Below are positions 1 to 64,000 of a stretch of 64,000 nucleotides of DNA, piece by piece. Made by a program: the position numbers and the translations under genes. The notes below the pieces were generated by a model, which saw nothing but the letters and a program-made list of their open reading frames with translations, was not told where the DNA came from and ran no database searches. Source of the stretch: Erysipelotrichaceae bacterium. GTDB taxonomy: Bacteria > Bacillota_I > Bacilli_A > Erysipelotrichales > Erysipelotrichaceae. The DNA lies in contig JAUNIH010000003.1 in assembly GCA_030523555.1 (NCBI GenBank), positions 1 to 64,000 on the forward strand, written 5' to 3'. Numbering within the stretch: position 1 is the first letter of the stretch; each line of letters begins with the position of its first letter.

Positions 1-50
1 CATAAGATAAATTATACTACATTAAAATATTAAGGTGATAGAATTGAATC

Positions 51-1802
51 ATGGTTAATGAAAGATTAGATAAATTAAGAGAAAAGATGGAAGAGTTGGG
101 AATCGATCTCTATTATTTCAATACTACCGATTATCATATGTCAGAATATGTACCGGAATATTTCAAAACGATTCGTTATTTTTCAGGTTTCAGCGGTTCT
201 CTGGCTACCTTACTTGTAGGTAAAGAAGAAGCGGTAATCTTTGTGGATGGAAGATATCATCTTCAGGCTGAAAGAGAATGTGAACCTAACGGTATCAAAG
301 TTGTAAAACTGGGTACGGAAGGGGCTTTAGAACCAGTCGATTATATTAAGGAATATTATCCTCATAAGCTTTTAGGTATTGATGGTAAAAGAACATCTGT
401 ATCTTTTGCGAAAAAACTGCTCAAAGAAAAAATAAGAATAAGTGATAATGATATCTATTCAGATATAATTGAAGACCGTGCGCCTTTAAAGGATGGAGAA
501 ATATTTGAACTTGAAGAAAAATATACAGGTCTATCCAGAAAACAGAAGCTGGATATGATGTACTACTGTCTTTCCGACAAGGTACATGTCTTATCAAACC
601 TTGAATCAATTGCCTATCTTCTTAATTTAAGAGGAAGCGATATCACATATACACCGGTCTTTATGGCCTATATGGTAATCATGGATAAGGATACCTATCT
701 TTTCTGTGACATAAAAAGATTTTCGGCTGAACTTCTCGATGAACTTTACGCTGACGGTGTAATCATCAGACCTTATGATTCATACTATTCATTCTTAAAA
801 GATATAAAGGGAAGAAAGATTCTTCTTGATGAAGAAAAGATCAATTATACGACCTATACATCTTTAGCTTTCAACAGAATCATGAATATGCGATCAATTG
901 TTGAAGATATGAAGGCTATCAAGAATCCAATTGAACAGGAAAACATGAAACTGGCTCATATCTATGATGGTGTTGCGATATTGAGATTCTATATGTGGCT
1001 TGATGGTATAGACAAAAGAACCATAAATGAATACGACGCCGCAAAGATGATATCGAAATTCAGACTGGACTATAAGGCTTTTGACTTAAGTTTCAATCCG
1101 ATCGTCGCCTACAACGAAAACGCTGCGCAGATGCATTACTCCGCAACTGAAGATAACGCCAAACAGCTCGATAATAAGGGAATACTGCTGATGGACACCG
1201 GTGGACAGTACTATGAAGGCACAACTGATATTACCCGTACCATTTCTTTAGGTGAAGTCGATCCTGAGATCAGAAGATGGTTTACGATTGTCTTAAAATC
1301 AATGTTTAATCTGTCGGAAGCAGTATTCTTAAAGGGTGTGGCATCCAATCAGATAGATATACTCGCAAGAAAAGATATCTGGAAGCAGGGTGTAAACTAC
1401 CGCTGCGGCACAGGGCACGGGGTAGGTCAGACGCTGGCGGTTCATGAAAGAATACCTAATATCCGTTTCTCCAACAATCCTGAAGGAACAGAAAATGTGG
1501 AACTCAAACCGGGCATGATCACATCTGATGAACCTGGTGTCTACTTTGACAATCTTTTCGGTATAAGATGCGAGAATATGTTGTTATGTAAGACCATGTA
1601 CGAAAATGAATATGGTGAATTCCTGGGTTTTGAACATCTTACAATGGTACCGTTTGATCTTGATCTTATAGATAAAAAATATCTTGATGAAGATACTGTC
1701 AACGCCATAAACAGGTACCATGAAACAGTATATCTGACACTGCTTCCTTATCTTAACGAAGAAGAAGCTCAATATTTAAGAAAGAAGACGATGCCTCTAT
1801 GA
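51..1802 (+). CDS. Xaa-Pro aminopeptidase (aminopeptidase P family, M24B)
   Basis: Cytosolic metallopeptidase expected to remove an N-terminal residue that precedes proline. The 583-residue length fits the long form with two creatinase-like N-terminal domains (about 1-300) and a C-terminal pita-bread domain. The two-metal ligands are visible in order: DTGG and TTDITRT (two Asp), GTGHGVGQ (His), SDEPGVYF (Glu) and FEHLTM (Glu). The start is supported by an AAGGTGAT ribosome site at 32-39. The stop overlaps the start of the exonuclease gene in an ATGA junction, so the two are probably cotranscribed. A second, shorter M24 peptidase lies near 45.2 kb. No signal peptide. The family is clear, the exact substrate is inferred. 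Confidence 0.93.
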   Translation: MVNERLDKLREKMEELGIDLYYFNTTDYHMSEYVPEYFKTIRYFSGFSGSLATLLVGKEEAVIFVDGRYHLQAERECEPNGIKVVKLGTEGALEPVDYIKEYYPHKLLGIDGKRTSVSFAKKLLKEKIRISDNDIYSDIIEDRAPLKDGEIFELEEKYTGLSRKQKLDMMYYCLSDKVHVLSNLESIAYLLNLRGSDITYTPVFMAYMVIMDKDTYLFCDIKRFSAELLDELYADGVIIRPYDSYYSFLKDIKGRKILLDEEKINYTTYTSLAFNRIMNMRSIVEDMKAIKNPIEQENMKLAHIYDGVAILRFYMWLDGIDKRTINEYDAAKMISKFRLDYKAFDLSFNPIVAYNENAAQMHYSATEDNAKQLDNKGILLMDTGGQYYEGTTDITRTISLGEVDPEIRRWFTIVLKSMFNLSEAVFLKGVASNQIDILARKDIWKQGVNYRCGTGHGVGQTLAVHERIPNIRFSNNPEGTENVELKPGMITSDEPGVYFDNLFGIRCENMLLCKTMYENEYGEFLGFEHLTMVPFDLDLIDKKYLDEDTVNAINRYHETVYLTLLPYLNEEEAQYLRKKTMPL

Positions 1803-2566
1803 AATTTCTGAACTGGAATGTCAACGGCTTGAGAGCTGTGATGAATAAAGGGTTACTGATGCCTTTTATTATGGAGGAAGATCCCGATATCATCAGTTTT
1901 GAAGAGACCAAGATGCAGGAAGATCAGATGACTTTCAGCTTTGACGGATATCTTCGTTATATGAACTGCGCTGAAAAGAAAGGTTATTCCGGAACCATGG
2001 TTCTGACAAAGAAGGAACCTTTAAGTGTAAGCTATGATATTGAAGGTGATGATCATCCGCTTGAAGGAAGAGTCATTACCCTTGAGTATGAAGATTTCTA
2101 TTATGTCTGTGCCTATGTGCCTAACTCTAAAGACGGTTTATTAAGACTTGATTATCGTATGCACTGGGAAGATGACTTAAGAAAACATCTTCTTAAACTT
2201 GATGGGAAAAAACCGGTAATCTATACAGGTGATCTTAATGTTGCGCATAATGAGATAGACTTAAAGAATCCTGATGAAAATCATTTCTCGGCAGGATTTT
2301 CTGATGAAGAAAGAGAAAAATTTACTGTTCTTTTAGACAGTGGATTTAAGGATACATATAGAGAACTCTATCCTGAAAATGTTCAGTATTCCTGGTGGTC
2401 ATACAGGACAAAGGCCAGAGAAAGAGGTGTAGGCTGGAGAATCGACTATTATGTCGTATCTGAAAGACTTATGGATAAGGTTAAAGACAGTATAATTTAT
2501 GATCAGGTAATGGGATCTGATCATTGTCCGGTAGGACTTATATTACAGGGGGAATCATGGAAGTAA
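1799..2566 (+). CDS. Exodeoxyribonuclease III / AP endonuclease (ExoA/Xth family)
   Basis: DNA repair nuclease of the endonuclease-exonuclease-phosphatase fold that would cut at abasic sites and trim 3' ends. The family motifs appear in order: NWNVNGLRA at the N terminus, EETKMQ (metal-binding Glu), TGDLNVAHNEIDL (Asp/Asn active site), GWRIDYYVVS and SDHCPV (catalytic Asp-His) at the C terminus. The 255-residue length is normal for ExoA-type enzymes. It overlaps the aminopeptidase by ATGA and the following dipeptidase by 10 bases, which suggests a compact housekeeping operon. Nothing is odd about the sequence. Confidence 0.95.
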   Translation: MKFLNWNVNGLRAVMNKGLLMPFIMEEDPDIISFEETKMQEDQMTFSFDGYLRYMNCAEKKGYSGTMVLTKKEPLSVSYDIEGDDHPLEGRVITLEYEDFYYVCAYVPNSKDGLLRLDYRMHWEDDLRKHLLKLDGKKPVIYTGDLNVAHNEIDLKNPDENHFSAGFSDEEREKFTVLLDSGFKDTYRELYPENVQYSWWSYRTKARERGVGWRIDYYVVSERLMDKVKDSIIYDQVMGSDHCPVGLILQGESWK

Positions 2567-3900
2567 AAGAATTTATTGAAAAAAATCTTCAGAATATGAA
2601 GAATGATCTGGCAGAGATGGTATCATTCAATTCGGTTAATGCGGATGATGAAAAACCTTTTGGATCCGCAAACAGAAAAGCTTTGGATAAGGCGTTAGAA
2701 CTGATGAAAAAGAATGGTCTTGAACCGCACAATCTTGATTACTACTGCGGATATGGTGAAACCGGAAGCGGGGATAAGACTATCGGTGTTGTTGCCCATA
2801 TTGATATTGTTCCAGCGGGTGATGGCTGGGACAGTGATCCATTCACACTTACAGAAAAGGACGGCTATCTTTATGGCAGAGGTGTATCTGATGATAAGGG
2901 CGCAGGTATTGCGAGTATGTATGCCTTAAAATATCTTATCGATGAAAAATATCCTTTCAAGAAGAAGGTAAGACTGATACTGGGATGCAATGAAGAGACG
3001 GGTTCAGCCTGTGTAAGACATTATGTGGAAAAGGAAGGCCATATTGACTGCGGATTTACCCCTGATGGCGGTTTCCCTGGTATCTATGCGGAAAAAGGTA
3101 TGGTTGGCGGAATGCTGGTAGGAAAAAATACGAAGATTAAGGATCTGGAAAGCGGGCTGGCATCAAATGTCGTACCTAAGAAGGCTGTATTTACTTTAAC
3201 TGATAATTCTTTTGATGAAGGAAAACTTGATTCTTTCATGAAGGAAAATAATATTGAATATACTTATGAGAATAATATACTGACTGTTTATGGTCAGGCT
3301 GCTCACGCTTCTACTCCTGACTTGGGTGTTAATGCGGTAGCCTATGGTATGGAAGCTTTGTATCATGCGGATTTTAATGATTCATTCACCGATTTCTTCC
3401 ATAAGTATTTCGCTTTAACCAATCATGGAGAACTGTTAGGTTATGAAGATCTGAAGGATGATATTACCGATACCAGTATCAATATCGGTGGTAAAGCAGG
3501 TAAGAATGAAAAGGGTATCTGTATATCTCTTGATGAAAGGTTCCCGGTCAAGACAACAGCTGAAAAAGCTATGGCTTTACTTACTAAGATAAGTACAGAT
3601 GACTGTGAATTTGTATCATATGGAGGTCATGATCCTTTATACTTTGATCTTCAATCACCTATGATTCAGTCACTGATAAAGGCATATCAGAAGGTAACCG
3701 GCGATTATGAATCAAAGATGGAAGCTATAGGTGGAGGAACCTATGCCAAGTCTATTCATAACTGTATAGCTTTCGGTTGTGAATTCCAGGGTGAAAACAA
3801 TCACATTCACGACGCCAATGAACGTCTTTCAATAGAAAATTTCAAGAAACAGGTAGAAATTTATATTGAAGCGATAAAGAATCTCAATGAAATGGATTAA
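2557..3900 (+). CDS. pepV: Dipeptidase PepV (M20 family)
   Basis: Zinc-dependent cytosolic dipeptidase of the M20/Sapep group, expected to split dipeptides released by peptide uptake. The N-terminal catalytic part shows VAHIDIVPAGDGWDSDPF (His and Asp ligands), GRGVSDDKG (bridging Asp), CNEETGSA (catalytic Glu-Glu) and FTPDGGFPG. The lid domain lies between about 180 and 380, and a final HIHDANERL segment supplies the last His. I chose the ATG at 2557 because a GGGGGA site lies just before it. An upstream in-frame ATG at 2524 lies deep inside the exonuclease gene. The length of 447 residues is slightly below typical PepV (about 460-470). A terminator follows directly. Confidence 0.93.
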   Translation: MEVKEFIEKNLQNMKNDLAEMVSFNSVNADDEKPFGSANRKALDKALELMKKNGLEPHNLDYYCGYGETGSGDKTIGVVAHIDIVPAGDGWDSDPFTLTEKDGYLYGRGVSDDKGAGIASMYALKYLIDEKYPFKKKVRLILGCNEETGSACVRHYVEKEGHIDCGFTPDGGFPGIYAEKGMVGGMLVGKNTKIKDLESGLASNVVPKKAVFTLTDNSFDEGKLDSFMKENNIEYTYENNILTVYGQAAHASTPDLGVNAVAYGMEALYHADFNDSFTDFFHKYFALTNHGELLGYEDLKDDITDTSINIGGKAGKNEKGICISLDERFPVKTTAEKAMALLTKISTDDCEFVSYGGHDPLYFDLQSPMIQSLIKAYQKVTGDYESKMEAIGGGTYAKSIHNCIAFGCEFQGENNHIHDANERLSIENFKKQVEIYIEAIKNLNEMD

Positions 3901-3905
3901 AAATT

Positions 3906-3930
3906 AAGACAACATCATGTTGTCTTTTTT
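3906..3930 (+). terminator. Rho-independent terminator after pepV
   Basis: A 9-bp perfect stem AAGACAACA / TGTTGTCTT with a TCA loop is followed by a T run. It sits 5 bases after the pepV stop and separates the first three-gene unit from the HAD gene. A TATAAT box at 3935-3940, just downstream, could start the next transcript, though I see no good -35. Confidence 0.85.
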
Positions 3931-3964
3931 GTTCTATAATGTATTTAGACACTAAAGGAAAATT

Positions 3965-4780
3965 ATGAAAAGAAAACATAAACTGGCATTAATCTATGAC
4001 TTTGATAAGACATTATCACCAAAGGATATGCAGGAATTTCATTATATCCAGTCTTTAGGTTATGAGAATGCGGCTGATTTCTGGAAGGAATGTGACCGTT
4101 TTTCTCATGAAAACAACTGTGACGGCATACTTTCGTATATGTATATGATGGTTAAAAAAGATGAGAATCTGACCAGGAAACAGTTAAGAAAAGAAGGAAA
4201 ATACATTAAGCTGTATAAAGGTGTAGATACCTGGTTTGAACGTATCAATGAATACGGTAAGCAGCACAATGTGGAAGTTGAGCACTATATTATATCTTCA
4301 GGTCTTGCCGATATCATTAAGGGCACAAAGATTGCGAAGTATTTCAAGAAGATATATGCCTGTACATATGTTTATGATAATGAAGGGAAAGTATTATGGC
4401 CTGGTAGAGTAGTCAACTATACCATGAAGACCCAGTATCTTTTCCGTATCAATAAGGGTGTACTGGCTGAAGACAATGATGAAGATCTCAACAGTTCAAC
4501 ACCTGAATCATCAAAATATATCAGACTTGAAGATATGGTTTATTTTGGTGATGGAAGTACAGATGTTCCAAGTATGAAGGTTGTGCAGCAGAATGGCGGT
4601 ATTACCATTGCGGTATTTGGTGATGATTCCAAGCGTGAAAAGGCTGAAAAGCTTTATGAAGATAAACGTGCGACTTTTGTCGTAAAGGCTGATTATTCCA
4701 AGAACAGCCGTATTGAAAAGATTGTCAAAGGCATCATTGATTCAACTGAAGCCAGAAAGAAACTGGAAAACTATAAATGA
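3965..4780 (+). CDS. HAD-superfamily phosphatase (phosphoserine phosphatase-like)
   Basis: Cytosolic haloacid-dehalogenase-type hydrolase. Motif I is DFDKTLSP near residue 13 (nucleophile Asp and acid/base Asp), motif II is the ISSG segment near residue 115, and motif IV is FGDGSTDVPSMK near residue 200 (metal-binding Asp pair). The large cap inserted between motifs I and II resembles SerB-like C1 caps. Its ribosome site is AAAGGA at 3954-3959. The stop overlaps the start of the following GH13 gene (ATGA). The position before a glycogen cluster hints at a sugar-phosphate substrate, but the sequence does not show which one. Confidence 0.8.
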   Translation: MKRKHKLALIYDFDKTLSPKDMQEFHYIQSLGYENAADFWKECDRFSHENNCDGILSYMYMMVKKDENLTRKQLRKEGKYIKLYKGVDTWFERINEYGKQHNVEVEHYIISSGLADIIKGTKIAKYFKKIYACTYVYDNEGKVLWPGRVVNYTMKTQYLFRINKGVLAEDNDEDLNSSTPESSKYIRLEDMVYFGDGSTDVPSMKVVQQNGGITIAVFGDDSKREKAEKLYEDKRATFVVKADYSKNSRIEKIVKGIIDSTEARKKLENYK

Positions 4781-6462
4781 TCAACTATACAAAGACTGAT
4801 TTTGATATTACAAAACTGGGAAGTTTCTATTCTCAGCAGAAGACCATCTTCCGTGTATTTGCCCCTGAATCAAAGGGCGTTTCCTTACATATCGCCAATC
4901 AGTCTTTTAATATGCACAGGAAAAACTATTATTATGAGATAGCGATAGGAGGAAATCTTGAAGGTTACCGCTATTACTATAAACACAGTGATGGAACTGA
5001 ATTCAGGGATCCTTTTGCGTATTATTCCGATGATAAATATTCATATATTCTCAATCCAAGAAGATTCAATGATACAAAAATTGAAGTAAAGAATAAAAAG
5101 AAAACTGTCATCTATGAAACAAGTGTCCGTGATTTTTCCTGTGATGATTCATTTCCTAATGATGTAAAAAGAAAGTTTCTTAGTCTTACTTTTGAAAATC
5201 TCAAAATAAACAATTACTATATGGCAGGCCTTGATTATCTTAAGAACCTGGGTATTTCCCATATTCAGATATTACCTGTCTTTTCTTTTGACCTTGATCG
5301 TGCGGATTATAACTGGGGTTATAATCCTTTGGCTTATAATCTTATACATTCTGATTACGTCTTACAGAAAGACAATGCCTATGCCCATGTCAATGAGTTA
5401 AGAAAAATGGTCAACTGTTTCCATGGTAATGATATCAGAGTGATTCTGGATGTGGTCTTTAATCATGTCTACAGAGCCGGTTCTTTTGATCTTGCAAAGA
5501 TGGTTGGTATGAAACATGTCTTCCGTTATAAGAGTGACGGCAAGATGGCGAATGGCACATACTGCGGCAATGAGATAAAGAGTGAAGATCTGTTTATGAG
5601 AGAATATATCGTTTATATGTGTAAGCGATATGTTGAACTTTTTGATATAGACGGTATCAGAATGGATCTTATGGGAATACTTGATTATGAAACGGTAAAC
5701 AGGATTAAGGATGAGTTAAGAGAGATCAAGCCTGAATTCATGGTCTATGGTGAAGGCTGGAATATGGGTGATGTATTGTATCCTGAAAAAAGAGCGAGTC
5801 TTAATAATGCCTCCAAGATGAAGGATATAGGCATGTTCAATGATTTCTTCAGAGAAACGATGATCAATGCGGTAGTTAAGGGTGATGTCAATCTTGAAAA
5901 GATAGAAGCCGCCTTATCCGGAAACTCTAATAATCTAAATCCCGAAACATCCATCAACTATGTTGAATGTCATGACAACAGCACTTTCTATGACAGACTT
6001 ATAGCGGATAATAATGATATTTCCATAGTTACAGCGGTACAGAAGTGTAAACTCGCACTGGGTCTTGTACTTCTATCAAAGGGTATACCTTTTATTCATG
6101 CGGGTGAAGAATTCCTAAGAACCAAGAAGATGGTGGAAAATTCGTATAACAGTGACGAATCAATCAATAAGATAGACTGGAACAGAAGAGTTGAATATAA
6201 CGATGTCTGTGATTTTACCAAGAGTCTTATAAAAATACGTAATGAATATGATTTTGATGGTGATATCAGTTTTGAAGATCATAATCCGATTCTTGTGTGT
6301 CATATCGGTAAACTTGATATCTATTTCAATCTGAGTGAACTCAGTGGAGAATACAATCTCAACTACACATCAAGACTTATCTTTGATGGTACAAATGAGA
6401 CTGATGAAATAAGGGATATCCTTGATTTTCCGCCATATTCTTTAATGATATGCACACATTAA
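4777..6462 (+). CDS. GH13 glycosidase, type I pullulanase-like debranching enzyme
   Basis: Alpha-amylase-family enzyme most like type I pullulanases, which cut alpha-1,6 branch points. The segment YNWGYNPLAYN near residue 180 matches the pullulanase signature. The catalytic triad is readable as D297 (nucleophile, in GIRMDLMG), E326 (acid, in VYGEGWNMG) and D400 (in VECHDN). At 561 residues it is shorter than usual (about 650-720), with a compact N-terminal domain and a trimmed C-terminal sheet domain. It has no signal peptide, so it probably acts on intracellular glycogen. It precedes glgCDAB by 41 bases. An exact pullulanase versus isoamylase-like role is inferred. Confidence 0.82.
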   Translation: MINYTKTDFDITKLGSFYSQQKTIFRVFAPESKGVSLHIANQSFNMHRKNYYYEIAIGGNLEGYRYYYKHSDGTEFRDPFAYYSDDKYSYILNPRRFNDTKIEVKNKKKTVIYETSVRDFSCDDSFPNDVKRKFLSLTFENLKINNYYMAGLDYLKNLGISHIQILPVFSFDLDRADYNWGYNPLAYNLIHSDYVLQKDNAYAHVNELRKMVNCFHGNDIRVILDVVFNHVYRAGSFDLAKMVGMKHVFRYKSDGKMANGTYCGNEIKSEDLFMREYIVYMCKRYVELFDIDGIRMDLMGILDYETVNRIKDELREIKPEFMVYGEGWNMGDVLYPEKRASLNNASKMKDIGMFNDFFRETMINAVVKGDVNLEKIEAALSGNSNNLNPETSINYVECHDNSTFYDRLIADNNDISIVTAVQKCKLALGLVLLSKGIPFIHAGEEFLRTKKMVENSYNSDESINKIDWNRRVEYNDVCDFTKSLIKIRNEYDFDGDISFEDHNPILVCHIGKLDIYFNLSELSGEYNLNYTSRLIFDGTNETDEIRDILDFPPYSLMICTH

Positions 6463-6466
6463 TGTG

Positions 6467-6472
6467 TATAAT
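6467..6472 (+). promoter_or_regulatory. Possible -10 box of the glgC promoter
   Basis: A perfect TATAAT preceded by TGTG lies 31 bases before the glgC start codon, between the GH13 stop and an AGAGG ribosome site at 6493-6498. No convincing -35 is visible at 16-18 bases, so it may depend on the upstream TG pairs. The glycogen genes may also be read through from upstream. Confidence 0.4.
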
Positions 6473-6503
6473 AAAGGTATACTAATATTTAAAGAGGTAA
6501 CTC

Positions 6504-7658
6504 ATGAAAAAAAATAATATGGTAGCTATGATTCTAGCAGGGGGCAGAGGTTCCAGACTTTTTGATTTGACCAAAAAAGTCGCAAAACCTGCAGTCCATT
6601 ACGGCGGCAAGTATCGTATCATCGACTTTCCGCTGTCCAATTGTGCCAACTCGCATATTCAGACAGTTGGTGTTCTTGTTCAGTATGAATCAATATTGTT
6701 GAGTTCATATTCCGCAAGAAGTTCTACCTGGGGCTTAGACTCAAAGGGTGGTGGTGTTTACGTATTATCACCTAGAGAAAAGGATGAGACCGGTTTAGGA
6801 CTTTATAACGGTACAGCTGATGCGATCTATCAGAACAGAGATTTCCTTGATCAGGAAGAAGCTGATTATGTACTGGTATTATCAGGGGATCACATCTATA
6901 AGATGGATTATGAAAAGATGCTGCAGGAACATATTGATTCCAAGGCTGATGCGACCATTGCGGTTATTGAAGTACCAATGGAAGAGGCAAGCCGTTTTGG
7001 TATCATGAACTGTGACAAGAACGACAATATCATTGAATTTGAAGAAAAGCCTAAAGAACCTAAATCAAATCTGGCATCTATGGGTATCTATATCTTCTCC
7101 TACAAGACTTTAAGAAAATATCTTGTGGATGATGCCAAGAAACAGGATTCAGCACATGACTTTGGTAAGAATATCATTCCTAATTATCTTGAAAGCGGCT
7201 TAAAGCTCAAGGCTTACCGTTTCAAGGGATACTGGAAGGATGTTGGTACTATTTCTTCCTTATGGGAAGCAAATATGGACTTACTGGAAGACAACAATGG
7301 TTTAGATCTCTTTGATCCTAACTGGAAGATCTATACTGATGACCCTGCCAATGCGCCTCAGATTATCGGTGAAAATGCGGAAATCTCTAACGCTTTAATT
7401 ACTCAGGGTGCTGTCGTTAACGGTAAGGTTAAACATTCCGTTATCTTCTCTGAAGCCAAAGTAAATGAAGACGCTGTCGTTACAGATTCTGTCGTAATGA
7501 ACAATGCGGTTATCGGAAAGGGTGCAAAACTGACAAGATGTCTGGTTATGGATGATGTCAAAGTACCTGAAAAAGCCGTTCTCGGCTCAAAGAATTCAAA
7601 AGATATCCTGCTTGTATCAAAAGCGTATCTTGCAAAGGAGGGTGTAGGCCATGAGTAA
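6504..7658 (+). CDS. glgC: Glucose-1-phosphate adenylyltransferase, catalytic subunit GlgC
   Basis: Makes ADP-glucose from ATP and glucose 1-phosphate, the committed step of glycogen synthesis. The N-terminal nucleotidyltransferase motif is [12 protein letters not shown] (about residues 11-22). [10 protein letters not shown] near residue 130 carries the catalytic Asp, and FEEKP near 178 and GYWKDVGT near 248 are family motifs. A left-handed beta-helix of hexapeptide repeats fills the C-terminal 100 residues. The 384-residue length is normal for firmicute GlgC. It overlaps glgD by 8 bases, as expected for the GlgC-GlgD heterotetramer. It would consume glucose 1-phosphate made by the GH94 phosphorylases encoded nearby. 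Confidence 0.96.
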
Positions 7659-8766
7659 AATACTGGGATTACTGAATTTTGAACCTTCATATGTGAATGT
7701 TGAAGGACTGGAAGACTACAGACCTATTTCCGCTACTTCAGTCTTGGGAAGATATCGTGTTATTGACTTTATGCTGTCAAACTTTACCAACTCCGGTATC
7801 GACAATATCAAAGTCTATCTGAAAAACAGACCACGTTCTATTGTTGAACATATCTCCGGTACAAGCTACAATATCAACTCTAAATCAGGGAACATACAGA
7901 TGCTGATGGGTGAAGGTGATTTCTCTAATAATGCCTTCTACAATGTTGATGTTCAGGCTTTCAAGACTTATATGGAATTCATCAAGACGGAAAGTGCTTC
8001 ATATGTGGTAATTGCGCCATCACATTTCATCTTTAAACAGGATTTCTCAGAAATGGTAAACTATCATGTCAAATCAAGAAATGATATTACTGTTTTATAT
8101 CAGGCTGGTACAAATCTTAATGACCACGCTTTAGGTGGAGATCTTCTTACAATTGATGAAAACGGAAGAGTTATCGCCTTTGATAAAAACCGCGGTAAAT
8201 ACAAGAAAGGTAATCTGTCTCTTGAAACATATGTAATGGATGCGATTACTTTCAAGAATCTTGTTGATGAAGCAAGTGAAACTTCAAGTCTTTATTCCTT
8301 ATCCGATATTATTGCGGATGTTGTACGTGCGATGAGAGTCGGTGCATATCAGCACAAGGGTTACTGCTCATGTGTATCTACATTAAAGGAATACCATGAA
8401 ACAAATATTGAACTGCGTCAGGAAAAACTGCTGAGTAAGCTTATTGAAGACAGTTGGCCAATATATACCAAGACCAGTGATTCAAGCCCTACACTTTACC
8501 GCGAAGGTGCTGTAGTCAAGGGTTCGATTGTAGCCAACGGCTGTCAGGTTGAAGGTACTGTTGTTGATTCGGTTATCGGAAGAAACGTTGTCATCAAAGA
8601 AGGTGCAGTTATTAAAAATTCTGTCATTCTTCCTGATACTTTCATCGATAAGAATGTAAAACTGGAAAACGCGGTTGTTGACCGTCTGGCTATTGTTACC
8701 CATATCAAGGAATTAAAGGGTACTGCTGAAAAACCAATCTATATCAAGCGCGGAGATCGTATTTAA
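7651..8766 (+). CDS. glgD: GlgD, non-catalytic partner subunit of ADP-glucose pyrophosphorylase
   Basis: Paralogue of GlgC typical of Bacillota. It keeps the nucleotidyltransferase fold and the C-terminal beta-helix (hexapeptide pattern from about residue 285). It lacks the GGxGxRL signature at the N terminus and has [11 protein letters not shown] where GlgC has [10 protein letters not shown], so the catalytic Asp context is lost. In studied firmicutes GlgD boosts GlgC activity in a mixed complex, and I infer the same here. The start overlaps glgC and the stop abuts glgA by one base. The 371-residue length is normal. Confidence 0.93.
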
Positions 8767-10208
8767 TGAAGAGGGTGCTGTTTGCCTCATTTGAATCACT
8801 TCCTTTTGTTAAGACAGGAGGACTGGCAGATGTGGTCTACGCTTTACCAAAAGCGTTAAATAAGGAAGAATTTGAAGTTAAAGTGGTCCTTCCACTGTAT
8901 AAGAGTGTCAAGGAAGATTTTTATCATGGCATGAAATATCTTGATCATATCTATGTCAAGAGCGGTCTGATAAATGAAGAGGCAAACATCTATTCCTATA
9001 TAAATGAGGGAATTGAATATTATTTTATAGAAAATGATAATTATTTCTTCAGGGATGGTGTTTACGGTTACAGGGATGATGCCTTAAGATTTTCATTCTT
9101 TAATGTAGCAGTAATCGAGATGATGATTAAACTTGATTATCATCCGGATATCATTCATGAACATGATTATCATACAGCTATACTTCCTGCATTATGTAAA
9201 CTCAACTATAAGGCTATTGAAGCCATACGTTCGATTAAACATGTCTTTACCATTCATAATCTTGCCTATCAGGGAGAATATGACAAACAGATTCTCTTTG
9301 ATTATCTGAACTTTGAAAGAGTGCATTTCAATAACGGTGATCTGCGTTTCAATGATTCCTGCAACTTTATGAAGATAGGTATCGTCTATGCGGATATCAT
9401 TACGACTGTATCAAGAACCTACGCAAAAGAGATTCAGACTCCTGAATACGGCAGAAATCTTGATATGATCTTAAAATACAGGGCTAAAGATCTCTATGGA
9501 ATAGTTAACGGTATTGATGAAAACTTCTTCAATCCAAGAAAAGACAAACTTATTCCAATGACCTTCCACAGCCGTAACTATCTTAAAGGTAAAGCCTACA
9601 ACAAGGAATATATTCAGAAGACCTTCGGATTAAGAGTTGATCCGACGGTGATGCTGGTGGGGGTGGTATCAAGACTCACCTTCCAGAAGGGATTTGATCT
9701 CTTCCTTGATTCAGTGAATGAACTGTTGAAACGTAACATTGAAGTTGCGGTTCTGGGTACAGGAGAATCAAGGTATGAGTACGGCTTCAAGATTCTTGAA
9801 GAACAGTATAAGGGTAAATTCCATTATCACTGCGGTTATGATGAAAAGATGGCCCACACGATGTATGCGGGCTTGGATATGCTGATGATGCCTTCGGCAT
9901 TTGAACCGTGTGGCATTTCTCAGCTTATAGCTATGCGTTATGGTACATTACCGTTTGTCAGAGAGACAGGTGGCTTAAAGGATACCGTAACGCCATACAA
10001 TGAATATGAAAATACGGGAACAGGTTTCTCGTTTGGTCCTTATTCAACACATGATTTTATCAAAGTGTTTGATTATGCCTATACTACCTATCACGATCAC
10101 CGTGAAAGATGGAATGGCCTGATCAGAAATGCGATGAGGGCTGATGTATCTTTTGCAGAACCTGCAAAAGAATATGAAAATCTATACAGAAAGGTGCTGG
10201 AAAAATGA
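8766..10208 (+). CDS. glgA: Glycogen synthase GlgA (GT5)
   Basis: Transfers glucose from ADP-glucose to the non-reducing end of alpha-1,4-glucan in the cytosol. KTGGLADVVYALPKAL near residue 17 is the ADP-glucose binding motif. HEHDYHTAILP near 130, TIHNLAYQG near 162, and the C-terminal Rossmann motifs SRLTFQKGFDLF near 300 and PSAFEPCGISQL near 375 (conserved Glu-x7-Glu region) are all present. The 480-residue length is typical. The start codon shares a base with the glgD stop, so translation is coupled. It overlaps glgB by ATGA. Confidence 0.96.
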   Translation: MKRVLFASFESLPFVKTGGLADVVYALPKALNKEEFEVKVVLPLYKSVKEDFYHGMKYLDHIYVKSGLINEEANIYSYINEGIEYYFIENDNYFFRDGVYGYRDDALRFSFFNVAVIEMMIKLDYHPDIIHEHDYHTAILPALCKLNYKAIEAIRSIKHVFTIHNLAYQGEYDKQILFDYLNFERVHFNNGDLRFNDSCNFMKIGIVYADIITTVSRTYAKEIQTPEYGRNLDMILKYRAKDLYGIVNGIDENFFNPRKDKLIPMTFHSRNYLKGKAYNKEYIQKTFGLRVDPTVMLVGVVSRLTFQKGFDLFLDSVNELLKRNIEVAVLGTGESRYEYGFKILEEQYKGKFHYHCGYDEKMAHTMYAGLDMLMMPSAFEPCGISQLIAMRYGTLPFVRETGGLKDTVTPYNEYENTGTGFSFGPYSTHDFIKVFDYAYTTYHDHRERWNGLIRNAMRADVSFAEPAKEYENLYRKVLEK

Positions 10209-12394
10209 ATCTGAACTTATTTTTTGGTGGTTATGATACGCAGGCCTATAAGTACATGGGCATCCATAAACATGGCTCAGGAATCGAAGCTTACGTGTGG
10301 GCTCCACACGCAGAAGGTGTTGACCTGTTTATGTCCAGAGAAAATTTCCAGGTTTTCTATCCTTTAGAAAAGGTTGATGATCGCGGAATATGGCATCTGA
10401 TAATCGACGACTGTGAATGTATCTACTCATACCGTTATCGTATGCACTATAAGGGTGGAGTATTTGAAAAGGCTGACCCATACGCTTTCTTCTCTGAAAG
10501 ATTACCTGGCAATGCCTCTGTCATGTATGATCTTGGTTACTACAGATTTACTGATGATGTATACATGTCTAGAAGAAACGCTTCCTTAAGCAATCCGATG
10601 AACATCTATGAACTTCATATCAACGGTTTTAAACATGAAGGAAGATGGACAAGCTATCGTGAATTAAAGGAAGAACTCATTCCATATGTATTAAAGATGG
10701 GCTATACCCATATTGAACTGATGCCGGTTATGGAACATCCGTTTGATGGTTCATGGGGCTATCAGGCAACCGGTTTCTTCTCCGCTACTTCCAGATATGG
10801 AACACCATATGAACTGATGGATTTCATCAATGAATGTCACCTGAATGATATCGGAGTTATTCTTGATGTGGCATATGTTCACTTTGCGACTGATTCATTC
10901 GGTCTTATGAAGTTTGATGGTGGACCATGTTATGAATATAACGATGAAAAGACAGCCAAATCTCCATGGGGTTCCTACTACTTTGATATGTCAAAGGGTC
11001 CGGTTCTTTCCTATCTGATGTCTTCGGCTAATCTCTTCCTGACTGAATATCATATTGACGGCTTAAGACTTGATGCCGTATCCAATATTATCTTCTATGA
11101 AGGAAACAAGAATATCGGTGAAAACCAGAACGGTTTATCATTCGTTAAACGTTTCAACTACTCCATCAAGAAGGAACATCCTGATGTAGTACTGATTGCG
11201 GAAGATTCTACCGATTATCCGAATGTAACTATTCCTACTGAATACAACGGTTTGGGATTTGACTACAAGTGGGACTTAGGCTGGATGAATGATACCCTTA
11301 AGTACTACAAGATGGACCCTGAATACCGTCAGTATCATCACAATATGCTGACATTCTCAATGGCATATTTCTATTCCGAGAAGTTTATCCTTCCTTTCTC
11401 ACATGATGAAGTAGTTCATTCAAAGGCTACAATCATCGATAAGATGTGGGGTTTACAGGGTGACAAGTTCAGACAGGTAAGAAACCTGTATCTGTATATG
11501 TTCACTCATCCTGGAAAGAAACTTAACTTCCTGGGTAATGACTTTGCGATGTTCAGAGAATTTGATGAAACTAGAGGCCTCGACTGGGATCTTCTGAATT
11601 ATCCGGCACATGATGCCTTCAACCGTTATTTCCGTGATCTCTGTCATATCTATAAAGACAACAAAGCTTTCTATTACTATGACTATGATCCAAACTATTT
11701 CAAATGGATTGATGCGGACAACTATAAACAGTCTATCTACTCATACATGAGATATGACGATGACAATGTATTTATCGTAGTTCTCAATATGAAACCTATT
11801 TCATATACCAAATACCGTATCGGTGTTCCATTCAAGGGTACTTATGTAGAAGTCATCAACTCTGAAAAAGATATCTACGACGGCTGCAATATGTGCAACT
11901 TTACACCAATCACTTCCAAGAGAGTTAAAGCTCATAATATGAACAACTCTATTGAAATCGACCTGGCACCTTATGCCGGTGTAATGTTTATGGCACCTAG
12001 ACCTAAAAAGGAGCCTGCAAAGCCAAAAAAGGCTGCTAAAACTGTAAAGGCAGCTGAAAAGACAAAACCAGTCAAAGCAGTAAAAGCCGAAAAAGCTACC
12101 AAAACAGTAAAGACAACAAAGACTGTTAAAGCTGAAAAACCTGCAAAAGTTGTTAAGGCAACAAAAACAGTAAAGGCTGAAACAGCTAAACCAGCAAAGA
12201 CGGTAAAGAAAACTGCTGCTGCTAAACCTGTAAAGGAAGCTAAAAAAGCTCCTGCAAAGAAAACAAGCGCTCCAAAAACGGTTAAAGCTGAAAAGGCAAA
12301 ACCAGCCAAGACCGTAAAAAAGGCAAGTTCTGCAAAGTCAGTCAAGACAACCAAGACTGCCAAATCAAAGAAGGCTGCGAAGAGCTCCAAATAA
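10205..12394 (+). CDS. glgB: Glycogen branching enzyme GlgB with a Lys/Ala-rich C-terminal tail
   Basis: GH13 enzyme that makes alpha-1,6 branches in glycogen. A CBM48-like N-terminal domain (about 20-110) precedes the barrel. The catalytic residues are D290 (GLRLDAV), E333 (IAEDS) and D401 (FSHDEVVH). The normal C-terminal sheet domain ends near residue 597. After it come about 130 residues made almost only of Lys, Ala, Thr, Val, Pro, Glu and Ser, in loose repeats such as KTVKAEKPAK. This tail is not part of the branching-enzyme family and resembles histone-H1-like basic tails. The gene closes the cluster and is followed by a strong terminator. Confidence 0.94.
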   Translation: MNLNLFFGGYDTQAYKYMGIHKHGSGIEAYVWAPHAEGVDLFMSRENFQVFYPLEKVDDRGIWHLIIDDCECIYSYRYRMHYKGGVFEKADPYAFFSERLPGNASVMYDLGYYRFTDDVYMSRRNASLSNPMNIYELHINGFKHEGRWTSYRELKEELIPYVLKMGYTHIELMPVMEHPFDGSWGYQATGFFSATSRYGTPYELMDFINECHLNDIGVILDVAYVHFATDSFGLMKFDGGPCYEYNDEKTAKSPWGSYYFDMSKGPVLSYLMSSANLFLTEYHIDGLRLDAVSNIIFYEGNKNIGENQNGLSFVKRFNYSIKKEHPDVVLIAEDSTDYPNVTIPTEYNGLGFDYKWDLGWMNDTLKYYKMDPEYRQYHHNMLTFSMAYFYSEKFILPFSHDEVVHSKATIIDKMWGLQGDKFRQVRNLYLYMFTHPGKKLNFLGNDFAMFREFDETRGLDWDLLNYPAHDAFNRYFRDLCHIYKDNKAFYYYDYDPNYFKWIDADNYKQSIYSYMRYDDDNVFIVVLNMKPISYTKYRIGVPFKGTYVEVINSEKDIYDGCNMCNFTPITSKRVKAHNMNNSIEIDLAPYAGVMFMAPRPKKEPAKPKKAAKTVKAAEKTKPVKAVKAEKATKTVKTTKTVKAEKPAKVVKATKTVKAETAKPAKTVKKTAAAKPVKEAKKAPAKKTSAPKTVKAEKAKPAKTVKKASSAKSVKTTKTAKSKKAAKSSK
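11998..12391 (+). repeat. Repeats encoding the basic GlgB tail
   Basis: The final 130 codons of glgB are a low-complexity stretch of short, imperfect repeats with units like KTVKAEK and KPAKTVKK. The pattern suggests growth by slippage or unequal crossover. A long antisense reading frame across it is only a by-product of the composition. The reading frame stays open and keeps alternating AAA/AAG and GCx codons, so the tail is probably translated. Confidence 0.8.
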
Positions 12395-12419
12395 CTGAAA
12401 TCAGCATATATACAGACAC

Positions 12420-12444
12420 AAAACGGACCTGTGGGGTCCGTTTT
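12420..12444. terminator. Bidirectional terminator between glgB and the GH94 genes
   Basis: The stem AAAACGGACC / GGTCCGTTTT with a TGTGG loop has a T run on the plus strand and, by symmetry, on the minus strand. It would end glgB on one side and the convergent GH94 operon on the other. It overlaps the last codon of the minus-strand gene. Confidence 0.88.
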
Positions 12445-14815
12445 ATATAGAAAGTATTATATCATTGTCTTTCTTTAGTATGTTTTCAGGAATGTAATTA
12501 TCAGGCATCTTTTTACCGTTTACAGTCATACCTTTGATATTGTCTTTTCTGATTATGATGTGCAGCTGATGACCGCGGTATTTTTTATCTATTGTCAGAT
12601 AATCCCATTCATCGGGTATGGCAGGCTGAAGTTTTATGCCATATAAATCCGGTCTTATTCCCAGAATTCCTTCAACACAGCCAACCATAACAGTTGAAGC
12701 TGTACCGGTCAGCCAGTGTGTATGGGATCTTCCGAAATTATATGAATCATCACTTTCAGTAAACTGACCATAGCAGTATGGTTCAAGTACTCTTAAATCC
12801 GCTATATCATTCTGAAAGGCCGGACATGATTCTCTGTAGTATTCATAGGCACGATTGCCGTTACCCATGAGACTTTCGGCTAGTATCAGCCATCCCTGTG
12901 TCTGCAAGAAGATTCCAGAATTTTCTTTAGCGCCCTGATTGAAAGTAAGAGCCAGAGCTCCCGGGAACGAGTGGGCGTAGTAAGGCGGATCCATCAGTTT
13001 TGCACCAAATTCCGTATTAAGACGTCTATGAACCATATTAAGTGAAGATTTTGCCTGTTTATCGTTGGCATATCCACTGATGACAGCCCAGGATTGCGGG
13101 TTGAGCCAGATATTGGCTTCCTTGTCTTTTGGATTGCCGATCATTTGGCCGTCTTCCTTATAGCCTCTTATGAATCTTCCATCCATATAGCACTTATCCA
13201 GTGCTTCGCTTAATTTTGTGATATCTTTTTTTATTTTGCTGATGTATTCTGTATCATTCCTGTACTGGGCAAAAATACCGATGATCTTCAGCGCATAATA
13301 ATACTGAAACGCCAGGAATGTTGATTCTCCGTATTTTCCGAGTCTCAGACAGTCATTCCAGTCAGCATGAAGGCCTACAGGAAGATTGTGTTTACCGATA
13401 TTGTTTCGGGTAAACTCAATCGCTTTCTTCAGGTGTTCATAGACACTTGCCTCACCTTTATTGGCGTAGAGTATTTTTTCATCAAGATATTCTATATCAC
13501 CGGTTTCAACGATGTATTTATAGATGGTAGGAAACAGCCACATGGCATCATCGGCACGATATGAAGGGTGTCCTGTTTCTCTTACATAGGAATCATCATC
13601 CGGAGTATCTTCATGTCCTGCATTATGCGTGAATTTTACCAGTGGTAAACCGGCGCCATTATCAACCTGAGCGCTCAGCATAAAACTGATTTTTTCTTTA
13701 GCCATCATAGGATCAAGATGAATAATGCCCTGTATGTCCTGAACAGTATCTCTGTATCCATATCCGTTTCTTAGACCACAATATATAAATGATGCAGCTC
13801 TTGACCAGATAAAGGTTATGAAACAGTTGTATGAATGCCAGGTATTTATCATTGAGTTGAACTCTTCTGATGGTGTATTCACCTGAAAAGATGATAATTT
13901 CTGATGCCAGTAATCTTTAAGCTGCTGTATTTCTCTATCAATCCTGCCGATATTACTGTATAAATCAATTATTTTTTTCGCCTGGGCATCTTTTTTCATG
14001 CCGGCTATAAAAGCTATTTTTCTGGATTCTCCTGGTTTCAATCTGATTTTTGAGGCCAGTGCACCGCAGGAATTCATGCAGTAATTGATATCATTGCAGA
14101 GTTTTCCCGAAACTACGCCAATCGGTTTATCATAATGATTATATCTTCCCAGGAATTTTTCTTTATCTCCGCAATAGGAATCAACTTCAGCATTGATTAT
14201 GCCAAAGAATCTCTCGGAAACGTCATCAGGTCTTCCTTTTATTAGATTTCCATCACAGGTCTGTCTGATTCTGTTTCCTTTAAAGTATGTCCTTGAAGTA
14301 AACAGAGAATACTGAAGATTGGTCTGATCCTGTTCGTAGTTACAGTTATTGGTGAATTCACAATAACCGGTAATGGTCAGATTTCTTGTTTTCCTCGATC
14401 TGTTTATGATAGTCAGATACCATATTTCATATTCTTTTTTTAGGGGAACATAGTAGGTGGTCAATGCTTCAAGACCTGAGTATCTTGTTTTGAATGTGGT
14501 ATAGGCTGTACCATGGCGGCACTCGTTCTTATACTTCTTGAGATCTTTATGTACCGGTCCCCAGGTATTTGAAAAATAATCACCCGTATCATCATCTCTT
14601 ATATAGATATATCTTCCAGGTTCATCAAAACTATTGAAGACATAGCGGAGAATTCTTCCATTGGCCCCGGATCTGGCAAATGAATAGCCACCGGCATTAT
14701 TGGAGATGATTGCACCGTAATCAGGATCGCCCAGATAGTTTGCCCAGGGGGCAGGGGTAGCAGGATTGGTGATTACATATTCTTTATTCTGATTATCAAA
14801 ATAACCGTAATTCAT
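12443..14815 (-). CDS. GH94 beta-glycoside phosphorylase, acceptor unresolved
   Basis: Cytosolic phosphorylase of the former GT36 group. It would cleave a beta-linked disaccharide with phosphate to give an alpha-sugar 1-phosphate. The N-terminal beta-sandwich opens with YGYFDNQNKEYVIT and the family segment NNAGGYSF. An (alpha/alpha)6 barrel carries HADWNDCLRLG, with the DWND acid region at about 485-488. At 790 residues the length is right. It lies 3 bases downstream of a paralogue in the same operon but lacks the extra loop after DWNDCL that the paralogue has. A different substrate, such as laminaribiose or a longer cellodextrin, is therefore plausible but not proven. No obvious ribosome site, so it is likely translationally coupled. 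Confidence 0.88.
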   Translation of the reverse strand: MNYGYFDNQNKEYVITNPATPAPWANYLGDPDYGAIISNNAGGYSFARSGANGRILRYVFNSFDEPGRYIYIRDDDTGDYFSNTWGPVHKDLKKYKNECRHGTAYTTFKTRYSGLEALTTYYVPLKKEYEIWYLTIINRSRKTRNLTITGYCEFTNNCNYEQDQTNLQYSLFTSRTYFKGNRIRQTCDGNLIKGRPDDVSERFFGIINAEVDSYCGDKEKFLGRYNHYDKPIGVVSGKLCNDINYCMNSCGALASKIRLKPGESRKIAFIAGMKKDAQAKKIIDLYSNIGRIDREIQQLKDYWHQKLSSFQVNTPSEEFNSMINTWHSYNCFITFIWSRAASFIYCGLRNGYGYRDTVQDIQGIIHLDPMMAKEKISFMLSAQVDNGAGLPLVKFTHNAGHEDTPDDDSYVRETGHPSYRADDAMWLFPTIYKYIVETGDIEYLDEKILYANKGEASVYEHLKKAIEFTRNNIGKHNLPVGLHADWNDCLRLGKYGESTFLAFQYYYALKIIGIFAQYRNDTEYISKIKKDITKLSEALDKCYMDGRFIRGYKEDGQMIGNPKDKEANIWLNPQSWAVISGYANDKQAKSSLNMVHRRLNTEFGAKLMDPPYYAHSFPGALALTFNQGAKENSGIFLQTQGWLILAESLMGNGNRAYEYYRESCPAFQNDIADLRVLEPYCYGQFTESDDSYNFGRSHTHWLTGTASTVMVGCVEGILGIRPDLYGIKLQPAIPDEWDYLTIDKKYRGHQLHIIIRKDNIKGMTVNGKKMPDNYIPENILKKDNDIILSI

Positions 14816-14818
14816 ACA

Positions 14819-17254
14819 CTAGCCCATAACAACTTTTACATTGACATCACTGTCGGCTTTCTGCTGAGGGATAATTCCGGTTTTTATCTTTTTTCCGTCT
14901 ACATATATTTCTTTAACACCTTTTTGTACTCCATCAGGATTTAAAACGGTGATATGATATCTTGTACCTCTGAAAAATCTGTTGACAGTATATTCCTTAA
15001 TGTCAGCAGGTATGCATGGATCAATACACAGACCGTCATAATCAGGTTTGATTCCCAAAATTCCCTGTGACATGACAGTAAATGTCCAGGCAGCTGTGCC
15101 GGTAAGCCATGAATTCTTACCTTCACCAGGCATTATGGCGTCTTTGCCGGCTACCATCTGACAGTAGACATAAGGTTCGGTCTTATGAATTTCACCGATA
15201 TCTTCAAGATATGCAGGATTGGTTTTCTTATAAAGTTCAAAAGCTCGATCACCATGCCCCAAAACAGTTTCAGCAAAAATAATCCATGGGTTGTTATGAC
15301 AGAAAATACCTGCGTTCTCTTTATATCCAGGAGGATATGAAGAAATTTCTCCCAGATTAAGACGGTATCTTGTATATGCAGGGTTAAGCAGGACAATTCC
15401 GTATTTGCATTCAAGTCTTTCTTTGACAGCGTCCATGGCTTTCTGGGCATGACCTGTTTCCACGCCGACACCGGCCATAACGCACATACCCTGTGGTTCA
15501 ATATAGATCTGTCCTTCATCGCAGATACTTGAACCTATCTTTTCCCCAAAGGCATCATAGGCTCTAAGGAACCATTCACCATCCCAGCCATCTTTAAGAA
15601 TCGCTTTTTCCATTTCTTCAACAGCTTTCTGACATTCATCTGCTTCTTTTCTGAGTTTCTGGTGTCTGCAGATTTCAACATAGGCTTTACCGTATTTTAC
15701 GAACATGCCGGCAATGAATACCGATTCGGCAACCGGTCCTTCGGATGGTCCGGTAATCTGGAAAGATTCGCCCGGATGAGCTGAGAAACAGTTCAGATTC
15801 AGGCAGTCGTTCCAGTCAGCTCTGCCGATAAGCGGAAGTTTATGAGGTCCCAGATTATTTAGAGTGTAATTAAAACTTCTTCTTAAGTGTTCCATCAAAG
15901 GTTTTGCCAGTTTGGAATCATTGTCAAAATCTACTTTTTCTTTAAGAATTGACCAGTCTCCGGTTTCACGGATATAGGCATCAACTGCCGCAATAAGCCA
16001 TAACGGATCATCATTGAAGCCTCCACCAATATCGGAGTTTCCTTTCTTGGTCAGCGGCTGATACTGATGATAGGCACCGCCATCAGCTTTTTGTGTAGCT
16101 GCGATATCCAGAATTCTTTCTCTGGCTTTTGAAGGAATCATATGTACAAAGCCCAGAAGATCTTGGCAGGAATCACGGAAACCCATACCTCTGCCGATAC
16201 CGGATTCAAAGTATGATGCAGAACGTGACATATTGAAGGTAACCATACACTGATAGGCATTCCAGATATTTATCATTCTGTTGATATTGGTTTCCTGGGT
16301 ATTTACTTCAAAGTTCTGAAGCAGAGTATCCCAGAAACTGTTTAATGTTTTAAGACCCTTATCAAACTGTTTATCTGTTTTATATCTGTTTATCAGTGCA
16401 TCTGCGGGTTCTTTGTTGATGATGCCCGGTTTGACAAATTTCTTGTCTTCAGGCACTTCAACATAGGCAAGTCCAAAAATAACCGAATAGCTTTCTCCCG
16501 GTTTCAGACTGATATGGAAGTGGTGCGCACCGACAGGCTGCCATCCATGGGCGATGGAATTGGAACATTTACCGTTCCTGACAGCCTCCGGCATGCAAGG
16601 AGAACCGTATATACCCATAAAATCATTTCGTGATGTATCAAATGAATCGACTTTTTTATTGGCATAGAATACAGCGTAATGGTTTCTTCTTTCTCTGTAT
16701 TCTGTTTTATGGAAAATTCTGGATCCGACAACTTCAACTTCTCCGGTTGAATAATTACGCTGGAAGTTTGTAGTGTCATCATTGGCATCCCATAAACAGA
16801 ATTCTACAAATGAAAACAGATCTATATCTTTATCTTTAGAAGATTCATTGTTTAAAGTAATACGGTTAAGAAGAATATTGTCATATTTTGGAACATACAT
16901 TTCCTGTCTGGCAGTAAGTCTGTTTTTGGTACCGGTAATAATGGTATATCCCATACCGTGACGGCATTCGTATCTGTCCAGTTTTGTTTTGCATGGCTGC
17001 CATCCTGGATTCCAGACATTTTTACCATCTTTGATATATATATGGAAGCCATCCTGATCCAAAGGGAGATTGTTGTATCTGTATCTGGTGATTCTTCTTA
17101 ATTTGGCATCTTTGTAGAAGGCGTATCCGCCGGCGGTATTCGACATTAAAGTGAAGAATTCATCGCTTCCAAGGTAATTGATCCATGGAAGGGGAGTCTC
17201 ATATTTAGTTATTACATATTCTTTTTTCTGATCGTCAAAATAACCGTATTTCAT
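14819..17254 (-). CDS. GH94 cellobiose phosphorylase
   Basis: Converts cellobiose and phosphate to glucose 1-phosphate and glucose. The 811-residue length is typical of cellobiose phosphorylase. [12 protein letters not shown] near residue 40 is in the beta-sandwich domain. [14 protein letters not shown] with the DWND acid at about 480-483, followed by a PGESF loop and AESVFIAG, matches the cellobiose phosphorylase form of GH94. GGAGG at 17263-17267 (minus strand) is a good ribosome site. It is the first gene of a two-gene minus-strand operon diverging from the ABC transporter. The shared 180-base control region holds a cre-like site and operator-like repeats. Cellobiose is the likely substrate. 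Confidence 0.9.
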
Positions 17255-17273
17255 TAATTAATCCTCCGTACAT

Positions 17274-17286
17274 AAACGTTTAAGTT
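17274..17286. promoter_or_regulatory. Operator-like repeat, copy 1
   Basis: The 13-base sequence AAACGTTTAAGTT with an 8-base palindromic core AAACGTTT. An identical copy lies 99 bases away at 17373-17385. This copy falls just downstream of the expected start of the GH94 transcript. LacI-family repressors commonly bind CG-centred palindromes of this type, and a LacI-type gene ends the transporter locus. Confidence 0.55.
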
Positions 17287-17287
17287 A

Positions 17288-17316
17288 AGTATAAATTATT
17301 TTAAGGCTTAAAACAA
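17288..17316 (-). promoter_or_regulatory. Promoter of the GH94 operon
   Basis: Read on the minus strand, TTGTTT (17316-17311) and TATACT (17293-17288) are separated by 17 bases. This is a good sigma-A type promoter for the two GH94 genes. Its start site would fall beside operator-like repeat copy 1. Confidence 0.6.
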
Positions 17317-17336
17317 GCGTTTTGAAAACGCTTGCA
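17314..17336. promoter_or_regulatory. cre-like site inside a 21-bp palindrome
   Basis: CAAGCGTTTT-G-AAAACGCTTG (17314-17334) is a perfect palindrome around one central base. TGAAAACGCTTGCA (17323-17336) fits the CcpA catabolite-responsive element consensus TGWAARCGYTWNCW at every position. It covers the -35 box of the transporter promoter and lies next to the -35 of the GH94 promoter. CcpA binding here would repress both directions in the presence of preferred sugars. Confidence 0.65.
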
Positions 17337-17361
17337 ATTTTTTGTGAAGAGTATATATAAT
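17332..17361 (+). promoter_or_regulatory. Promoter of the sugar ABC transporter operon
   Basis: TTGCAA (17332-17337) and TATAAT (17356-17361) are 18 bases apart. The -35 box lies within the cre-like site, and operator-like repeat copy 2 lies at the expected start of transcription. Confidence 0.65.
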
Positions 17362-17372
17362 GAAATTACCAA

Positions 17373-17385
17373 AAACGTTTAAGTT
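17373..17385. promoter_or_regulatory. Operator-like repeat, copy 2
   Basis: Second identical copy of AAACGTTTAAGTT, 12 bases downstream of the transporter -10 box. A repressor bound here would block initiation. Spacing of 99 bases to copy 1 would allow looping between the two sites. Confidence 0.55.
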
Positions 17386-17434
17386 TTTCGAAACAGTGCT
17401 TTAGGCACCTATTACTTAAAGGGAAGGAGAAAAA

Positions 17435-18757
17435 ATAAAGAAAAAACTTTTAAGTATCTTATTAGCTGTATTCATGGTTTTCGCTCTTGTTGGATGTTCG
17501 TCATCTGGTGACGCTACTCCAGCAGCAGACGATCAGACCGCTGAAGAAGGCACTGTGTTCAACATTTATGCCTGGAATGAAGAATTCAAAGGTTTCTTTG
17601 AAAAGTACTATACAGTTCCAGATGGTATAACTGTTAACTGGGTAATCGTTCCAAACGCTGATGGTCAGTACCAGGCAGCTCTTGATGAAGCTTTAATGAA
17701 TCAGGAAAATGCAGCCGCTGATGATAAGGTTGACCTGTTCCTGGCTGAAGCTGATTACATTCTGAAGTATACAAACTCTGATTACACTCAGGATGTTACC
17801 AAGATTGGTGTAACTGATTTCTCTAACGCTTATTCATACACCGTTGAAGCAGCATCTTCTGATGCAGGCGTTGTCAAGGGTGTTTCATTCCAGTGCTGTC
17901 CATCAGGTATGGTATACAGACGTTCAGTTGCGGCTGAAGTATTAGGTACTGATGATCCTGCAGCTGTACAGGAAATGGTTTCTGACTGGGATAAATTTGA
18001 CGCTGTAGCTGAACAGATGAAAGCTGCCGGCTACTATATGACTCCTTCATTTGCTGAAACTTACAGACCATTCTCCAACAACGCTTCATCTGCATGGGTA
18101 GTTGACGGCAAGTTAAATGTTGACTCTCAGATCAAGGCTTGGCTGGCTCAGTCTGAAAAATATGCTCAGAATGGCGAAACTATCACTGCTGGTGTATGGG
18201 ATGCTGAAAAGAATGAAGCTTCCATGTATGCTGATGCACAGTCATTCTGCTTATTCGGACCTGCATGGTACTTCAACTTCTGTATGGGTCCAGCGTGGGA
18301 AAGTTCTTTAGGTGACTGGGCTCTTATCGAAGGTCCGGCTGCTCACTTCTGGGGTGGTACATGGTTACTTGCTCCTGCTGGAACTGACAATCCTACAATG
18401 GTTGCTGATATCATGAACACATTCATCAATGACGCTACAGTTTGTGAAAACCTGGTTGTAAATGAAGCTCAGTTCTCTAATAATAAGGCTGTAAATGAAA
18501 AGGTTGCTGCAACTGATCTTGGCAACAACGATCTGCTTGGCGGTCAGAACGCTACTGCTGTATTCTGCGGTATGACTGACAACATCAAGTTCCAGAACCA
18601 GACTATCTATGATCAGCTGCTGAATGAAGGCTTACAGGCTCAGTGGCAGCAGTATCTGAAGGGTACTGTTACCAGAGAAGAAGCTTTAAACAACTTCATT
18701 AAATACGTTAACGAAACTTATCCAGCTATCGATACAAGTTCTGTAGTATTTGACTAA
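17435..18757 (+). CDS. Sugar ABC transporter substrate-binding lipoprotein (apparent ATA start)
   Basis: Extracellular solute-binding protein of the carbohydrate ABC family, anchored to the membrane by a lipidated Cys. Reading from the ATA at 17435 gives KKKLLSILLAVFMVFALVGC, a textbook lipoprotein signal with Cys21, and 440 residues in total. A strong GGAAGGAG site ends 5 bases before the ATA. No ATG, GTG or TTG exists in frame between the stop at 17417 and the ATG at 17474. That ATG would leave only MVFALVGC and lose the positive n-region. The ATA is therefore either a rare start codon or a mutated or misread ATG. Its ligand is probably a beta-glucoside such as cellobiose, judged from the GH94 genes. 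Confidence 0.85.
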   Translation: MKKKLLSILLAVFMVFALVGCSSSGDATPAADDQTAEEGTVFNIYAWNEEFKGFFEKYYTVPDGITVNWVIVPNADGQYQAALDEALMNQENAAADDKVDLFLAEADYILKYTNSDYTQDVTKIGVTDFSNAYSYTVEAASSDAGVVKGVSFQCCPSGMVYRRSVAAEVLGTDDPAAVQEMVSDWDKFDAVAEQMKAAGYYMTPSFAETYRPFSNNASSAWVVDGKLNVDSQIKAWLAQSEKYAQNGETITAGVWDAEKNEASMYADAQSFCLFGPAWYFNFCMGPAWESSLGDWALIEGPAAHFWGGTWLLAPAGTDNPTMVADIMNTFINDATVCENLVVNEAQFSNNKAVNEKVAATDLGNNDLLGGQNATAVFCGMTDNIKFQNQTIYDQLLNEGLQAQWQQYLKGTVTREEALNNFIKYVNETYPAIDTSSVVFD

Positions 18758-18779
18758 AAGCTTAAGGTTTGGCTTAGAT

Positions 18780-18812
18780 GCTAAGGCAGACTGGTTCTGC
18801 CTTAGCTTTTTT
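18780..18812 (+). terminator. Intra-operon terminator after the binding-protein gene
   Basis: An 11-bp perfect stem GCTAAGGCAGA / TCTGCCTTAGC with a CTGGT loop and six Ts lies between the binding-protein gene and the two permease genes. I see no separate promoter downstream, so partial readthrough would give more binding protein than permease. Confidence 0.85.
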
Positions 18813-18873
18813 AATTGATGTATATTCTGCGCATCAATTAAGAGATAATTAATAAAACGGAGGGAAAACAATA

Positions 18874-19797
18874 GTGAAAAAGAAAGACGACAGTAATTCT
18901 GTCAGTTATGCAAAATGGGGTTATATCTTTATTGTTCCCTTTTTCATTGTGTATTTCATATTTACACTTTATCCGCAGATACTGACATTCTATAACTCAT
19001 TCTTTGAGAATTATATGGATGGTCTGAGTCATGTTGGACCTAATTTTGTAGGATTTGATAACTATATTAAACTGTTTTCACCGGATGCGACCGGAAGTAT
19101 AACCATAATCAAATATTTCGGGAATACTATGATTTTATGGATACTTGGTGCTATCCCGCAGTTTCTGATTGCACTGCTGCTGGCGTTGCTTTTTACAAGC
19201 ACCCGCCTGAATATTAAATTCCAGGGCTTCTTTAAAGCGGTTATCTATCTGCCTAATCTTATTATGGCAGCTGCATTTGCGATGCTGATATTCGGTCTGT
19301 TTGGCAATACCGGACCTATCAATAAGATTATGGTTGATTCTTTCGGACTTACTCCTTTTGATTTTCTTGCACAAAAGATTTCTGTCAGAGGACTGATTGC
19401 TTTAATGAACTTCCTGATGTGGTTCGGTAATACCACCATTCTTCTGATGGCCGGTATTCAGAGCATAGATGAAGCTTTATTTGAATCCGCAAGAATTGAT
19501 GGAGCTTCTTCCACACATGTCTTCTTCGATATTACAATTCCATTATTGAAACCGATAATGGTGTATGTGGCCATAACTTCCATGATCGGCGGTATGCAGA
19601 TGTACGATGTTCCTCAGGTTCTGACCAATGGTTATGGTATGCCTGACAACACTTCTACAACCATGGTTATGCTGCTGAACAAATATCTGAACCCATCGAG
19701 AAACTATGGCATGGCAGGTACCATATCGGTTGTATTGTTTATAATTACCGCCATCCTGAGTCTTATTGTCTTCAGGGTTAATTCCAGAAAGGACTAG
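18874..19797 (+). CDS. Sugar ABC transporter permease (MalF type)
   Basis: Inner-membrane subunit with about six membrane segments. The first starts near residue 17 (YIFIVPFFIVYFIFTLYP). The EAA loop that docks the ATPase is ESARIDGASSTHVFFDITIP near residue 205. The length is 307 residues. The start is GTG, with GGAGG at 18859-18863. It follows the binding-protein gene past a terminator hairpin and precedes the MalG-type gene by 12 bases. Substrate is inferred from the locus, not from this sequence. Confidence 0.92.
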   Translation: MKKKDDSNSVSYAKWGYIFIVPFFIVYFIFTLYPQILTFYNSFFENYMDGLSHVGPNFVGFDNYIKLFSPDATGSITIIKYFGNTMILWILGAIPQFLIALLLALLFTSTRLNIKFQGFFKAVIYLPNLIMAAAFAMLIFGLFGNTGPINKIMVDSFGLTPFDFLAQKISVRGLIALMNFLMWFGNTTILLMAGIQSIDEALFESARIDGASSTHVFFDITIPLLKPIMVYVAITSMIGGMQMYDVPQVLTNGYGMPDNTSTTMVMLLNKYLNPSRNYGMAGTISVVLFIITAILSLIVFRVNSRKD

Positions 19798-19809
19798 AAA
19801 GGAAACAGT

Positions 19810-20667
19810 ATGAACCAGAATAAAAAAGCTGAATTCAAATTATTAATAATGAGAACATTATCTTATGCATGTCTGATTTTTCTGAGCCTGCTATGTCTCT
19901 TCTTCTTTTATCTGATGATTCTGAATGCTTCTCATTCAAATGCTGAACTGCAGGGAAAATGGACATTTGCGTTTGGTACTCATTTTATAGAAAATCTCAT
20001 TAATGCGTGGAATGATGCTTCCATCAATATTCCTAGAGGTCTGTTCAATTCGTTCTTTATAGCTGTTATTTCAGCTTTACTGAATACTTATTTTGCAGCA
20101 CTGACTGCCTATGGTATCTATGCATATGATTTTAAACTGAAGAAAATAGCCAACGCTTTTATTCTTGCAGTTATGATGATTCCTTCTCAGGTATCGGCAG
20201 TAGGTTTTATCCAGCTGGCTTACAGATTCAATCTTACAAATAATCTGTGGATGCTGATTTTGCCATCTATTGCAGGACCTGCTACATATTTCTATATGCA
20301 TCAGTATCTGGAAGCTTCTCTGCCACTGGAAATAGTGGAAGCAGCCAGAATTGACGGTTCCAACGAGTTTGTTACTTTCAACAGAATTGTTTTACCGGTA
20401 ATGAAACCGGCACTTGCAGTTCAGATGATTTTTGCATTTATCGCTTCATGGAACAACTATTTTACACCATCTCTTTTACTGACAAAGGCTGAATATAAAA
20501 CAGTTCCGATAATGATTGCCCAGTTAAGAAGTGCAGACTATTCGAAGTTTGATTTAGGCAAGATGTATATGTTTATTCTGCTGGCTATTCTGCCTGTTAT
20601 GATTGTCTATGTCTTCCTGTCAAAGTCAATCATTAAAGGTGTAACATCAGGAAGTGTAAAAGGATAA
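19810..20667 (+). CDS. Sugar ABC transporter permease (MalG type)
   Basis: Second membrane subunit, 285 residues and about six transmembrane segments. The EAA loop EAARIDGSNEFVTFNRIVLP lies near residue 175, followed by the usual NNYFTP segment. GAAAGGAA ahead of the ATG acts as ribosome site. With the MalF-type protein it forms the pore. The gene is followed by 15 bases and the ATPase gene. Confidence 0.92.
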   Translation: MNQNKKAEFKLLIMRTLSYACLIFLSLLCLFFFYLMILNASHSNAELQGKWTFAFGTHFIENLINAWNDASINIPRGLFNSFFIAVISALLNTYFAALTAYGIYAYDFKLKKIANAFILAVMMIPSQVSAVGFIQLAYRFNLTNNLWMLILPSIAGPATYFYMHQYLEASLPLEIVEAARIDGSNEFVTFNRIVLPVMKPALAVQMIFAFIASWNNYFTPSLLLTKAEYKTVPIMIAQLRSADYSKFDLGKMYMFILLAILPVMIVYVFLSKSIIKGVTSGSVKG

Positions 20668-20682
20668 TTTAAGGAGGATATT

Positions 20683-20808
20683 ATGGCTGAAGTAAAACTT
20701 GAAAATATAAGAAAGATCTATCCCAACAGTGAACCAAAAAAACATAAAAAGAGCCTTTTGGGAAAAAGGAAGAAAAAAAGGAAAAGAATTCTGCCAATCT
20801 TCAGGTGA
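20683..20808 (+). pseudogene. N-terminal fragment of the transporter ATPase, separated by a frameshift
   Basis: A perfect AAGGAGG site (20671-20677) leads to an ATG reading MAEVKLENIRKIYP, the normal first strand and A-loop Tyr of a MsmX/UgpC-type ATPase. A Lys-rich insert follows. The frame then ends at a TGA at 20806-20808, after 41 residues. The remaining ATPase continues in the -1 frame. Adding one A in the A-rich tract 20763-20779 would join the two into about 394 residues, with GKKEEKKEKNSANLQ across the joint. Confidence 0.75.
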
Positions 20809-21866
20809 CAAAGGAAGGTATTGTGGCTGTTCAGGATTTTAATCTTGATATAAAGGACAAAGAATTCATAGTTCTGGTAGGTCCTTCAGGATGCGGCAAA
20901 TCCACAACATTAAGAATGGTTGCGGGTCTAGAAGGAATTACTTCCGGAAAGCTGTATATTGATGGTGTTCTGGTTAACAATATTGAACCAAAAGACAGAG
21001 ATATTGCCATGGTTTTCCAGAACTATGCCTTATATCCGCATATGAGCGTATATGATAATATGGCTTACTCTTTGAAGATCAAGAAACTTCCAAATGATGA
21101 GATTGACAGGAAAGTCAGAGAAGCTGCGGAAATCCTTGATATTACCAGATATCTTGACAGAAAACCAAAAGCTCTATCTGGCGGTCAGAGACAGCGTGTG
21201 GCAATTGGACGTGCAATTGTCAGAAATCCAAAGGTTCTATTAATGGATGAACCTTTATCAAATCTTGATGCCAAACTGCGTAACCAGATGAGGGCTGAAA
21301 TAATCAAACTCAGACAGAGAATCAGTACAACATTTATTTATGTTACACATGATCAGACTGAAGCCATGGCTCTGGGCGACCGTATAGTTGTTATGAAAGA
21401 TGGATATATTCAGCAGATCGGTACACCTCAGGAAGTCTTTGATCATCCAAAGAACCTCTTTGTAGCCGGTTTTATCGGTACACCTACAATGAATACATTT
21501 GACGCAAAGCTGATAAAAGACAATGATAAATATTTTGTTGAAGCAGGCGGTCATACAGTTGAACTTTCCGCTGAAAAGTCCAAGCGTCTTTCTGACAATG
21601 ATGTCAAATCCCAGGATATCACCCTTGGTGTAAGACCTGATCATATGCAGATAGCTGATAATGGTATTGATGGCAAGGTTGATGTATCAGAACTTATGGG
21701 TACATCTTCACACCTGCATATGACGGCAATGGGGAAAGACTGCATCGTTATTGTTCCTAATTCCGGTCAGAACATTGATTATATGGGAAAAGATGTAAAA
21801 CTTACCTTCTCAGGCAATACCGCTCACGTTTTTGATGAGGAAGGAAACAATCTTGAATTTAAATAA
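20805..21866 (+). CDS. Sugar ABC transporter ATPase (MsmX/UgpC type), main part
   Basis: ATP-hydrolysing subunit. Walker A is GPSGCGKST, the Q-loop is MVFQNYALYPH, the signature is LSGGQRQRVAIGRA, Walker B is VLLMDEPLSNLDA, and the switch His is in YVTHDQTEA. A C-terminal MOI/TOBE-like regulatory domain starts near residue 235. As written, the frame opens at GTG 20805, which overlaps the TGA of the upstream fragment. No ribosome site precedes it. This product would lack the first beta strand and the A-loop Tyr that stacks on adenine. Either a sequencing error, slippage in the A-rich tract or coupled re-initiation restores function, or the gene is damaged. Confidence 0.88.
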   Translation: MTKEGIVAVQDFNLDIKDKEFIVLVGPSGCGKSTTLRMVAGLEGITSGKLYIDGVLVNNIEPKDRDIAMVFQNYALYPHMSVYDNMAYSLKIKKLPNDEIDRKVREAAEILDITRYLDRKPKALSGGQRQRVAIGRAIVRNPKVLLMDEPLSNLDAKLRNQMRAEIIKLRQRISTTFIYVTHDQTEAMALGDRIVVMKDGYIQQIGTPQEVFDHPKNLFVAGFIGTPTMNTFDAKLIKDNDKYFVEAGGHTVELSAEKSKRLSDNDVKSQDITLGVRPDHMQIADNGIDGKVDVSELMGTSSHLHMTAMGKDCIVIVPNSGQNIDYMGKDVKLTFSGNTAHVFDEEGNNLEFK

Positions 21867-21927
21867 TATATAAAATCATTAAACAGATTTAAATATATTA
21901 TGCTTTATAGGTTATTATATAAAAGAT

Positions 21928-22911
21928 ATGGTATCAATCAAGGATATAGCGAAGAAGTGCGGTGTTTCTGTAGCTGCTGTTTCCAAAGCGCTGAACGACC
22001 GCTCTGATATAAGCAAGGCGACAAAAAACAGAATTCTGAAGACTGCTGAAGAAATGGGATACATGCCCAATATTTCGGCACGTACTCTCAGAACAAACCG
22101 TACATATAATATTGGTATTCTGTTTGTAGGTTCTGAACCTGGACTGTCTCATGAATATTTCTCAAATATCCTGGACAGTTTCAAGGATGAAGCCGAAGAG
22201 AACGGATATAACATAACTTTTGTGAATGATAGAATAGCCGGCAGAAAAGTGACCTTTAAAAACAACTGTGAATACCGTAATTTTGATGGTGTTGCCGTAA
22301 TAACGGCAGATTTCAATGATGAGAATGTTATTGAACTGGTCAATTCAGGTATTCCTGCAGTAACACTGGATTATGTCTATGATAACTGTTCTTCAGTTGT
22401 ATCAGATAATATGGAAGGTATGTCGAAACTTGTAGAATACGCTATTGAGATGGGTCATACAAAGATAGCCTACATCCATGGTGAAGATACAAAAGTTACA
22501 GAGAACCGTATTGCCGGTTTTTATTCAGCAATGAGAAGAAACAGGATCAATGTTCCTGATGAGTATCTTGTGGAAGCCCGTTATCATAATCCAAAACTGT
22601 GTATTGAAGTATTCGAAAAACTTCTGAAGCTGAGCGATCCGCCAACCTGTGTAATTTTCCCGGATGATTATTCAACTGTAGTTGCGATTAACAGTCTGGG
22701 GGAATCAAGACAGAACATTTCTTTTATGGGTTATGATGGCATTGAACTGTCAAGAGTACTTAATCTGACCACCTACGAGCAGAACAAAACTGAACTGGGA
22801 AGAACAGCTGCGAAGAAGCTTATCACAAGAATTGAAAATCCCGATGCACCAATTGAACACGTAACCTCCAGCGGACGTCTGATTAAAGGAAACACACTGA
22901 AGAAGATATAG
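21928..22911 (+). CDS. LacI-family transcriptional regulator
   Basis: DNA-binding repressor with an N-terminal helix-turn-helix (VSIKDIAKKCGVSVAAVSKALN, residues 2-23), the hinge-helix segment NISARTLRTN near residue 50, and a periplasmic-binding-like sugar-sensing domain to residue 327. It sits just after the transporter ATPase, so it is the natural candidate to bind the AAACGTTT palindromes in the divergent promoter. There is no Shine-Dalgarno sequence. TATATA begins 12 bases before the ATG, which suggests a leaderless message. The inducer is probably the imported disaccharide (inference). Confidence 0.9.
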   Translation: MVSIKDIAKKCGVSVAAVSKALNDRSDISKATKNRILKTAEEMGYMPNISARTLRTNRTYNIGILFVGSEPGLSHEYFSNILDSFKDEAEENGYNITFVNDRIAGRKVTFKNNCEYRNFDGVAVITADFNDENVIELVNSGIPAVTLDYVYDNCSSVVSDNMEGMSKLVEYAIEMGHTKIAYIHGEDTKVTENRIAGFYSAMRRNRINVPDEYLVEARYHNPKLCIEVFEKLLKLSDPPTCVIFPDDYSTVVAINSLGESRQNISFMGYDGIELSRVLNLTTYEQNKTELGRTAAKKLITRIENPDAPIEHVTSSGRLIKGNTLKKI

Positions 22912-22920
22912 TTCTGAAAA

Positions 22921-23604
22921 TCATATTTCTTTTCGAAGAGCTCTAAGTAGGTTCTTGTTGTTATCTGATATTCTATAGGAATCCAGACCTTTCTGGATTC
23001 CTTTTTTACATACAGAAATGTTTATTCTGTTGTTTAGAACATATTCATATGTCTTATCAAAGTAATACATGAAACAGTATGAAAGAAGCCAGGCTCCTGC
23101 CATTTCATCATAGTATCGGTTATGATAGTCTGTATCTCTTACAATATCAAGAATATCATTTATGTATTTATCTTCCATGTAGTAGCTTAAAAGGACAACC
23201 AGACCGTAACGCTGATAATATTCCTTGTTTGACTTAGTGTATTTCAGGATATCTTTATAATATTCATCTTTGTATTTCTTTATCCACTTGGCACCTGAGA
23301 CAAAACTGTCACATGTTGACCAGTTATCAAGGTATGAAAGATGTTCGTGAGAGAGTTTCCTGTATTCTTTGAAATCACGTTTTACATATGAGATAAGATA
23401 GCCTCTGATCAGTATTTCTTCGTGGGATAAAGGTTCTATAGAATCAGGATCAGTAACTGTCTTTGAAAGTTCTTTGGAAAAGTTTCTGATCCTGGCTGAT
23501 CTGATACCATAAACAGGATAGCCTGTCTTCATCAGTTTGAGTGAGAACTTACGGTATTCTTCTTCGCTGTTTTCCTTAAGGAATGTCTTCAGGGTCTTAT
23601 ACAT
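22921..23604 (-). CDS. DNA alkylation repair protein, AlkD-like
   Basis: HEAT-repeat DNA glycosylase family that removes bulky or charged alkylated bases. All-helical sequence of 227 residues. YLDNWSTCDSFV near residue 107 carries the Trp and Asp typical of the AlkD active cleft, and the RYGLVVLLSYY and AGAWLLSYCF helices follow the family pattern. There is no Shine-Dalgarno site. On the minus strand TATAAT (23616-23611) begins 12 bases before the ATG and TTCACA lies 18 bases further up, so the message is probably leaderless. It converges with the LacI gene with 9 bases between them. Confidence 0.85.
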   Translation of the reverse strand: MYKTLKTFLKENSEEEYRKFSLKLMKTGYPVYGIRSARIRNFSKELSKTVTDPDSIEPLSHEEILIRGYLISYVKRDFKEYRKLSHEHLSYLDNWSTCDSFVSGAKWIKKYKDEYYKDILKYTKSNKEYYQRYGLVVLLSYYMEDKYINDILDIVRDTDYHNRYYDEMAGAWLLSYCFMYYFDKTYEYVLNNRINISVCKKGIQKGLDSYRISDNNKNLLRALRKEI

Positions 23605-23610
23605 AAGATT

Positions 23611-23640
23611 ATTATATCGTTGTATAATGAAGGGTGTGAA
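23611..23640 (-). promoter_or_regulatory. Leaderless promoter of the AlkD-like gene
   Basis: TTCACA (23640-23635), 18-base spacer, TATAAT (23616-23611), then exactly six bases to the ATG. The expected start of transcription coincides with the A of the start codon. It interleaves with the TATAAT of the divergent gene at 23623-23628. Confidence 0.65.
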
Positions 23641-24025
23641 AGAACTGGCTTTTCGTTTGAAAAGAGGAGATGATCTTAAAAAGGGAATCGTCTCTCATTT
23701 ATCAGAAAATGATACTGCAGTCATTTTATCGGCTGTCGGATGTTTATCACATTTAAAGATAAGACTGGCGAAAGCACTTGATTATCTTGATACTGAAGAA
23801 GACTATGAAATCATCAGTATGATAGGTACAGTATCTAAAGGAAACGCCCATCTTCATATCGGGGTATCTGATGATAAGGGTAACTGTGTTGGCGGACATC
23901 TGATGGATGGATGTATTATCAATACGACATGTGAAGTAGTATTGGGAATCCTTGAAGAATATGATTCCTGCAGGGAATTTGATGAAGAAACAGGATATGA
24001 TGAGATATCTTTTATTAGAAGATAA
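23627..24025 (+). CDS. PPC/DUF296-domain protein
   Basis: Small (about 130 residues) protein of the PPC (DUF296) fold, found alone in bacteria and next to AT-hooks in plants; the bacterial function is not settled. The start FRLKRGDDLKKGI, the core GTVSKGNAHLHIGVSD and the GGHLMDGCIINTTCEVVL segment with a metal-binding-like GH match the family. The ATG at 23627 overlaps a TATAAT box. If that box is the promoter, transcription begins near 23635 and the real start is the GTG at 23636 (MKELAFRLKRG), leaderless. It precedes two G3E GTPase genes by 14 bases, which may hint at a metal-related role (inference). Confidence 0.8.
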   Translation: MKGVKELAFRLKRGDDLKKGIVSHLSENDTAVILSAVGCLSHLKIRLAKALDYLDTEEDYEIISMIGTVSKGNAHLHIGVSDDKGNCVGGHLMDGCIINTTCEVVLGILEEYDSCREFDEETGYDEISFIRR

Positions 24026-24039
24026 AAAGGAGATTATAG

Positions 24040-25065
24040 ATGATTAATGTTTATATTGTTTCAGGCTTTTTAGGAGCAGGTAAGACAACTTTTATTCAGA
24101 AGCTTTTAAAAGAAAAGAATTTTGAAAAGGTAATGCTGCTGGAGAATGAATTTGGTGAAGTAGGCGTTGATGGTGCCTTCTTTGAAAGTTCATTAAATAT
24201 CAAGGAAATTAACAATGGATGCATATGCTGTTCATTACAGGGTGATTTTGAAACAGCTTTGGAAGAAATTGAAGAAATGGGCGTAAGTGATCTGCTGATA
24301 GAACCTTCAGGTGTAGGTAAACTCTCAGAGATTATCAATGTCATAAAGAAAGATGAAGATTTCCGTATTGTATCCCACATCTGTATTGTTGATGTGAAGA
24401 CCTGTAAGAAGTATCATATCAACTTCAAGGAATATTTCAATGATCAGGTTAAATCAGCCAATGCGATTGTCTTATCTCATCTTGATGTATGTACAGATGA
24501 ACAGTATGAAAATGCGAAGGAAATCATTAAGGAACTTAATGAAGATGCCGTATGTACAAATAAACCTATAGAAGAATATGAAATGAGTGAACTGCTCGAT
24601 ATCATTGTTTCCGGTGGTGATATTCTGCCGGAAATCGAAGAAGAAGAGGAACACCATCACCACCATCATCACCATGACGGTGAGGAATGCGATGATCCTG
24701 AATGTGAATGTCATCACCACCATCATCATGATGAAGATGAAGAAGATGAACACGAACATCATCATCACGAAGAAGGTGAACATTACCATCACCACCATCA
24801 TCACGATGATGAACCATTTGAAAATATGATTTTAAGACCTGAATATCATTTTACCCAGGATGAACTGGAAGATATTCTGTGTGATATTCCTGAAGATATT
24901 ATCCGTATAAAGGGTTATGTTTTAAGTGATAATAAACCTTTATACTTCAACTATGTTCTTAATGAATTCAATATCTTTGAAGGGGAAGATAAAGATAAGG
25001 CTCTTGTATCGATAATCGGTACAAAGATTGATGAAGAATTATTTGAGGAAAAGTTCCATGCTTAA
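24040..25065 (+). CDS. G3E-family GTPase (COG0523) with a His-rich metal-binding region
   Basis: CobW/ZNG1-like GTP-driven metallochaperone. Walker A is GFLGAGKTT (residues 9-17). The metal motif GCICC is at residues 60-64. LIEPSGVG and SHLD follow the switch and base-recognition regions. Between residues 205 and 255 there are many His runs mixed with Asp/Glu, which would bind zinc, nickel or similar ions. A CobW C-terminal domain follows. AAAGGAG precedes the ATG. It overlaps a second G3E gene. The likely role is delivery of a transition metal to a client enzyme, but the metal and client are unknown. Confidence 0.88.
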   Translation: MINVYIVSGFLGAGKTTFIQKLLKEKNFEKVMLLENEFGEVGVDGAFFESSLNIKEINNGCICCSLQGDFETALEEIEEMGVSDLLIEPSGVGKLSEIINVIKKDEDFRIVSHICIVDVKTCKKYHINFKEYFNDQVKSANAIVLSHLDVCTDEQYENAKEIIKELNEDAVCTNKPIEEYEMSELLDIIVSGGDILPEIEEEEEHHHHHHHHDGEECDDPECECHHHHHHDEDEEDEHEHHHHEEGEHYHHHHHHDDEPFENMILRPEYHFTQDELEDILCDIPEDIIRIKGYVLSDNKPLYFNYVLNEFNIFEGEDKDKALVSIIGTKIDEELFEEKFHA

Positions 25066-25987
25066 ACCGGTATATGTATTTTCGGGGTTTCTTGATTCCG
25101 GAAAGACGACAGCGATTAAGAATACCTTATATGATCCAAGATTCAATCAGGGTGAATCAACACTGATTATCTGTATTGAACAGGGTGATGAAGAGTATGA
25201 TAAGAAGTTTCTGAAAGCTACTACTTCAGATGTAGTTTATCTTGATTCTTTTATGGATCTTACAATAGATAAACAGAAAGAACTGGATAAGCAGTATGAC
25301 CCTGATAGAATCTTTGTGGAATTCAATGGTATGGAAGATGATAATGTCTTCTATCAGAATGGTTTTATTCAGAACTGGGAACTGGCTCAGACTTTAACTA
25401 CCTGCGATGCTTCAAAGTTTCAGTTGCATATGCAGAATATGCGTCAGTTTATGTACAATCATATGGTTAATGCGGAAGTGGCTATATTAAACAGAGCTGA
25501 TGATGTGGATAAGAGATATCTGAGAAACAATCTTAAGTCAATTAACCAGTATCTCGAAATCATCTTTGAAGATAAGGACGGTAATGTTTCCAATAAGATA
25601 GAAGATGAATTATTCGATGTAAGTCATGATTTATATATAGAAGATGTGGATTATGGATTATGGTATATGGATCAGCTTGATAATCCAAGAAAATACAATG
25701 GTAAAACCGTAACTATCAAGGTTAAGAAACTTGATGAGATTGAAGGCTATCCTGATGTGGCGATTGTCGGCAGAAGGGCTATGGTCTGCTGTGCCAATGA
25801 TATAGCGGATATTGCTTTACCTTGTGAAGGGGTAGAAAAATACAGACTTAAGGAAGACCAGTATTATCTTATTACAGCCAAGATATCCATAGCTGTAGAC
25901 CAGCAGGGATATGAACGCTGTGTACTTACGGCAACTGATATCTTAGAAGCGGAAAATATTGAAAACGATCTTGTAACTTTTAATTAG
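25058..25987 (+). CDS. Second G3E-like GTPase without the CxCC motif
   Basis: Paralogue-like P-loop GTPase of 309 residues. PVYVFSGFLDSGKTTAIKNTL at the N terminus gives Walker A. VEFNGM stands in for the EPSG segment and LNRADD for the guanine-recognition NKxD. It lacks GCICC, having CIEQGDEE at that place, so metal binding must differ. I start it at ATG 25058, which overlaps the previous stop by 8 bases. Its pairing with the His-rich GTPase suggests that the two act together. The C-terminal half is not one I recognise beyond a short OB-like region near 225-300. Confidence 0.75.
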   Translation: MLKPVYVFSGFLDSGKTTAIKNTLYDPRFNQGESTLIICIEQGDEEYDKKFLKATTSDVVYLDSFMDLTIDKQKELDKQYDPDRIFVEFNGMEDDNVFYQNGFIQNWELAQTLTTCDASKFQLHMQNMRQFMYNHMVNAEVAILNRADDVDKRYLRNNLKSINQYLEIIFEDKDGNVSNKIEDELFDVSHDLYIEDVDYGLWYMDQLDNPRKYNGKTVTIKVKKLDEIEGYPDVAIVGRRAMVCCANDIADIALPCEGVEKYRLKEDQYYLITAKISIAVDQQGYERCVLTATDILEAENIENDLVTFN

Positions 25988-25997
25988 AGAAGTATTT

Positions 25998-26834
25998 ATG
26001 AACATTTTAAAGGCAATACTGTTTGGCATTATCGAAGGTATTACAGAGTGGATACCGGTATCTTCTGGTGCTCATCTTTCTATTCTGAACAGACTGGTAA
26101 CTCTTGATGTAACACCTGAATTTTTAAGTGTCTTTAAAGATATCGTTCAGTTTGGTGCTTTTCTGGCTCTGCTGATTGTCCTATCTTCAAAAATCTGGCC
26201 TTTTGGAAAAAGCAAGAACCCTATGGGCGAAGGTTTTCTGGCCAATGTCAAAAAAGACAAGTTTGCCTTATGGATCAAAATTATCGTCGCATGTCTGCCT
26301 GTTCTGTTATATAAACTGATACTGAGTGGCATATTCAGATTCGTCAACGAAAACAATGAAATGATATTTATCGCTATAGCTATGATTGCAATGGGTATAT
26401 GTTTTATTGCGACAGAAGTATTTGTTAAAGGAAAAAATCCGGGTATTACATCAACAAAACAGATTACCATTGAACATGCGCTTATTATCGGTGTTGCCCA
26501 GCTTGTGGCAGCAATATTCCCTGGAGTTTCATATATTGCGGCAGCACTTACTATTGCGGTATTTATCGGCATATCAAGATCATGTGCCTATGAGTTTTCT
26601 CTGGAAACTGCGATTCCTGTGATGCTGATATCTTCGGTAATAGCGATTATAAACTATATTCCAATGATTACTTTTGAAAATATCATTATGGTTGTGATTG
26701 GTATTTCAACATCATTTATCGTTTCCATCCTGATGATTTCCTTTGTGATGGAATACTTCAAAAAGAACAATCTCAATCTTATCGGTATATATCGTATTCT
26801 GATGGGCGTAATCGTCATCATGTTTCTGATCTAG
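25998..26834 (+). CDS. uppP: Undecaprenyl-diphosphatase UppP (BacA)
   Basis: Integral membrane phosphatase that recycles undecaprenyl pyrophosphate for cell-wall synthesis and can confer bacitracin tolerance. The first motif, GIIEGITEWIPVSSGAHL (residues 9-26), carries the catalytic Glu pair. The second, PGVSYIAAALTIAVFIGISRSCA near residue 175, departs slightly from the usual PGTSRSG. The 278-residue length and about eight membrane segments fit. It is 10 bases after the G3E gene and 1 base before the CcdA fusion. Confidence 0.9.
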   Translation: MNILKAILFGIIEGITEWIPVSSGAHLSILNRLVTLDVTPEFLSVFKDIVQFGAFLALLIVLSSKIWPFGKSKNPMGEGFLANVKKDKFALWIKIIVACLPVLLYKLILSGIFRFVNENNEMIFIAIAMIAMGICFIATEVFVKGKNPGITSTKQITIEHALIIGVAQLVAAIFPGVSYIAAALTIAVFIGISRSCAYEFSLETAIPVMLISSVIAIINYIPMITFENIIMVVIGISTSFIVSILMISFVMEYFKKNNLNLIGIYRILMGVIVIMFLI

Positions 26835-26835
26835 T

Positions 26836-27966
26836 ATGGATATATCATTATTAGCCATCTTTCTGGAAGGAGTATTGTCGTTTCTTTCTCCCTGTGTTCT
26901 TCCTCTATTGCCTCTTTATATGTCATATCTTGCAGGCGAGAACAAGACTAAGGATGAAGATGGAAATATCAGATATCAGACTGTAAAAGTGTTTATCACA
27001 ACACTTTTCTTTGTGCTTGGAATATGGCTTACTTTTGTAATATTAAGTCTTTCCGTATCTTTTATAGGTCCATTTATTGAAGACTATAAAGAGATAATTC
27101 AGGCTATAGGTGGAGCATTATTAATAATATTCGGTCTGCATGAACTGGGATTATTCAATATATCTGTTCTAAATGAAGAACATAAACTCAAAGTAAATCT
27201 CAACCTTTCTTCCATGAATTATCTCAAGGCTTTTGTCCTTGGTTTTATCTTTTCTTTGGGCTGGTCACCATGTATAGGTCCTTTACTGGCAAATGCGATC
27301 ATGATGGCTACAACAGAATCTCTTGGATATCTTTATCTGGTGGCATATGGCCTTGGTTTAAGTATTCCTTTTCTTGTTACAGGATTACTGACTAACGCCG
27401 TTTTATCATTCTTAGAAAAGAATAAGTCATTATTTAAATGGGTATTAAAAATATCAGGTATTATCCTGATATGTTTTGGTGCCTATATGATATATAATGC
27501 CGCAAATGATATAAAGACTATAAAGACCGCTGATAAGGAAGCCACTGTTATGGATAAAGAGTTTTATGATCATAACGATCAGAAGATTATCCTATCAAAA
27601 CTGAAAGGAAACTATGTCGTCTTAAACTTCTCGACCACCTGGTGTACCTACTGTCAGGCTGAAATACCTGAGTTTGAAAACTTTTCTAAGAACAACAATA
27701 TAAAATGTTTCTATGTCATGAGTCCGATTATGGAATATACCAGTGACGCTCTTGATACTTATATAAGTTCATTTAATGGTGATGTTCCGATACTGATAGA
27801 TGAGCAGGGCACCCTATTCAATTACTGCGGTGTATCAAGTTTCCCTCAGACATTCATTATTGATCCGGATGGTGACTTCATATCTTATTATCCAGGAGCC
27901 CTGGATGAGGAGGGATTCAAGGGACTTCTTGATTACGCGATTGATCTTTACAGTCAAAAACAGTAA
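26836..27966 (+). CDS. CcdA-type membrane thiol transporter fused to a TlpA-like thioredoxin domain
   Basis: Membrane protein expected to carry reducing equivalents out of the cytosol to thiols outside. The CcdA part (about 1-225, six membrane segments) has the two redox Cys in SPCVLPLLP and GWSPCIGP. It continues into an extracytoplasmic thioredoxin fold with C270-TY-C273 in TWCTYC and the cis-Pro segment SSFPQTFII near 335. In this window two thioredoxin-like lipoproteins could be its partners. It starts one base after the uppP stop with no clear ribosome site, so it is probably coupled. The end lies within a bidirectional terminator. Confidence 0.9.
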   Translation: MDISLLAIFLEGVLSFLSPCVLPLLPLYMSYLAGENKTKDEDGNIRYQTVKVFITTLFFVLGIWLTFVILSLSVSFIGPFIEDYKEIIQAIGGALLIIFGLHELGLFNISVLNEEHKLKVNLNLSSMNYLKAFVLGFIFSLGWSPCIGPLLANAIMMATTESLGYLYLVAYGLGLSIPFLVTGLLTNAVLSFLEKNKSLFKWVLKISGIILICFGAYMIYNAANDIKTIKTADKEATVMDKEFYDHNDQKIILSKLKGNYVVLNFSTTWCTYCQAEIPEFENFSKNNNIKCFYVMSPIMEYTSDALDTYISSFNGDVPILIDEQGTLFNYCGVSSFPQTFIIDPDGDFISYYPGALDEEGFKGLLDYAIDLYSQKQ

Positions 27967-27985
27967 GCTTAATGCTTACTGTTTT
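27957..27985. terminator. Bidirectional terminator between the CcdA fusion and the GDPD gene
   Basis: A 12-bp perfect stem AAAACAGTAAGC / GCTTACTGTTTT with a TTAAT loop. It contains the stop codons of both convergent genes. Confidence 0.88.
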
Positions 27986-28794
27986 GGTACATATGAATCA
28001 AAGATGAAGACATCGTAATAGTCTTTTATTTTCTGATACTGTTCTTCACTCTTTACTGTCCAGGCTACACATTTGGCTTTATACAGGCGGGATATTATTC
28101 TGAATGAGATATTATCTACGCTGTTTACATCATAGGCGATGTAGTCAGGTTTATTAAGAAAACACATTAATAGGAATGTACAGATGAAACGCTGATATAA
28201 AGGGGTATTTCCTTCGGTATAGTTTAAGGAATTGAAGGAGAGCTGGCCTCTGATGATATCAGGTTCATTCTTTTTAAGATAATAGGGAACCATCGGATGG
28301 AAGGATTCGATATTGTATAGACCATCGTAGTTTCTTAAGATAGCTACGGTCATCTTGGTATTGAGGATATATCTTCCTTCTGATTTGATTTCGACGATTA
28401 ATGGTGTATCTTTATGCAATACTTTTAGGACATCAGTGAAAAGGGGAATCCTTTCATCGGTATCCAGGAGTCTATACTGCTGAAGTTCTTCGTAGGTACA
28501 GTCTATCAGCATCCTGTCAACACCGGTCATTCTTTTAAGATTGCCATCATGGAAGACGACTATTTTATCATCTTTGGTAATCTGGGTATCAAGTTCTATA
28601 CCATATCCATTTTCAACCGCTCTTTTAAAGGCCTTAATAGAGTTTTCGGGGATATCTTTATTATTGAAGAATCCGCGGTGGGCAATAAATGTTTTTTCAT
28701 ATTCTTTCATTTGGTCTTTTCTTGAAGTATTGGGATATATCATGAAAAGATAGATAACAGTTAAGGTGATCAATATGTAAATAACGTACATCAT
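27976..28794 (-). CDS. Membrane-anchored glycerophosphodiester phosphodiesterase
   Basis: GDPD-family TIM-barrel enzyme that hydrolyses glycerophosphodiesters to glycerol 3-phosphate and an alcohol. One N-terminal membrane segment (VIYILITLTVIYLFMIYP) is followed by the catalytic domain. The domain has IAHRGFF and ENSIKAF, the metal-binding ELDTQITKD, and VFHDGNLKRMTG. I start it at ATG 28794 (272 residues) because TATAAT at 28806-28801 begins 12 bases before it and no ribosome site exists. The upstream reading frame runs into the tuf terminator. The active site probably faces outside (inference from the anchor). Confidence 0.87.
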   Translation of the reverse strand: MMYVIYILITLTVIYLFMIYPNTSRKDQMKEYEKTFIAHRGFFNNKDIPENSIKAFKRAVENGYGIELDTQITKDDKIVVFHDGNLKRMTGVDRMLIDCTYEELQQYRLLDTDERIPLFTDVLKVLHKDTPLIVEIKSEGRYILNTKMTVAILRNYDGLYNIESFHPMVPYYLKKNEPDIIRGQLSFNSLNYTEGNTPLYQRFICTFLLMCFLNKPDYIAYDVNSVDNISFRIISRLYKAKCVAWTVKSEEQYQKIKDYYDVFIFDSYVPKQ

Positions 28795-28800
28795 GATTTC

Positions 28801-28806
28801 ATTATA
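28801..28806 (-). promoter_or_regulatory. -10 box of a leaderless promoter for the GDPD gene
   Basis: TATAAT on the minus strand, exactly six bases before the ATG and directly downstream of the tuf terminator T run. A TTGAGC in the terminator arm is only 15 bases away, so the -35 is weak. Confidence 0.55.
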
Positions 28807-28810
28807 GAAC

Positions 28811-28836
28811 AAAAAAAGACTGCTCAATGAGCAGCC
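28811..28836 (-). terminator. Terminator of the str operon after tuf
   Basis: On the minus strand GGCTGCTC-ATT-GAGCAGTC (one G-U pair) is followed by seven Ts. It ends the rpsL-rpsG-fusA-tuf transcript. Confidence 0.88.
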
Positions 28837-28867
28837 TTTATAGTTAAACAACAATTAATCAGTATTA

Positions 28868-30052
28868 TTATTTAATGATCTTGGTAACAGAACCAGAACC
28901 TACTGTTCTACCACCTTCACGAATAGAGAACTTTGTTCCTTCTTCGATAGCGATAGGAGCGATCAGTTCAACAGTCATTTCTACGTGGTCACCTGGCATA
29001 ACCATTTCTGCACCACCTAAGTCCTGGATAACACCAGTAACGTCAGTTGTACGGAAATAGAACTGAGGACGGTAGTTGGCAACGAATGGTGTATGACGGC
29101 CGCCTTCTTCCTTGGTTAATACGTAAACCTGAGCAGTGAAAGTAGTATGAGGAGTAACTGAACCTGGTTTAGCTAATACCTGACCTCTTTCGATTTCATC
29201 ACGGTTAACACCACGAAGTAATGCACCGATATTATCACCAGCTTCAGCCTGGTCTAACTGCTTGTGGAACATTTCAAGACCAGTGATAACTGTCTTTCTT
29301 GTTTCCTTGATACCAACGATTTCAACTTCATCGTTTAAGTGAGCAACACCACGTTCTACTCTACCTGTAGCAACTGTACCACGACCAGAGATTGTGAATA
29401 CGTCTTCTACAGACATTAAGAATGGCTTGTCCATTTCTCTGGCTGGAGAAGGGATATAAGTATCAACAGCATCCATTAATTCATCGATGCAGCCGAGCCA
29501 CTGTGGATCACCTTCAAGAGCCTTTAAGGCAGAACCACGGATGATTGGAGTGTTATCACCATCGAATCCGTATTCGTCCAGTAATTCTCTAACTTCCATT
29601 TCAACGAGGTCGATTAATTCTTCATCATCAACCATATCGCACTTGTTAAGGAATACAACAATGTAAGGAACACCAACCTGTCTGGCGAGCAGGATATGTT
29701 CACGAGTCTGAGGCATTGGTCCATCAGTTGCGGCAACAACCAGGATAGCACCATCCATCTGAGCAGCACCAGTGATCATGTTCTTAACGTAGTCAGCGTG
29801 TCCTGGGCAGTCTACATGAGCGTAGTGTCTCTTAGCTGTCTTGTATTCAACGTGTGCAGTGTTAATAGTGATACCACGAGCCTTTTCTTCTGGAGCTCCA
29901 TCGATCTGATCGTAAGCCTTGAATTCAGCCTGACCCTTTTCTGCTAAAACTTTAGTGATAGCAGCAGTTAAAGTAGTCTTACCATGGTCAACGTGACCAA
30001 TAGTACCAACATTGACATGTTCTAACGAACGGTCAAATTTTTCTTTTGCCAT
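28868..30052 (-). CDS. tuf: Elongation factor Tu
   Basis: GTPase that carries aminoacyl-tRNA to the ribosome. G1 is [10 protein letters not shown] (residues 19-28), the effector region has [14 protein letters not shown]3 is [11 protein letters not shown], and G4 is NKCD. The beta-barrel domains 2 and 3 follow and the protein ends in [10 protein letters not shown]. The 394-residue length is normal. It is the last gene of the str operon, 61 bases after fusA, with its own good ribosome site AGGAGG on the minus strand. Confidence 0.98.
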
Positions 30053-30113
30053 TTTAAGATTATCCTCCTATAATTTACTTTCTTATTTTAAGATAAAACG
30101 CATGCTTTGACAA

Positions 30114-32210
30114 TTATGCCTTAACGTTTTTCTTGGCAATTTCTTCAGCGACGCTAGCTGGAACCTCTGCATAGTGGTCCATCTGCATCATAAAGTTACC
30201 ACGACCCTGTGTATTTGAACGCAGGTCAGTTGCGTAACCGAACATCTGTGAAAGAGGAATATACGCTCTGATAACGATGGCGTTACCTCTTTCTTCCTGG
30301 TTATTGATATGTCCACGACGTTTTGTAACATCACCCATAACGGTACCCATGTATTCAGATGGAACGGTTATTTCAACGTCCATGATAGGTTCCAGGATGA
30401 CTGGGCTACATTTCTTTGCGGCTTCCTTAAGAGCTAAAGAAGCAGCTGTCTTGAAGGCCATTTCTGAAGAGTCGACTTCATGGTATGAACCATCAAATAA
30501 TGTGGCTTTAATATCAACTACCGGATAACCGGCGATTAAACCGTTGTTTAAGGCAGCTCTTAAGCCGTCTTCTGTAGGCTTGATGTATTCTCTAGGAACG
30601 CTTCCTCCTACTACCGCATCGATAAATTCGAAGCCTTTACCCTGTTCGTTAGGTTCAAACTTGATCCATACGTGACCATACTGACCTTTACCACCGGACT
30701 GTCTGACGAATTTGCCTTCACAGTCAGCTGTACCTTTGATAGTTTCACGGTAGGCAACCTGAGGTTTACCCATATTGCAGTCTACCTTGAATTCTCTCTT
30801 CATACGGTCAACCATGATATCGAGGTGTAATTCACCCATACCGGCAATGATAGTCTGACCTGTTTCTTCATCGGTATAAGCCTTGAAGGTTGGATCTTCT
30901 TCTGATAACTTAACCAGAGCGATATCCATCTTGTCAGAGTCATTCTTGGTCTTAGGTTCAATAGACATCTGAATAACTGGTTCAGGGAATACCATTGATT
31001 CTAAGATGATAGGATGTTTTTCATCACATAATGTATCACCTGTAGTAGTATTCTTTAAACCTACAGCGGCAGCGATATCACCAGCCAGTACTTCTTCAAT
31101 ATCCTGACGGTGGTTGGCATGCATCTGCACAAGTCTACCGAATCTTTCCTTACTATCCTTGGTTGCGTTATATACGTAACTTCCGGCAGTAGCTGTACCT
31201 GAGTAAACTCTGAAGTATGTCAGCTTACCAACGAATGGGTCAGTCATAACCTTGAAAGCCAGAGCAGCGAATGGTTCGTTATCATCAGCTTTTCTTTCTT
31301 CTTCTGTGCCATCATCAAGTGTACCCTTGATAGCTGGTACATCAACAGGTGATGGTAAGTATTCAACAACCGCATCCAGTAATAACTGAATACCTTTGTT
31401 CTTGTATGCAGAACCGCATAATACAGGGAAGAATTCAGAAGTAAGTACTGCTGCACGGATAGCGTTTTTGATTTCAGCGACACTGATTTCTTCACCTTCA
31501 AGGTATTTTTCCATCATTGTGTCATCGAAGTCACACAGCATTTCTACCAGTTCAGCTCTTAAAGATTCAGCTTCAGATTTGTACTGATCTTCAATTTCAC
31601 TTTCGATAATTCCTGTACCGTTATCATTTGGATACATGTACTGTTTCATTTCTACAAGATCAATGATTCCACGGAAAGTATTTTCAGCACCGATAGGCAT
31701 CTGAATAGCTGCAGCCTTAGCAGCCAGCTTTTCGCCGATTGATCTTACAGACATCATGAAGTCAGCACCTGTAGCGTCCATCTTGTTTGAGAAAACAATT
31801 CTTGGAACCTTGTAGGCTGATGCCTGTCTCCATACTGTTTCAGTCTGAGGTTCAACACCTGCTTTAGAGTCTAATACAGTAACCGCACCATCAAGTACTC
31901 TTAATGAACGTTCAACTTCGATAGTGAAGTCAACGTGTCCTGGGGTATCGATGATGTTGATTCTTGTATCAGGAAGCTGCTGTTTTGAACCTTTCCAGAA
32001 GGTTGTAGTCGCAGCGGAAGTGATAGTGATACCTCTTTCCTGTTCCTGTTCCATCCAGTCCATCTGGCTGGCACCATCATGAGTTTCACCGATCTTATGG
32101 GTCTTACCTGTGAAGAACAGAATTCTTTCCGTACAGGTAGTCTTACCCGCATCGATATGCGCCATGATACCGATGTTTCTCATGTTTGCGAGTTTATATT
32201 GACGAGCCAT
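30114..32210 (-). CDS. fusA: Elongation factor G
   Basis: Translocation GTPase. G1 is AHIDAGKTT near residue 18, then [20 protein letters not shown] and NKMDATGAD. The five-domain architecture and the 698-residue length are standard, including the domain IV loop [18 protein letters not shown]. It lies between rpsG and tuf in the conserved order. No truncation or paralogue is seen in this window. Confidence 0.98.
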
Positions 32211-32224
32211 AAAGTTCCTTTCTA

Positions 32225-32695
32225 TTACCAGCGGTAATGAGCAAACGCTTTATTTGCTTCAGCCATCTTATGAGTGTCTTCTTTCTTCTTCACAGACTGT
32301 CCAACACCATTTGAGGCATCAATGATTTCATTGGCTAATCTTTCTTCCATAGTCTTTTCAGATCTTAATCTTGAATAGTTAACGATCCATCTGAGACCTA
32401 AAGTAAGTCTTCTTTCAGCACTTACTTCTACTGGAACCTGGTAGTTCGCACCACCAACTCTTCTTAATTTCAATTCCAGTTCTGGCATTACATTGTCAAG
32501 TGCCTTTTCAAACACTTCCATTGGCTGAGAACCGGTTTTCTTTTCTACGATGTCGAATGCATTATATAGAATATTCTGAGCAACACCTTTTTTACCATCT
32601 AACATGATTTTGTTGATTAAGCGTGTTACAAGCTTTGAATTGTAAATTGGATCTACTAATACATCTCTTTTCGCAACATGTCCTTTTCTTGGCAT
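32225..32695 (-). CDS. rpsG: 30S ribosomal protein S7
   Basis: Primary binder of the 3' major domain of 16S r[23 protein letters not shown] at the N terminus and [14 protein letters not shown] near residue 80 are hallmark segments. The 156-residue length is normal. It is 14 bases upstream of fusA and 20 bases downstream of rpsL in the str operon. Confidence 0.98.
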
Positions 32696-32715
32696 TTTTA
32701 ATCTCCTTTCATGTT

Positions 32716-33129
32716 TTATTTCTTAGGTTTTTTAGCACCATATAATGAACGACCCTGTTTACGGTCATTTACACCCGCGCAGTCAAGTGTACCTCTGATG
32801 ATGTGATAACGCACACCAGGAAGGTCCTTAACACGTCCGCCACGGATCATGACAACTGAGTGTTCCTGCAGATTGTGTCCGATACCCGGAATGTAAGCTG
32901 TAACTTCCATACCGTTAGATAAACGTACACGGGCATACTTTCTTAAAGCTGAGTTAGGCTTCTTAGGAGTCATAGTACCTACACGGGTACATACGCCTCT
33001 TTTCTGTGGAGCCGGTAAATCAATTGGTCTGTTCTTTAAAGAGTTGAAACCTCTGTTAAGAGCCGGAGCTTTAGATTTGAATGTCTTAGACTGTCTGCCT
33101 TTTCTGATTAACTGATTAATTGTTGGCAT
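32716..33129 (-). CDS. rpsL: 30S ribosomal protein S12
   Basis: Decoding-centre protein and first gene of the str operon. [12 protein letters not shown] at the N terminus, [15 protein letters not shown] near residue 43 (streptomycin-site Lys) and [12 protein letters not shown] near 88 identify it. The start is at 33129 with GGAAAGGAG upstream. A longer frame that begins 30 bases earlier has no support. The 137-residue length is normal. It is preceded by a roughly 90-base leader with two hairpins. Confidence 0.98.
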
Positions 33130-33153
33130 TGATTTTACTCCTTTCCTATTTAT

Positions 33154-33208
33154 GCACACTTTTACAGGTGTGCCATGTTTTTCACTTAAATATAGAACCT
33201 TTCGGTTC
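33154..33208 (-). other. Structured 5' leader of the str operon
   Basis: On the minus-strand transcript there is a hairpin TAGAACC-GAAA-GGTTCTA (33208-33191, GNRA-type loop). A second stem, GCACAC with GTGTGC (33173-33154), lies just before the rpsL ribosome site. Neither has a T run, so they are not terminators. They could be a protein-binding or mRNA-stability element. Confidence 0.5.
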
Positions 33209-33223
33209 TACATCAGCCTTCTT

Positions 33224-33252
33224 ATCATAACAAATGTCCTTCACCAATTCAA
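33224..33252 (-). promoter_or_regulatory. Promoter of the str operon
   Basis: TTGAAT (33252-33247) and TATGAT (33229-33224) on the minus strand are separated by 17 bases. They lie about 95 bases before the rpsL start codon, leaving room for the hairpin leader. Confidence 0.65.
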
Positions 33253-33349
33253 CAATTTTTAGCACTTTTCTGGCAATTTTATTTAAAAATTGCTGAATAA
33301 TGGTTACAGGTGTGCCAAAAATACCCAGAATCAGTACATATAAATTATA

Positions 33350-33355
33350 TATAAT
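33350..33355 (+). promoter_or_regulatory. -10 box before uvrB
   Basis: TATAAT begins 16 bases before the uvrB ATG. The predicted start of transcription would leave a leader of about 4 bases, and there is no ribosome site. Confidence 0.45.
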
Positions 33356-33365
33356 ATATAAGAGT

Positions 33366-35339
33366 ATGGAAGAAAAACTGTTTAATCTTATAAGTGAATA
33401 TAAACCAACAGGTGATCAGCCCGAGGCTATAAGAAAACTTGTGGAAGGTATTAATAATGGTACACATGAACAGGTTCTGCTTGGAGCTACCGGTACCGGT
33501 AAGACTTTTACGATTGCCAATGTCATAAATGAAGTCAATAAACCGACACTTGTCTTTGCGCATAATAAGACCCTTGCCGCTCAGCTGTACAGTGAATTCA
33601 AGGCTCTTTTCCCAGAAAATGCCGTTGAATACTTTGTCTCCAACTTTGACTACTATCAGCCTGAAGCCTATATGCCTAAAACGGATACCTATATTGAAAA
33701 AAATGCGGTAACCAATGATGAGATAGATATGTTAAGAATGTCGGCATACAATTCACTTCTTGAAAGAAGGGACGTTATTGTCGTAGCTTCAGTTGCCTGT
33801 ATCTATGCCGGAAGTAATCCTGAAGACTATAAGGATATGTTTTTTACATTAAAGGTAGGGGAAATAATAGACCGGCAGGAACTCATGAAAAGACTGCTGG
33901 TAATGCAATACCAGCGTAACGATATGGATACCTTAAGAGGTACATTCTCGGTTAAGGGAGATGTAATAGAAGTAAGACCTGGCCATACAGACAGATTCTT
34001 TATCAGAATAGAGATGTTTGATGATGAGATTGAAAGAATAACGGAGATTGATCCTGTAACCAAGAATGTTCTTGATGGCTATACCGTTTATTCATTCTTC
34101 CCAGCTTCTGGATACGCCAGAAATCAGAATGATATAAATATCGCCTGTGACAATATTGAAAAGGAACTTGAAGAAAGACTGATATATTTTAAGGAACACA
34201 ATAAACCGCTTGAATATGAAAGACTTGAACAGCGATGCCGATATGATATTGAATCATTAAGAGAAATGGGCATGTGTTCAGGTATTGAAAACTATGCCAT
34301 GCATATAGATCATCGTGTACCGGGAGAAAGACCTTACAATCTTTTTGATTACTTCGGTGATGATTATCTGATAGTTGTCGATGAATCTCACGTCTCATTA
34401 CCGCAGATAAGAGGTATGTTCAATGGTGACCACGCAAGAAAACAGACACTGGTAGATTATGGTTTCAGGCTTCCCAGCGCTTTAGAAAACCGTCCGATGA
34501 TGTTCAACGAATGGGAAGAACTGAACGCACAAAGAATATATATGTCTGCGACACCGGGCGATTATGAACTTGAAAGATCACCGGCCCCGATTGAACAGCT
34601 GATAAGACCTACAGGACTGGTTGATCCAAGTGTTGAAGTAAGACCGACAATGGGGCAGATTGATGATCTTATCGAAGAGATAAACAGGAATATTGAAAAT
34701 AAGGAAAGAGTTCTTATAACTACTTTAACTGTCAAGATGGCGGAAGATCTTACAGACTATCTTAAAAAACTCGATTATAAGGTAGCCTATCTTCATCATG
34801 AGACAAAGACCATTGAAAGAACCGAAATCATTCAGGGTTTAAGAAAAGGGGAATATGATGTCCTGGTCGGTATAAACCTTTTAAGAGAAGGTCTGGATAT
34901 TCCAGAAGTATCTTTGATTGCGATACTTGACGCTGATAAGGAAGGCTTTTTAAGAAGCAGCAGATCCCTTATTCAGACTATCGGTCGTGCTGCCAGAAAT
35001 GTCCATGGAAGAGTAATCATGTATGCGGATAAGATAACTGATTCAATGAAGATTGCGATAGATGAGACAAACCGTAGAAGAAAGATACAGGAAGAATACA
35101 ATATCCGAAACAATATCATTCCTAAATCAATAGTCAAATCAATAAGTGAAACAATACATTCCAAAGAGACCAGGGAAATGTCGAAGAAGTATGTATCCAA
35201 GAAGAAACATACCAAAGCGGAAAAAGAAAAACTTATGGCTTCTATTGAGGCAGAAATGAGACAGGCGGCAAAACAGCTCAATTTTGAAAGAGCGGCTGAA
35301 TTAAGGGACATGTTATATGAAATACGGGATTCTGATTGA
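33366..35339 (+). CDS. uvrB: Excinuclease ABC subunit B
   Basis: Damage-verifying helicase subunit of nucleotide excision repair. Walker A is [10 protein letters not shown] near residue 38. The beta-hairpin region has [13 protein letters not shown] near residue 90, the helicase motif is VVDESHV, and motif VI is QTIGRAARN. The C-terminal UvrC-binding segment is [19 protein letters not shown] start it at ATG 33366 (657 residues), where [22 protein letters not shown] matches family N termini. The frame is open upstream to 33300, but that stretch has no homology-like sequence. There is no uvrA in the window. Confidence 0.97.
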
Positions 35340-35402
35340 TTTCTTTAATGAATTTCCTGTAAAGTTCATTCTCTATGACTAGGCACACCAAAAAATGTGG
35401 AG

Positions 35403-35408
35403 TAAAAT
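35403..35408 (+). promoter_or_regulatory. -10 box of a leaderless promoter for rapZ
   Basis: TAAAAT begins exactly 12 bases before the rapZ ATG, and there is no Shine-Dalgarno sequence. I see no clear -35. Confidence 0.5.
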
Positions 35409-35414
35409 GAAAGT

Positions 35415-36257
35415 ATGAAAAAACTGGTACTGATAAGCGGCATTTCAGGTGCCGGCAAGACAACCGCATCCAATGTACTGGAAGATATGGGCTATACCTG
35501 TATTGACCAGTATCCTATTGAACTTCTTGAAGATCTGATGGAACTGATAAATACGAGTGAATCCATCAAATATCAGAAGGTCGCACTGACTATCGGTTTG
35601 CTGGATCTTGAAAAGTTCTATGCGTATTTCTCCAACTTTGAAATTGACATGGATCTTATACTGATTGATGCCAACAGGGAAACTGTTATCAACCGTTATA
35701 AATTCTCTAGACGTGTTCATCCGCTGGTTGTCAGCAATATCGTTTCAAGTATTGAAGAAGCGGTAGAGATAGAAAAGAATATCATTGCCAATTTTGAAGA
35801 TACCAGTGCCCATATAATTGATACAAGTAATCTGAGTATAGCTCAGCTTAAAGAAATTCTCGATTCGATTCTGGATTATAATCCGCATAACAATCTGGCT
35901 GTTACCTTTGAATCATTCGGATTCAAGAATGGGGTACCTGATGATGCCGATGTGGTTTTTGATGTGCGTATTCTTAAGAATCCTTTCTATGTGGCAGAAC
36001 TTAAACCGCAGACAGGCAATGATCAGCCGGTAAGAGATTATGTTCTGAATTCAAAGACGACAGAAGCCTATCTTGAAAAACTTGTTTCCTATCTTGATTT
36101 CTATTTTGAAAGCTGCAACCGTAAGGAAAAACGTCATATTATGGTATGTATCGGCTGTACCGGTGGACAGCATCGATCTGTTACGGTAGCCAATTATCTT
36201 TATGAACACTACAGAGAAAAATACATGTGCTATCGCAAGCACAGGGAACTGAAATGA
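35415..36257 (+). CDS. rapZ: RapZ/YvcJ nucleotide-binding protein
   Basis: P-loop protein that in E. coli binds small RNAs controlling glucosamine-6-phosphate synthase, and in Bacillus (YvcJ) binds nucleotides. Walker A is SGISGAGKTTA (about residues 6-16). The C-terminal domain carries DVRILKNPFYV and CIGCTGGQHRSV. The 280-residue length is normal. It opens the conserved rapZ-yvcK-whiA cluster and overlaps yvcK by ATGA. Confidence 0.95.
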   Translation: MKKLVLISGISGAGKTTASNVLEDMGYTCIDQYPIELLEDLMELINTSESIKYQKVALTIGLLDLEKFYAYFSNFEIDMDLILIDANRETVINRYKFSRRVHPLVVSNIVSSIEEAVEIEKNIIANFEDTSAHIIDTSNLSIAQLKEILDSILDYNPHNNLAVTFESFGFKNGVPDDADVVFDVRILKNPFYVAELKPQTGNDQPVRDYVLNSKTTEAYLEKLVSYLDFYFESCNRKEKRHIMVCIGCTGGQHRSVTVANYLYEHYREKYMCYRKHRELK

Positions 36258-37180
36258 AAAATATTGTCGTAATAGGTGGCGGACATGGACTGTCCACAAT
36301 TATGAAGGGCATCAGAAATATCGAAGGTATTTCTTTTTCAGCGATTGTGACCGTTGCGGATGATGGGGGATCAACAGGAAGATTAAGACAGAGATATACG
36401 ATTCCGGCCATGGGCGACATACGTAATGTCTTAGTATCCTTATCAGAATGCGATCCTATGCTGCAGGATCTCATGAACTACCGATTTGAAGGAAATGACG
36501 GTCAGGATATATCCGGACATTCTCTGGGCAATCTTATTCTTACAGCTCTGACCAATATGACCGGTTCATTCTCTGATGCGATTAATCTTACAGGATCATT
36601 ACTTCAGATAAAAGGGGAAATCATTCCTTCGACATATGAATATGTAACGCTTTTTGCCAGAATGGATGATGATACAATCGTCAAGGGTGAAGCCAATATT
36701 CCAAGCAGAATTCATGATATCTCCAAGGTCTTCTACAGACATGATGTAAAGGCCAATCCCAAAGCTGTTGAAGCTATAGAAAAGGCCGATATCATCATCT
36801 ATGGAATAGGTTCCCTATATACATCCATACTTCCAAATACAATAATTCACGGCATTAACCGTGCCTTAAGAAATTCCAAGGCCCAGAAGATCTATTTTGC
36901 CAACTGTATGACCCAGTCAAATGAGACCTACAACTATGATTTAAGAAAACACGTGGAAGCCTTAAGGAATCATAATACCGATGTAGATCTTGTGATTATG
37001 CATAACAATAAAATCCCTGATGATATCATCTTAAGATATTCCAAAGAAAATTCCATTGAAGTAGTTGATAATGGTGATTCAGGTGTGGAAGTAAGAAGAT
37101 TTGATCTTCTGAAATTTGACAATAATCTTGTAAGACATGATTCTGAAAAGATCGGTAAAGTCATAGAAAGTATTATCTGA
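36254..37180 (+). CDS. yvcK: Gluconeogenesis factor YvcK (CofD-like family)
   Basis: UDP-sugar-binding regulator needed for growth on gluconeogenic carbon sources and for cell shape in Bacillus. The nucleotide-binding start is IVVIGGGHGLSTIMKG. TVADDGGSTGRLR near residue 38 and PAMGDIRNVLVSLS near 55 are family motifs. The 308-residue length is normal. I use ATG 36254, since the upstream in-frame extension lies inside rapZ. Its stop shares one base with the whiA start. Confidence 0.95.
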   Translation: MKNIVVIGGGHGLSTIMKGIRNIEGISFSAIVTVADDGGSTGRLRQRYTIPAMGDIRNVLVSLSECDPMLQDLMNYRFEGNDGQDISGHSLGNLILTALTNMTGSFSDAINLTGSLLQIKGEIIPSTYEYVTLFARMDDDTIVKGEANIPSRIHDISKVFYRHDVKANPKAVEAIEKADIIIYGIGSLYTSILPNTIIHGINRALRNSKAQKIYFANCMTQSNETYNYDLRKHVEALRNHNTDVDLVIMHNNKIPDDIILRYSKENSIEVVDNGDSGVEVRRFDLLKFDNNLVRHDSEKIGKVIESII

Positions 37181-38115
37181 TGTCTTTTACTACGGAAATA
37201 AAACAGGAAATAGCCAATGTTGAACTCTCTGATCACTGTATCCGTGCACAGCTCAGTGCCATTATACAGCTGACCAGTTCTTTGACAATATCTTCTAGTG
37301 GTTTAGGAATACTTGTAAGAAGTGAAAGTCCGACAACCGCCAAAAGAATAATATCTTTAATCAAGAAAGAATTTGATGTGGAAACTCATCTTCAGGTAGC
37401 GAAGAAAACCAATCTCAAAAAGAACAATGTCTATACTGTCGAGATTCATCATCTGGCATCAAAGATCATGACGGATCTTGGTATCTATAATGAAAGAGGT
37501 CTGCAGTCTCATCCAAGCTATGAAGTCATCATGAGAAACTGCTGTGCTGCCTCATATCTTGCGGGTGTATTTCTGGCATACGGATCATGCAACTCTCCTT
37601 ACAGTTCAAACTATCATCTGGAGATGTCCTTATCCGAGATAGAACATGCCAACTTTGTCGTAAAGCTCTTATCACGTTTCAATATCAGCGCCAAGATTGT
37701 CAAAAGAAGATCAAGGTATGTCGTCTATGTCAAAAAGGCTGATTATATTTCGGATTTTCTGGCACTGATTGGTGCCCATACAGCGATGATGCAGTTTGAA
37801 GATGAAAGAATCGAAAGAGATTTTGTGAATTCCAACAGCCGTATCAACAACTGTGAAATAGCCAATGAAGTAAAGACGATAAACGCTTCCTTGAAACAGG
37901 TGGAATATATCGAAAAGATCATTCAGGCGGGCAAATATGAGAAAATGCCGGAAAAGATCAGAAATGTCGCAGATTTAAGAATGAAATATCAGGATTATTC
38001 ACTGCTTGAATTATGTGAAGCATATCAGAAAAACTATGGTGATGTCATATCCAAATCAGGTATGAAACATCGATTGAATAAAATAGAGGAAATTGCACAG
38101 GAGCTGGAAGAATAA
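37180..38115 (+). CDS. whiA: WhiA (DUF199) LAGLIDADG-HTH DNA-binding protein
   Basis: Conserved DNA-binding protein linked to sporulation in Streptomyces and to cell division or chromosome segregation in Bacillus. SFTTEIKQEIANVE opens the protein. The degenerate LAGLIDADG domain has YLAGVFLAYGSCN near residue 125, and the C-terminal HTH has ALRMKYQDYSLLELCE-type segments with SGMKHRLNKIEEIA. The 311-residue length is normal. It is the last of the rapZ-yvcK-whiA trio and shares its final base with the next gene. Confidence 0.95.
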   Translation: MSFTTEIKQEIANVELSDHCIRAQLSAIIQLTSSLTISSSGLGILVRSESPTTAKRIISLIKKEFDVETHLQVAKKTNLKKNNVYTVEIHHLASKIMTDLGIYNERGLQSHPSYEVIMRNCCAASYLAGVFLAYGSCNSPYSSNYHLEMSLSEIEHANFVVKLLSRFNISAKIVKRRSRYVVYVKKADYISDFLALIGAHTAMMQFEDERIERDFVNSNSRINNCEIANEVKTINASLKQVEYIEKIIQAGKYEKMPEKIRNVADLRMKYQDYSLLELCEAYQKNYGDVISKSGMKHRLNKIEEIAQELEE

Positions 38116-38897
38116 TGAGAGTACTTATTACAGGAGCATCGAGTGGAATCGGTGAAAAGATGGCTGAAAGATTTGCGGAAAAAGGGTATGATCTTTTGCT
38201 GGTGGCAAGAAGAGAAAATCTTCTGAAAGACATCAAATACAGAATAGAAAACGCTACAGGTGTAAATGTTGATTATATGGCGTATGATATTACAGAAAAT
38301 CCATACGCTGTATATGAATACTGTAAGGACAACAGATACCGTATATCCGTTCTTGTGAATAATGCGGGATTTGGTGATTATGGAAAGTTTATCGATGGGG
38401 ATATTGATAAATTCAAGAAGATGATTGATCTTAATAATAAGGCATTAGTAGAACTGACATATTATTTCATTAAAGATATGAAAGATGATCATTACGGTCA
38501 TATCATCAATACAGGAAGTGTGGCAAGTTTCATGCCTGGCCCATATATGGCGGTATACTATGCGACCAAAGCCTTTGTGATGTCTTTCTCCATGGCTTTA
38601 AGAGAAGAACTGAAGAAAGACGGTATCAAGGTTTCGGTACTGTGTCCGGCACCTACCAAGTCAGAATTCTGGGAAACTGCCAATGGCGAAACATCATTTG
38701 TCTACAAGAATATCTTCGCGAGAACCACTGATAATGCGGCTGATACGGCGATGAAGATGTTTGATGAAAACAAGGCATATGCCATTGATGGTCTTCCTTA
38801 TAAGATAGCCATCGCTTTTGTTAGACACATGCCTATTGAAATGTGCACTAGAGTTATGGGCTTTGTACAGTCAAAGACCAAGAAAAAACGCGGATAA
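38115..38897 (+). CDS. Short-chain dehydrogenase/reductase
   Basis: NAD(P)-dependent oxidoreductase of the classical SDR type, cytosolic. The cofactor motif is TGASSGIGEKMAERF (residues 6-20), NNAGFGDYG lies near residue 81, and the active site is Ser in INTGSVAS with YYATKAF (Tyr-x3-Lys) near residue 151. The 260-residue length is standard. Substrate cannot be read from the sequence. It is coupled to whiA and abuts the convergent rlmA-like gene with no base between the stop codons and no terminator. Confidence 0.9.
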   Translation: MRVLITGASSGIGEKMAERFAEKGYDLLLVARRENLLKDIKYRIENATGVNVDYMAYDITENPYAVYEYCKDNRYRISVLVNNAGFGDYGKFIDGDIDKFKKMIDLNNKALVELTYYFIKDMKDDHYGHIINTGSVASFMPGPYMAVYYATKAFVMSFSMALREELKKDGIKVSVLCPAPTKSEFWETANGETSFVYKNIFARTTDNAADTAMKMFDENKAYAIDGLPYKIAIAFVRHMPIEMCTRVMGFVQSKTKKKRG

Positions 38898-39668
38898 CTA
38901 AAGTTTCTGATATACATCAATAAGAAAGGCAAAACTGATTTCTAAAGATTCAACAGAATTCAGTTTTTCTTTATCAGATATAGATGTCTTGTGATAATAA
39001 GGAGTCATCGCAAAAAGATTCATGATATCCTGATGTTCAAGTAATGCCTTATCTGATACAGGGATCTCATTTATGAGTGTTAATCCTGGAATATCAATAT
39101 CTTCTGTCTCGTTATAGTAGGGATTTTCATAGATAGCGCTTTTTAATTCATAGAGATGGTTTACATCCGGTTTTACCAGAATGAAAAGACCGTCTTTTTT
39201 TAGTATTCTTCTAATTTCTTCTTTGGCTATCGGGGCAAAGATGGTAATTATCTTATCGGCACTTTCATCTTCCAAAGGACAATGAAAGATAGAACTCAAA
39301 AGATATGTCGTATTTTTATCATCTTTAGAAGCTGTCTTTAGGCCCTGTTTGCTGAGATCAATACCGATCTTGTCTTTACAGATGAAATCTTTTGTATAAT
39401 ATCCTTCGCCACAAGCCAAATCTACTAATGTATCTTCAGGACTTAATAGTTCATTGACCTTTCTTTTCATGAAGGCGTAATAGTCTTTTTCCAGGAATTC
39501 CTTACGGGCATTTATCATATCGGGATTATCACCGGTATTCTGTGAATTGTGAAGATTGAGGTTTACATATCCCTGTCTTGCGATATCAAAACTGTGTCCG
39601 TTTATACAGCGGTAGGTATTATCGTATCTCTTAAGGATATTTTTACAGTGTGGACATAAAATATTCAT
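38898..39668 (-). CDS. 23S rRNA (guanine-N1)-methyltransferase, RlmA-like
   Basis: SAM-dependent RNA methyltransferase. The N-terminal zinc finger has LCPHCKN with C21 and H25 in CINGHSFD, followed by the family segment ARQGYVNLNL. The SAM motif is LVDLACGEGYYT near residue 82, and IITIFAP lies near 140. The 256-residue length is slightly short for RlmA (about 270). On the minus strand TAAAAT (39680-39675) begins 12 bases before the ATG with no ribosome site, so it is likely leaderless. Members of this family methylate G745 or G748, some giving macrolide tolerance; which base applies here is unknown. Confidence 0.87.
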   Translation of the reverse strand: MNILCPHCKNILKRYDNTYRCINGHSFDIARQGYVNLNLHNSQNTGDNPDMINARKEFLEKDYYAFMKRKVNELLSPEDTLVDLACGEGYYTKDFICKDKIGIDLSKQGLKTASKDDKNTTYLLSSIFHCPLEDESADKIITIFAPIAKEEIRRILKKDGLFILVKPDVNHLYELKSAIYENPYYNETEDIDIPGLTLINEIPVSDKALLEHQDIMNLFAMTPYYHKTSISDKEKLNSVESLEISFAFLIDVYQKL

Positions 39669-39674
39669 ACTTTA

Positions 39675-39696
39675 ATTTTAGCTTATGTAGTAGAAT
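39675..39696. promoter_or_regulatory. Divergent leaderless promoters for the rlmA-like gene and gmk
   Basis: The 34-base gap between the two start codons holds TAAAAT on the minus strand (39680-39675) and TAGAAT on the plus strand (39691-39696). Each begins exactly 12 bases before its start codon. No -35 matching TTGACA is visible for either. Confidence 0.6.
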
Positions 39697-39702
39697 GAGG
39701 GT

Positions 39703-40269
39703 ATGAAAAAAGGATTACTGATAGTATACAGTGGCTTATCTGGTGTAGGAAAGGGCACTATCCTCAAGAAACTGATGCCGATGGAAGATCTTAATCTGGC
39801 ATATTCAGTTTCCATGACCACCAGAAAACCTCGAGAAGGGGAGATTGATGGTGTCAGTTATTTCTATGTCAGCAAAAAAGAATTTCTGGAAGCTGTAAAG
39901 GAAGGAAAACTTCTTGAACACGCAAGATTTGTCGATAATGATTACGGTACCCCTAAGGATTACGTCGAAAAGATGCGTAATGAAGGAAAGAATGTCATCC
40001 TGGAAATTGAGATAAGAGGGGCTAAACAGGTTATGGAAAAATGTCCTGATGCCTTAAGTATCTATATCGTTCCGCCTTCAATGGAAGAACTTGAAAGAAG
40101 AATCAGAGCCAGGGGTACGGAAGATGAAGAAACAATTCTCAAACGTATGTCCAAGGCAAGAGAAGAATTAAAGGAAGTAGATTCCTATAAACATGTCGTA
40201 TGTAATGATGATCTTGATAAGGCTGTAGAAGAAGTAAGAAACATAATTCTTGAAGAGATGAATAAGTAG
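39703..40269 (+). CDS. gmk: Guanylate kinase
   Basis: Phosphorylates GMP to GDP with ATP. The P-loop is SGLSGVGKGTI (residues 9-19). The GMP-binding region has SMTTRKPREGEIDGVSYFYV, and LEIEIRGAKQV and RIRARGTEDEE are lid segments. The 188-residue length is normal. The start has no clear Shine-Dalgarno and a TAGAAT 12 bases upstream. The terminator overlaps the stop. Confidence 0.96.
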   Translation: MKKGLLIVYSGLSGVGKGTILKKLMPMEDLNLAYSVSMTTRKPREGEIDGVSYFYVSKKEFLEAVKEGKLLEHARFVDNDYGTPKDYVEKMRNEGKNVILEIEIRGAKQVMEKCPDALSIYIVPPSMEELERRIRARGTEDEETILKRMSKAREELKEVDSYKHVVCNDDLDKAVEEVRNIILEEMNK

Positions 40270-40282
40270 TCATCTCTTTTTT
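40254..40282 (+). terminator. Terminator of gmk
   Basis: The stem AGAGATGA (40254-40261) pairs with TCATCTCT (40270-40277), followed by Ts. The gmk stop codon is in the loop. Confidence 0.8.
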
Positions 40283-40291
40283 AATGAATAT

Positions 40292-40318
40292 AAAAAAAGA
40301 TGTATCTTTCGATACACC
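40292..40318 (-). terminator. Terminator of rpsD
   Basis: On the minus strand GGTGTATC-GAAA-GATACATC is followed by seven Ts. One G-U pair in the stem. Confidence 0.87.
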
Positions 40319-40339
40319 TTTGTTTCATCAGTCTGACTA

Positions 40340-40945
40340 CTATCTGTTGTAGTATTCGATGATCAGCAGTTCGTTGATATCCGGATTGAGTTCTTTTCTT
40401 TCTGGATGACGTACGTACTTGCCTTTTTTGTTTTCTTTGTCTACTTCAACGAAATCTTTGAAACTTACTACAGAATCCAATGCTTCAGTAACAATAGGGT
40501 TGTTTTTGAAGTTTTCTTTGATTTCAACAGTTGAACCGACTTTGATGATGGCTGAAGGGATATCTACCTTCTTGCCGTTTACCAGAACATGTCCATGGTT
40601 GACTAACTGTCTAGCCTGTTTTCTTGTTCTGGCGAAGCCCATACGGTATACAAGTGAATCCAGTCTTGATTCAAGTGTTACGAATAAGTTGGTACCTGTG
40701 TTACCGGACATTCTTACACACTTGGAATAAGTGTTGTAGAACTGTTTTTCGCTAAGACCGTACATGTGTCTTAACTTCTGCTTTTCAGCTTTCTGCAGAC
40801 CGTAGTTTGTCTGCTTGATTCTCTTGCCAGCGGCTCCATGCTGACCAGGAATGTAAGGTCTCTTTGCTAATTCTTCACCAGTTTCCAATACTGAGAAATT
40901 AAGACGTCTTGATATACGCCAAACGGGACCTGTGTTTCTTGACAT
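40340..40945 (-). CDS. rpsD: 30S ribosomal protein S4
   Basis: Primary 16S rRNA-binding protein and, in Bacillus, autoregulator of its own mRNA. SRNTGPVWRISRRL at the N terminus replaces the Zn-binding Cys cluster (the C-minus form). The S4 RNA-binding domain has RLDSLVYRMGFARTRKQARQ near residue 95. The 201-residue length is normal. AAGGAGG precedes the ATG on the minus strand. It is transcribed alone, between its own promoter and terminator. Confidence 0.98.
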   Translation of the reverse strand: MSRNTGPVWRISRRLNFSVLETGEELAKRPYIPGQHGAAGKRIKQTNYGLQKAEKQKLRHMYGLSEKQFYNTYSKCVRMSGNTGTNLFVTLESRLDSLVYRMGFARTRKQARQLVNHGHVLVNGKKVDIPSAIIKVGSTVEIKENFKNNPIVTEALDSVVSFKDFVEVDKENKKGKYVRHPERKELNPDINELLIIEYYNR

Positions 40946-40979
40946 AAGTGTTTACCTCCTTAAGTAAAGTACAGGTGTA

Positions 40980-41094
40980 AACCATTATCAGGTGTGTCTG
41001 TATGCAATGTTCACCGCTAGCGCCGGGCTACTTGTTTCCTCTATAAGGTACAGACGCATGTACTGATAACTTTACATGCTGCTAATTTATGTGC
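40980..41094 (-). ncRNA. Predicted S4-binding autoregulatory leader of rpsD
   Basis: In the minus-strand leader, hairpin 1 pairs GCATGTA (41079-41073) with TACATGC (41062-41056), with a 10-base loop. Helix 2 pairs GTCTGTA (41055-41049) with TACAGAC (41002-40996). The loop of hairpin 1 contains TTATCAG (41069-41063), which is perfectly complementary to CTGATAA (40991-40985) near the gene. This forms a pseudoknot, as known for the Bacillus S4 leader. Assignment to that leader family is inferred from position and topology. Confidence 0.6.
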
Positions 41095-41100
41095 TTTATT

Positions 41101-41129
41101 AATATACCAAAACGTATTGGTTTAGTCAA
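41101..41129 (-). promoter_or_regulatory. Promoter of rpsD
   Basis: TTGACT (41129-41124) and TATATT (41106-41101) on the minus strand are 17 bases apart. The start of transcription near 41094 gives a leader of about 150 bases. Confidence 0.72.
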
Positions 41130-41166
41130 TTGAAAAATGATATTTTAAATAGTAATATATTTGTAT

Positions 41167-42879
41167 ATGGGAAATATTGACAACAACACTATTATAATCC
41201 TGATCGGGGTACTTGTAGCGATTATCGCTATTATAGTTATACTTATAATCTTCAACAACAGAAAAGACAAGCTCAAGAAAGAGATTGATTCTTTATATGT
41301 GCGTTTCAATGCAATCAAAACAGCACCTCTGGCTTTCAAACTGACCAAGGCTCAGGCTATGGCCAAGCGCAACGAACAGATGTCAAAGTCAGTTCAGGAA
41401 TACTATACAAAATTTGAAGAGACCGAAAAGCGTATCAATGAAGTTCAGGATATGATGGATAACGTTGATGATCTGTTCAAGACCAGAAAGTACAAAGACG
41501 CTACAAATGCGGCTAAACAGGCTGATGAAAAGATAAAGATCTGTGAGGAAGAAGTAAAGGATATCGATTCCTTCCTTGATGAATTCTCCAAAAGAGAAAA
41601 TCAGCAGCGGGAATACGCTTCAAAGCTCAAGGAAGATTACAGAGTTGTCAAAGAGACCATCAATGCCAATGCCAAATTGCTTTCTATCTCATATAACGGC
41701 TTTATGGATAATCTGAAGGAATGTGAAGATCTGTTTGCCTCAAGTGAAGAATGGATGTACGCCAATGACTACAGTCAGGCCCAGGCTGAACTTGAAGAGA
41801 TTGATAATTTCCTCGAATCCATCAAAAAGAATGCGAATGCCGTTCCTAAACTGATAAAAGAGACCCGTGGGGTTTTACCTATCATGCTTGATGAAGCGAA
41901 TCGTGAATATTCTTTAACCAAACAGAGATGTATCAATATCGATCATCTTGAAGTTGAAGAAAAACTCAAGAATATTGAAACAACCCTTAAGGAAGATCTC
42001 GCAAAGTTATCTATAGCCAATACTGAAGGGGTTAAGGATAATGTCACCAGAGCCAAGGAAGAACTCAACAGTCTTACTGAAGCTTTAAATGCGGAAAACC
42101 GTTCATATAAGGAAGCCAAGGAAACAAATGATAAGGCCTACCAGCATATTCAGGAACTTGAAAAGGTTGAAAACTATGTAAGAGTTGCCTACGACAAGGA
42201 TTCGCAGAGATTCGGCTTAGACAGTCTTAATCAGGCATTAAAGAAACAGCGTGCCGAAATTGAAAAGTACAAGGAGCAGTACGCTGATATTCAGGAAGAA
42301 CTCACATCAGCTACCAAACCGGCATCACAGATTCTGCTTGATGCGGAAAAACTGGTCGATGTGGTAGAAAACGATATGAAACAGATGTTCTCCTATAAGA
42401 CCGTCATCGACAGATCAAATGATGGTGAAAACAGAGCCAGCACGCAGCTTACCAAACTGCAGCTTGTGGTATCGGAAGTTGAATCCAAGATTGAAGAATA
42501 CAATCTTCCATCTATTGCGGATGAATATTCTGATGACTTAAAGAAATCAAGAGAATATATCGGTGAAATAAGAAAGATGCTCAATGAGATTCCGATTGAT
42601 ATAGATGCATTGAACAGTTATCTTGATGAAGCTATTGATTTCATCTATAAGTTCTACAACAATGTCAATAATATTGTCGGTATGGCCATCATGGTTGAAA
42701 ATGCGATAGTCTTCGGCAACAAGTACCGTTCAAGCTATCCGGAGATTGATTCTGAACTTTCCAAAGCGGAATTCCAGTATATCAATGGTGAATATACCAA
42801 AGCCCTGAAGACTGCCATATCCTGCATGGAGACACTCTTCCCTGATAACGCTGATCAGAAGATTCTGGAGACGATGTAG
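41167..42879 (+). CDS. ezrA: Septation ring formation regulator EzrA
   Basis: Membrane-anchored, mostly coiled-coil protein that modulates FtsZ ring placement. One N-terminal membrane helix (IIILIGVLVAIIAIIVILII, near residues 7-28) leads into about 540 residues of helical, charge-rich spectrin-like repeats. The 570-residue length is close to Bacillus EzrA. I use ATG 41167; a TTG two codons upstream is possible. There is no ribosome site, and TAATAT lies 14 bases before the ATG, so the leader is at most a few bases. It is coupled to the desulfurase gene (TAGTG overlap). Confidence 0.88.
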   Translation: MGNIDNNTIIILIGVLVAIIAIIVILIIFNNRKDKLKKEIDSLYVRFNAIKTAPLAFKLTKAQAMAKRNEQMSKSVQEYYTKFEETEKRINEVQDMMDNVDDLFKTRKYKDATNAAKQADEKIKICEEEVKDIDSFLDEFSKRENQQREYASKLKEDYRVVKETINANAKLLSISYNGFMDNLKECEDLFASSEEWMYANDYSQAQAELEEIDNFLESIKKNANAVPKLIKETRGVLPIMLDEANREYSLTKQRCINIDHLEVEEKLKNIETTLKEDLAKLSIANTEGVKDNVTRAKEELNSLTEALNAENRSYKEAKETNDKAYQHIQELEKVENYVRVAYDKDSQRFGLDSLNQALKKQRAEIEKYKEQYADIQEELTSATKPASQILLDAEKLVDVVENDMKQMFSYKTVIDRSNDGENRASTQLTKLQLVVSEVESKIEEYNLPSIADEYSDDLKKSREYIGEIRKMLNEIPIDIDALNSYLDEAIDFIYKFYNNVNNIVGMAIMVENAIVFGNKYRSSYPEIDSELSKAEFQYINGEYTKALKTAISCMETLFPDNADQKILETM

Positions 42880-43982
42880 TGAAGGTTTACCTCGATGCGG
42901 TATCGACGACCTCGGTTCATCCTGAAGTTCTGGATACCTATAAGAAATTACTTGATAAATACTACTGTAATAGCGACGCCCTGTATGACGATGGTGTCGC
43001 TATTTATGATATGCAGGAAAAAGCCCGTAAGAATATTGCACAGATGCTGAAGGTAAAAAAGGAAGATATTATCTTTACATCAGGAGCTTCCGAGGCAAAC
43101 TCATTGGCTATTAAGGGTTTATGTTTAAAGAATAAAGACAGAAAACATCTTATTACCAGTATCTATGAACATTCCTCCACCTATAATGCGTTCAGACAGA
43201 TGGAAGAATTCGGATATGAAGTAACATATCTTAAACCTGATCAGAATGGTGTAATAACAGCTGAGATGGTTGAAGAAGCTATCAGAAAAGATACCTTACT
43301 TGTATCGGTTATGATGGTCAATAATGAGATAGGCTCAATAAATGATATTAATGAGATAGGTAAAACAGTAAAAAAACACCCTGGTGTTTATTTTCACTCT
43401 GATATAACTCAGGCTTTGGGAAAACTTGAGATTGATTTAAACAATGTGGATATGGCAAGCTTTTCTGCACATAAGATTCATGGACTTAAAGGAAGCGGAG
43501 CCTTATACCGCAAGAGTCATATTGAACTCATGCCTATCATATCCGGTGGCCAGCAGGAATTTTCGATCAGAGGTGGTACATCAAATGCCTTAGTCAATAT
43601 CGTTCTTGCGAAAACTTTGCGCTTAAGTCTTGAAAAGATGCGTAGTGATGAAGTATATTTGAATAGTTTGCATAAGAGACTTATGGATGGTCTGAATGAT
43701 ATGGTGACAATCAATTCTCCTCTAGGGGGATTAAAGAGTCTTATCAATATCTCTACTCCTGTTCAGTCGGAAGTTCTTCTTAATGCCCTTAATAATAAAG
43801 GTATTATGGTTTCTTCCAAGTCAACGTGTGGCTCAAAGAAGAATGAACCAAACAGGACTTTGAACAGTATGGATATAGATGATACATACGCTATCCGTGT
43901 TTCCTTTGATTATACAAACACTATCGAAGATATTGATTATTTTATTGAATGTTTAAAGGAGATCCTAAAAAGATATGCCTGA
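42879..43982 (+). CDS. Cysteine desulfurase, NifS/IscS-like, paired with ThiI
   Basis: PLP enzyme that takes sulfur from cysteine and passes it on as persulfide. The PLP Lys is in SFSAHKIHG near residue 198, and the catalytic Cys is in SSKSTCGSKKN near residue 315. The 367-residue length is typical of the short NifZ-type desulfurases found next to thiI. The start codon is GTG, sharing a base with the ezrA stop. It overlaps thiI by 8 bases. The likely role is sulfur donation for 4-thiouridine in tRNA. Confidence 0.92.
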   Translation: MKVYLDAVSTTSVHPEVLDTYKKLLDKYYCNSDALYDDGVAIYDMQEKARKNIAQMLKVKKEDIIFTSGASEANSLAIKGLCLKNKDRKHLITSIYEHSSTYNAFRQMEEFGYEVTYLKPDQNGVITAEMVEEAIRKDTLLVSVMMVNNEIGSINDINEIGKTVKKHPGVYFHSDITQALGKLEIDLNNVDMASFSAHKIHGLKGSGALYRKSHIELMPIISGGQQEFSIRGGTSNALVNIVLAKTLRLSLEKMRSDEVYLNSLHKRLMDGLNDMVTINSPLGGLKSLINISTPVQSEVLLNALNNKGIMVSSKSTCGSKKNEPNRTLNSMDIDDTYAIRVSFDYTNTIEDIDYFIECLKEILKRYA

Positions 43983-45177
43983 ATTAATGTATGACCATGT
44001 CGTTGTAAGATATGGAGAATTATCAACCAAAGGTAAAAACCGTAAGGAGTTTACCCGTCAGTTAAGCAACAATATCCGTAAAAGACTATCAGATTATCCT
44101 GGACTTACCTATAATACGCTTCATGATGGTTTATTCATAAAACTTAATAATGAAGATTATGCAAAGATAAGAAATGATCTGAAGGATGTTTTTGGCTATG
44201 CCTATTTTTCAGGTGCTGTAAGAGTTGAAAGAGATATCGATAAGATGAAGGAAGTATCTTTAAAGATGGCTATATCATCCAGTAAAAAGACTTTCAAGAT
44301 TGCGACCAAGAGACATGATAAATCATTTCCTATGAGATCTGATGATATAAATAGAGCCCTTGCGGGGAATATTCTTCATAATACTGATTTAACAGTTGAT
44401 GTTCATAATCCGGAACTGATGGTCTATGTATCTGTAGATAAGGATTATGTATATATCATGGATGAAAAGATAAAGGGACATGGAGGATATCCTGTAGGTA
44501 TAAACGGTAAGGCCATGGTTATGATGTCAGGCGGTATTGATTCACCTGTAGCGGCTTTTATGACGATGAAAAGAGGTTTACAGATTGAATGTATCCACTT
44601 TGCCTCGCAGCCATATACTTCTAAACAGGCTTTGGAAAAAGTACTTACTCTGGCAAGAAAGATATCGGTATCTCAGGGAAGCATCAATGTCCATGTCATA
44701 CCGTTTACGGAACTGCAGTTGGCAATATATAAGAACGTCGATGAACCATACTGTATCACCATTATGAGACGCATGATGTATCGTATTGCGGATGAAATAT
44801 GCAAAAAAAGAAAGATTGGAGTTATAACCAATGGTGAATCTATAGGACAGGTTGCCTCACAGACTCCTGAATCGATAAGTGTAATCGGTAAGGTTGCGGA
44901 TACGCTGATACTTAGACCTTTATGTATGATGGATAAGGTAGAAATTATCGATATGGCCAAAAAGATTGATACCTATGAAACCAGTATCCTTCCTTTTGAA
45001 GACTGCTGTACAATCTTTGATCCAAAGAATCCGGTAACAAAACCTAAGGAAAACAGATGTGTATACTATGAATCACTGTTTGATTATCAGTCTTTTATTG
45101 ATGAATGTGTAAATAATGATGAAATTATAAAAGTTTCTTATAAAGATAAAGGAGAAGAAGATGAATCCATATTCTAA
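43975..45177 (+). CDS. thiI: tRNA 4-thiouridine synthase ThiI
   Basis: Adenylates U8 of tRNA and inserts sulfur; it may also serve thiamine synthesis. It has an N-terminal ferredoxin-like and THUMP region (about 1-165), the PP-loop MSGGIDSPVA near residue 183, and the C-terminal catalytic segment DCCTIFDPKNPVTKP near 343. The 400-residue length is the short form without the rhodanese domain seen in E. coli, as usual in Bacillota with a partner NifZ desulfurase. AAAGGAG is the ribosome site. It overlaps the next gene by 17 bases. Confidence 0.94.
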   Translation: MPELMYDHVVVRYGELSTKGKNRKEFTRQLSNNIRKRLSDYPGLTYNTLHDGLFIKLNNEDYAKIRNDLKDVFGYAYFSGAVRVERDIDKMKEVSLKMAISSSKKTFKIATKRHDKSFPMRSDDINRALAGNILHNTDLTVDVHNPELMVYVSVDKDYVYIMDEKIKGHGGYPVGINGKAMVMMSGGIDSPVAAFMTMKRGLQIECIHFASQPYTSKQALEKVLTLARKISVSQGSINVHVIPFTELQLAIYKNVDEPYCITIMRRMMYRIADEICKKRKIGVITNGESIGQVASQTPESISVIGKVADTLILRPLCMMDKVEIIDMAKKIDTYETSILPFEDCCTIFDPKNPVTKPKENRCVYYESLFDYQSFIDECVNNDEIIKVSYKDKGEEDESIF

Positions 45178-46408
45178 TCGAAGAGATAAGATTGCGAAAT
45201 CTTTAAAGGCAAATACTGCCATACTGCTGTTTTCCGGTGTTGCGCCTATGAAATCCCAGGATGAAAGCTACCGTTTTTCCGTAGACCGTAATTTCTATTA
45301 TCTGAGCGGTCTTGAACAGGAAAACATGGCCTTACTTATGTACAGTATTGACGGTTCATATTACGAAGTACTCTTTACGCTTCCATACGATGAACTGATG
45401 GCCAAATGGGTAGGAGGAAGAATACTGCCTCAAAAGGCTACTGAAATATCTGAAATTAAGGATGTCAGAAACTATGATGAACTTGATTCCCATGTCTCAT
45501 CTTTAATGAACAGAATGAGAAGGGATAATACCTTCAAGTTCTATTTTGATATGTGGCATTACAGTATGGATCAGGCTTCAACCGTGGCTGATCAGTATTT
45601 AAGAAAGCTGAAAGAAAAATATCCGACTGTTATCTATAAGGATATCTTCCCTGTACTTACCAATATGCGTTTACATAAGGATGATTATGAGATCAGCTGT
45701 ATGAAGAAAGCGATTCATATCACCAATCAGGGTATTGCCCAGATGATGAAAGCGGTCAAACCAGGTATGAATGAAATGGAGATGGAAGGGGTCTTTGACT
45801 TTGTACTGATGCAGTCAATGTGCCGTGAAAAAGCCTTCAATACAATTGCCGCATCAGGCGAAAGAGCGACTATTCTTCACTATTCCGATAATAATCAGGT
45901 AATGGAAGATGGTGAACTCTTCCTTTGTGATCTTGGTGCTTCATATTCTCATTACTGTGCCGATATCTCAAGAACCTTCCCGGTAAATGGAAAGTTCACT
46001 GAAAGACAGAAAGAGATCTATAATATCGTCTTAAATGCCCAGAAGATTGTGGAAGACAATGCCAGAGTAGGTGTCAAATTAAAGGATTTAAATCAGATGG
46101 TAGTTGATTACTATAAACTTGAACTTCCTAAACATGGGCTTATGAATGATGTATCAGAATACTATTATCATTCTGTATCACATCATATCGGTCTTGATAC
46201 CCACGACTGCGATGGTGGGATGGGTTCTGTACTTGAAGCGGGTAATGTCATCTCCAATGAACCAGGTCTATATATCGCTGATGAAGGTATCGGTATTCGA
46301 ATTGAAGATGATCTGCTGATTACCGGTACAGGATGTGAAAACCTGTCTTCAGAAATCATCAGAACTGCTGAAGATATTGAAAACTTCATGAATATGCAGC
46401 TTGTATAG
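45161..46408 (+). CDS. Xaa-Pro aminopeptidase PepP-like (M24B)
   Basis: Second M24 metallopeptidase of the window, of the shorter PepP form (415 residues). The N-terminal creatinase-like domain has FSVDRNFYYLSGLEQENM. The metal ligands are in LCDLGASYSHYCADISRTF (two Asp), HHIGLDTHD (His), SNEPGLYIAD (Glu) and GIRIEDDLLIT (Glu). AGGAGAAG is the ribosome site within thiI. It differs from the 583-residue enzyme at the left edge, so they probably act on different peptides. Confidence 0.92.
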   Translation: MNPYSNRRDKIAKSLKANTAILLFSGVAPMKSQDESYRFSVDRNFYYLSGLEQENMALLMYSIDGSYYEVLFTLPYDELMAKWVGGRILPQKATEISEIKDVRNYDELDSHVSSLMNRMRRDNTFKFYFDMWHYSMDQASTVADQYLRKLKEKYPTVIYKDIFPVLTNMRLHKDDYEISCMKKAIHITNQGIAQMMKAVKPGMNEMEMEGVFDFVLMQSMCREKAFNTIAASGERATILHYSDNNQVMEDGELFLCDLGASYSHYCADISRTFPVNGKFTERQKEIYNIVLNAQKIVEDNARVGVKLKDLNQMVVDYYKLELPKHGLMNDVSEYYYHSVSHHIGLDTHDCDGGMGSVLEAGNVISNEPGLYIADEGIGIRIEDDLLITGTGCENLSSEIIRTAEDIENFMNMQLV

Positions 46409-46441
46409 AACGTTTTCATATACAAATCAGATAATTATCAC

Positions 46442-46447
46442 TAAAAT
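46442..46447 (+). promoter_or_regulatory. -10 box of a leaderless promoter for the rhodanese-thioredoxin gene
   Basis: TAAAAT begins exactly 12 bases before the ATG at 46454. No Shine-Dalgarno sequence is present. Confidence 0.5.
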
Positions 46448-46453
46448 ATATTT

Positions 46454-47566
46454 ATGCAGAAATTTTTAAAAGTACTTCTGATATTACTGTTTATCAGCGG
46501 TTTCTCTTCATGCCAGGAAAAGAAGCTTCCTTTGCCGAGTGTCGAAAGCGGACTAAGAGGGGAACTTGGGATAGATGCCAATATCAATGAATCAACCATA
46601 GACCTCTATCTTGGACGTAAGGATAGCGTATACCGCGATATGCGTATGCTGAAGGATGAGGCGAACTATGAAGCCATTGGTGGCGACTCTTATTTAAGCG
46701 GCATTGTAAGTGGTTTTGAGGTAGTTCCATATCCCTATTTATGCAACGTTGAAGGTTTACCGGAAGCAGTCGGAAACACCTATACGGGTGTTACGCTTTT
46801 CTCATATGTTGATGGGGAATATCTGCCAAACTATACTGAATCAATGTCTATATTGGAAACTCTTTTCCCTAAAGACAAATACATCTTCTTAATGTGCGGG
46901 GGCGGCGGATATGCCGGAATGACGAAGAATATGCTGGTGGCACTAGGCTGGGATGAGACAAAGATCTACAATACCGGAGGCTACTGGTATTACGAAGGAA
47001 ACAACAAGATAGAGACAAAATATGAGACAAACGGAGAAACCCATTATGATTTCTCCAAGATTATCTATCATGACATAGACTTCAATACTCTGGATAAGAT
47101 CAGAGAATCAGGAACGGCCAAAACTGATGATACAGCCGTTACGGATGAAAATACCTTTATTCCTATAACTTCTAATGAAGAACTGAATAAAGTCATATCC
47201 GAAAATGAACAGGTACTGATTCATGTCTATCTTCCAGGCTGTTCAAGCTGTGCTAAGTTCTTGCCGATTGTACAGGAATTCCAGAAACTCAATGGCTGTG
47301 ATATCTATTCCGTATCCTTAAGAGATATCTGGTATGAAGATAATCCAATCAAGGATAAGGTACAGTATACGCCATCCCTGTTCTGTTTTAAGAATGGGGA
47401 AGTTATAGCCTATCTTGATCCGACAAGTGATGCAGATCTAGATTACTATAAATCAGTTGTAAAACTGTCTGAATGGGCTTCAGCATTCATGGAAGTAAAG
47501 GCGGTAACTGATGATGTGACTACCGATATTGAAAACTGTGAAACAGGCTGCAGTATAGATTCGTAA
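46454..47566 (+). CDS. Lipoprotein with rhodanese-like and thioredoxin-like domains
   Basis: Predicted extracytoplasmic lipoprotein of 370 residues with a signal ending FISGFSSC (Cys20). A rhodanese-like domain (about 60-210) has its active Cys148 in LMCGGGGYAG. A thioredoxin-like domain (about 235-345) has C263-SS-C266 in PGCSSCAKF and the cis-Pro segment YTPSLFCF. This could handle sulfane sulfur or thiols at the cell surface and could be reduced by the CcdA fusion at 26.8 kb. The C-terminal tail has two more Cys. The domain types are clear, the role is unknown. Confidence 0.78.
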   Translation: MQKFLKVLLILLFISGFSSCQEKKLPLPSVESGLRGELGIDANINESTIDLYLGRKDSVYRDMRMLKDEANYEAIGGDSYLSGIVSGFEVVPYPYLCNVEGLPEAVGNTYTGVTLFSYVDGEYLPNYTESMSILETLFPKDKYIFLMCGGGGYAGMTKNMLVALGWDETKIYNTGGYWYYEGNNKIETKYETNGETHYDFSKIIYHDIDFNTLDKIRESGTAKTDDTAVTDENTFIPITSNEELNKVISENEQVLIHVYLPGCSSCAKFLPIVQEFQKLNGCDIYSVSLRDIWYEDNPIKDKVQYTPSLFCFKNGEVIAYLDPTSDADLDYYKSVVKLSEWASAFMEVKAVTDDVTTDIENCETGCSIDS

Positions 47567-48054
47567 TGTTGAATAAAGAGGATATCATTAATCTTCTCAA
47601 AGAAAAGAAGATACCCTTTGAGGTAGTAGAACATAAGGCTGTCTTTACGGTTGAAGAAGCAGAAGAACTTAAACTTCCTCATCCTGAAGCAGGAGCCAAG
47701 AATCTTTTCTTGAGAGATGATAAAAAAAGAAATTATTATCTTATAAGCTGCAGAGACAATCTTAAGGTCGATATAAAAAACATTCAGCTTAAACTTAATT
47801 CCCGAAGACTCAGTTTTGCTTCAGAAGAAGATCTCATGAAGATAATGGGACTGATAAGAGGTGCCGTTACACCATTTGGAATACTCAATGATGAAAGAAG
47901 AATGGTCAGAATGGTATTTGATGATTATTTCAAAGATCATCTGATATCGGTTCATCCTAACGACAATAAGGCAACTCTTTATATAAACGGAAAAGATCTC
48001 TACGATGTACTGAATGAACATGGTAATGAGATTATCTATCTGAATATGGAATAA
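47566..48054 (+). CDS. Prolyl-tRNA editing-type deacylase (ProX/YbaK superfamily)
   Basis: Stand-alone aminoacyl-tRNA deacylase that would hydrolyse mischarged tRNA, typically Ala- or Cys-tRNA(Pro). IPFEVVEHKAVFTVEEAEEL opens the fold. AGAKNLFLRDDKKRNYYLIS near residue 43, the RLSFASEEDLMKIMGLIRGAVTPFGI segment and HPNDNKATLYI at the end follow the ProX/PrdX pattern. The 162-residue length is right. It shares one base with the previous stop. Confidence 0.88.
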   Translation: MLNKEDIINLLKEKKIPFEVVEHKAVFTVEEAEELKLPHPEAGAKNLFLRDDKKRNYYLISCRDNLKVDIKNIQLKLNSRRLSFASEEDLMKIMGLIRGAVTPFGILNDERRMVRMVFDDYFKDHLISVHPNDNKATLYINGKDLYDVLNEHGNEIIYLNME

Positions 48055-48126
48055 TTATGAGGCCTGTATCCTAAGTGATATGGGCTTTTGTTATAATGGG
48101 AGTATAAATAATAACGGAGATAATTT

Positions 48127-49059
48127 ATGGGAAAAGTAAAGATGATTCTTGACTGTGACACAGGACATGATGATGCGATTGCGCTGATGCTGGCAGCGTC
48201 TCATCCGGATATTGATCTGTTGGGTGTTACGGTTGTTGCGGGCAATCAGATACTTGAAAGAACACTTAATAATACTCTTAATGTGTGTGATCATCTGGGG
48301 CTTGATGTTCCAGTATACCGTGGTATGCCTTTACCTCTTGTAAGAGAACAGTTTACAGCGGGTAATGTTCATGGTGAAAGCGGACTTGATGGACCGGTAT
48401 TCGGCCCAAGAACCAAGGAAGCAGAAAAAGAAAGTGCTGTAAGCTATATCATTAAAACCCTGATGAAATCAGATGGAGATATAACTCTTGTTCCGGTTGG
48501 ACCACTAACCAATATTGCGGTAGCTATGAGAATGGAACCAAACATCATTCCTAAAATAAAAAGTATCTGTATGATGGGCGGTGCCTATGGTACCGGCAAT
48601 ATGACACCATCTGCCGAATTCAATATCTATGCCGATCCTGAGGCTGCCTATGTTGTCTTCAATTCCGGTGTGCCTATTACAATGATGGGACTTGATCTGA
48701 CAAATCAGGCTTTAGCTACTATGGATATCATAGAAAGAATGGAAGCTATAGGCAATAAGGCCGGTAAACTCTTTGGTGATATGATGAGATTTACGCTGAT
48801 ATCCCAGAAAGAATGTTTTGATTTAGATGCCGGTCCTGTTCATGATGTGACAGCTGTTGCCTATCTTGTAGCTCCGGAAATCTTCAGAATGAAGAGTATG
48901 TTTGTGGAAGTTGATATCAATAGGGGACCATGTTATGGAAGAACGGTTTGTGATACCATCGGAAACAGCGGTAAAACACCTAATGCCAGAGTCGGTATAG
49001 GTCTCGACCTGGAAAAATTCTGGGATCTCGTAGAAGAAAATCTCAGACGTCTTGATTAG
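48127..49059 (+). CDS. Inosine-uridine preferring nucleoside hydrolase
   Basis: Splits ribonucleosides into base and ribose for salvage. The calcium-binding start is [17 protein letters not shown] (near residues 7-23), with [24 protein letters not shown] near residue 155 and the active-site HDVTAVAYL His near 240. The 310-residue length fits. GGAG precedes the ATG, and a TATAAT at 48092-48097 may be its promoter. Pyrimidine versus purine preference cannot be settled by eye. Confidence 0.92.
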
Positions 49060-49060
49060 T

Positions 49061-49092
49061 AAAAGATACGCCTTGATTAAGGCGTATCTTTA
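49061..49092. terminator. Bidirectional terminator between the nucleoside hydrolase and the prepilin gene
   Basis: A 12-bp perfect stem AAGATACGCCTT / AAGGCGTATCTT with a GATT loop, flanked by A and T runs. It lies between two convergent genes and overlaps the prepilin stop. Confidence 0.85.
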
Positions 49093-49935
49093 GTTCTTCA
49101 CGATAGATATCAGATTGTATATCGCTTCAGCCTGTTCAATCGTTGGAGCAATACCTGTAGTTTTTCCTATTATCTGAATTGCCACCTGATAGCCTTCCGG
49201 CAGATCAGTTGGAAGTACGTAATCTTTAGCATTATATCCAACAGATATTGCCCCTGAATCGTATTTAATAGTCATATCGGAATCTACTATAAAGAATCCC
49301 AGTTTAAAATTGACATAAGTTTCGCTTCCGGCGATGCGTATTGTATCTCCCGGTCCAACATCCTTTGCAGTCAGCAGTTTGTTGACCGCTGTTACCATAC
49401 TAGGCCAGCCTTTGTCGGCTTGTACTTGAGAAAGCGTTTTTCCTATAGCGCCTTTCCCATCGCTGTTGTCATATGTCCATGCTGTCTTAGTTGAGTATGT
49501 CGGCTTGATGTTGGCTGAATTTCCTGTACCACTCCACCTGATGATTAAACCGTTGGTGCTGTCGTATGATACAGTGCAGGTACCTCCTGATACCGGGATA
49601 CCTATCCAGTTGTCATCGCCTTTATTTACGCCACCGATATTGGAGACATTGCCTTGCCAGTCATCGACTTTCTGATCCAGTTTTACGGTTACTGAATAGA
49701 CACCATTATTGTAGATGGTTGTGCCGTTATATGCGGCAGTTTTATCTTCCATAACGACTGTTGCCATAAGTTCACCATATGCTGATCTTACATTGGCGGC
49801 ATCTTTTGCTTCTCTTGATTTTTCAATACCACCTGAAAAAACCGGAAACATTATCGCTACCAGTATGGCAATTATCGCAATTACTATAAGCAGTTCCGCA
49901 AGTGTGAAACCCTTACTGTTTATATCTTTTTTCAT
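49090..49935 (-). CDS. Type IV prepilin-like protein
   Basis: Secreted or membrane-tethered prepilin of 281 residues. A short positive leader ends at Gly in KGFTLAELLIVIAIIAILVA, the type III signal cut by prepilin peptidase. The conserved Glu5 is present. A long globular head rich in Gly, Thr and Asn follows, with GGTCTVSYDSTNG. No pilus ATPase, platform or peptidase gene is in the window. It is 8 bases downstream of the MscS-type gene on the same strand. Confidence 0.85.
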   Translation of the reverse strand: MKKDINSKGFTLAELLIVIAIIAILVAIMFPVFSGGIEKSREAKDAANVRSAYGELMATVVMEDKTAAYNGTTIYNNGVYSVTVKLDQKVDDWQGNVSNIGGVNKGDDNWIGIPVSGGTCTVSYDSTNGLIIRWSGTGNSANIKPTYSTKTAWTYDNSDGKGAIGKTLSQVQADKGWPSMVTAVNKLLTAKDVGPGDTIRIAGSETYVNFKLGFFIVDSDMTIKYDSGAISVGYNAKDYVLPTDLPEGYQVAIQIIGKTTGIAPTIEQAEAIYNLISIVKN

Positions 49936-49943
49936 ATATGTTT

Positions 49944-52900
49944 TTATGGACGGGCTATATTGTTTTCTTTAAGGAGTTTGAGCAGTTCCTTATTGAGTTC
50001 TCTTGTTACCCAGTTTATGTGTAATTCCTTACATGAACATCTTACCATAATGGTAATTGATTTAGGATTGATGGCTGTTACGCCGACAAATACAGGATCA
50101 CCAACTGCACCTTCAATATTTTTACCGATTTCCGGCAGTTTTTCATCAAGAATCTTTTCAACATAATCGATATCGACATCTGCAGCCAGATCAAGTTTTA
50201 CCGTAGCTCTTGATAAATCTCTTGTCATATTGATGATGTTGCCGATCTTGGAGTTACTGAGAATCTTGACGTAATTGTCAGTATTTATTACTTTGGTCGT
50301 TCTTAAACCGATATCCATAACTGTACCACGGAAATTATCGACTGTAACGATATCACCGACTCTGAATTCACCTTCAAAGACGATGAAGATACCGGCGATG
50401 ATATCACTGATAAGACTCTGTGCACCTAAACCTATCACAAGTGACAGGATACCGGCTGAGGCAATCAGTGATGAGGCATCCATACCCAATAGATAGAGAC
50501 AATAGAAGAAACAGAAGATGGTACAGCCATACTTCACAACTGATAGAATCAGATGTCCGATTGTTTCTGATTTAGGACCAAGCACATTGGTAAAGAGATT
50601 TATTATCAGATTGATGATAGACATAGCGGTAACCATCATGACAATAACACCTACACATGCTGTAAGTGCAAAGACATTAAGAGCTCGATCCCACTGTCCA
50701 CTGATGATAAACAGTACAAGTGAATCAGAAGGAAGTTTTGTACGTAAACCGATAAACATCATAATGATATAGATGGTAACGATACCTAATAGTACATTGA
50801 CGATTGTGAACAGTTTCTGTTCAGGTGTCTTCTGGTTCCATGGAATACCCATATTCGTCCAGCGGCTTCTGGCACTTAAAGTATTCTTTTCTTTTCCTGA
50901 AGGAGATAAGATTCTGACATTTATTCCGGAATCAGAGAAGCTTGTCTTACTTAAAAGTTCTTCATACATATCTTCTTCTTTGGTGTTGGAAACAGTCGTT
51001 ATAGCTGATAAGAGTACCAGGAAGATGAAACATACAATCTCTGTTGCCAGTGTCAGCTGCAGTCTGCTTCCATAGATATTTGATGTCGGTATCGCTGTCG
51101 CAATAAAGTATGAATCAAAATCATGATATGACTGGAAATAGTCAATACCGTTTACTTTCTGGAAACCATTGTATAGACCACTGAAGGCTTTATCAGAGAT
51201 ATTTATATCAGCTGCCTTTCTGCCTATTGAAGATGCGACTGGTGAATATACGACATTATGGTCTTCACTTGTATCAAAGGCGAGCAGATATCCACCTGAA
51301 AGATTGACGTCGTTATCTAAGACATAGGTTACATCTGTTGTTGAAAGAATCGTATTCATCAGGGTTGAATCTACACATATCTGCAGTAGTGAGGTATGTG
51401 GCGTAATGGTATTTCCTGAATATGTTCCCTCAAGATATTTTTTATAGTCATATGAAGAAACATATACGGTATTGCCGTTATCATCAGTGCTTGTGTAATA
51501 GCTGAAGGTTACACCGATGTATTTGTTGTAGTTGCCCTGATCATCCATCATGCTTTCCTGGGCATATTCATCCAGAACACCATCACAGACATTACGGAAG
51601 ACATATGACTGATCTTCTTCATTCAGACTCAGGGTAAAGAACCAGTTGCTGGTAGATGTGGCAATTGTTCTGCCGCTTTCATCAAAGACATATATCGCAT
51701 CTATACCGTTATCTTTGCAGAGATTCTTTAAAGAAGAAGATTCTGTAACTGATTTTAAAGGATTTCCTTCATCATCGAGAATCTGATTCTTATTGCCGTT
51801 TTCATCATATTCAAAGTATGTTTTATTTGTCTTTTCATTAAGAACTGAAGGATTTTCTTCAAGATAATAGGCAAGGAGTTTAGCTTTGGAAATATACTGA
51901 TTGTCATAATATGTCTTTATTTCATCACGTTTAAGCTGAGCTTCTTCATAGGCGTAGTTAAAACCGTTCAAGGCTGCATCAGAAGATGTTACAGCGTTGG
52001 ATAAAGACATCATGGTCTGTGAATAATAGGTTACAGTCGCGATTATGATGGCACACGCTATGATAAGCGGCATAATCTTTAAGGCTACTGTCTTATCAAA
52101 GAAGATTTCAAAATCATCAGATTTATATAGCGTAAATTTATCTCTTTCAATATTCTTGAGCATATAGTCGTTACGGACTATCATACTGTAACTTAAAGAG
52201 ATAATCATAGCTAAGCCAAGACATAAAATCGCAACAGTTATGGTTGTAGAATTGATGCCATATAATGTCGCATTTTCCATCGCTGCCGAGATAATGGCAT
52301 AATCATCAAAACTGCGTGATACACAATAGAAATCAATACCGGATATCTTTTCGACACCGCTGTATCCATCTTCAAGAGCCTTATCACTAAGACCGCTTTC
52401 CAGATAATCAGTATCCGAAAGAATGAGATCTCCATGATTGAAATAGATATATTTACCGGTACTCTTATCTACCGCAAACAGGAAACCATCCTGTCCGACA
52501 GTAGTGTTTTCAATAAGACCGGCAATATCGGTCAGTGTCGCAAATTCTGTTTCAAGAATCTTTGTATCAGCACCGGTAATCAGGTAGTAGTTTGTTCCCT
52601 GAAATTCAACAGAACTTGAATAGAAATAATAGTCACCAAAATCATTGGTGGCATGTACGGGTTCATTATTTGTACCGTTTATCAGGGTATCAACCTGTTC
52701 AGGAGTAAAGAAATCGATATCAATAAGACTTCTTCCGTTTAAAAGTTCATCAGGAGTTATCATCATGACACCCTTTGAATCAATAACGAAAAGATACTGA
52801 ACACCGGCTCTTTCAATCAGGGAACTCCATTCAGCAGTTCTTTCTTCATTTGTTTTGTTTACAAGATCATCCATCAGTCCGTCAGTCAGAAGATACTTTA

Positions 52901-53141
52901 TATCGGTAAGAGTCTGCTGATGATTCTGATTGTATATTTCAACAAGCTGTGCCTCTTCTTGAGAGTTATCTTCAAGTGTAGCGACTACTGTATCAAGAAC
53001 CTCTTCACAGGCAGTTTTCTGCTGATTCATGGTACTTTGATACTGCATATTTGAAAGAATGCCGTACATTATCAGCATCCCTGCTATAATCAGCGCAAAA
53101 TCGACTAACGTTTTTCCAATCAGATATTTCCGGTTTTTCAT
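49944..53141 (-). CDS. MscS-type mechanosensitive channel with tandem extracellular Cache sensor domains
   Basis: Unusual 1065-residue membrane protein. An N-terminal membrane helix (about 10-30) leads to a dCache-like sensor (30-290), two further helices (about 300 and 355), and a second Cache-like sensor (about 380-700). The two sensors share a repeated pattern: YSGVEKISGIDFYCVSRSF and YNGFQKVNGIDYFQSYHDF. A helix near 725 follows, then a canonical MscS core. The pore-lining helix with SAGILSLVIGLGAQSLISD is near residues 895-915, followed by the beta domain FEGEFRVGDIVTVDNFRG. AAGGGG is the ribosome site. Ligand gating of ion flow is inferred. Confidence 0.85.
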   Translation of the reverse strand: MKNRKYLIGKTLVDFALIIAGMLIMYGILSNMQYQSTMNQQKTACEEVLDTVVATLEDNSQEEAQLVEIYNQNHQQTLTDIKYLLTDGLMDDLVNKTNEERTAEWSSLIERAGVQYLFVIDSKGVMMITPDELLNGRSLIDIDFFTPEQVDTLINGTNNEPVHATNDFGDYYFYSSSVEFQGTNYYLITGADTKILETEFATLTDIAGLIENTTVGQDGFLFAVDKSTGKYIYFNHGDLILSDTDYLESGLSDKALEDGYSGVEKISGIDFYCVSRSFDDYAIISAAMENATLYGINSTTITVAILCLGLAMIISLSYSMIVRNDYMLKNIERDKFTLYKSDDFEIFFDKTVALKIMPLIIACAIIIATVTYYSQTMMSLSNAVTSSDAALNGFNYAYEEAQLKRDEIKTYYDNQYISKAKLLAYYLEENPSVLNEKTNKTYFEYDENGNKNQILDDEGNPLKSVTESSSLKNLCKDNGIDAIYVFDESGRTIATSTSNWFFTLSLNEEDQSYVFRNVCDGVLDEYAQESMMDDQGNYNKYIGVTFSYYTSTDDNGNTVYVSSYDYKKYLEGTYSGNTITPHTSLLQICVDSTLMNTILSTTDVTYVLDNDVNLSGGYLLAFDTSEDHNVVYSPVASSIGRKAADINISDKAFSGLYNGFQKVNGIDYFQSYHDFDSYFIATAIPTSNIYGSRLQLTLATEIVCFIFLVLLSAITTVSNTKEEDMYEELLSKTSFSDSGINVRILSPSGKEKNTLSARSRWTNMGIPWNQKTPEQKLFTIVNVLLGIVTIYIIMMFIGLRTKLPSDSLVLFIISGQWDRALNVFALTACVGVIVMMVTAMSIINLIINLFTNVLGPKSETIGHLILSVVKYGCTIFCFFYCLYLLGMDASSLIASAGILSLVIGLGAQSLISDIIAGIFIVFEGEFRVGDIVTVDNFRGTVMDIGLRTTKVINTDNYVKILSNSKIGNIINMTRDLSRATVKLDLAADVDIDYVEKILDEKLPEIGKNIEGAVGDPVFVGVTAINPKSITIMVRCSCKELHINWVTRELNKELLKLLKENNIARP

Positions 53142-53223
53142 AATAATCCCCTTATATGAAAATAATTATTTATTAAATATTTAGATAATTTAATTATATT
53201 CTATGTTTTTTATTCTTCATAAT

Positions 53224-53246
53224 AAAAAATCAGGCAATGCCTGATT
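53224..53246 (-). terminator. Terminator of the pyridoxal-kinase-type gene
   Basis: On the minus strand AATCAGGC-ATT-GCCTGATT is followed by a T run. It separates this gene from the MscS-type gene, which then has about 80 bases for its own promoter. Confidence 0.85.
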
Positions 53247-54081
53247 AATGTTTATTAAGAAGTTCTATATAGTATGGAATTTCTTTTTCAAAGTTTGTAC
53301 CATAATCTATTCTGTCAGGATCATTAAAGGTATTTTCTATACATGCGGATGTATAATCAGCCGCAATCCTTAATGATTCATATACAGAATATTCATTCAT
53401 ATATGCCCCAATAAAGGCTGATGTAAAGATATCTCCCGTACCTGATGTCTTATAGTTTATCTTTTTAGTTCCATAAGAGAAGAATTCTTTATTTAAAGAA
53501 TCATATCCCATAAAACCGTAACTCTTATCACTTAATTCAACACCTGTAATAACCGCATACTTTGGACCATAAGCTGAAAGTTTAATCAGGATATCCTGAA
53601 TTTTCTCAACTGACATATCTTCTTTGTATGGGGTATCTGTAAGAAGACATCCTTCTGTCTTATTGGGAAGAATGATATCGGCTTTGGTACACAGTCTTTT
53701 TATTTCTAGAGGGAAATCTTTATCTATGCCACTGTATAACTTACCATTATCAGCCATAGCTGGATCAACTATTACGATGGTTTTTTCTTTTTTAAAGGTA
53801 CCAATAAGTTTTATGACATTATCAACCTGTTTTTTATTGCCAAGATATCCACTGGAGATACAGTCAAACTCAAAGCCTTCTTTTTCCCAGTGGCTGCCGA
53901 TTGGAAGCATTTCATAAGATAAATCCTTGAAATGAACATTATCAAAACGGGTATGGGTAGAAAGAATGGCAGTAGGGATGACACATGTTTCAATACCTGC
54001 GGATGATATTATAGGCAATGCCACACTTAAGGAACATTTTCCAAGACATGACAGATCCTGAATACTCATTACTCTTTTCAT
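53245..54081 (-). CDS. Pyridoxamine/pyridoxal kinase-like protein
   Basis: Ribokinase-fold kinase of the PdxK/PdxY type, which would phosphorylate vitamin B6 vitamers. SIQDLSCLGKCSLSVALPII at the start, VVDPAMADNGKLY near residue 107, LPNKTEGCLLT near 145 and the anion-hole/catalytic segment TSGTGDIFTSAF near 222 are visible. The 278-residue length is normal. The start is leaderless-like: TAAAAT at 54093-54088 begins 12 bases before the ATG with no ribosome site. A PLP supply fits the desulfurase encoded upstream, but that link is only inference. Confidence 0.9.
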   Translation of the reverse strand: MKRVMSIQDLSCLGKCSLSVALPIISSAGIETCVIPTAILSTHTRFDNVHFKDLSYEMLPIGSHWEKEGFEFDCISSGYLGNKKQVDNVIKLIGTFKKEKTIVIVDPAMADNGKLYSGIDKDFPLEIKRLCTKADIILPNKTEGCLLTDTPYKEDMSVEKIQDILIKLSAYGPKYAVITGVELSDKSYGFMGYDSLNKEFFSYGTKKINYKTSGTGDIFTSAFIGAYMNEYSVYESLRIAADYTSACIENTFNDPDRIDYGTNFEKEIPYYIELLNKH

Positions 54082-54453
54082 ATTTTAATTTTATCTTTAA
54101 TTTCTGTTTTTAAAAACAGTGTTTGCAGGTGAATTGGAGGAGAAAGCGGTTGTTGCAAATTTTGCAACAGCCATTAGATATGACGAAATTGAAGACAATT
54201 AGTGGTAGTGGCGATACTGGAATCAGGAAGGAAGACTTTCCGATTTTTAAATTCGGAACGCGCGTTCCGAATTCTTATCCAGATTTGACTAAAAAAGAAG
54301 ATGTCATATTATTTTAGTAAATATAGGTAAAAAATAATAAAATACCGAGGAATAATAAAATGATAATGACATAACTATTTCCATTTTGGAAACAGTTGCA
54401 TAACGAACGAGTTGGTTTAAAAATTATTATAAGGGAGTATTAAGATTAATAAT
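54082..54453. other. Non-coding stretch with three palindromes
   Basis: This 372-base gap holds no gene I can support. It contains three perfect palindromes: CTGTTTTTAAAAACAG (54104-54119), a 19-base one centred on T54160 with arms TGTTGCAAA, and a 24-base one at 54250-54273 with a CGCG centre. A TTCCGA at 54238-54243 could pair with the left arm of the 24-base palindrome as an alternative. The last part (54300-54450) is AT-rich and should hold the kptA promoter. Confidence 0.6.
54250..54273. repeat. 24-bp perfect palindrome
   Basis: Arms AATTCGGAACGC and GCGTTCCGAATT meet without a spacer around CGCG. In RNA this gives a 10-bp hairpin with a CGCG loop. No T run follows, so it is not a terminator. 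It could be a dimeric protein site or an RNA structure. Confidence 0.75.
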
Positions 54454-54987
54454 ATGAAAGAAAAAGATATAAGCAGATTTATAAGTCTGATTCTCCGACA
54501 TAAACCTGAAGAAATAGGGATTACTCTGGATGAACATGGATGGGCAAATGTAGACGAACTGTTAGAAGGATTACAATCTGTATGTGAGATTGATTTTTCA
54601 TTACTGGAAAAAATAGTAGCTGAAGATGAAAAACAGCGATATTCCTTCAATGAAGATAGGACACTTATAAGAGCCAATCAGGGACACTCCATACCTGTTG
54701 ATGTGGAACTGGAAATACAGACTCCGCCAGATATCCTTTATCATGGAACCGGAGAAAAATATACGTCATCCATAGATGTTCAGGGGCTTATTCCCAAGTC
54801 AAGACTGTATGTACATTTATCAAAAGATTATGAGACGGCAGTAAAAGTCGGAAAAAGACATGGCAAGCCCGTTGTATATGAAGTGAACGCAAAATCAATG
54901 AATGAACAGGGGTATGTTTTCTATTGTTCTGTCAATGGTGTGTGGCTTACAAAAAGGGTACCTGTAGAATATCTTACAAAGAAATAA
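54454..54987 (+). CDS. kptA: RNA 2'-phosphotransferase (KptA/Tpt1 family)
   Basis: Transfers a 2'-phosphate from RNA to NAD+, giving ADP-ribose cyclic phosphate; in eukaryotes this ends tRNA splicing. The N-terminal lobe has [18 protein letters not shown] with the conserved Arg-His, [10 protein letters not shown] and NQGHSIPVD. The C-terminal ADP-ribosyltransferase-like lobe has [14 protein letters not shown] and VYEVNAKSM. The 177-residue length is normal. GGGAG lies 16 bases before the ATG, further than usual. It is surrounded by non-coding and unrecognised genes, which suggests an accessory, possibly transferred, gene. Confidence 0.92.
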
Positions 54988-55014
54988 AATATGAATGGCA
55001 ACATTCATATTTTT
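54987..55014. terminator. Bidirectional terminator after kptA
   Basis: An 11-bp perfect stem AAATATGAATG / CATTCATATTT with a GCAA loop is followed by Ts on both strands. It serves kptA and the convergent small gene, whose stop lies in the stem. Confidence 0.82.
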
Positions 55015-55172
55015 ATATAATCATATGGATTAATTTCTATCGTAGTATATCCAATTATTTCGTTTGGATTTTCCGAATTATTATCATAAAACGGTATGTC
55101 TTTTACCGCCAGTATAATTTTATCTTTTTCTTTGTAGATTACTGCTCCATCAGGGTAAACTAATACTTCCAT
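55005..55172 (-). CDS. Small protein of 55 residues, function unknown
   Basis: Open frame MEVLVYPDGAVIYKEKD to YDYIKI, 55 residues, rich in beta-forming and acidic residues. AGGAG at 55188-55184 lies 11 bases before the ATG and overlaps the stop of the 151-residue gene upstream on the same strand. The two are therefore probably cotranscribed. The stop lies within the shared terminator stem, as for other genes here. I recognise no family. The ribosome site, operon position and terminator are the evidence for it being real. Confidence 0.6.
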   Translation of the reverse strand: MEVLVYPDGAVIYKEKDKIILAVKDIPFYDNNSENPNEIIGYTTIEINPYDYIKI

Positions 55173-55186
55173 AATTTTTCTTTCTC

Positions 55187-55642
55187 CTATTTGTTCTGTT
55201 CCGTTTTTTTTATTTCTTCGATTTCGGATAATATGTTAGGGTCGTTTTCCGCCGCGTAGCAAGGATCATCAATGGCATTTATAAGTCCGGCATCAGATAA
55301 AAGCTGAACTGAGAGTGAATCGAATATTTCGCATGCCCGTTCATTTTTGGATGTATCTACTCTGTAATAAAGATAGGCAATGAAATGTACAGGGTCTGGT
55401 ATGTACCTGTCATGAGCGTAATCCCAATAGTGCAATGCAAAATTAACAACCGACCATTCATCTTTGCATTCGTTATGCAGATATGCGCACCATGATTCGT
55501 ATACTTTCTGCCAGCCGTTTTCATCTATTGTTTCTTCTACTAGATTTTCCAGATTGTCAAGCTCTTCATCTGTGAAGTTATTATCCCAGTCAAGGGAGAA
55601 GATATATCTTGTTGTTTCCTCTAGATTCATTGTTTTTGTCAT
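55187..55642 (-). CDS. Unrecognised acidic protein of 151 residues
   Basis: Cytosolic, acidic, mostly helical sequence with many Trp and Tyr (SLDWDNNF, NGWQKVYESWCAYL, FALHYWDYAHDRY, VHFIAYLYYRVD). I start it at ATG 55642, because GGAGG lies 8 bases before it, inside the longer frame that opens at 55657. No membrane segment, signal or catalytic motif is apparent. Its size and composition resemble small immunity or antitoxin proteins, but I see no toxin nearby and do not assign it. It is followed by the 55-residue gene. Confidence 0.75.
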   Translation of the reverse strand: MTKTMNLEETTRYIFSLDWDNNFTDEELDNLENLVEETIDENGWQKVYESWCAYLHNECKDEWSVVNFALHYWDYAHDRYIPDPVHFIAYLYYRVDTSKNERACEIFDSLSVQLLSDAGLINAIDDPCYAAENDPNILSEIEEIKKTEQNK

Positions 55643-55927
55643 TTGTTTTTCCTCCATTCTAATCTTGGGCTTAAAAATTCAGAGTTTTAGAGATGGTTTT
55701 CATAATGTTTGCAGTTTCTGCATAAAGCGCGTTTACTGTGGTTTAGTTTTTTATATATTACTATTTTATTTTTTCTTATCAAATCATGGTGACTGTATTC
55801 TGATTATGATTCTGAAATTTTGAAGATTGTAAATATCAAAAAAGAATATATCGTAACATTATTATGACGAGAATAACAAAAATGATTGTCAATATGAAAT
55901 ATAATTTATAAATAGACAAGGATAAAA

Positions 55928-56341
55928 ATGAAACAGGATACAAAAGTGTTGTTTGTCTGCCACGGCAATATCTGCAGAAGTGCTATGGCAGAATATATGT
56001 GCAGATATAAATATCCGCATATTGAATGTGCATCAAGAGCGGTATCAAATGAAGAAAGTGGAAACGATATCTATCCACCTGCCAAAAGATGTCTTGAAAG
56101 ACATCATATTCCTTATGGCAGACATTATGCGAGAAAGATAAGTCAGAGTGATTATGAATACTATGATGTGATTTATGTCATGGATCACAGTAATATGTAC
56201 TACATCAACCGTATACTTGATGATAAGGATCATAAGATTAAAATGCTGTGTGAGAGGGATGTTGAAGATCCTTGGTATACCGGAGATTTTGAAGGTGTAT
56301 ATAATCAGATAGATGAAGCTTTAGATAAGATGGATCTGTAG
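55928..56341 (+). CDS. Low-molecular-weight protein tyrosine phosphatase
   Basis: Cytosolic phosphatase with the P-loop VCHGNICRSAMAE (Cys-x5-Arg, near residues 12-24) and the acid loop DPWYTGDFEGVY near residue 117. The 137-residue length is slightly short for the family (about 150). AAGGA precedes the ATG. It is followed directly by a GNAT gene and a U32-like gene with TAGATG-type junctions, so the three form one operon. About 285 bases of AT-rich, gene-free sequence lie upstream and must hold its promoter. Confidence 0.93.
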   Translation: MKQDTKVLFVCHGNICRSAMAEYMCRYKYPHIECASRAVSNEESGNDIYPPAKRCLERHHIPYGRHYARKISQSDYEYYDVIYVMDHSNMYYINRILDDKDHKIKMLCERDVEDPWYTGDFEGVYNQIDEALDKMDL

Positions 56342-56794
56342 ATGTTTAATTTGTTTGCTAAAAGAAAATATGAAGGACCGGTAGTTGATCTTAAAGAAAA
56401 ATACCGTTTCAGTGAAAGAACGGCATATGATGGTGTACCGGCTGTCTATTATGATATCTATACCCATAATGAATCAAAAAAGGTCGGAACCTGTGATCTT
56501 CGTTTAAAAAATGATGGAGATATGTATTACTTCGGTAATATCGGATATAATGTCCTTCCTTCTTACCGTGGTCATAATTATGCCTATTATGCGTGTCTAT
56601 TGATGTTTGAGATTGCGAAGAAAGAATTCGGACTCAATGAACTTATCATTACCTGTTCACCTGAGAATAAGGCTTCCTATAAAATACTCGAAAAGCTTGA
56701 TGGTGAATTTATAGAAACAGTAGATGTTCCTAAAGATCACGAACTTTACCTTAATGGTGAAAAGGTAAAATGTATCTTCAGATATAAATTATGA
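56342..56794 (+). CDS. GNAT-family N-acetyltransferase
   Basis: Acetyl-CoA-dependent transferase of 150 residues. The central strand YYFGNIGYNVLPSYRGHNYAYYACLLM holds a degenerate acetyl-CoA loop (RGHNYA in place of RGxGxG/A). ELIITCSPENKASYKILEKL is the usual C-terminal motif B. The start codon follows the phosphatase stop directly with no own ribosome site. Substrate is unknown. Confidence 0.85.
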   Translation: MFNLFAKRKYEGPVVDLKEKYRFSERTAYDGVPAVYYDIYTHNESKKVGTCDLRLKNDGDMYYFGNIGYNVLPSYRGHNYAYYACLLMFEIAKKEFGLNELIITCSPENKASYKILEKLDGEFIETVDVPKDHELYLNGEKVKCIFRYKL

Positions 56795-57681
56795 ACACTG
56801 ATATAAAAGCTTCTTTTCATTTACCGGGTTTATTTGAATTCTATGATCTTTATAAGATATTCCTTTCAGTATACGCTGAACATCGGGAATATTTTTATGA
56901 TCATATAGAGATAGAATCCATCTATGGTTCTCCAGCCGGCAGTATCTGGTCAGGAGGAAGAGTAGGATATGGGGAAGATGATATAGAAGACTGTTTAAAA
57001 CTAATGAAGGAATATCATCTGTCATCCTGTCTTACCTTCAGTAATTCTTTAATTAAAGACGAACATCTGTCTGATAAACTGTGCAATCACCTGTGTTCAG
57101 TTCTTAATGAAGAAAAAGGTAATGGCGTAATAGTTTCTTCAGATCTCTTGAAAGAATATATAAAAGAAAAATATCCCAATCTTTATCTAGTATCTTCAAC
57201 TACCAAAGTACTTACAGATTTTAAAGATTTAAAAAGAGAACTTGATAATGAAGATTATCTTTATGTTGTACCTGATTTCAGGTTGAACAAAAGCTTTGAA
57301 AAACTTGAATCTTTAAGTAATGAAGAAAAAGAAAAGGTATCATTCCTGGTGAATGAGTGCTGTCATATAGACTGCAATGTGAGAAAACAGTGTTACGAAA
57401 ACGTCAGCAGAAAGGCCTTAGACATTGAATGTGAAGATCATGTATGTCCTAATAAAGATACATACCGTTTTTCGGATGCGATGAATAATAAGATGTTTAT
57501 CAGTAATGAAGATATCGTGAATACATATCTTCCTATGGGCTTCAGACATTTCAAGATAGAAGGAAGAAGTCTTGGCAGTGCAGTGGTGTTAGAGATGTTA
57601 ATGTATTATCTCATTAAGCCGGGATATCATTTATTGTTGAGAGAGATGATATATCTTGACAGCAGTCTTGATCTTTTCTGA
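56791..57681 (+). CDS. U32-peptidase-like protein with a Cys cluster
   Basis: A 296-residue protein related to the U32/UbiU-UbiV group. Cys residues in NECCHIDCNVRKQCY (about 190-204) with later Cys in IECEDHVCPN could hold an iron-sulfur cluster. RHFKIEGRSLG near residue 252 is the U32 signature (KIEGR). The length equals the UbiV-like minimal form. Relatives act in RNA hydroxylation, ubiquinone synthesis without oxygen, or peptide cleavage, and I cannot choose among them. It overlaps the GNAT gene by 4 bases. Confidence 0.72.
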   Translation: MNTDIKASFHLPGLFEFYDLYKIFLSVYAEHREYFYDHIEIESIYGSPAGSIWSGGRVGYGEDDIEDCLKLMKEYHLSSCLTFSNSLIKDEHLSDKLCNHLCSVLNEEKGNGVIVSSDLLKEYIKEKYPNLYLVSSTTKVLTDFKDLKRELDNEDYLYVVPDFRLNKSFEKLESLSNEEKEKVSFLVNECCHIDCNVRKQCYENVSRKALDIECEDHVCPNKDTYRFSDAMNNKMFISNEDIVNTYLPMGFRHFKIEGRSLGSAVVLEMLMYYLIKPGYHLLLREMIYLDSSLDLF

Positions 57682-57699
57682 TATTGAAAGAAATAAAGT

Positions 57700-57835
57700 C
57701 TTTTAGTAAGATAAATACTAATGAGGGAGTAGTTTGCGCTAAGCGTGGCAAACCAACATACTGGGTAAAACCTGGTTTTGTCTTAAAAAACGAGACTCAT
57801 GTATAACTTTTATGTTGTGCATGGGGATTATTTGA
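57700..57835 (+). ncRNA. yybP-ykoY-type manganese riboswitch upstream of mntP
   Basis: The leader contains the family-like segments GAGGGAGTAG (57723-57732) and CGAGACTCATG. A hairpin CATGTATAAC with GTTGTGCATG (G-U pairs allowed) follows, then GGGGAT. The gene downstream encodes an MntP-type manganese exporter, the classic partner. CATGGGG at about 57820-57826 can also pair with the CCCATG arm of the terminator, so ligand binding could switch termination. I identified it from position and motif memory, not from a covariance search. Confidence 0.75.
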
Positions 57836-57842
57836 TTATTAG

Positions 57843-57868
57843 CCCATGTGATACATGGGTTTTGTTTT
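57843..57868 (+). terminator. Riboswitch expression-platform terminator
   Basis: CCCATGT-GAT-ACATGGG followed by TTTTGTTTT, ending 12 bases before the mntP start codon. Confidence 0.82.
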
Positions 57869-57880
57869 GGGAGAGTAATA

Positions 57881-58438
57881 ATGATTGAAGTAATTTTATT
57901 GGGTATAGCCTTATCTATGGATGCATTGGCAGTATCGATTGCCAATGGTATTAAATACAGTAACTATGGAAGAAAAGAGATGTTTCTTTCTTCTTTATCT
58001 TTTGGTGTTTTTCAGGGATTAATGCCGTTACTTGGATATCTGGTGTTTTTACCATTCATATCCTATGTTGAAAAGATTGATCACTGGCTGGTATTTATCA
58101 TCCTGGGATATATCGGTTTTGGTATGATAAAGGATTCTTTTGAAAAGGATGACTTAAGTGAAAGTGGAGAAATGTTTTCGTTTAAGATACTGATGGCTGA
58201 ATCGGTTGCGACAGCCATAGATGCCTTAAGTGTCGGTATTGCCTTACCGGCTCTACCTTTAAATCCGTACCTTTCATGTCTTGTGATATGCATGTGTACC
58301 TTTATCATCTGCCTGATTGGACATGGTTTAGGTAAACAGCTTGGTATGTTACTTAAGAATAAGGCTCTAGCCTTAGGCGGTATTATTCTTATTCTTATCG
58401 GTTTAAAGACCTTAATTGAACATCTTGGTATTCTTTAA
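57881..58438 (+). CDS. mntP: Manganese efflux pump MntP
   Basis: Small membrane exporter of 185 residues and six membrane helices, of the former DUF204 family. The repeated metal motifs are ALSMDALAVSIANG in helix 1 and ATAIDALSVGIALP in helix 4, each with a membrane Asp. I start it at ATG 57881, with GGGAG upstream. The longer frame from 57848 begins within the terminator. It is controlled by the manganese riboswitch directly ahead. The stop shares a base with the next gene. Confidence 0.93.
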   Translation: MIEVILLGIALSMDALAVSIANGIKYSNYGRKEMFLSSLSFGVFQGLMPLLGYLVFLPFISYVEKIDHWLVFIILGYIGFGMIKDSFEKDDLSESGEMFSFKILMAESVATAIDALSVGIALPALPLNPYLSCLVICMCTFIICLIGHGLGKQLGMLLKNKALALGGIILILIGLKTLIEHLGIL

Positions 58439-58689
58439 TGGAAAGACTTAATGATATTAATGAAACCCTTAATTATCTAAGAGATGGGGCAATAGTTACC
58501 AGTAACGGTAAGGATCAGTTTGTCTTCAAGAAAGAAAGAATCTGCTGTTATGATAACGGAACCCACTATACTCTCGATATAAAGGATTTTACAGATCTGT
58601 ATAAAAAAACTGTCTTCTATATCTATGAAGACAGTGTAGAAATTGATCTGGATAAGGATGAAGCGTATTACCGGTATTATAAGAAGTGA
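58438..58689 (+). CDS. Small uncharacterised protein coupled to mntP
   Basis: An 83-residue protein, MERLNDINETLNYLRDGAIV to YYRYYKK, rich in charged and aromatic residues, without signal or membrane segment. It starts on the last base of the mntP stop, so it is translated from the same riboswitch-controlled message. The C-terminal half repeats short acidic beta-like strands (VEIDLDKDEAYYRYY). I recognise no family. A role with manganese is only guilt by association. Confidence 0.7.
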   Translation: MERLNDINETLNYLRDGAIVTSNGKDQFVFKKERICCYDNGTHYTLDIKDFTDLYKKTVFYIYEDSVEIDLDKDEAYYRYYKK

Positions 58690-58699
58690 TACGCTTTTT
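58661..58699 (+). terminator. Terminator after the mntP operon
   Basis: AAGCGTAT (58661-58668) pairs with ATACGCTT (58689-58696), with a 20-base loop and a short T run. The coding end is inside the loop. Confidence 0.65.
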
Positions 58700-59258
58700 A
58701 TTTCTTTTTGAATGTAAGACCCAGTATCGCTCCAGATAAGCCACCAATGATGTGAGTCAACTGAGATATGTTGTCGGCATTCTGCACGCCGGCGATTACT
58801 TCCTGTCCAAGCCACAGGATTGCGACAAGTATAAGGGTAACCGGTATACCGTTGTCTTTTCCGGTAATAGAAGCCAGCAGGATAAACGCAAAGACAACAC
58901 CACTGGCACCCAACAGTACATAATCAGGCTGCAGGATATTATGCACGATTCCTGTAACTATTGCGGTTGTAAGAATAACGGTAATCAGACGGTCATGATA
59001 CTTTTCTTCAAGAATAGGTCCCAGTAATAATATATACAGCATATTTGAAATAAGATGTTCAATATCAGCGTGTCCAAAGACATGTCCTATAAGTCTTATA
59101 TAGGTCATAGGGTTGAACCATGAAGAACCATAGGTACAGAAGAAAAGATCAGTACTTAAGCCTGATGTAAGAAAATCGGCAATCAAAACGATGCAGCAGA
59201 TCAGTACGAAACCTAAAGTTATAGGAGCGTTGTTGTAGATAACAAATTTTTTCTTCAT
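58698..59258 (-). CDS. Rhomboid-family intramembrane serine protease
   Basis: Membrane protease of 186 residues and six helices. Catalytic Ser is in LLGASGVVFAF near residue 117 and His in HIIGGLSGAILG near residue 168. HADIEHLISNMLYILLLG gives the conserved His/Asn of helix 2. The first loop has the NPMTYIRL segment. It is slightly short but has all key residues. On the minus strand a TAATAA lies 11 bases before the ATG, and the leader is at most a few bases. Substrate is unknown. Confidence 0.9.
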   Translation of the reverse strand: MKKKFVIYNNAPITLGFVLICCIVLIADFLTSGLSTDLFFCTYGSSWFNPMTYIRLIGHVFGHADIEHLISNMLYILLLGPILEEKYHDRLITVILTTAIVTGIVHNILQPDYVLLGASGVVFAFILLASITGKDNGIPVTLILVAILWLGQEVIAGVQNADNISQLTHIIGGLSGAILGLTFKKK

Positions 59259-59269
59259 CCTTTTTATTA

Positions 59270-59299
59270 TTGCACAAAGATATGTCCAAATAATAAAAT
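59270..59299 (+). promoter_or_regulatory. Leaderless promoter of the patatin-like gene
   Basis: TTGCAC (59270-59275), 18-base spacer and TAAAAT (59294-59299), then six bases to the ATG. The expected transcript starts at the A of the start codon. This is the best complete example of the leaderless layout in the window. Confidence 0.68.
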
Positions 59300-59305
59300 T
59301 AAGTC

Positions 59306-60166
59306 ATGGAAACAAAAAAGACTGCGGTTGTTTTAGAAGGTGGAGGAATGCGTGGAGCCTATACGGCAGGCGCTCTTTCATGGCTTGTAGACAACGGTAT
59401 TGAAGCTGATAATGCCTATGGTATTTCTACAGGTGCTGTACATCTGTGCAATTACCTGATGAAGAATATGCAGAATCTCTTTGATTTTTCAACTGATTAT
59501 ATCGCTGACAAGAAATTTGTCGGTATAAGGCCTATATTAAGCTGCGGCAGAATTGTAAACTATGATCTTCTCTTTGATGAATTTCTGAAGAAGGAAATCG
59601 GTTTTGACATTTCACCTTTAAAAGATATTAAGACAGATGGCTATATCGGAGTATATGATCTGGCGGATGCGAAAACCAATTATATCTCTATTCATGATAT
59701 TGACTATACGGAACTGAAGGCTGCCTGTACCTTACCGGTTCTAGGCAAGACTGTACATAAGGATGGCCATGATATTCTTGATGGCGGTATCACCAAGATG
59801 ATCCCTATTGAAAAGGCTGTAGAAGACGGCTGCAATGCGTGTATTGTCATAACCACAAAACCTGGGGATTATGTACGTAAACCTGCCAAGGAACCTATCA
59901 TTCAGATTATGAAGATGTGTTATCCAAGCTGTAAACAGATATCGGAAGACTACCGTGTAAGACATATCAACTACAATGATCAGATAAGTCTCATCAAGAA
60001 ACTTGAAGAAGAAAAGAAAGCTGTCTATATCTTCCCATCCAAATCCAGCAACGTCTCCCGTTTAGGAGGCTCCAAGGAAGAATTAAGAGAACTCTATGAA
60101 CTTGGAAGAAGCGATATGGAAGCCCGCAGGGAAGAGATATTAACCTTATTCAATAAGAATGTTTAA
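59306..60166 (+). CDS. Patatin-like phospholipase
   Basis: Lipid acyl hydrolase of the RssA/YjjU-like patatin group, 286 residues. The oxyanion hole is LEGGGMRGAYTAG near residue 10. The nucleophile elbow is GISTGAV near residue 40 (Ser in Gly-x-Ser-x-Gly), and the catalytic Asp is in LDGGI near residue 157. It has no signal peptide. It overlaps the following lipoprotein gene by 8 bases. Natural substrate is unknown. Confidence 0.92.
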   Translation: METKKTAVVLEGGGMRGAYTAGALSWLVDNGIEADNAYGISTGAVHLCNYLMKNMQNLFDFSTDYIADKKFVGIRPILSCGRIVNYDLLFDEFLKKEIGFDISPLKDIKTDGYIGVYDLADAKTNYISIHDIDYTELKAACTLPVLGKTVHKDGHDILDGGITKMIPIEKAVEDGCNACIVITTKPGDYVRKPAKEPIIQIMKMCYPSCKQISEDYRVRHINYNDQISLIKKLEEEKKAVYIFPSKSSNVSRLGGSKEELRELYELGRSDMEARREEILTLFNKNV

Positions 60167-61358
60167 AAAGATATGCTGTATATTTTTGCTGATATTATGT
60201 ACAGCCTGTAATTCAAAAGAAGAAATCATCAAAGAAGAACTCATTGCGCCTGCCAATGATTCTTTTGTTATGGCGATGATACCTGATAATCTTTATCAGC
60301 GTCTGAATAATAATAATCTTCATCTTGAAAACTATGAATTCAAAGCTCTGTATAAAGATATCTATGCTTCAGATCTTACTGATATAAATAATCATATAAT
60401 CCGTCTTACATCAAGAAAGAAAGTATTAATAGAAGTACTTTCTATCAGCTGTTCACACTGTCAGGAACTGTTAAATGATATAAACAGTTATAACTGTAAT
60501 GAATATGATCTGATTCTTTATTTTGATAATGGTAATGCAGACGAAGTAAACGAACTCATTCAAGATATAGCCATTGATGAAGATATCATTATCATTCCCA
60601 AAAATGATGGTTTAAGCAGATATATAAGAGAAGATCTGAAACTTGAAAAATATCCGACATCTTTGTTTTATGTTGATGATATCTTAAGCTTCTGTTTTGG
60701 CGGAACTTTTGATGATAAACAGTTTGAGACGATGAAAGATCTTGGTTTTGATAATCCGATAGATAAAGAGACATTTATCATCGATGGAAACAATATCATC
60801 GATATGTGCAGAAACATAAGTGATGTTAAAGATGATCTGAGTACTGAAAATCAGAATAAGCTGAAAGATGCCGTAATAAGCGATGAAGCTGTCGATATGA
60901 CTTATTCTCTGATGTCTAAACCTGTGGATTTTAATGATCTCAATAATGTAAATTCTTTGATATATCTGAATGAGATAGAAGATTATGCATATTATCAGGA
61001 TAAGGATGTCATTATCTTTTTCCCAACAGTAGAAAGCGATGAAGATATTGATTTCATCAATTCTTTAATGGAAGAAAACAGTACTTATGAATATTTCGCC
61101 ATAATGGATGACTCTTTTTATTCCAACAGTGACAGATATCTTAATCTTAATCATAAGCTGAACTGTAAGGTTGCCAGTTCTTTGGCTGCCATACCATCAT
61201 TTCTGAATGATATATATATTGTCAATAAACCATCGGCCTTATTTATTAAAAATGGAATTATGATGGGTATCTGTATTGAGATTAAAGATAATGAAACATT
61301 TAAAAAAGCGACTGATATCTTTATTGATAATCCAATCGCTTATGTAAGTAACAATTAA
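60159..61358 (+). CDS. Thioredoxin-like lipoprotein
   Basis: Extracytoplasmic lipoprotein of 399 residues. The signal KKICCIFLLILCTAC is lipidated at Cys17. A thioredoxin-like part (about 60-195) has C98-SH-C101 in SISCSHCQEL and the cis-Pro segment KYPTSLFY near 167. A second part (about 245-395) looks like a degenerate repeat of the same fold without Cys-x2-Cys (VIIFFPTVESDE, NKPSALFIKNG). It may receive electrons from the CcdA-thioredoxin protein. Function is otherwise unknown. Confidence 0.77.
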   Translation: MFKKICCIFLLILCTACNSKEEIIKEELIAPANDSFVMAMIPDNLYQRLNNNNLHLENYEFKALYKDIYASDLTDINNHIIRLTSRKKVLIEVLSISCSHCQELLNDINSYNCNEYDLILYFDNGNADEVNELIQDIAIDEDIIIIPKNDGLSRYIREDLKLEKYPTSLFYVDDILSFCFGGTFDDKQFETMKDLGFDNPIDKETFIIDGNNIIDMCRNISDVKDDLSTENQNKLKDAVISDEAVDMTYSLMSKPVDFNDLNNVNSLIYLNEIEDYAYYQDKDVIIFFPTVESDEDIDFINSLMEENSTYEYFAIMDDSFYSNSDRYLNLNHKLNCKVASSLAAIPSFLNDIYIVNKPSALFIKNGIMMGICIEIKDNETFKKATDIFIDNPIAYVSNN

Positions 61359-61996
61359 ATATTGAAAGGATAGGAATCGATGTCAGAAACAAATGACATC
61401 TTTTCTTTAGTGGTTGGATGTTCAAACTCTAACATATATGCGTGTAAGGCAATCTGCTGACCTTTGATGGCATTTCTGTTGTATCGCTGATCTCCCCAGA
61501 GTGGATGGTTTCTTGATGAAAACTGTACTCTTATCTGATGGGATCTTCCGGTTTTAAGATTTACTTTTACCAGTGCCAGATTGTCTTTTCTTTTTAAGAC
61601 TTCATAATCAAGCACAGCCAGTTTTCCTTTGGGATCAACCTTTACGGTATTGGTTTTTGTATCCTTTAAAAGATAATCTTCAAAGTGTCCTGAATCTTCA
61701 AGATTATTATCTTCAACTACCGCAAGGTAGGTCTTTTTCAGACTGTGATCACTTACCTGTTTTGAAAGTCTCGAGGCAGCCTTTGAAGTTCTGGCAAAGA
61801 CACAGACACCACCAACCGGTCTATCAAGTCTGTGTACCAGTCCAAGATAGACATCACCGGGTTTATGGTATTTTTCTTTGATATATTCTTTAGCCATTGT
61901 AAGAAGATCCTTATCTTTTGATGAATCTTCCTGCATAGGCACATTTACAGGTTTTTCAACTACCAAAAGATGGTTATCTTCATAGATTATATTCAC
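61355..61996 (-). CDS. RluA-family pseudouridine synthase
   Basis: Isomerises uridine in rRNA or tRNA. The catalytic motif HRLDRPVGGVCVFA has the active Asp near residue 63, and LKTGRSHQIRVQFS and GDQRYN follow. There is no S4 domain at the N terminus, so it is the short form (213 residues). I start it at GTG 61996, which overlaps the TGA of the methyltransferase and follows AAGGTGG. The longer frame opens inside that gene. Target site is unknown. Confidence 0.9.
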   Translation of the reverse strand: MNIIYEDNHLLVVEKPVNVPMQEDSSKDKDLLTMAKEYIKEKYHKPGDVYLGLVHRLDRPVGGVCVFARTSKAASRLSKQVSDHSLKKTYLAVVEDNNLEDSGHFEDYLLKDTKTNTVKVDPKGKLAVLDYEVLKRKDNLALVKVNLKTGRSHQIRVQFSSRNHPLWGDQRYNRNAIKGQQIALHAYMLEFEHPTTKEKMSFVSDIDSYPFNI

Positions 61997-62856
61997 CTGA
62001 ACCACCTTGTCGTCTGACCGCATGGAAGGGTATAGTCGCTGTCTTTAATGTCTATACCTATTTCATCCGAGATCACATTTCCGCCGATTCCTGTAATTTC
62101 TATATGTCTGTTTAAGGTATTGTACATAGCTGTAGAAGAATAACCGGTAGTATAGGTATTGATGATATAGAAAAGGGCATCTTCACTTAGAAGCTGCAGA
62201 CAGTTTTCAATTAAGGGATTTATTTTATCTTCAAATTTGAAAAGTTCATTATCAGGACCTCTGCCGTATGAAGGAGGATCCATGATGATACCATCGTATT
62301 TTCTTCCTCTTCGAATTTCTCTAGATGTAAACTTTAAGGCATCATCGACAATAAAACGGATAGTATTGTCTGTAAGAGAAGATAATTTCATATTCTCTTT
62401 GGCCCATTCATTGATACCTTTTGAGGCATCAACGTGAACTACTTCGATGGCTCCGGCAGATGATGCGACCATGGAAGCAGCACCGGTATATCCGAAAAGA
62501 TTAAGTATTCTAATATCTTTCTTACCCTGAATTTTTTCATATATGAAATCCCAGTTGGCTGCCTGTTCAGGGAAAAGACCGGTATGTTTAAAACCGGTAG
62601 GCGATACCTTGAAAGTGAGATCTCTGTAGTTTACATTCCAGTTTTCCGGAAGTTTTCTGTTGAACTGCCAAAAACCGCCGCCCTTGTTTGAACGGTGATA
62701 TACGGCATCTGCCTTATCCCATAATTCGGGCTTCGTCTTAGGCCAGATCGCCATTGGATCAGGCCTTCTTAAAATGATACCTTTCCAGTTCTCCAGTTTT
62801 TCTTTATCTCCCGCATCTAAAAGGATATAATCAGGGAAATTTGAGCTAGTAATCAT
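61993..62856 (-). CDS. Class I SAM-dependent RNA methyltransferase (RlmI/RlmK-like)
   Basis: The 287-residue enzyme has FPEQAANWDFIYEKI before the SAM motif ILNLFGYTGAASMVAS (near residues 116-131). VVHVDASKGINEWAKEN is motif II, and MDPPSYGRGP near residue 192 is the catalytic NPPY-like loop of the COG1092 type, which methylates C5 of cytosine or N2 of guanine in rRNA. It lacks the N-terminal PUA domain of RlmI. There is no ribosome site, and TAAAAT (62868-62863, minus strand) begins 12 bases before the ATG. It overlaps the pseudouridine synthase, so the pair looks like an rRNA modification unit. Confidence 0.87.
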   Translation of the reverse strand: MITSSNFPDYILLDAGDKEKLENWKGIILRRPDPMAIWPKTKPELWDKADAVYHRSNKGGGFWQFNRKLPENWNVNYRDLTFKVSPTGFKHTGLFPEQAANWDFIYEKIQGKKDIRILNLFGYTGAASMVASSAGAIEVVHVDASKGINEWAKENMKLSSLTDNTIRFIVDDALKFTSREIRRGRKYDGIIMDPPSYGRGPDNELFKFEDKINPLIENCLQLLSEDALFYIINTYTTGYSSTAMYNTLNRHIEITGIGGNVISDEIGIDIKDSDYTLPCGQTTRWFR

Positions 62857-62862
62857 AAATCA

Positions 62863-62886
62863 ATTTTAGCATGTATGGTGTAGAAT
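62863..62886. promoter_or_regulatory. Divergent leaderless promoters for the methyltransferase and Nudix genes
   Basis: The 36-base gap between start codons holds TAAAAT on the minus strand (62868-62863) and TAGAAT on the plus strand (62881-62886). Each begins exactly 12 bases before its start codon (ATG 62856 and GTG 62893). Confidence 0.6.
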
Positions 62887-62892
62887 AATGTT

Positions 62893-63465
62893 GTGAATAT
62901 TTACGATGATATAAAGGCCTATAAACCATATAATGATCAGGAAACATATGATAAAAAGAATATCCTTTCATTAATGGAAAAATATGATGATATCTTTGAA
63001 AGAAGTAATGAAATTACGCATATGACCGCTTCTTCATGGACAGTAAATAAGGATCACACAAAAGTTCTTATGGCCTATCACAGGATTTATGATTCCTGGG
63101 CCTGGCTTGGTGGACACTGTGATGGTGATAAAGACTGTTTAAGTGTAGCTATTAAGGAAGTAAAAGAAGAATCCGGTGTAAAAAATGTTATACCGGTAAG
63201 TGAAAATATCTTTTCTATAGAGATACTTACAGTTGATTCTCATTATAAGAAAGGTAAATATGTACCAAGTCATCTTCATCTTAATGTGACATATCTGCTG
63301 GAAGCGGATGAAGATGAAGAATTAAAGATAAGAGAAGATGAAAACAGTGGAGTTGCGTGGTTTAAACTCGATGAAGTGTTTGATAAATCAAGTGAAGAAT
63401 GGTTCAAGAAGAATATATACAGGAAACTGAATGACAAGTTGAGGGAAGAAGATGAAAACAGTTAA
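62893..63465 (+). CDS. Nudix hydrolase family protein
   Basis: A 190-residue pyrophosphohydrolase-type protein. The Nudix box reads GHCDGDK then seven residues then KEVKEESGV. It keeps the core E-x2-EE metal ligands but has Lys in place of the first Glu. The start is GTG 62893 with TAGAAT 12 bases before and no ribosome site. The protein overlaps the next gene by 14 bases. Substrate cannot be told. Confidence 0.87.
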   Translation: MNIYDDIKAYKPYNDQETYDKKNILSLMEKYDDIFERSNEITHMTASSWTVNKDHTKVLMAYHRIYDSWAWLGGHCDGDKDCLSVAIKEVKEESGVKNVIPVSENIFSIEILTVDSHYKKGKYVPSHLHLNVTYLLEADEDEELKIREDENSGVAWFKLDEVFDKSSEEWFKKNIYRKLNDKLREEDENS

Positions 63466-64000
63466 AAAGATTGTACTTACAGGTGGTCCGTGTTCAGGTA
63501 AAACCACATTTACTTCACGTGCTCAGGAGTTCTTCCAGGAAAGAGGTTATCGCGTCATTATCGATAATGAATCAGCGACTGATCTTATTTCGGGTGGCAT
63601 ATCTCCTGCAACCCTATCAATGTATGATTTCCAGAAGTATGTCGTAGCTTTACAGCTAAAAAAAGAAGAACTGTGCTTAAGAGCGGCAGAAGAGATGGAA
63701 GGCGAAAAGGTTCTTTTAATCATCGACAGAGGACTTCCTGATGATATGGCGTATGTTGGCGAAGAAGCCTTTAAGGAAATTCTTTCTGAATTTGATCTGA
63801 CGATTGATGAGATGTATCCAAGATATGATATGGTTATTCATCTTGTAACTTCAGCCAAAGGCAAGGAAGAAGCCTATACCTATGCCAATAATGCGGCAAG
63901 ATATGAATCGGTGGAAGATGCCAGAAGAATGGATGATCAGGCTCTGGAGTCATGGAAGGACCATCCAAACAGGGTTGTTATAGGTAATGAAACCGACTTT
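63452..64000 (+). CDS. AAA-type ATP-binding kinase-like protein, cut by the window edge
   Basis: Partial gene open to the last base (183 codons). The P-loop LTGGPCSGKTTF is near residue 10, and IDRGLPDDMAYVGEEAF near 90 is like the DRG segment of nucleoside or nicotinamide-riboside kinases. The stretch with MYPRYDMVIHLVTSAKG matches the small-kinase AAA_28 group. The start is ATG 63452 with GAGGGAAG upstream inside the Nudix gene. Coupling to a Nudix protein suggests nucleotide or cofactor salvage. Confidence 0.82.
   Translation, partial: MKTVKKIVLTGGPCSGKTTFTSRAQEFFQERGYRVIIDNESATDLISGGISPATLSMYDFQKYVVALQLKKEELCLRAAEEMEGEKVLLIIDRGLPDDMAYVGEEAFKEILSEFDLTIDEMYPRYDMVIHLVTSAKGKEEAYTYANNAARYESVEDARRMDDQALESWKDHPNRVVIGNETDF

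Follow-up and report, generated by a model that had tools for sequence, protein, structure and literature searches.

The window analysed here, a stretch of 64,000 nucleotides at the start of contig JAUNIH010000003.1 from a gut-dwelling Erysipelotrichaceae bacterium, contains on its minus strand (49944-53141) an intact open reading frame with an ATG start and an AAGGGG Shine-Dalgarno-like site 6 nt upstream. The frame is real and has the extent given to it in a preliminary description of this DNA. From hydropathy we identified eight transmembrane (TM) helices in its product, and the elements follow one another in the order TM1, sensor 1, TM2-TM3, sensor 2, TM4, a conserved cytoplasmic linker, TM5 and the MscS core (TM6-8, beta domain and alpha/beta domain). 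With the N-terminus inside, we deduce that both sensors are extracellular and that the MscS vestibule and the C-terminus are cytoplasmic; the pore domain is correctly oriented because TM5 adds one helix before the MscS core. The features are as follows, with the supporting evidence in brackets:

49944..53141, minus strand: open reading frame of a putative double-dCache/MscS channel, 1065 aa (intact frame; full-length homology to 45 complete relatives)
53043..53120, minus strand: TM1, residues 8-33 (hydropathy; helix 2-94 in the AF2 model)
52266..53042, minus strand: sensor 1, predicted extracellular double Cache, residues 34-292, distal module 98-192, proximal module ~193-292 (AF2, Foldseek, sub-threshold Pfam match)
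52308..52343, minus strand: repeat motif copy 1, SGIDFYCVSRSF, residues 267-278 (profile-profile comparison)
52170..52265, minus strand: TM2, residues 293-324 (hydropathy; short cytoplasmic linker after TM2, N324 D325 family-invariant)
52017..52094, minus strand: TM3, residues 350-375 (hydropathy)
51069..52016, minus strand: sensor 2, predicted extracellular double Cache, residues 376-691, distal module 431-580 (AF2, Foldseek, conservation; weak dCache_1 matches in relatives)
51117..51152, minus strand: repeat motif copy 2, NGIDYFQSYHDF, residues 664-675 (profile-profile comparison)
50982..51068, minus strand: TM4, residues 692-720 (hydropathy)
50814..50981, minus strand: cytoplasmic linker from sensor 2 to the channel, residues 721-776 (invariant columns; low model confidence)
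50742..50813, minus strand: TM5, extra helix ahead of the MscS core, residues 777-800 (hydropathy and topology reasoning)
50577..50687, minus strand: TM6, equivalent to MscS TM1, residues 819-855 (hydropathy; E. coli MscS alignment from residue 29)
50490..50570, minus strand: TM7, equivalent to MscS TM2, residues 858-884 (hydropathy, Pfam and MscS alignment)
50373..50489, minus strand: TM8, equivalent to the MscS TM3 pore helix, residues 885-923 (hydropathy, Pfam and alignment; 81% identical to relatives)
50220..50414, minus strand: MscS beta domain, PF00924 match, residues 910-974 (Pfam)
49947..50216, minus strand: MscS C-terminal alpha/beta domain, residues 976-1065 (MscS alignment; stops before the last barrel strand)

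The genome of the window has two other MscS genes, both compact and ordinary. On the minus strand at 49090-49935, starting 8 nt past the channel stop, lies a gene whose 281-aa product begins like a type IV prepilin (N_methyl match, E 3.4e-7). We rejected it as a partner of the channel, since no relative carries it beside the channel gene.

The MscS core

Searching the whole protein against Pfam returned MscS domains only; Cache matches came from separate scans of the sensor regions and from relatives. MS_channel_2nd (PF00924) matched residues 910-974 with an E-value of 2.7e-15 (56.6 bits, cut-off 20.2), and MS_channel_1st (PF21088) matched residues 868-908 with an E-value of 6e-6 (26.6 bits, cut-off 23.1). 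Residues 857-1065 align without gaps to residues 60-268 of Thermoanaerobacter MscS (E 8.6e-32), and the alignment with E. coli MscS begins at the first helix of that protein, residue 29, which corresponds to TM6. Running from TM1/TM2 of MscS through the alpha/beta domain, and taken with the eight-helix topology, these alignments give the three-helix unit and the cytoplasmic C-terminal vestibule of an MscS channel. With sequence matches down to about E 1e-32, we consider the MscS superfamily identity of the channel part certain, and the complete pore and beta domain that had been claimed are indeed there. The pore helix TM8 reads ASAGILSLVIGLGAQSLISDIIAGIFIVF; when aligned to E. coli MscS, it has leucines (ILSLVIGLGAQ) at what we take to be the gate positions.

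The last cytoplasmic barrel strand is absent, as the window protein stops where residue 268 of the 282-aa Thermoanaerobacter MscS aligns. A comparison of C-terminal tails showed that this strand (FPNVTVSQLD) is also missing in several members of a clade described below, whose channels are linked to a lipoprotein. Because several relatives lack it too, we have not treated the strand as defining for MscS membership. In most members, the last MscS strand is followed by a conserved GRKTMADF/L-like tail, which is lost in the window protein and in several members of the same lipoprotein clade.

Two predicted double-Cache sensors

The preliminary description proposed two Cache-like sensors sharing an internal repeat. 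Both repeat motifs are present, and hhalign aligned the two sensors over nearly their whole length (E 2.7e-5, probability 74%), so that at the level of sequence profiles the repeat is beyond chance and the sensors are related. Structures of the sensors were predicted with AlphaFold (AF2) fed with family alignments, giving mean pLDDT values of 86.5 for sensor 1 and 81.1 for sensor 2. In both models a long helix leaves the membrane and leads to a distal alpha/beta module, after which come a proximal module and a helix that runs back. When they were compared with the PDB using Foldseek, tandem-Cache domains (PscC, PctA, Mlp24, Tlp3, KinD, DctB and others) came at or near the top for both sensors, the best dCache match having an E-value of 4.7e-8 for sensor 1 and 4.9e-8 for sensor 2, with a probability of 1.00. 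The Cache folds on which the preliminary description had made its reading depend were thus predicted in both regions, in tandem. TM-scores were low (~0.2-0.4, with rmsd mostly of 9-12 A), which implies that the arrangement of modules either differs from that of solved dCache domains or is mispredicted. The models therefore support the fold class and not how exactly modules, helices and TM segments are placed relative to one another.

Profile matches are uneven between the two sensors. In sensor 1 (scanned at 32-295), Pfam dCache_2 gave an E-value of 4e-5 and 23.4 bits, below its curated cut-off of 26.5; among the aligned relatives, dCache_2 matched 25 of 37 members and dCache_1 matched 23 of 37. 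Sensor 2 of the window protein (scanned at 374-695) matched no Pfam family, and dCache_1 was found weakly in 11 of 35 members, so its dCache assignment comes mainly from the predicted fold. Profile searches of the PDB with the sensor alignments returned nothing meaningful. According to these results, the Cache-like nature proposed for both sensors is supported by the predicted folds, by the profile matches in relatives and by conservation over 54 loci; the count has to be revised, each sensor being predicted to be a double Cache, with four Cache modules in the protein making up two double-Cache units. We also ran a regular-expression scan for the YxxxRxWY part of the universal dCache_1 amino-acid motif. 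It was absent in all 46 full-length members, and we rejected an amino-acid ligand bound through that motif.

To see how conservation is distributed, we compared the window protein with 36 relatives. The pore helix showed 81% identity and the distal module of sensor 2 (431-580) 51%, making the latter the best conserved segment outside the channel core; TM1, the sensor 1 helix, TM2-TM3 and TM4 gave 27-30%, and the MscS alpha/beta domain 31%. The 51% in the sensor 2 distal module, against 27-34% in the helices and TM segments that surround it, is what selection on a binding site would be expected to produce, and the module that would most likely hold a ligand is thus kept in place. The distal module of sensor 1 is the sensor module that differs most between lipoprotein and non-lipoprotein clades (33% across, 43-45% within), which weakly suggests a docking or specificity surface. 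In the linker (721-776), about a dozen residues are invariant (PSG, T754, A757, R760 W761, N763, W768, E774, K776 L777). This pattern makes it a candidate transducing element, and the best candidate for relaying a signal to the channel.

Spread of the family and a lipoprotein linked to one clade

Full-length orthologues with 36-40% identity were present in 14 other genomes among 196 of Erysipelotrichaceae. A wider scan by pattern and tblastn, taking one genome per species, recovered 54 relative loci at 34-40% identity, mostly full length, and this argues that the Cache-MscS fusion has been maintained. Most of these loci come from metagenome-assembled genomes of ruminant guts (sheep, goat, cattle and others), which carry the labels Solobacterium, Erysipelotrichaceae, Lachnospiraceae, Oscillospiraceae and other Bacillota. 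The architecture had been described as rare, and our searches agree: of the ~160 listed PF00924 matches in 295 phylum genomes, just two fell in open frames longer than 500 aa, that of the window protein and that of a relative (G394, 1237 aa). The sensor 2 profile matched in three of 392 phylum genomes (the window, L110 and L111), and all three frames carry an MscS domain. The window protein is a divergent member of the family, on a long branch of 1.38 in the channel tree.

A sister subfamily (L102-L109) exists in the same bacterial family, with proteins of ~920-1000 aa, a similar eight-helix layout, an MscS domain and sequence similarity to the sensor regions of the window protein; one member matches dCache_1 with an E-value of 1.3e-4. 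In L105 (genome G173), two Cache-MscS-type genes of this subfamily stand in tandem (4098-6905 and 6905-9841), the start of the second touching the end of the first, and a hetero-oligomer is possible. In L104, a compact MscS-like gene of 262 aa (4997-5782) lies directly after a 1002-aa channel (5977-8982) on the same strand, an arrangement that would allow mixed channels. In two genomes, the channel is followed by a 382-aa lipoprotein-like gene (L107, 2120-3265; L108, 5242-6387) that does not match the NMT1-type lipoprotein described below. Two early-branching relatives, L045 (5942-6586) and L077 (9253-9897), have ~180-215 extra C-terminal residues with 41% mutual identity. We rejected a named domain for this extension, as there was no credible Pfam match; it is possibly a degenerate ATPase-like or regulatory domain.

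Downstream DNA was readable in 46 of the 54 loci, and in 27 of these the same lipoprotein gene lies directly downstream of the channel, its ATG overlapping the channel stop (ATGA) in many cases. Three of the genes (L036, L040 and L072) are masked by a longer antisense ORF and were scored by tblastn, and in L054, where the channel is truncated, the gene lies ~690 bases past the broken frame. The lipoprotein has ~354 aa and an invariant lipobox cysteine, and matches NMT1/THI5-like binding proteins (PF09084, E-values from 8e-15 to 1.5e-12). In the channel tree, a single branch with an SH-aLRT support of 100% separates its holders (26 rows) from the other members. A lipoprotein profile detected it in ten of the 196 family genomes, and all ten copies are beside a channel of the Cache-MscS family. 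Mean column identity was 70% for the lipoprotein versus 57-58% for the channel sensors. To our reading of these data, the linkage of this lipoprotein to the channel in one clade is new. An invariant YSCCR motif (residues 217-221 of the L081 copy) falls inside profile positions 212-257, the part that best matches yeast THI5/THI13, and this motif may be relevant to the choice of ligand.

No ABC ATPase or permease signatures adjoin the lipoprotein in a motif scan (as distinct from a profile search); the sole ATPase-like genes near these loci are >6 kb upstream, in L064. Beyond the lipoprotein, no pathway genes are consistently linked and the neighbours differ from locus to locus. In the genome of the window the lipoprotein is absent, both by protein search and by the profile search that found the ten copies elsewhere. 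Hence, a binding partner encoded together with its receptor, as in LuxPQ, is a property of 27 relatives and not of the window.

Possible control of the channel by extracellular ligands

Chemical gating or tuning of this channel is plausible, and the idea gains weight from the dedicated solute-binding lipoprotein of the sister clade; the osmotic-valve role suggested in the preliminary description is conjectural, with two ordinary MscS genes elsewhere in the genome. With moderate confidence, we propose that small molecules outside the cell set or tune the opening of this MscS-superfamily channel by way of the two double-Cache sensors that every subunit carries. Seven subunits around the MscS pore would raise a crown of 14 dCache sensors outside the cell. 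A ligand bound at its most likely site, the sensor 2 distal module, would shift TM3/TM4, and the signal, passing through TM4, the linker and TM5, would alter the tension or the probability of pore opening; the opened pore would then release or admit small solutes. In the lipoprotein clade, to which the window's member does not belong, the dedicated NMT1/THI5-like lipoprotein, with its anchor in the outer leaflet, would probably capture the ligand and dock on a sensor, much as LuxP docks on LuxQ. The partnerless protein of the window would bind its ligand directly. Against the ligand-tuned reading of the window protein stand its sub-threshold or absent Pfam Cache matches, the low TM-scores, the missing YxxxRxWY motif, the long branch, the lack of a lipoprotein and the missing barrel strand.

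One could argue that the protein is an ordinary tension-gated osmotic valve, in which the Cache-like domains play a mechanical or structural role (for instance in gauging crowding or contact with the cell wall) and no ligand is involved. In favour of this are the intact, conserved MscS core and the lack of the known amino-acid pocket motif; Cache domains can also serve osmosensing, and the yeast osmosensor kinase Sln1 needs its Cache domain in order to sense (PMC4822843). However, with two plain MscS genes already in the genome, the fusion channel is unlikely to be just a housekeeping valve for hypo-osmotic rescue; besides, a spacer would show far less conservation than the distal module of sensor 2 does, and across a whole clade the channel is linked to a dedicated solute-binding lipoprotein. 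We consider this explanation unlikely. A regulated exporter or uptake channel is more doubtful still. Here the protein would serve mainly to let one solute pass and not to protect against osmotic stress, with lipoprotein and sensors reporting that same solute outside. There is a precedent in MscCG of Corynebacterium, an MscS homologue that exports glutamate, and the lipoprotein comes from a transporter-type binding family (NMT1/THI5) and has no ABC partners, but the varying neighbours past the lipoprotein include no consistently linked pathway genes. Finally, the window's copy could be a decaying member of a functional family, to which we give little credence. Its branch length, the absent lipoprotein and barrel strand and the 31% identity of the alpha/beta domain would fit with decay, yet the frame runs intact through all 1065 codons, identity to relatives is 81% in the pore helix and 51% in the distal module of sensor 2, and several members of the lipoprotein clade also lack the FPNVTVSQLD strand.

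In order to contextualize the ligand-tuned channel that we favour, we compared the protein with known systems. Its parts, the MscS superfamily and dCache sensors, are known. It shares the three-helix pore unit and the beta and alpha/beta domains with MscS of E. coli and of Thermoanaerobacter tengcongensis (PDB 3t9n, 3udc), to which it adds two predicted extracellular dCache sensors, five TM helices and a conserved linker, while lacking the last barrel strand. MscK, MscM/YjeP and YbiO likewise have a long N-terminal extracytoplasmic and multi-TM part before the MscS core, but the window protein matches them in the channel core alone, from residue 816 or later, and their extracytoplasmic parts are not known to be Cache. 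The bCNG channels, cyclic-nucleotide-binding relatives of MscS, also join an MscS-type pore to a chemical sensor, which is cytoplasmic and C-terminal there and extracellular and N-terminal in the window protein. The dCache receptors PctA, Tlp3, Mlp24, KinD and DctB have the same predicted fold, a long helix with distal and proximal PAS-like modules between two TMs; in contrast to them, the window protein has a pore instead of an MCP, kinase or cyclase as output, two dCache sensors in tandem and no amino-acid motif.

The extracytoplasmic sensor of LuxQ is of Cache type. The solute-binding protein LuxP regulates this membrane protein (PMC8396549, PMC7584622), and the lipoprotein clade may be analogous in pairing an orphan binding protein with a Cache-bearing membrane protein, although LuxQ has a histidine kinase output, LuxP is of the ribose-binding type and not NMT1, and the window lacks a partner. 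The preliminary description held that Cache modules normally feed chemoreceptors and kinases, which overlooks the alpha2delta subunits of animal calcium channels, with their two dCache domains (PMC9901441). As in the window protein, two dCache domains act there on an ion channel, but alpha2delta is a separate auxiliary protein of a voltage-gated channel, with a VWA insertion and an unrelated pore. In a 2016 census of Cache outputs, ion channels appeared only through VWA_N and VGCC_alpha2, of the animal alpha2delta type (PMC4822843). Our own search of the open literature, with subscription journals outside it, found no paper on a Cache-MscS fusion. We tentatively suggest a class of extracellular-ligand-gated bacterial channels in which an MscS pore would be directly controlled by two built-in dCache sensors and, in one clade, by a ligand-capturing solute-binding lipoprotein.

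MscS channels are usually viewed as force-gated safety valves, and the Cache-MscS family offers a directly testable case of chemical MscS gating. As standard profile annotation detects the MscS part alone, similar sensors can be overlooked elsewhere. The family would be a bacterial parallel to the Cache domains acting on animal calcium channels: if our reading is true, it would correspond to alpha2delta and its pore joined in a single polypeptide, and to LuxP-LuxQ with a channel as output. Extracellular chemistry would then be tied to membrane permeability in one protein, within a protein family conserved in gut bacteria.
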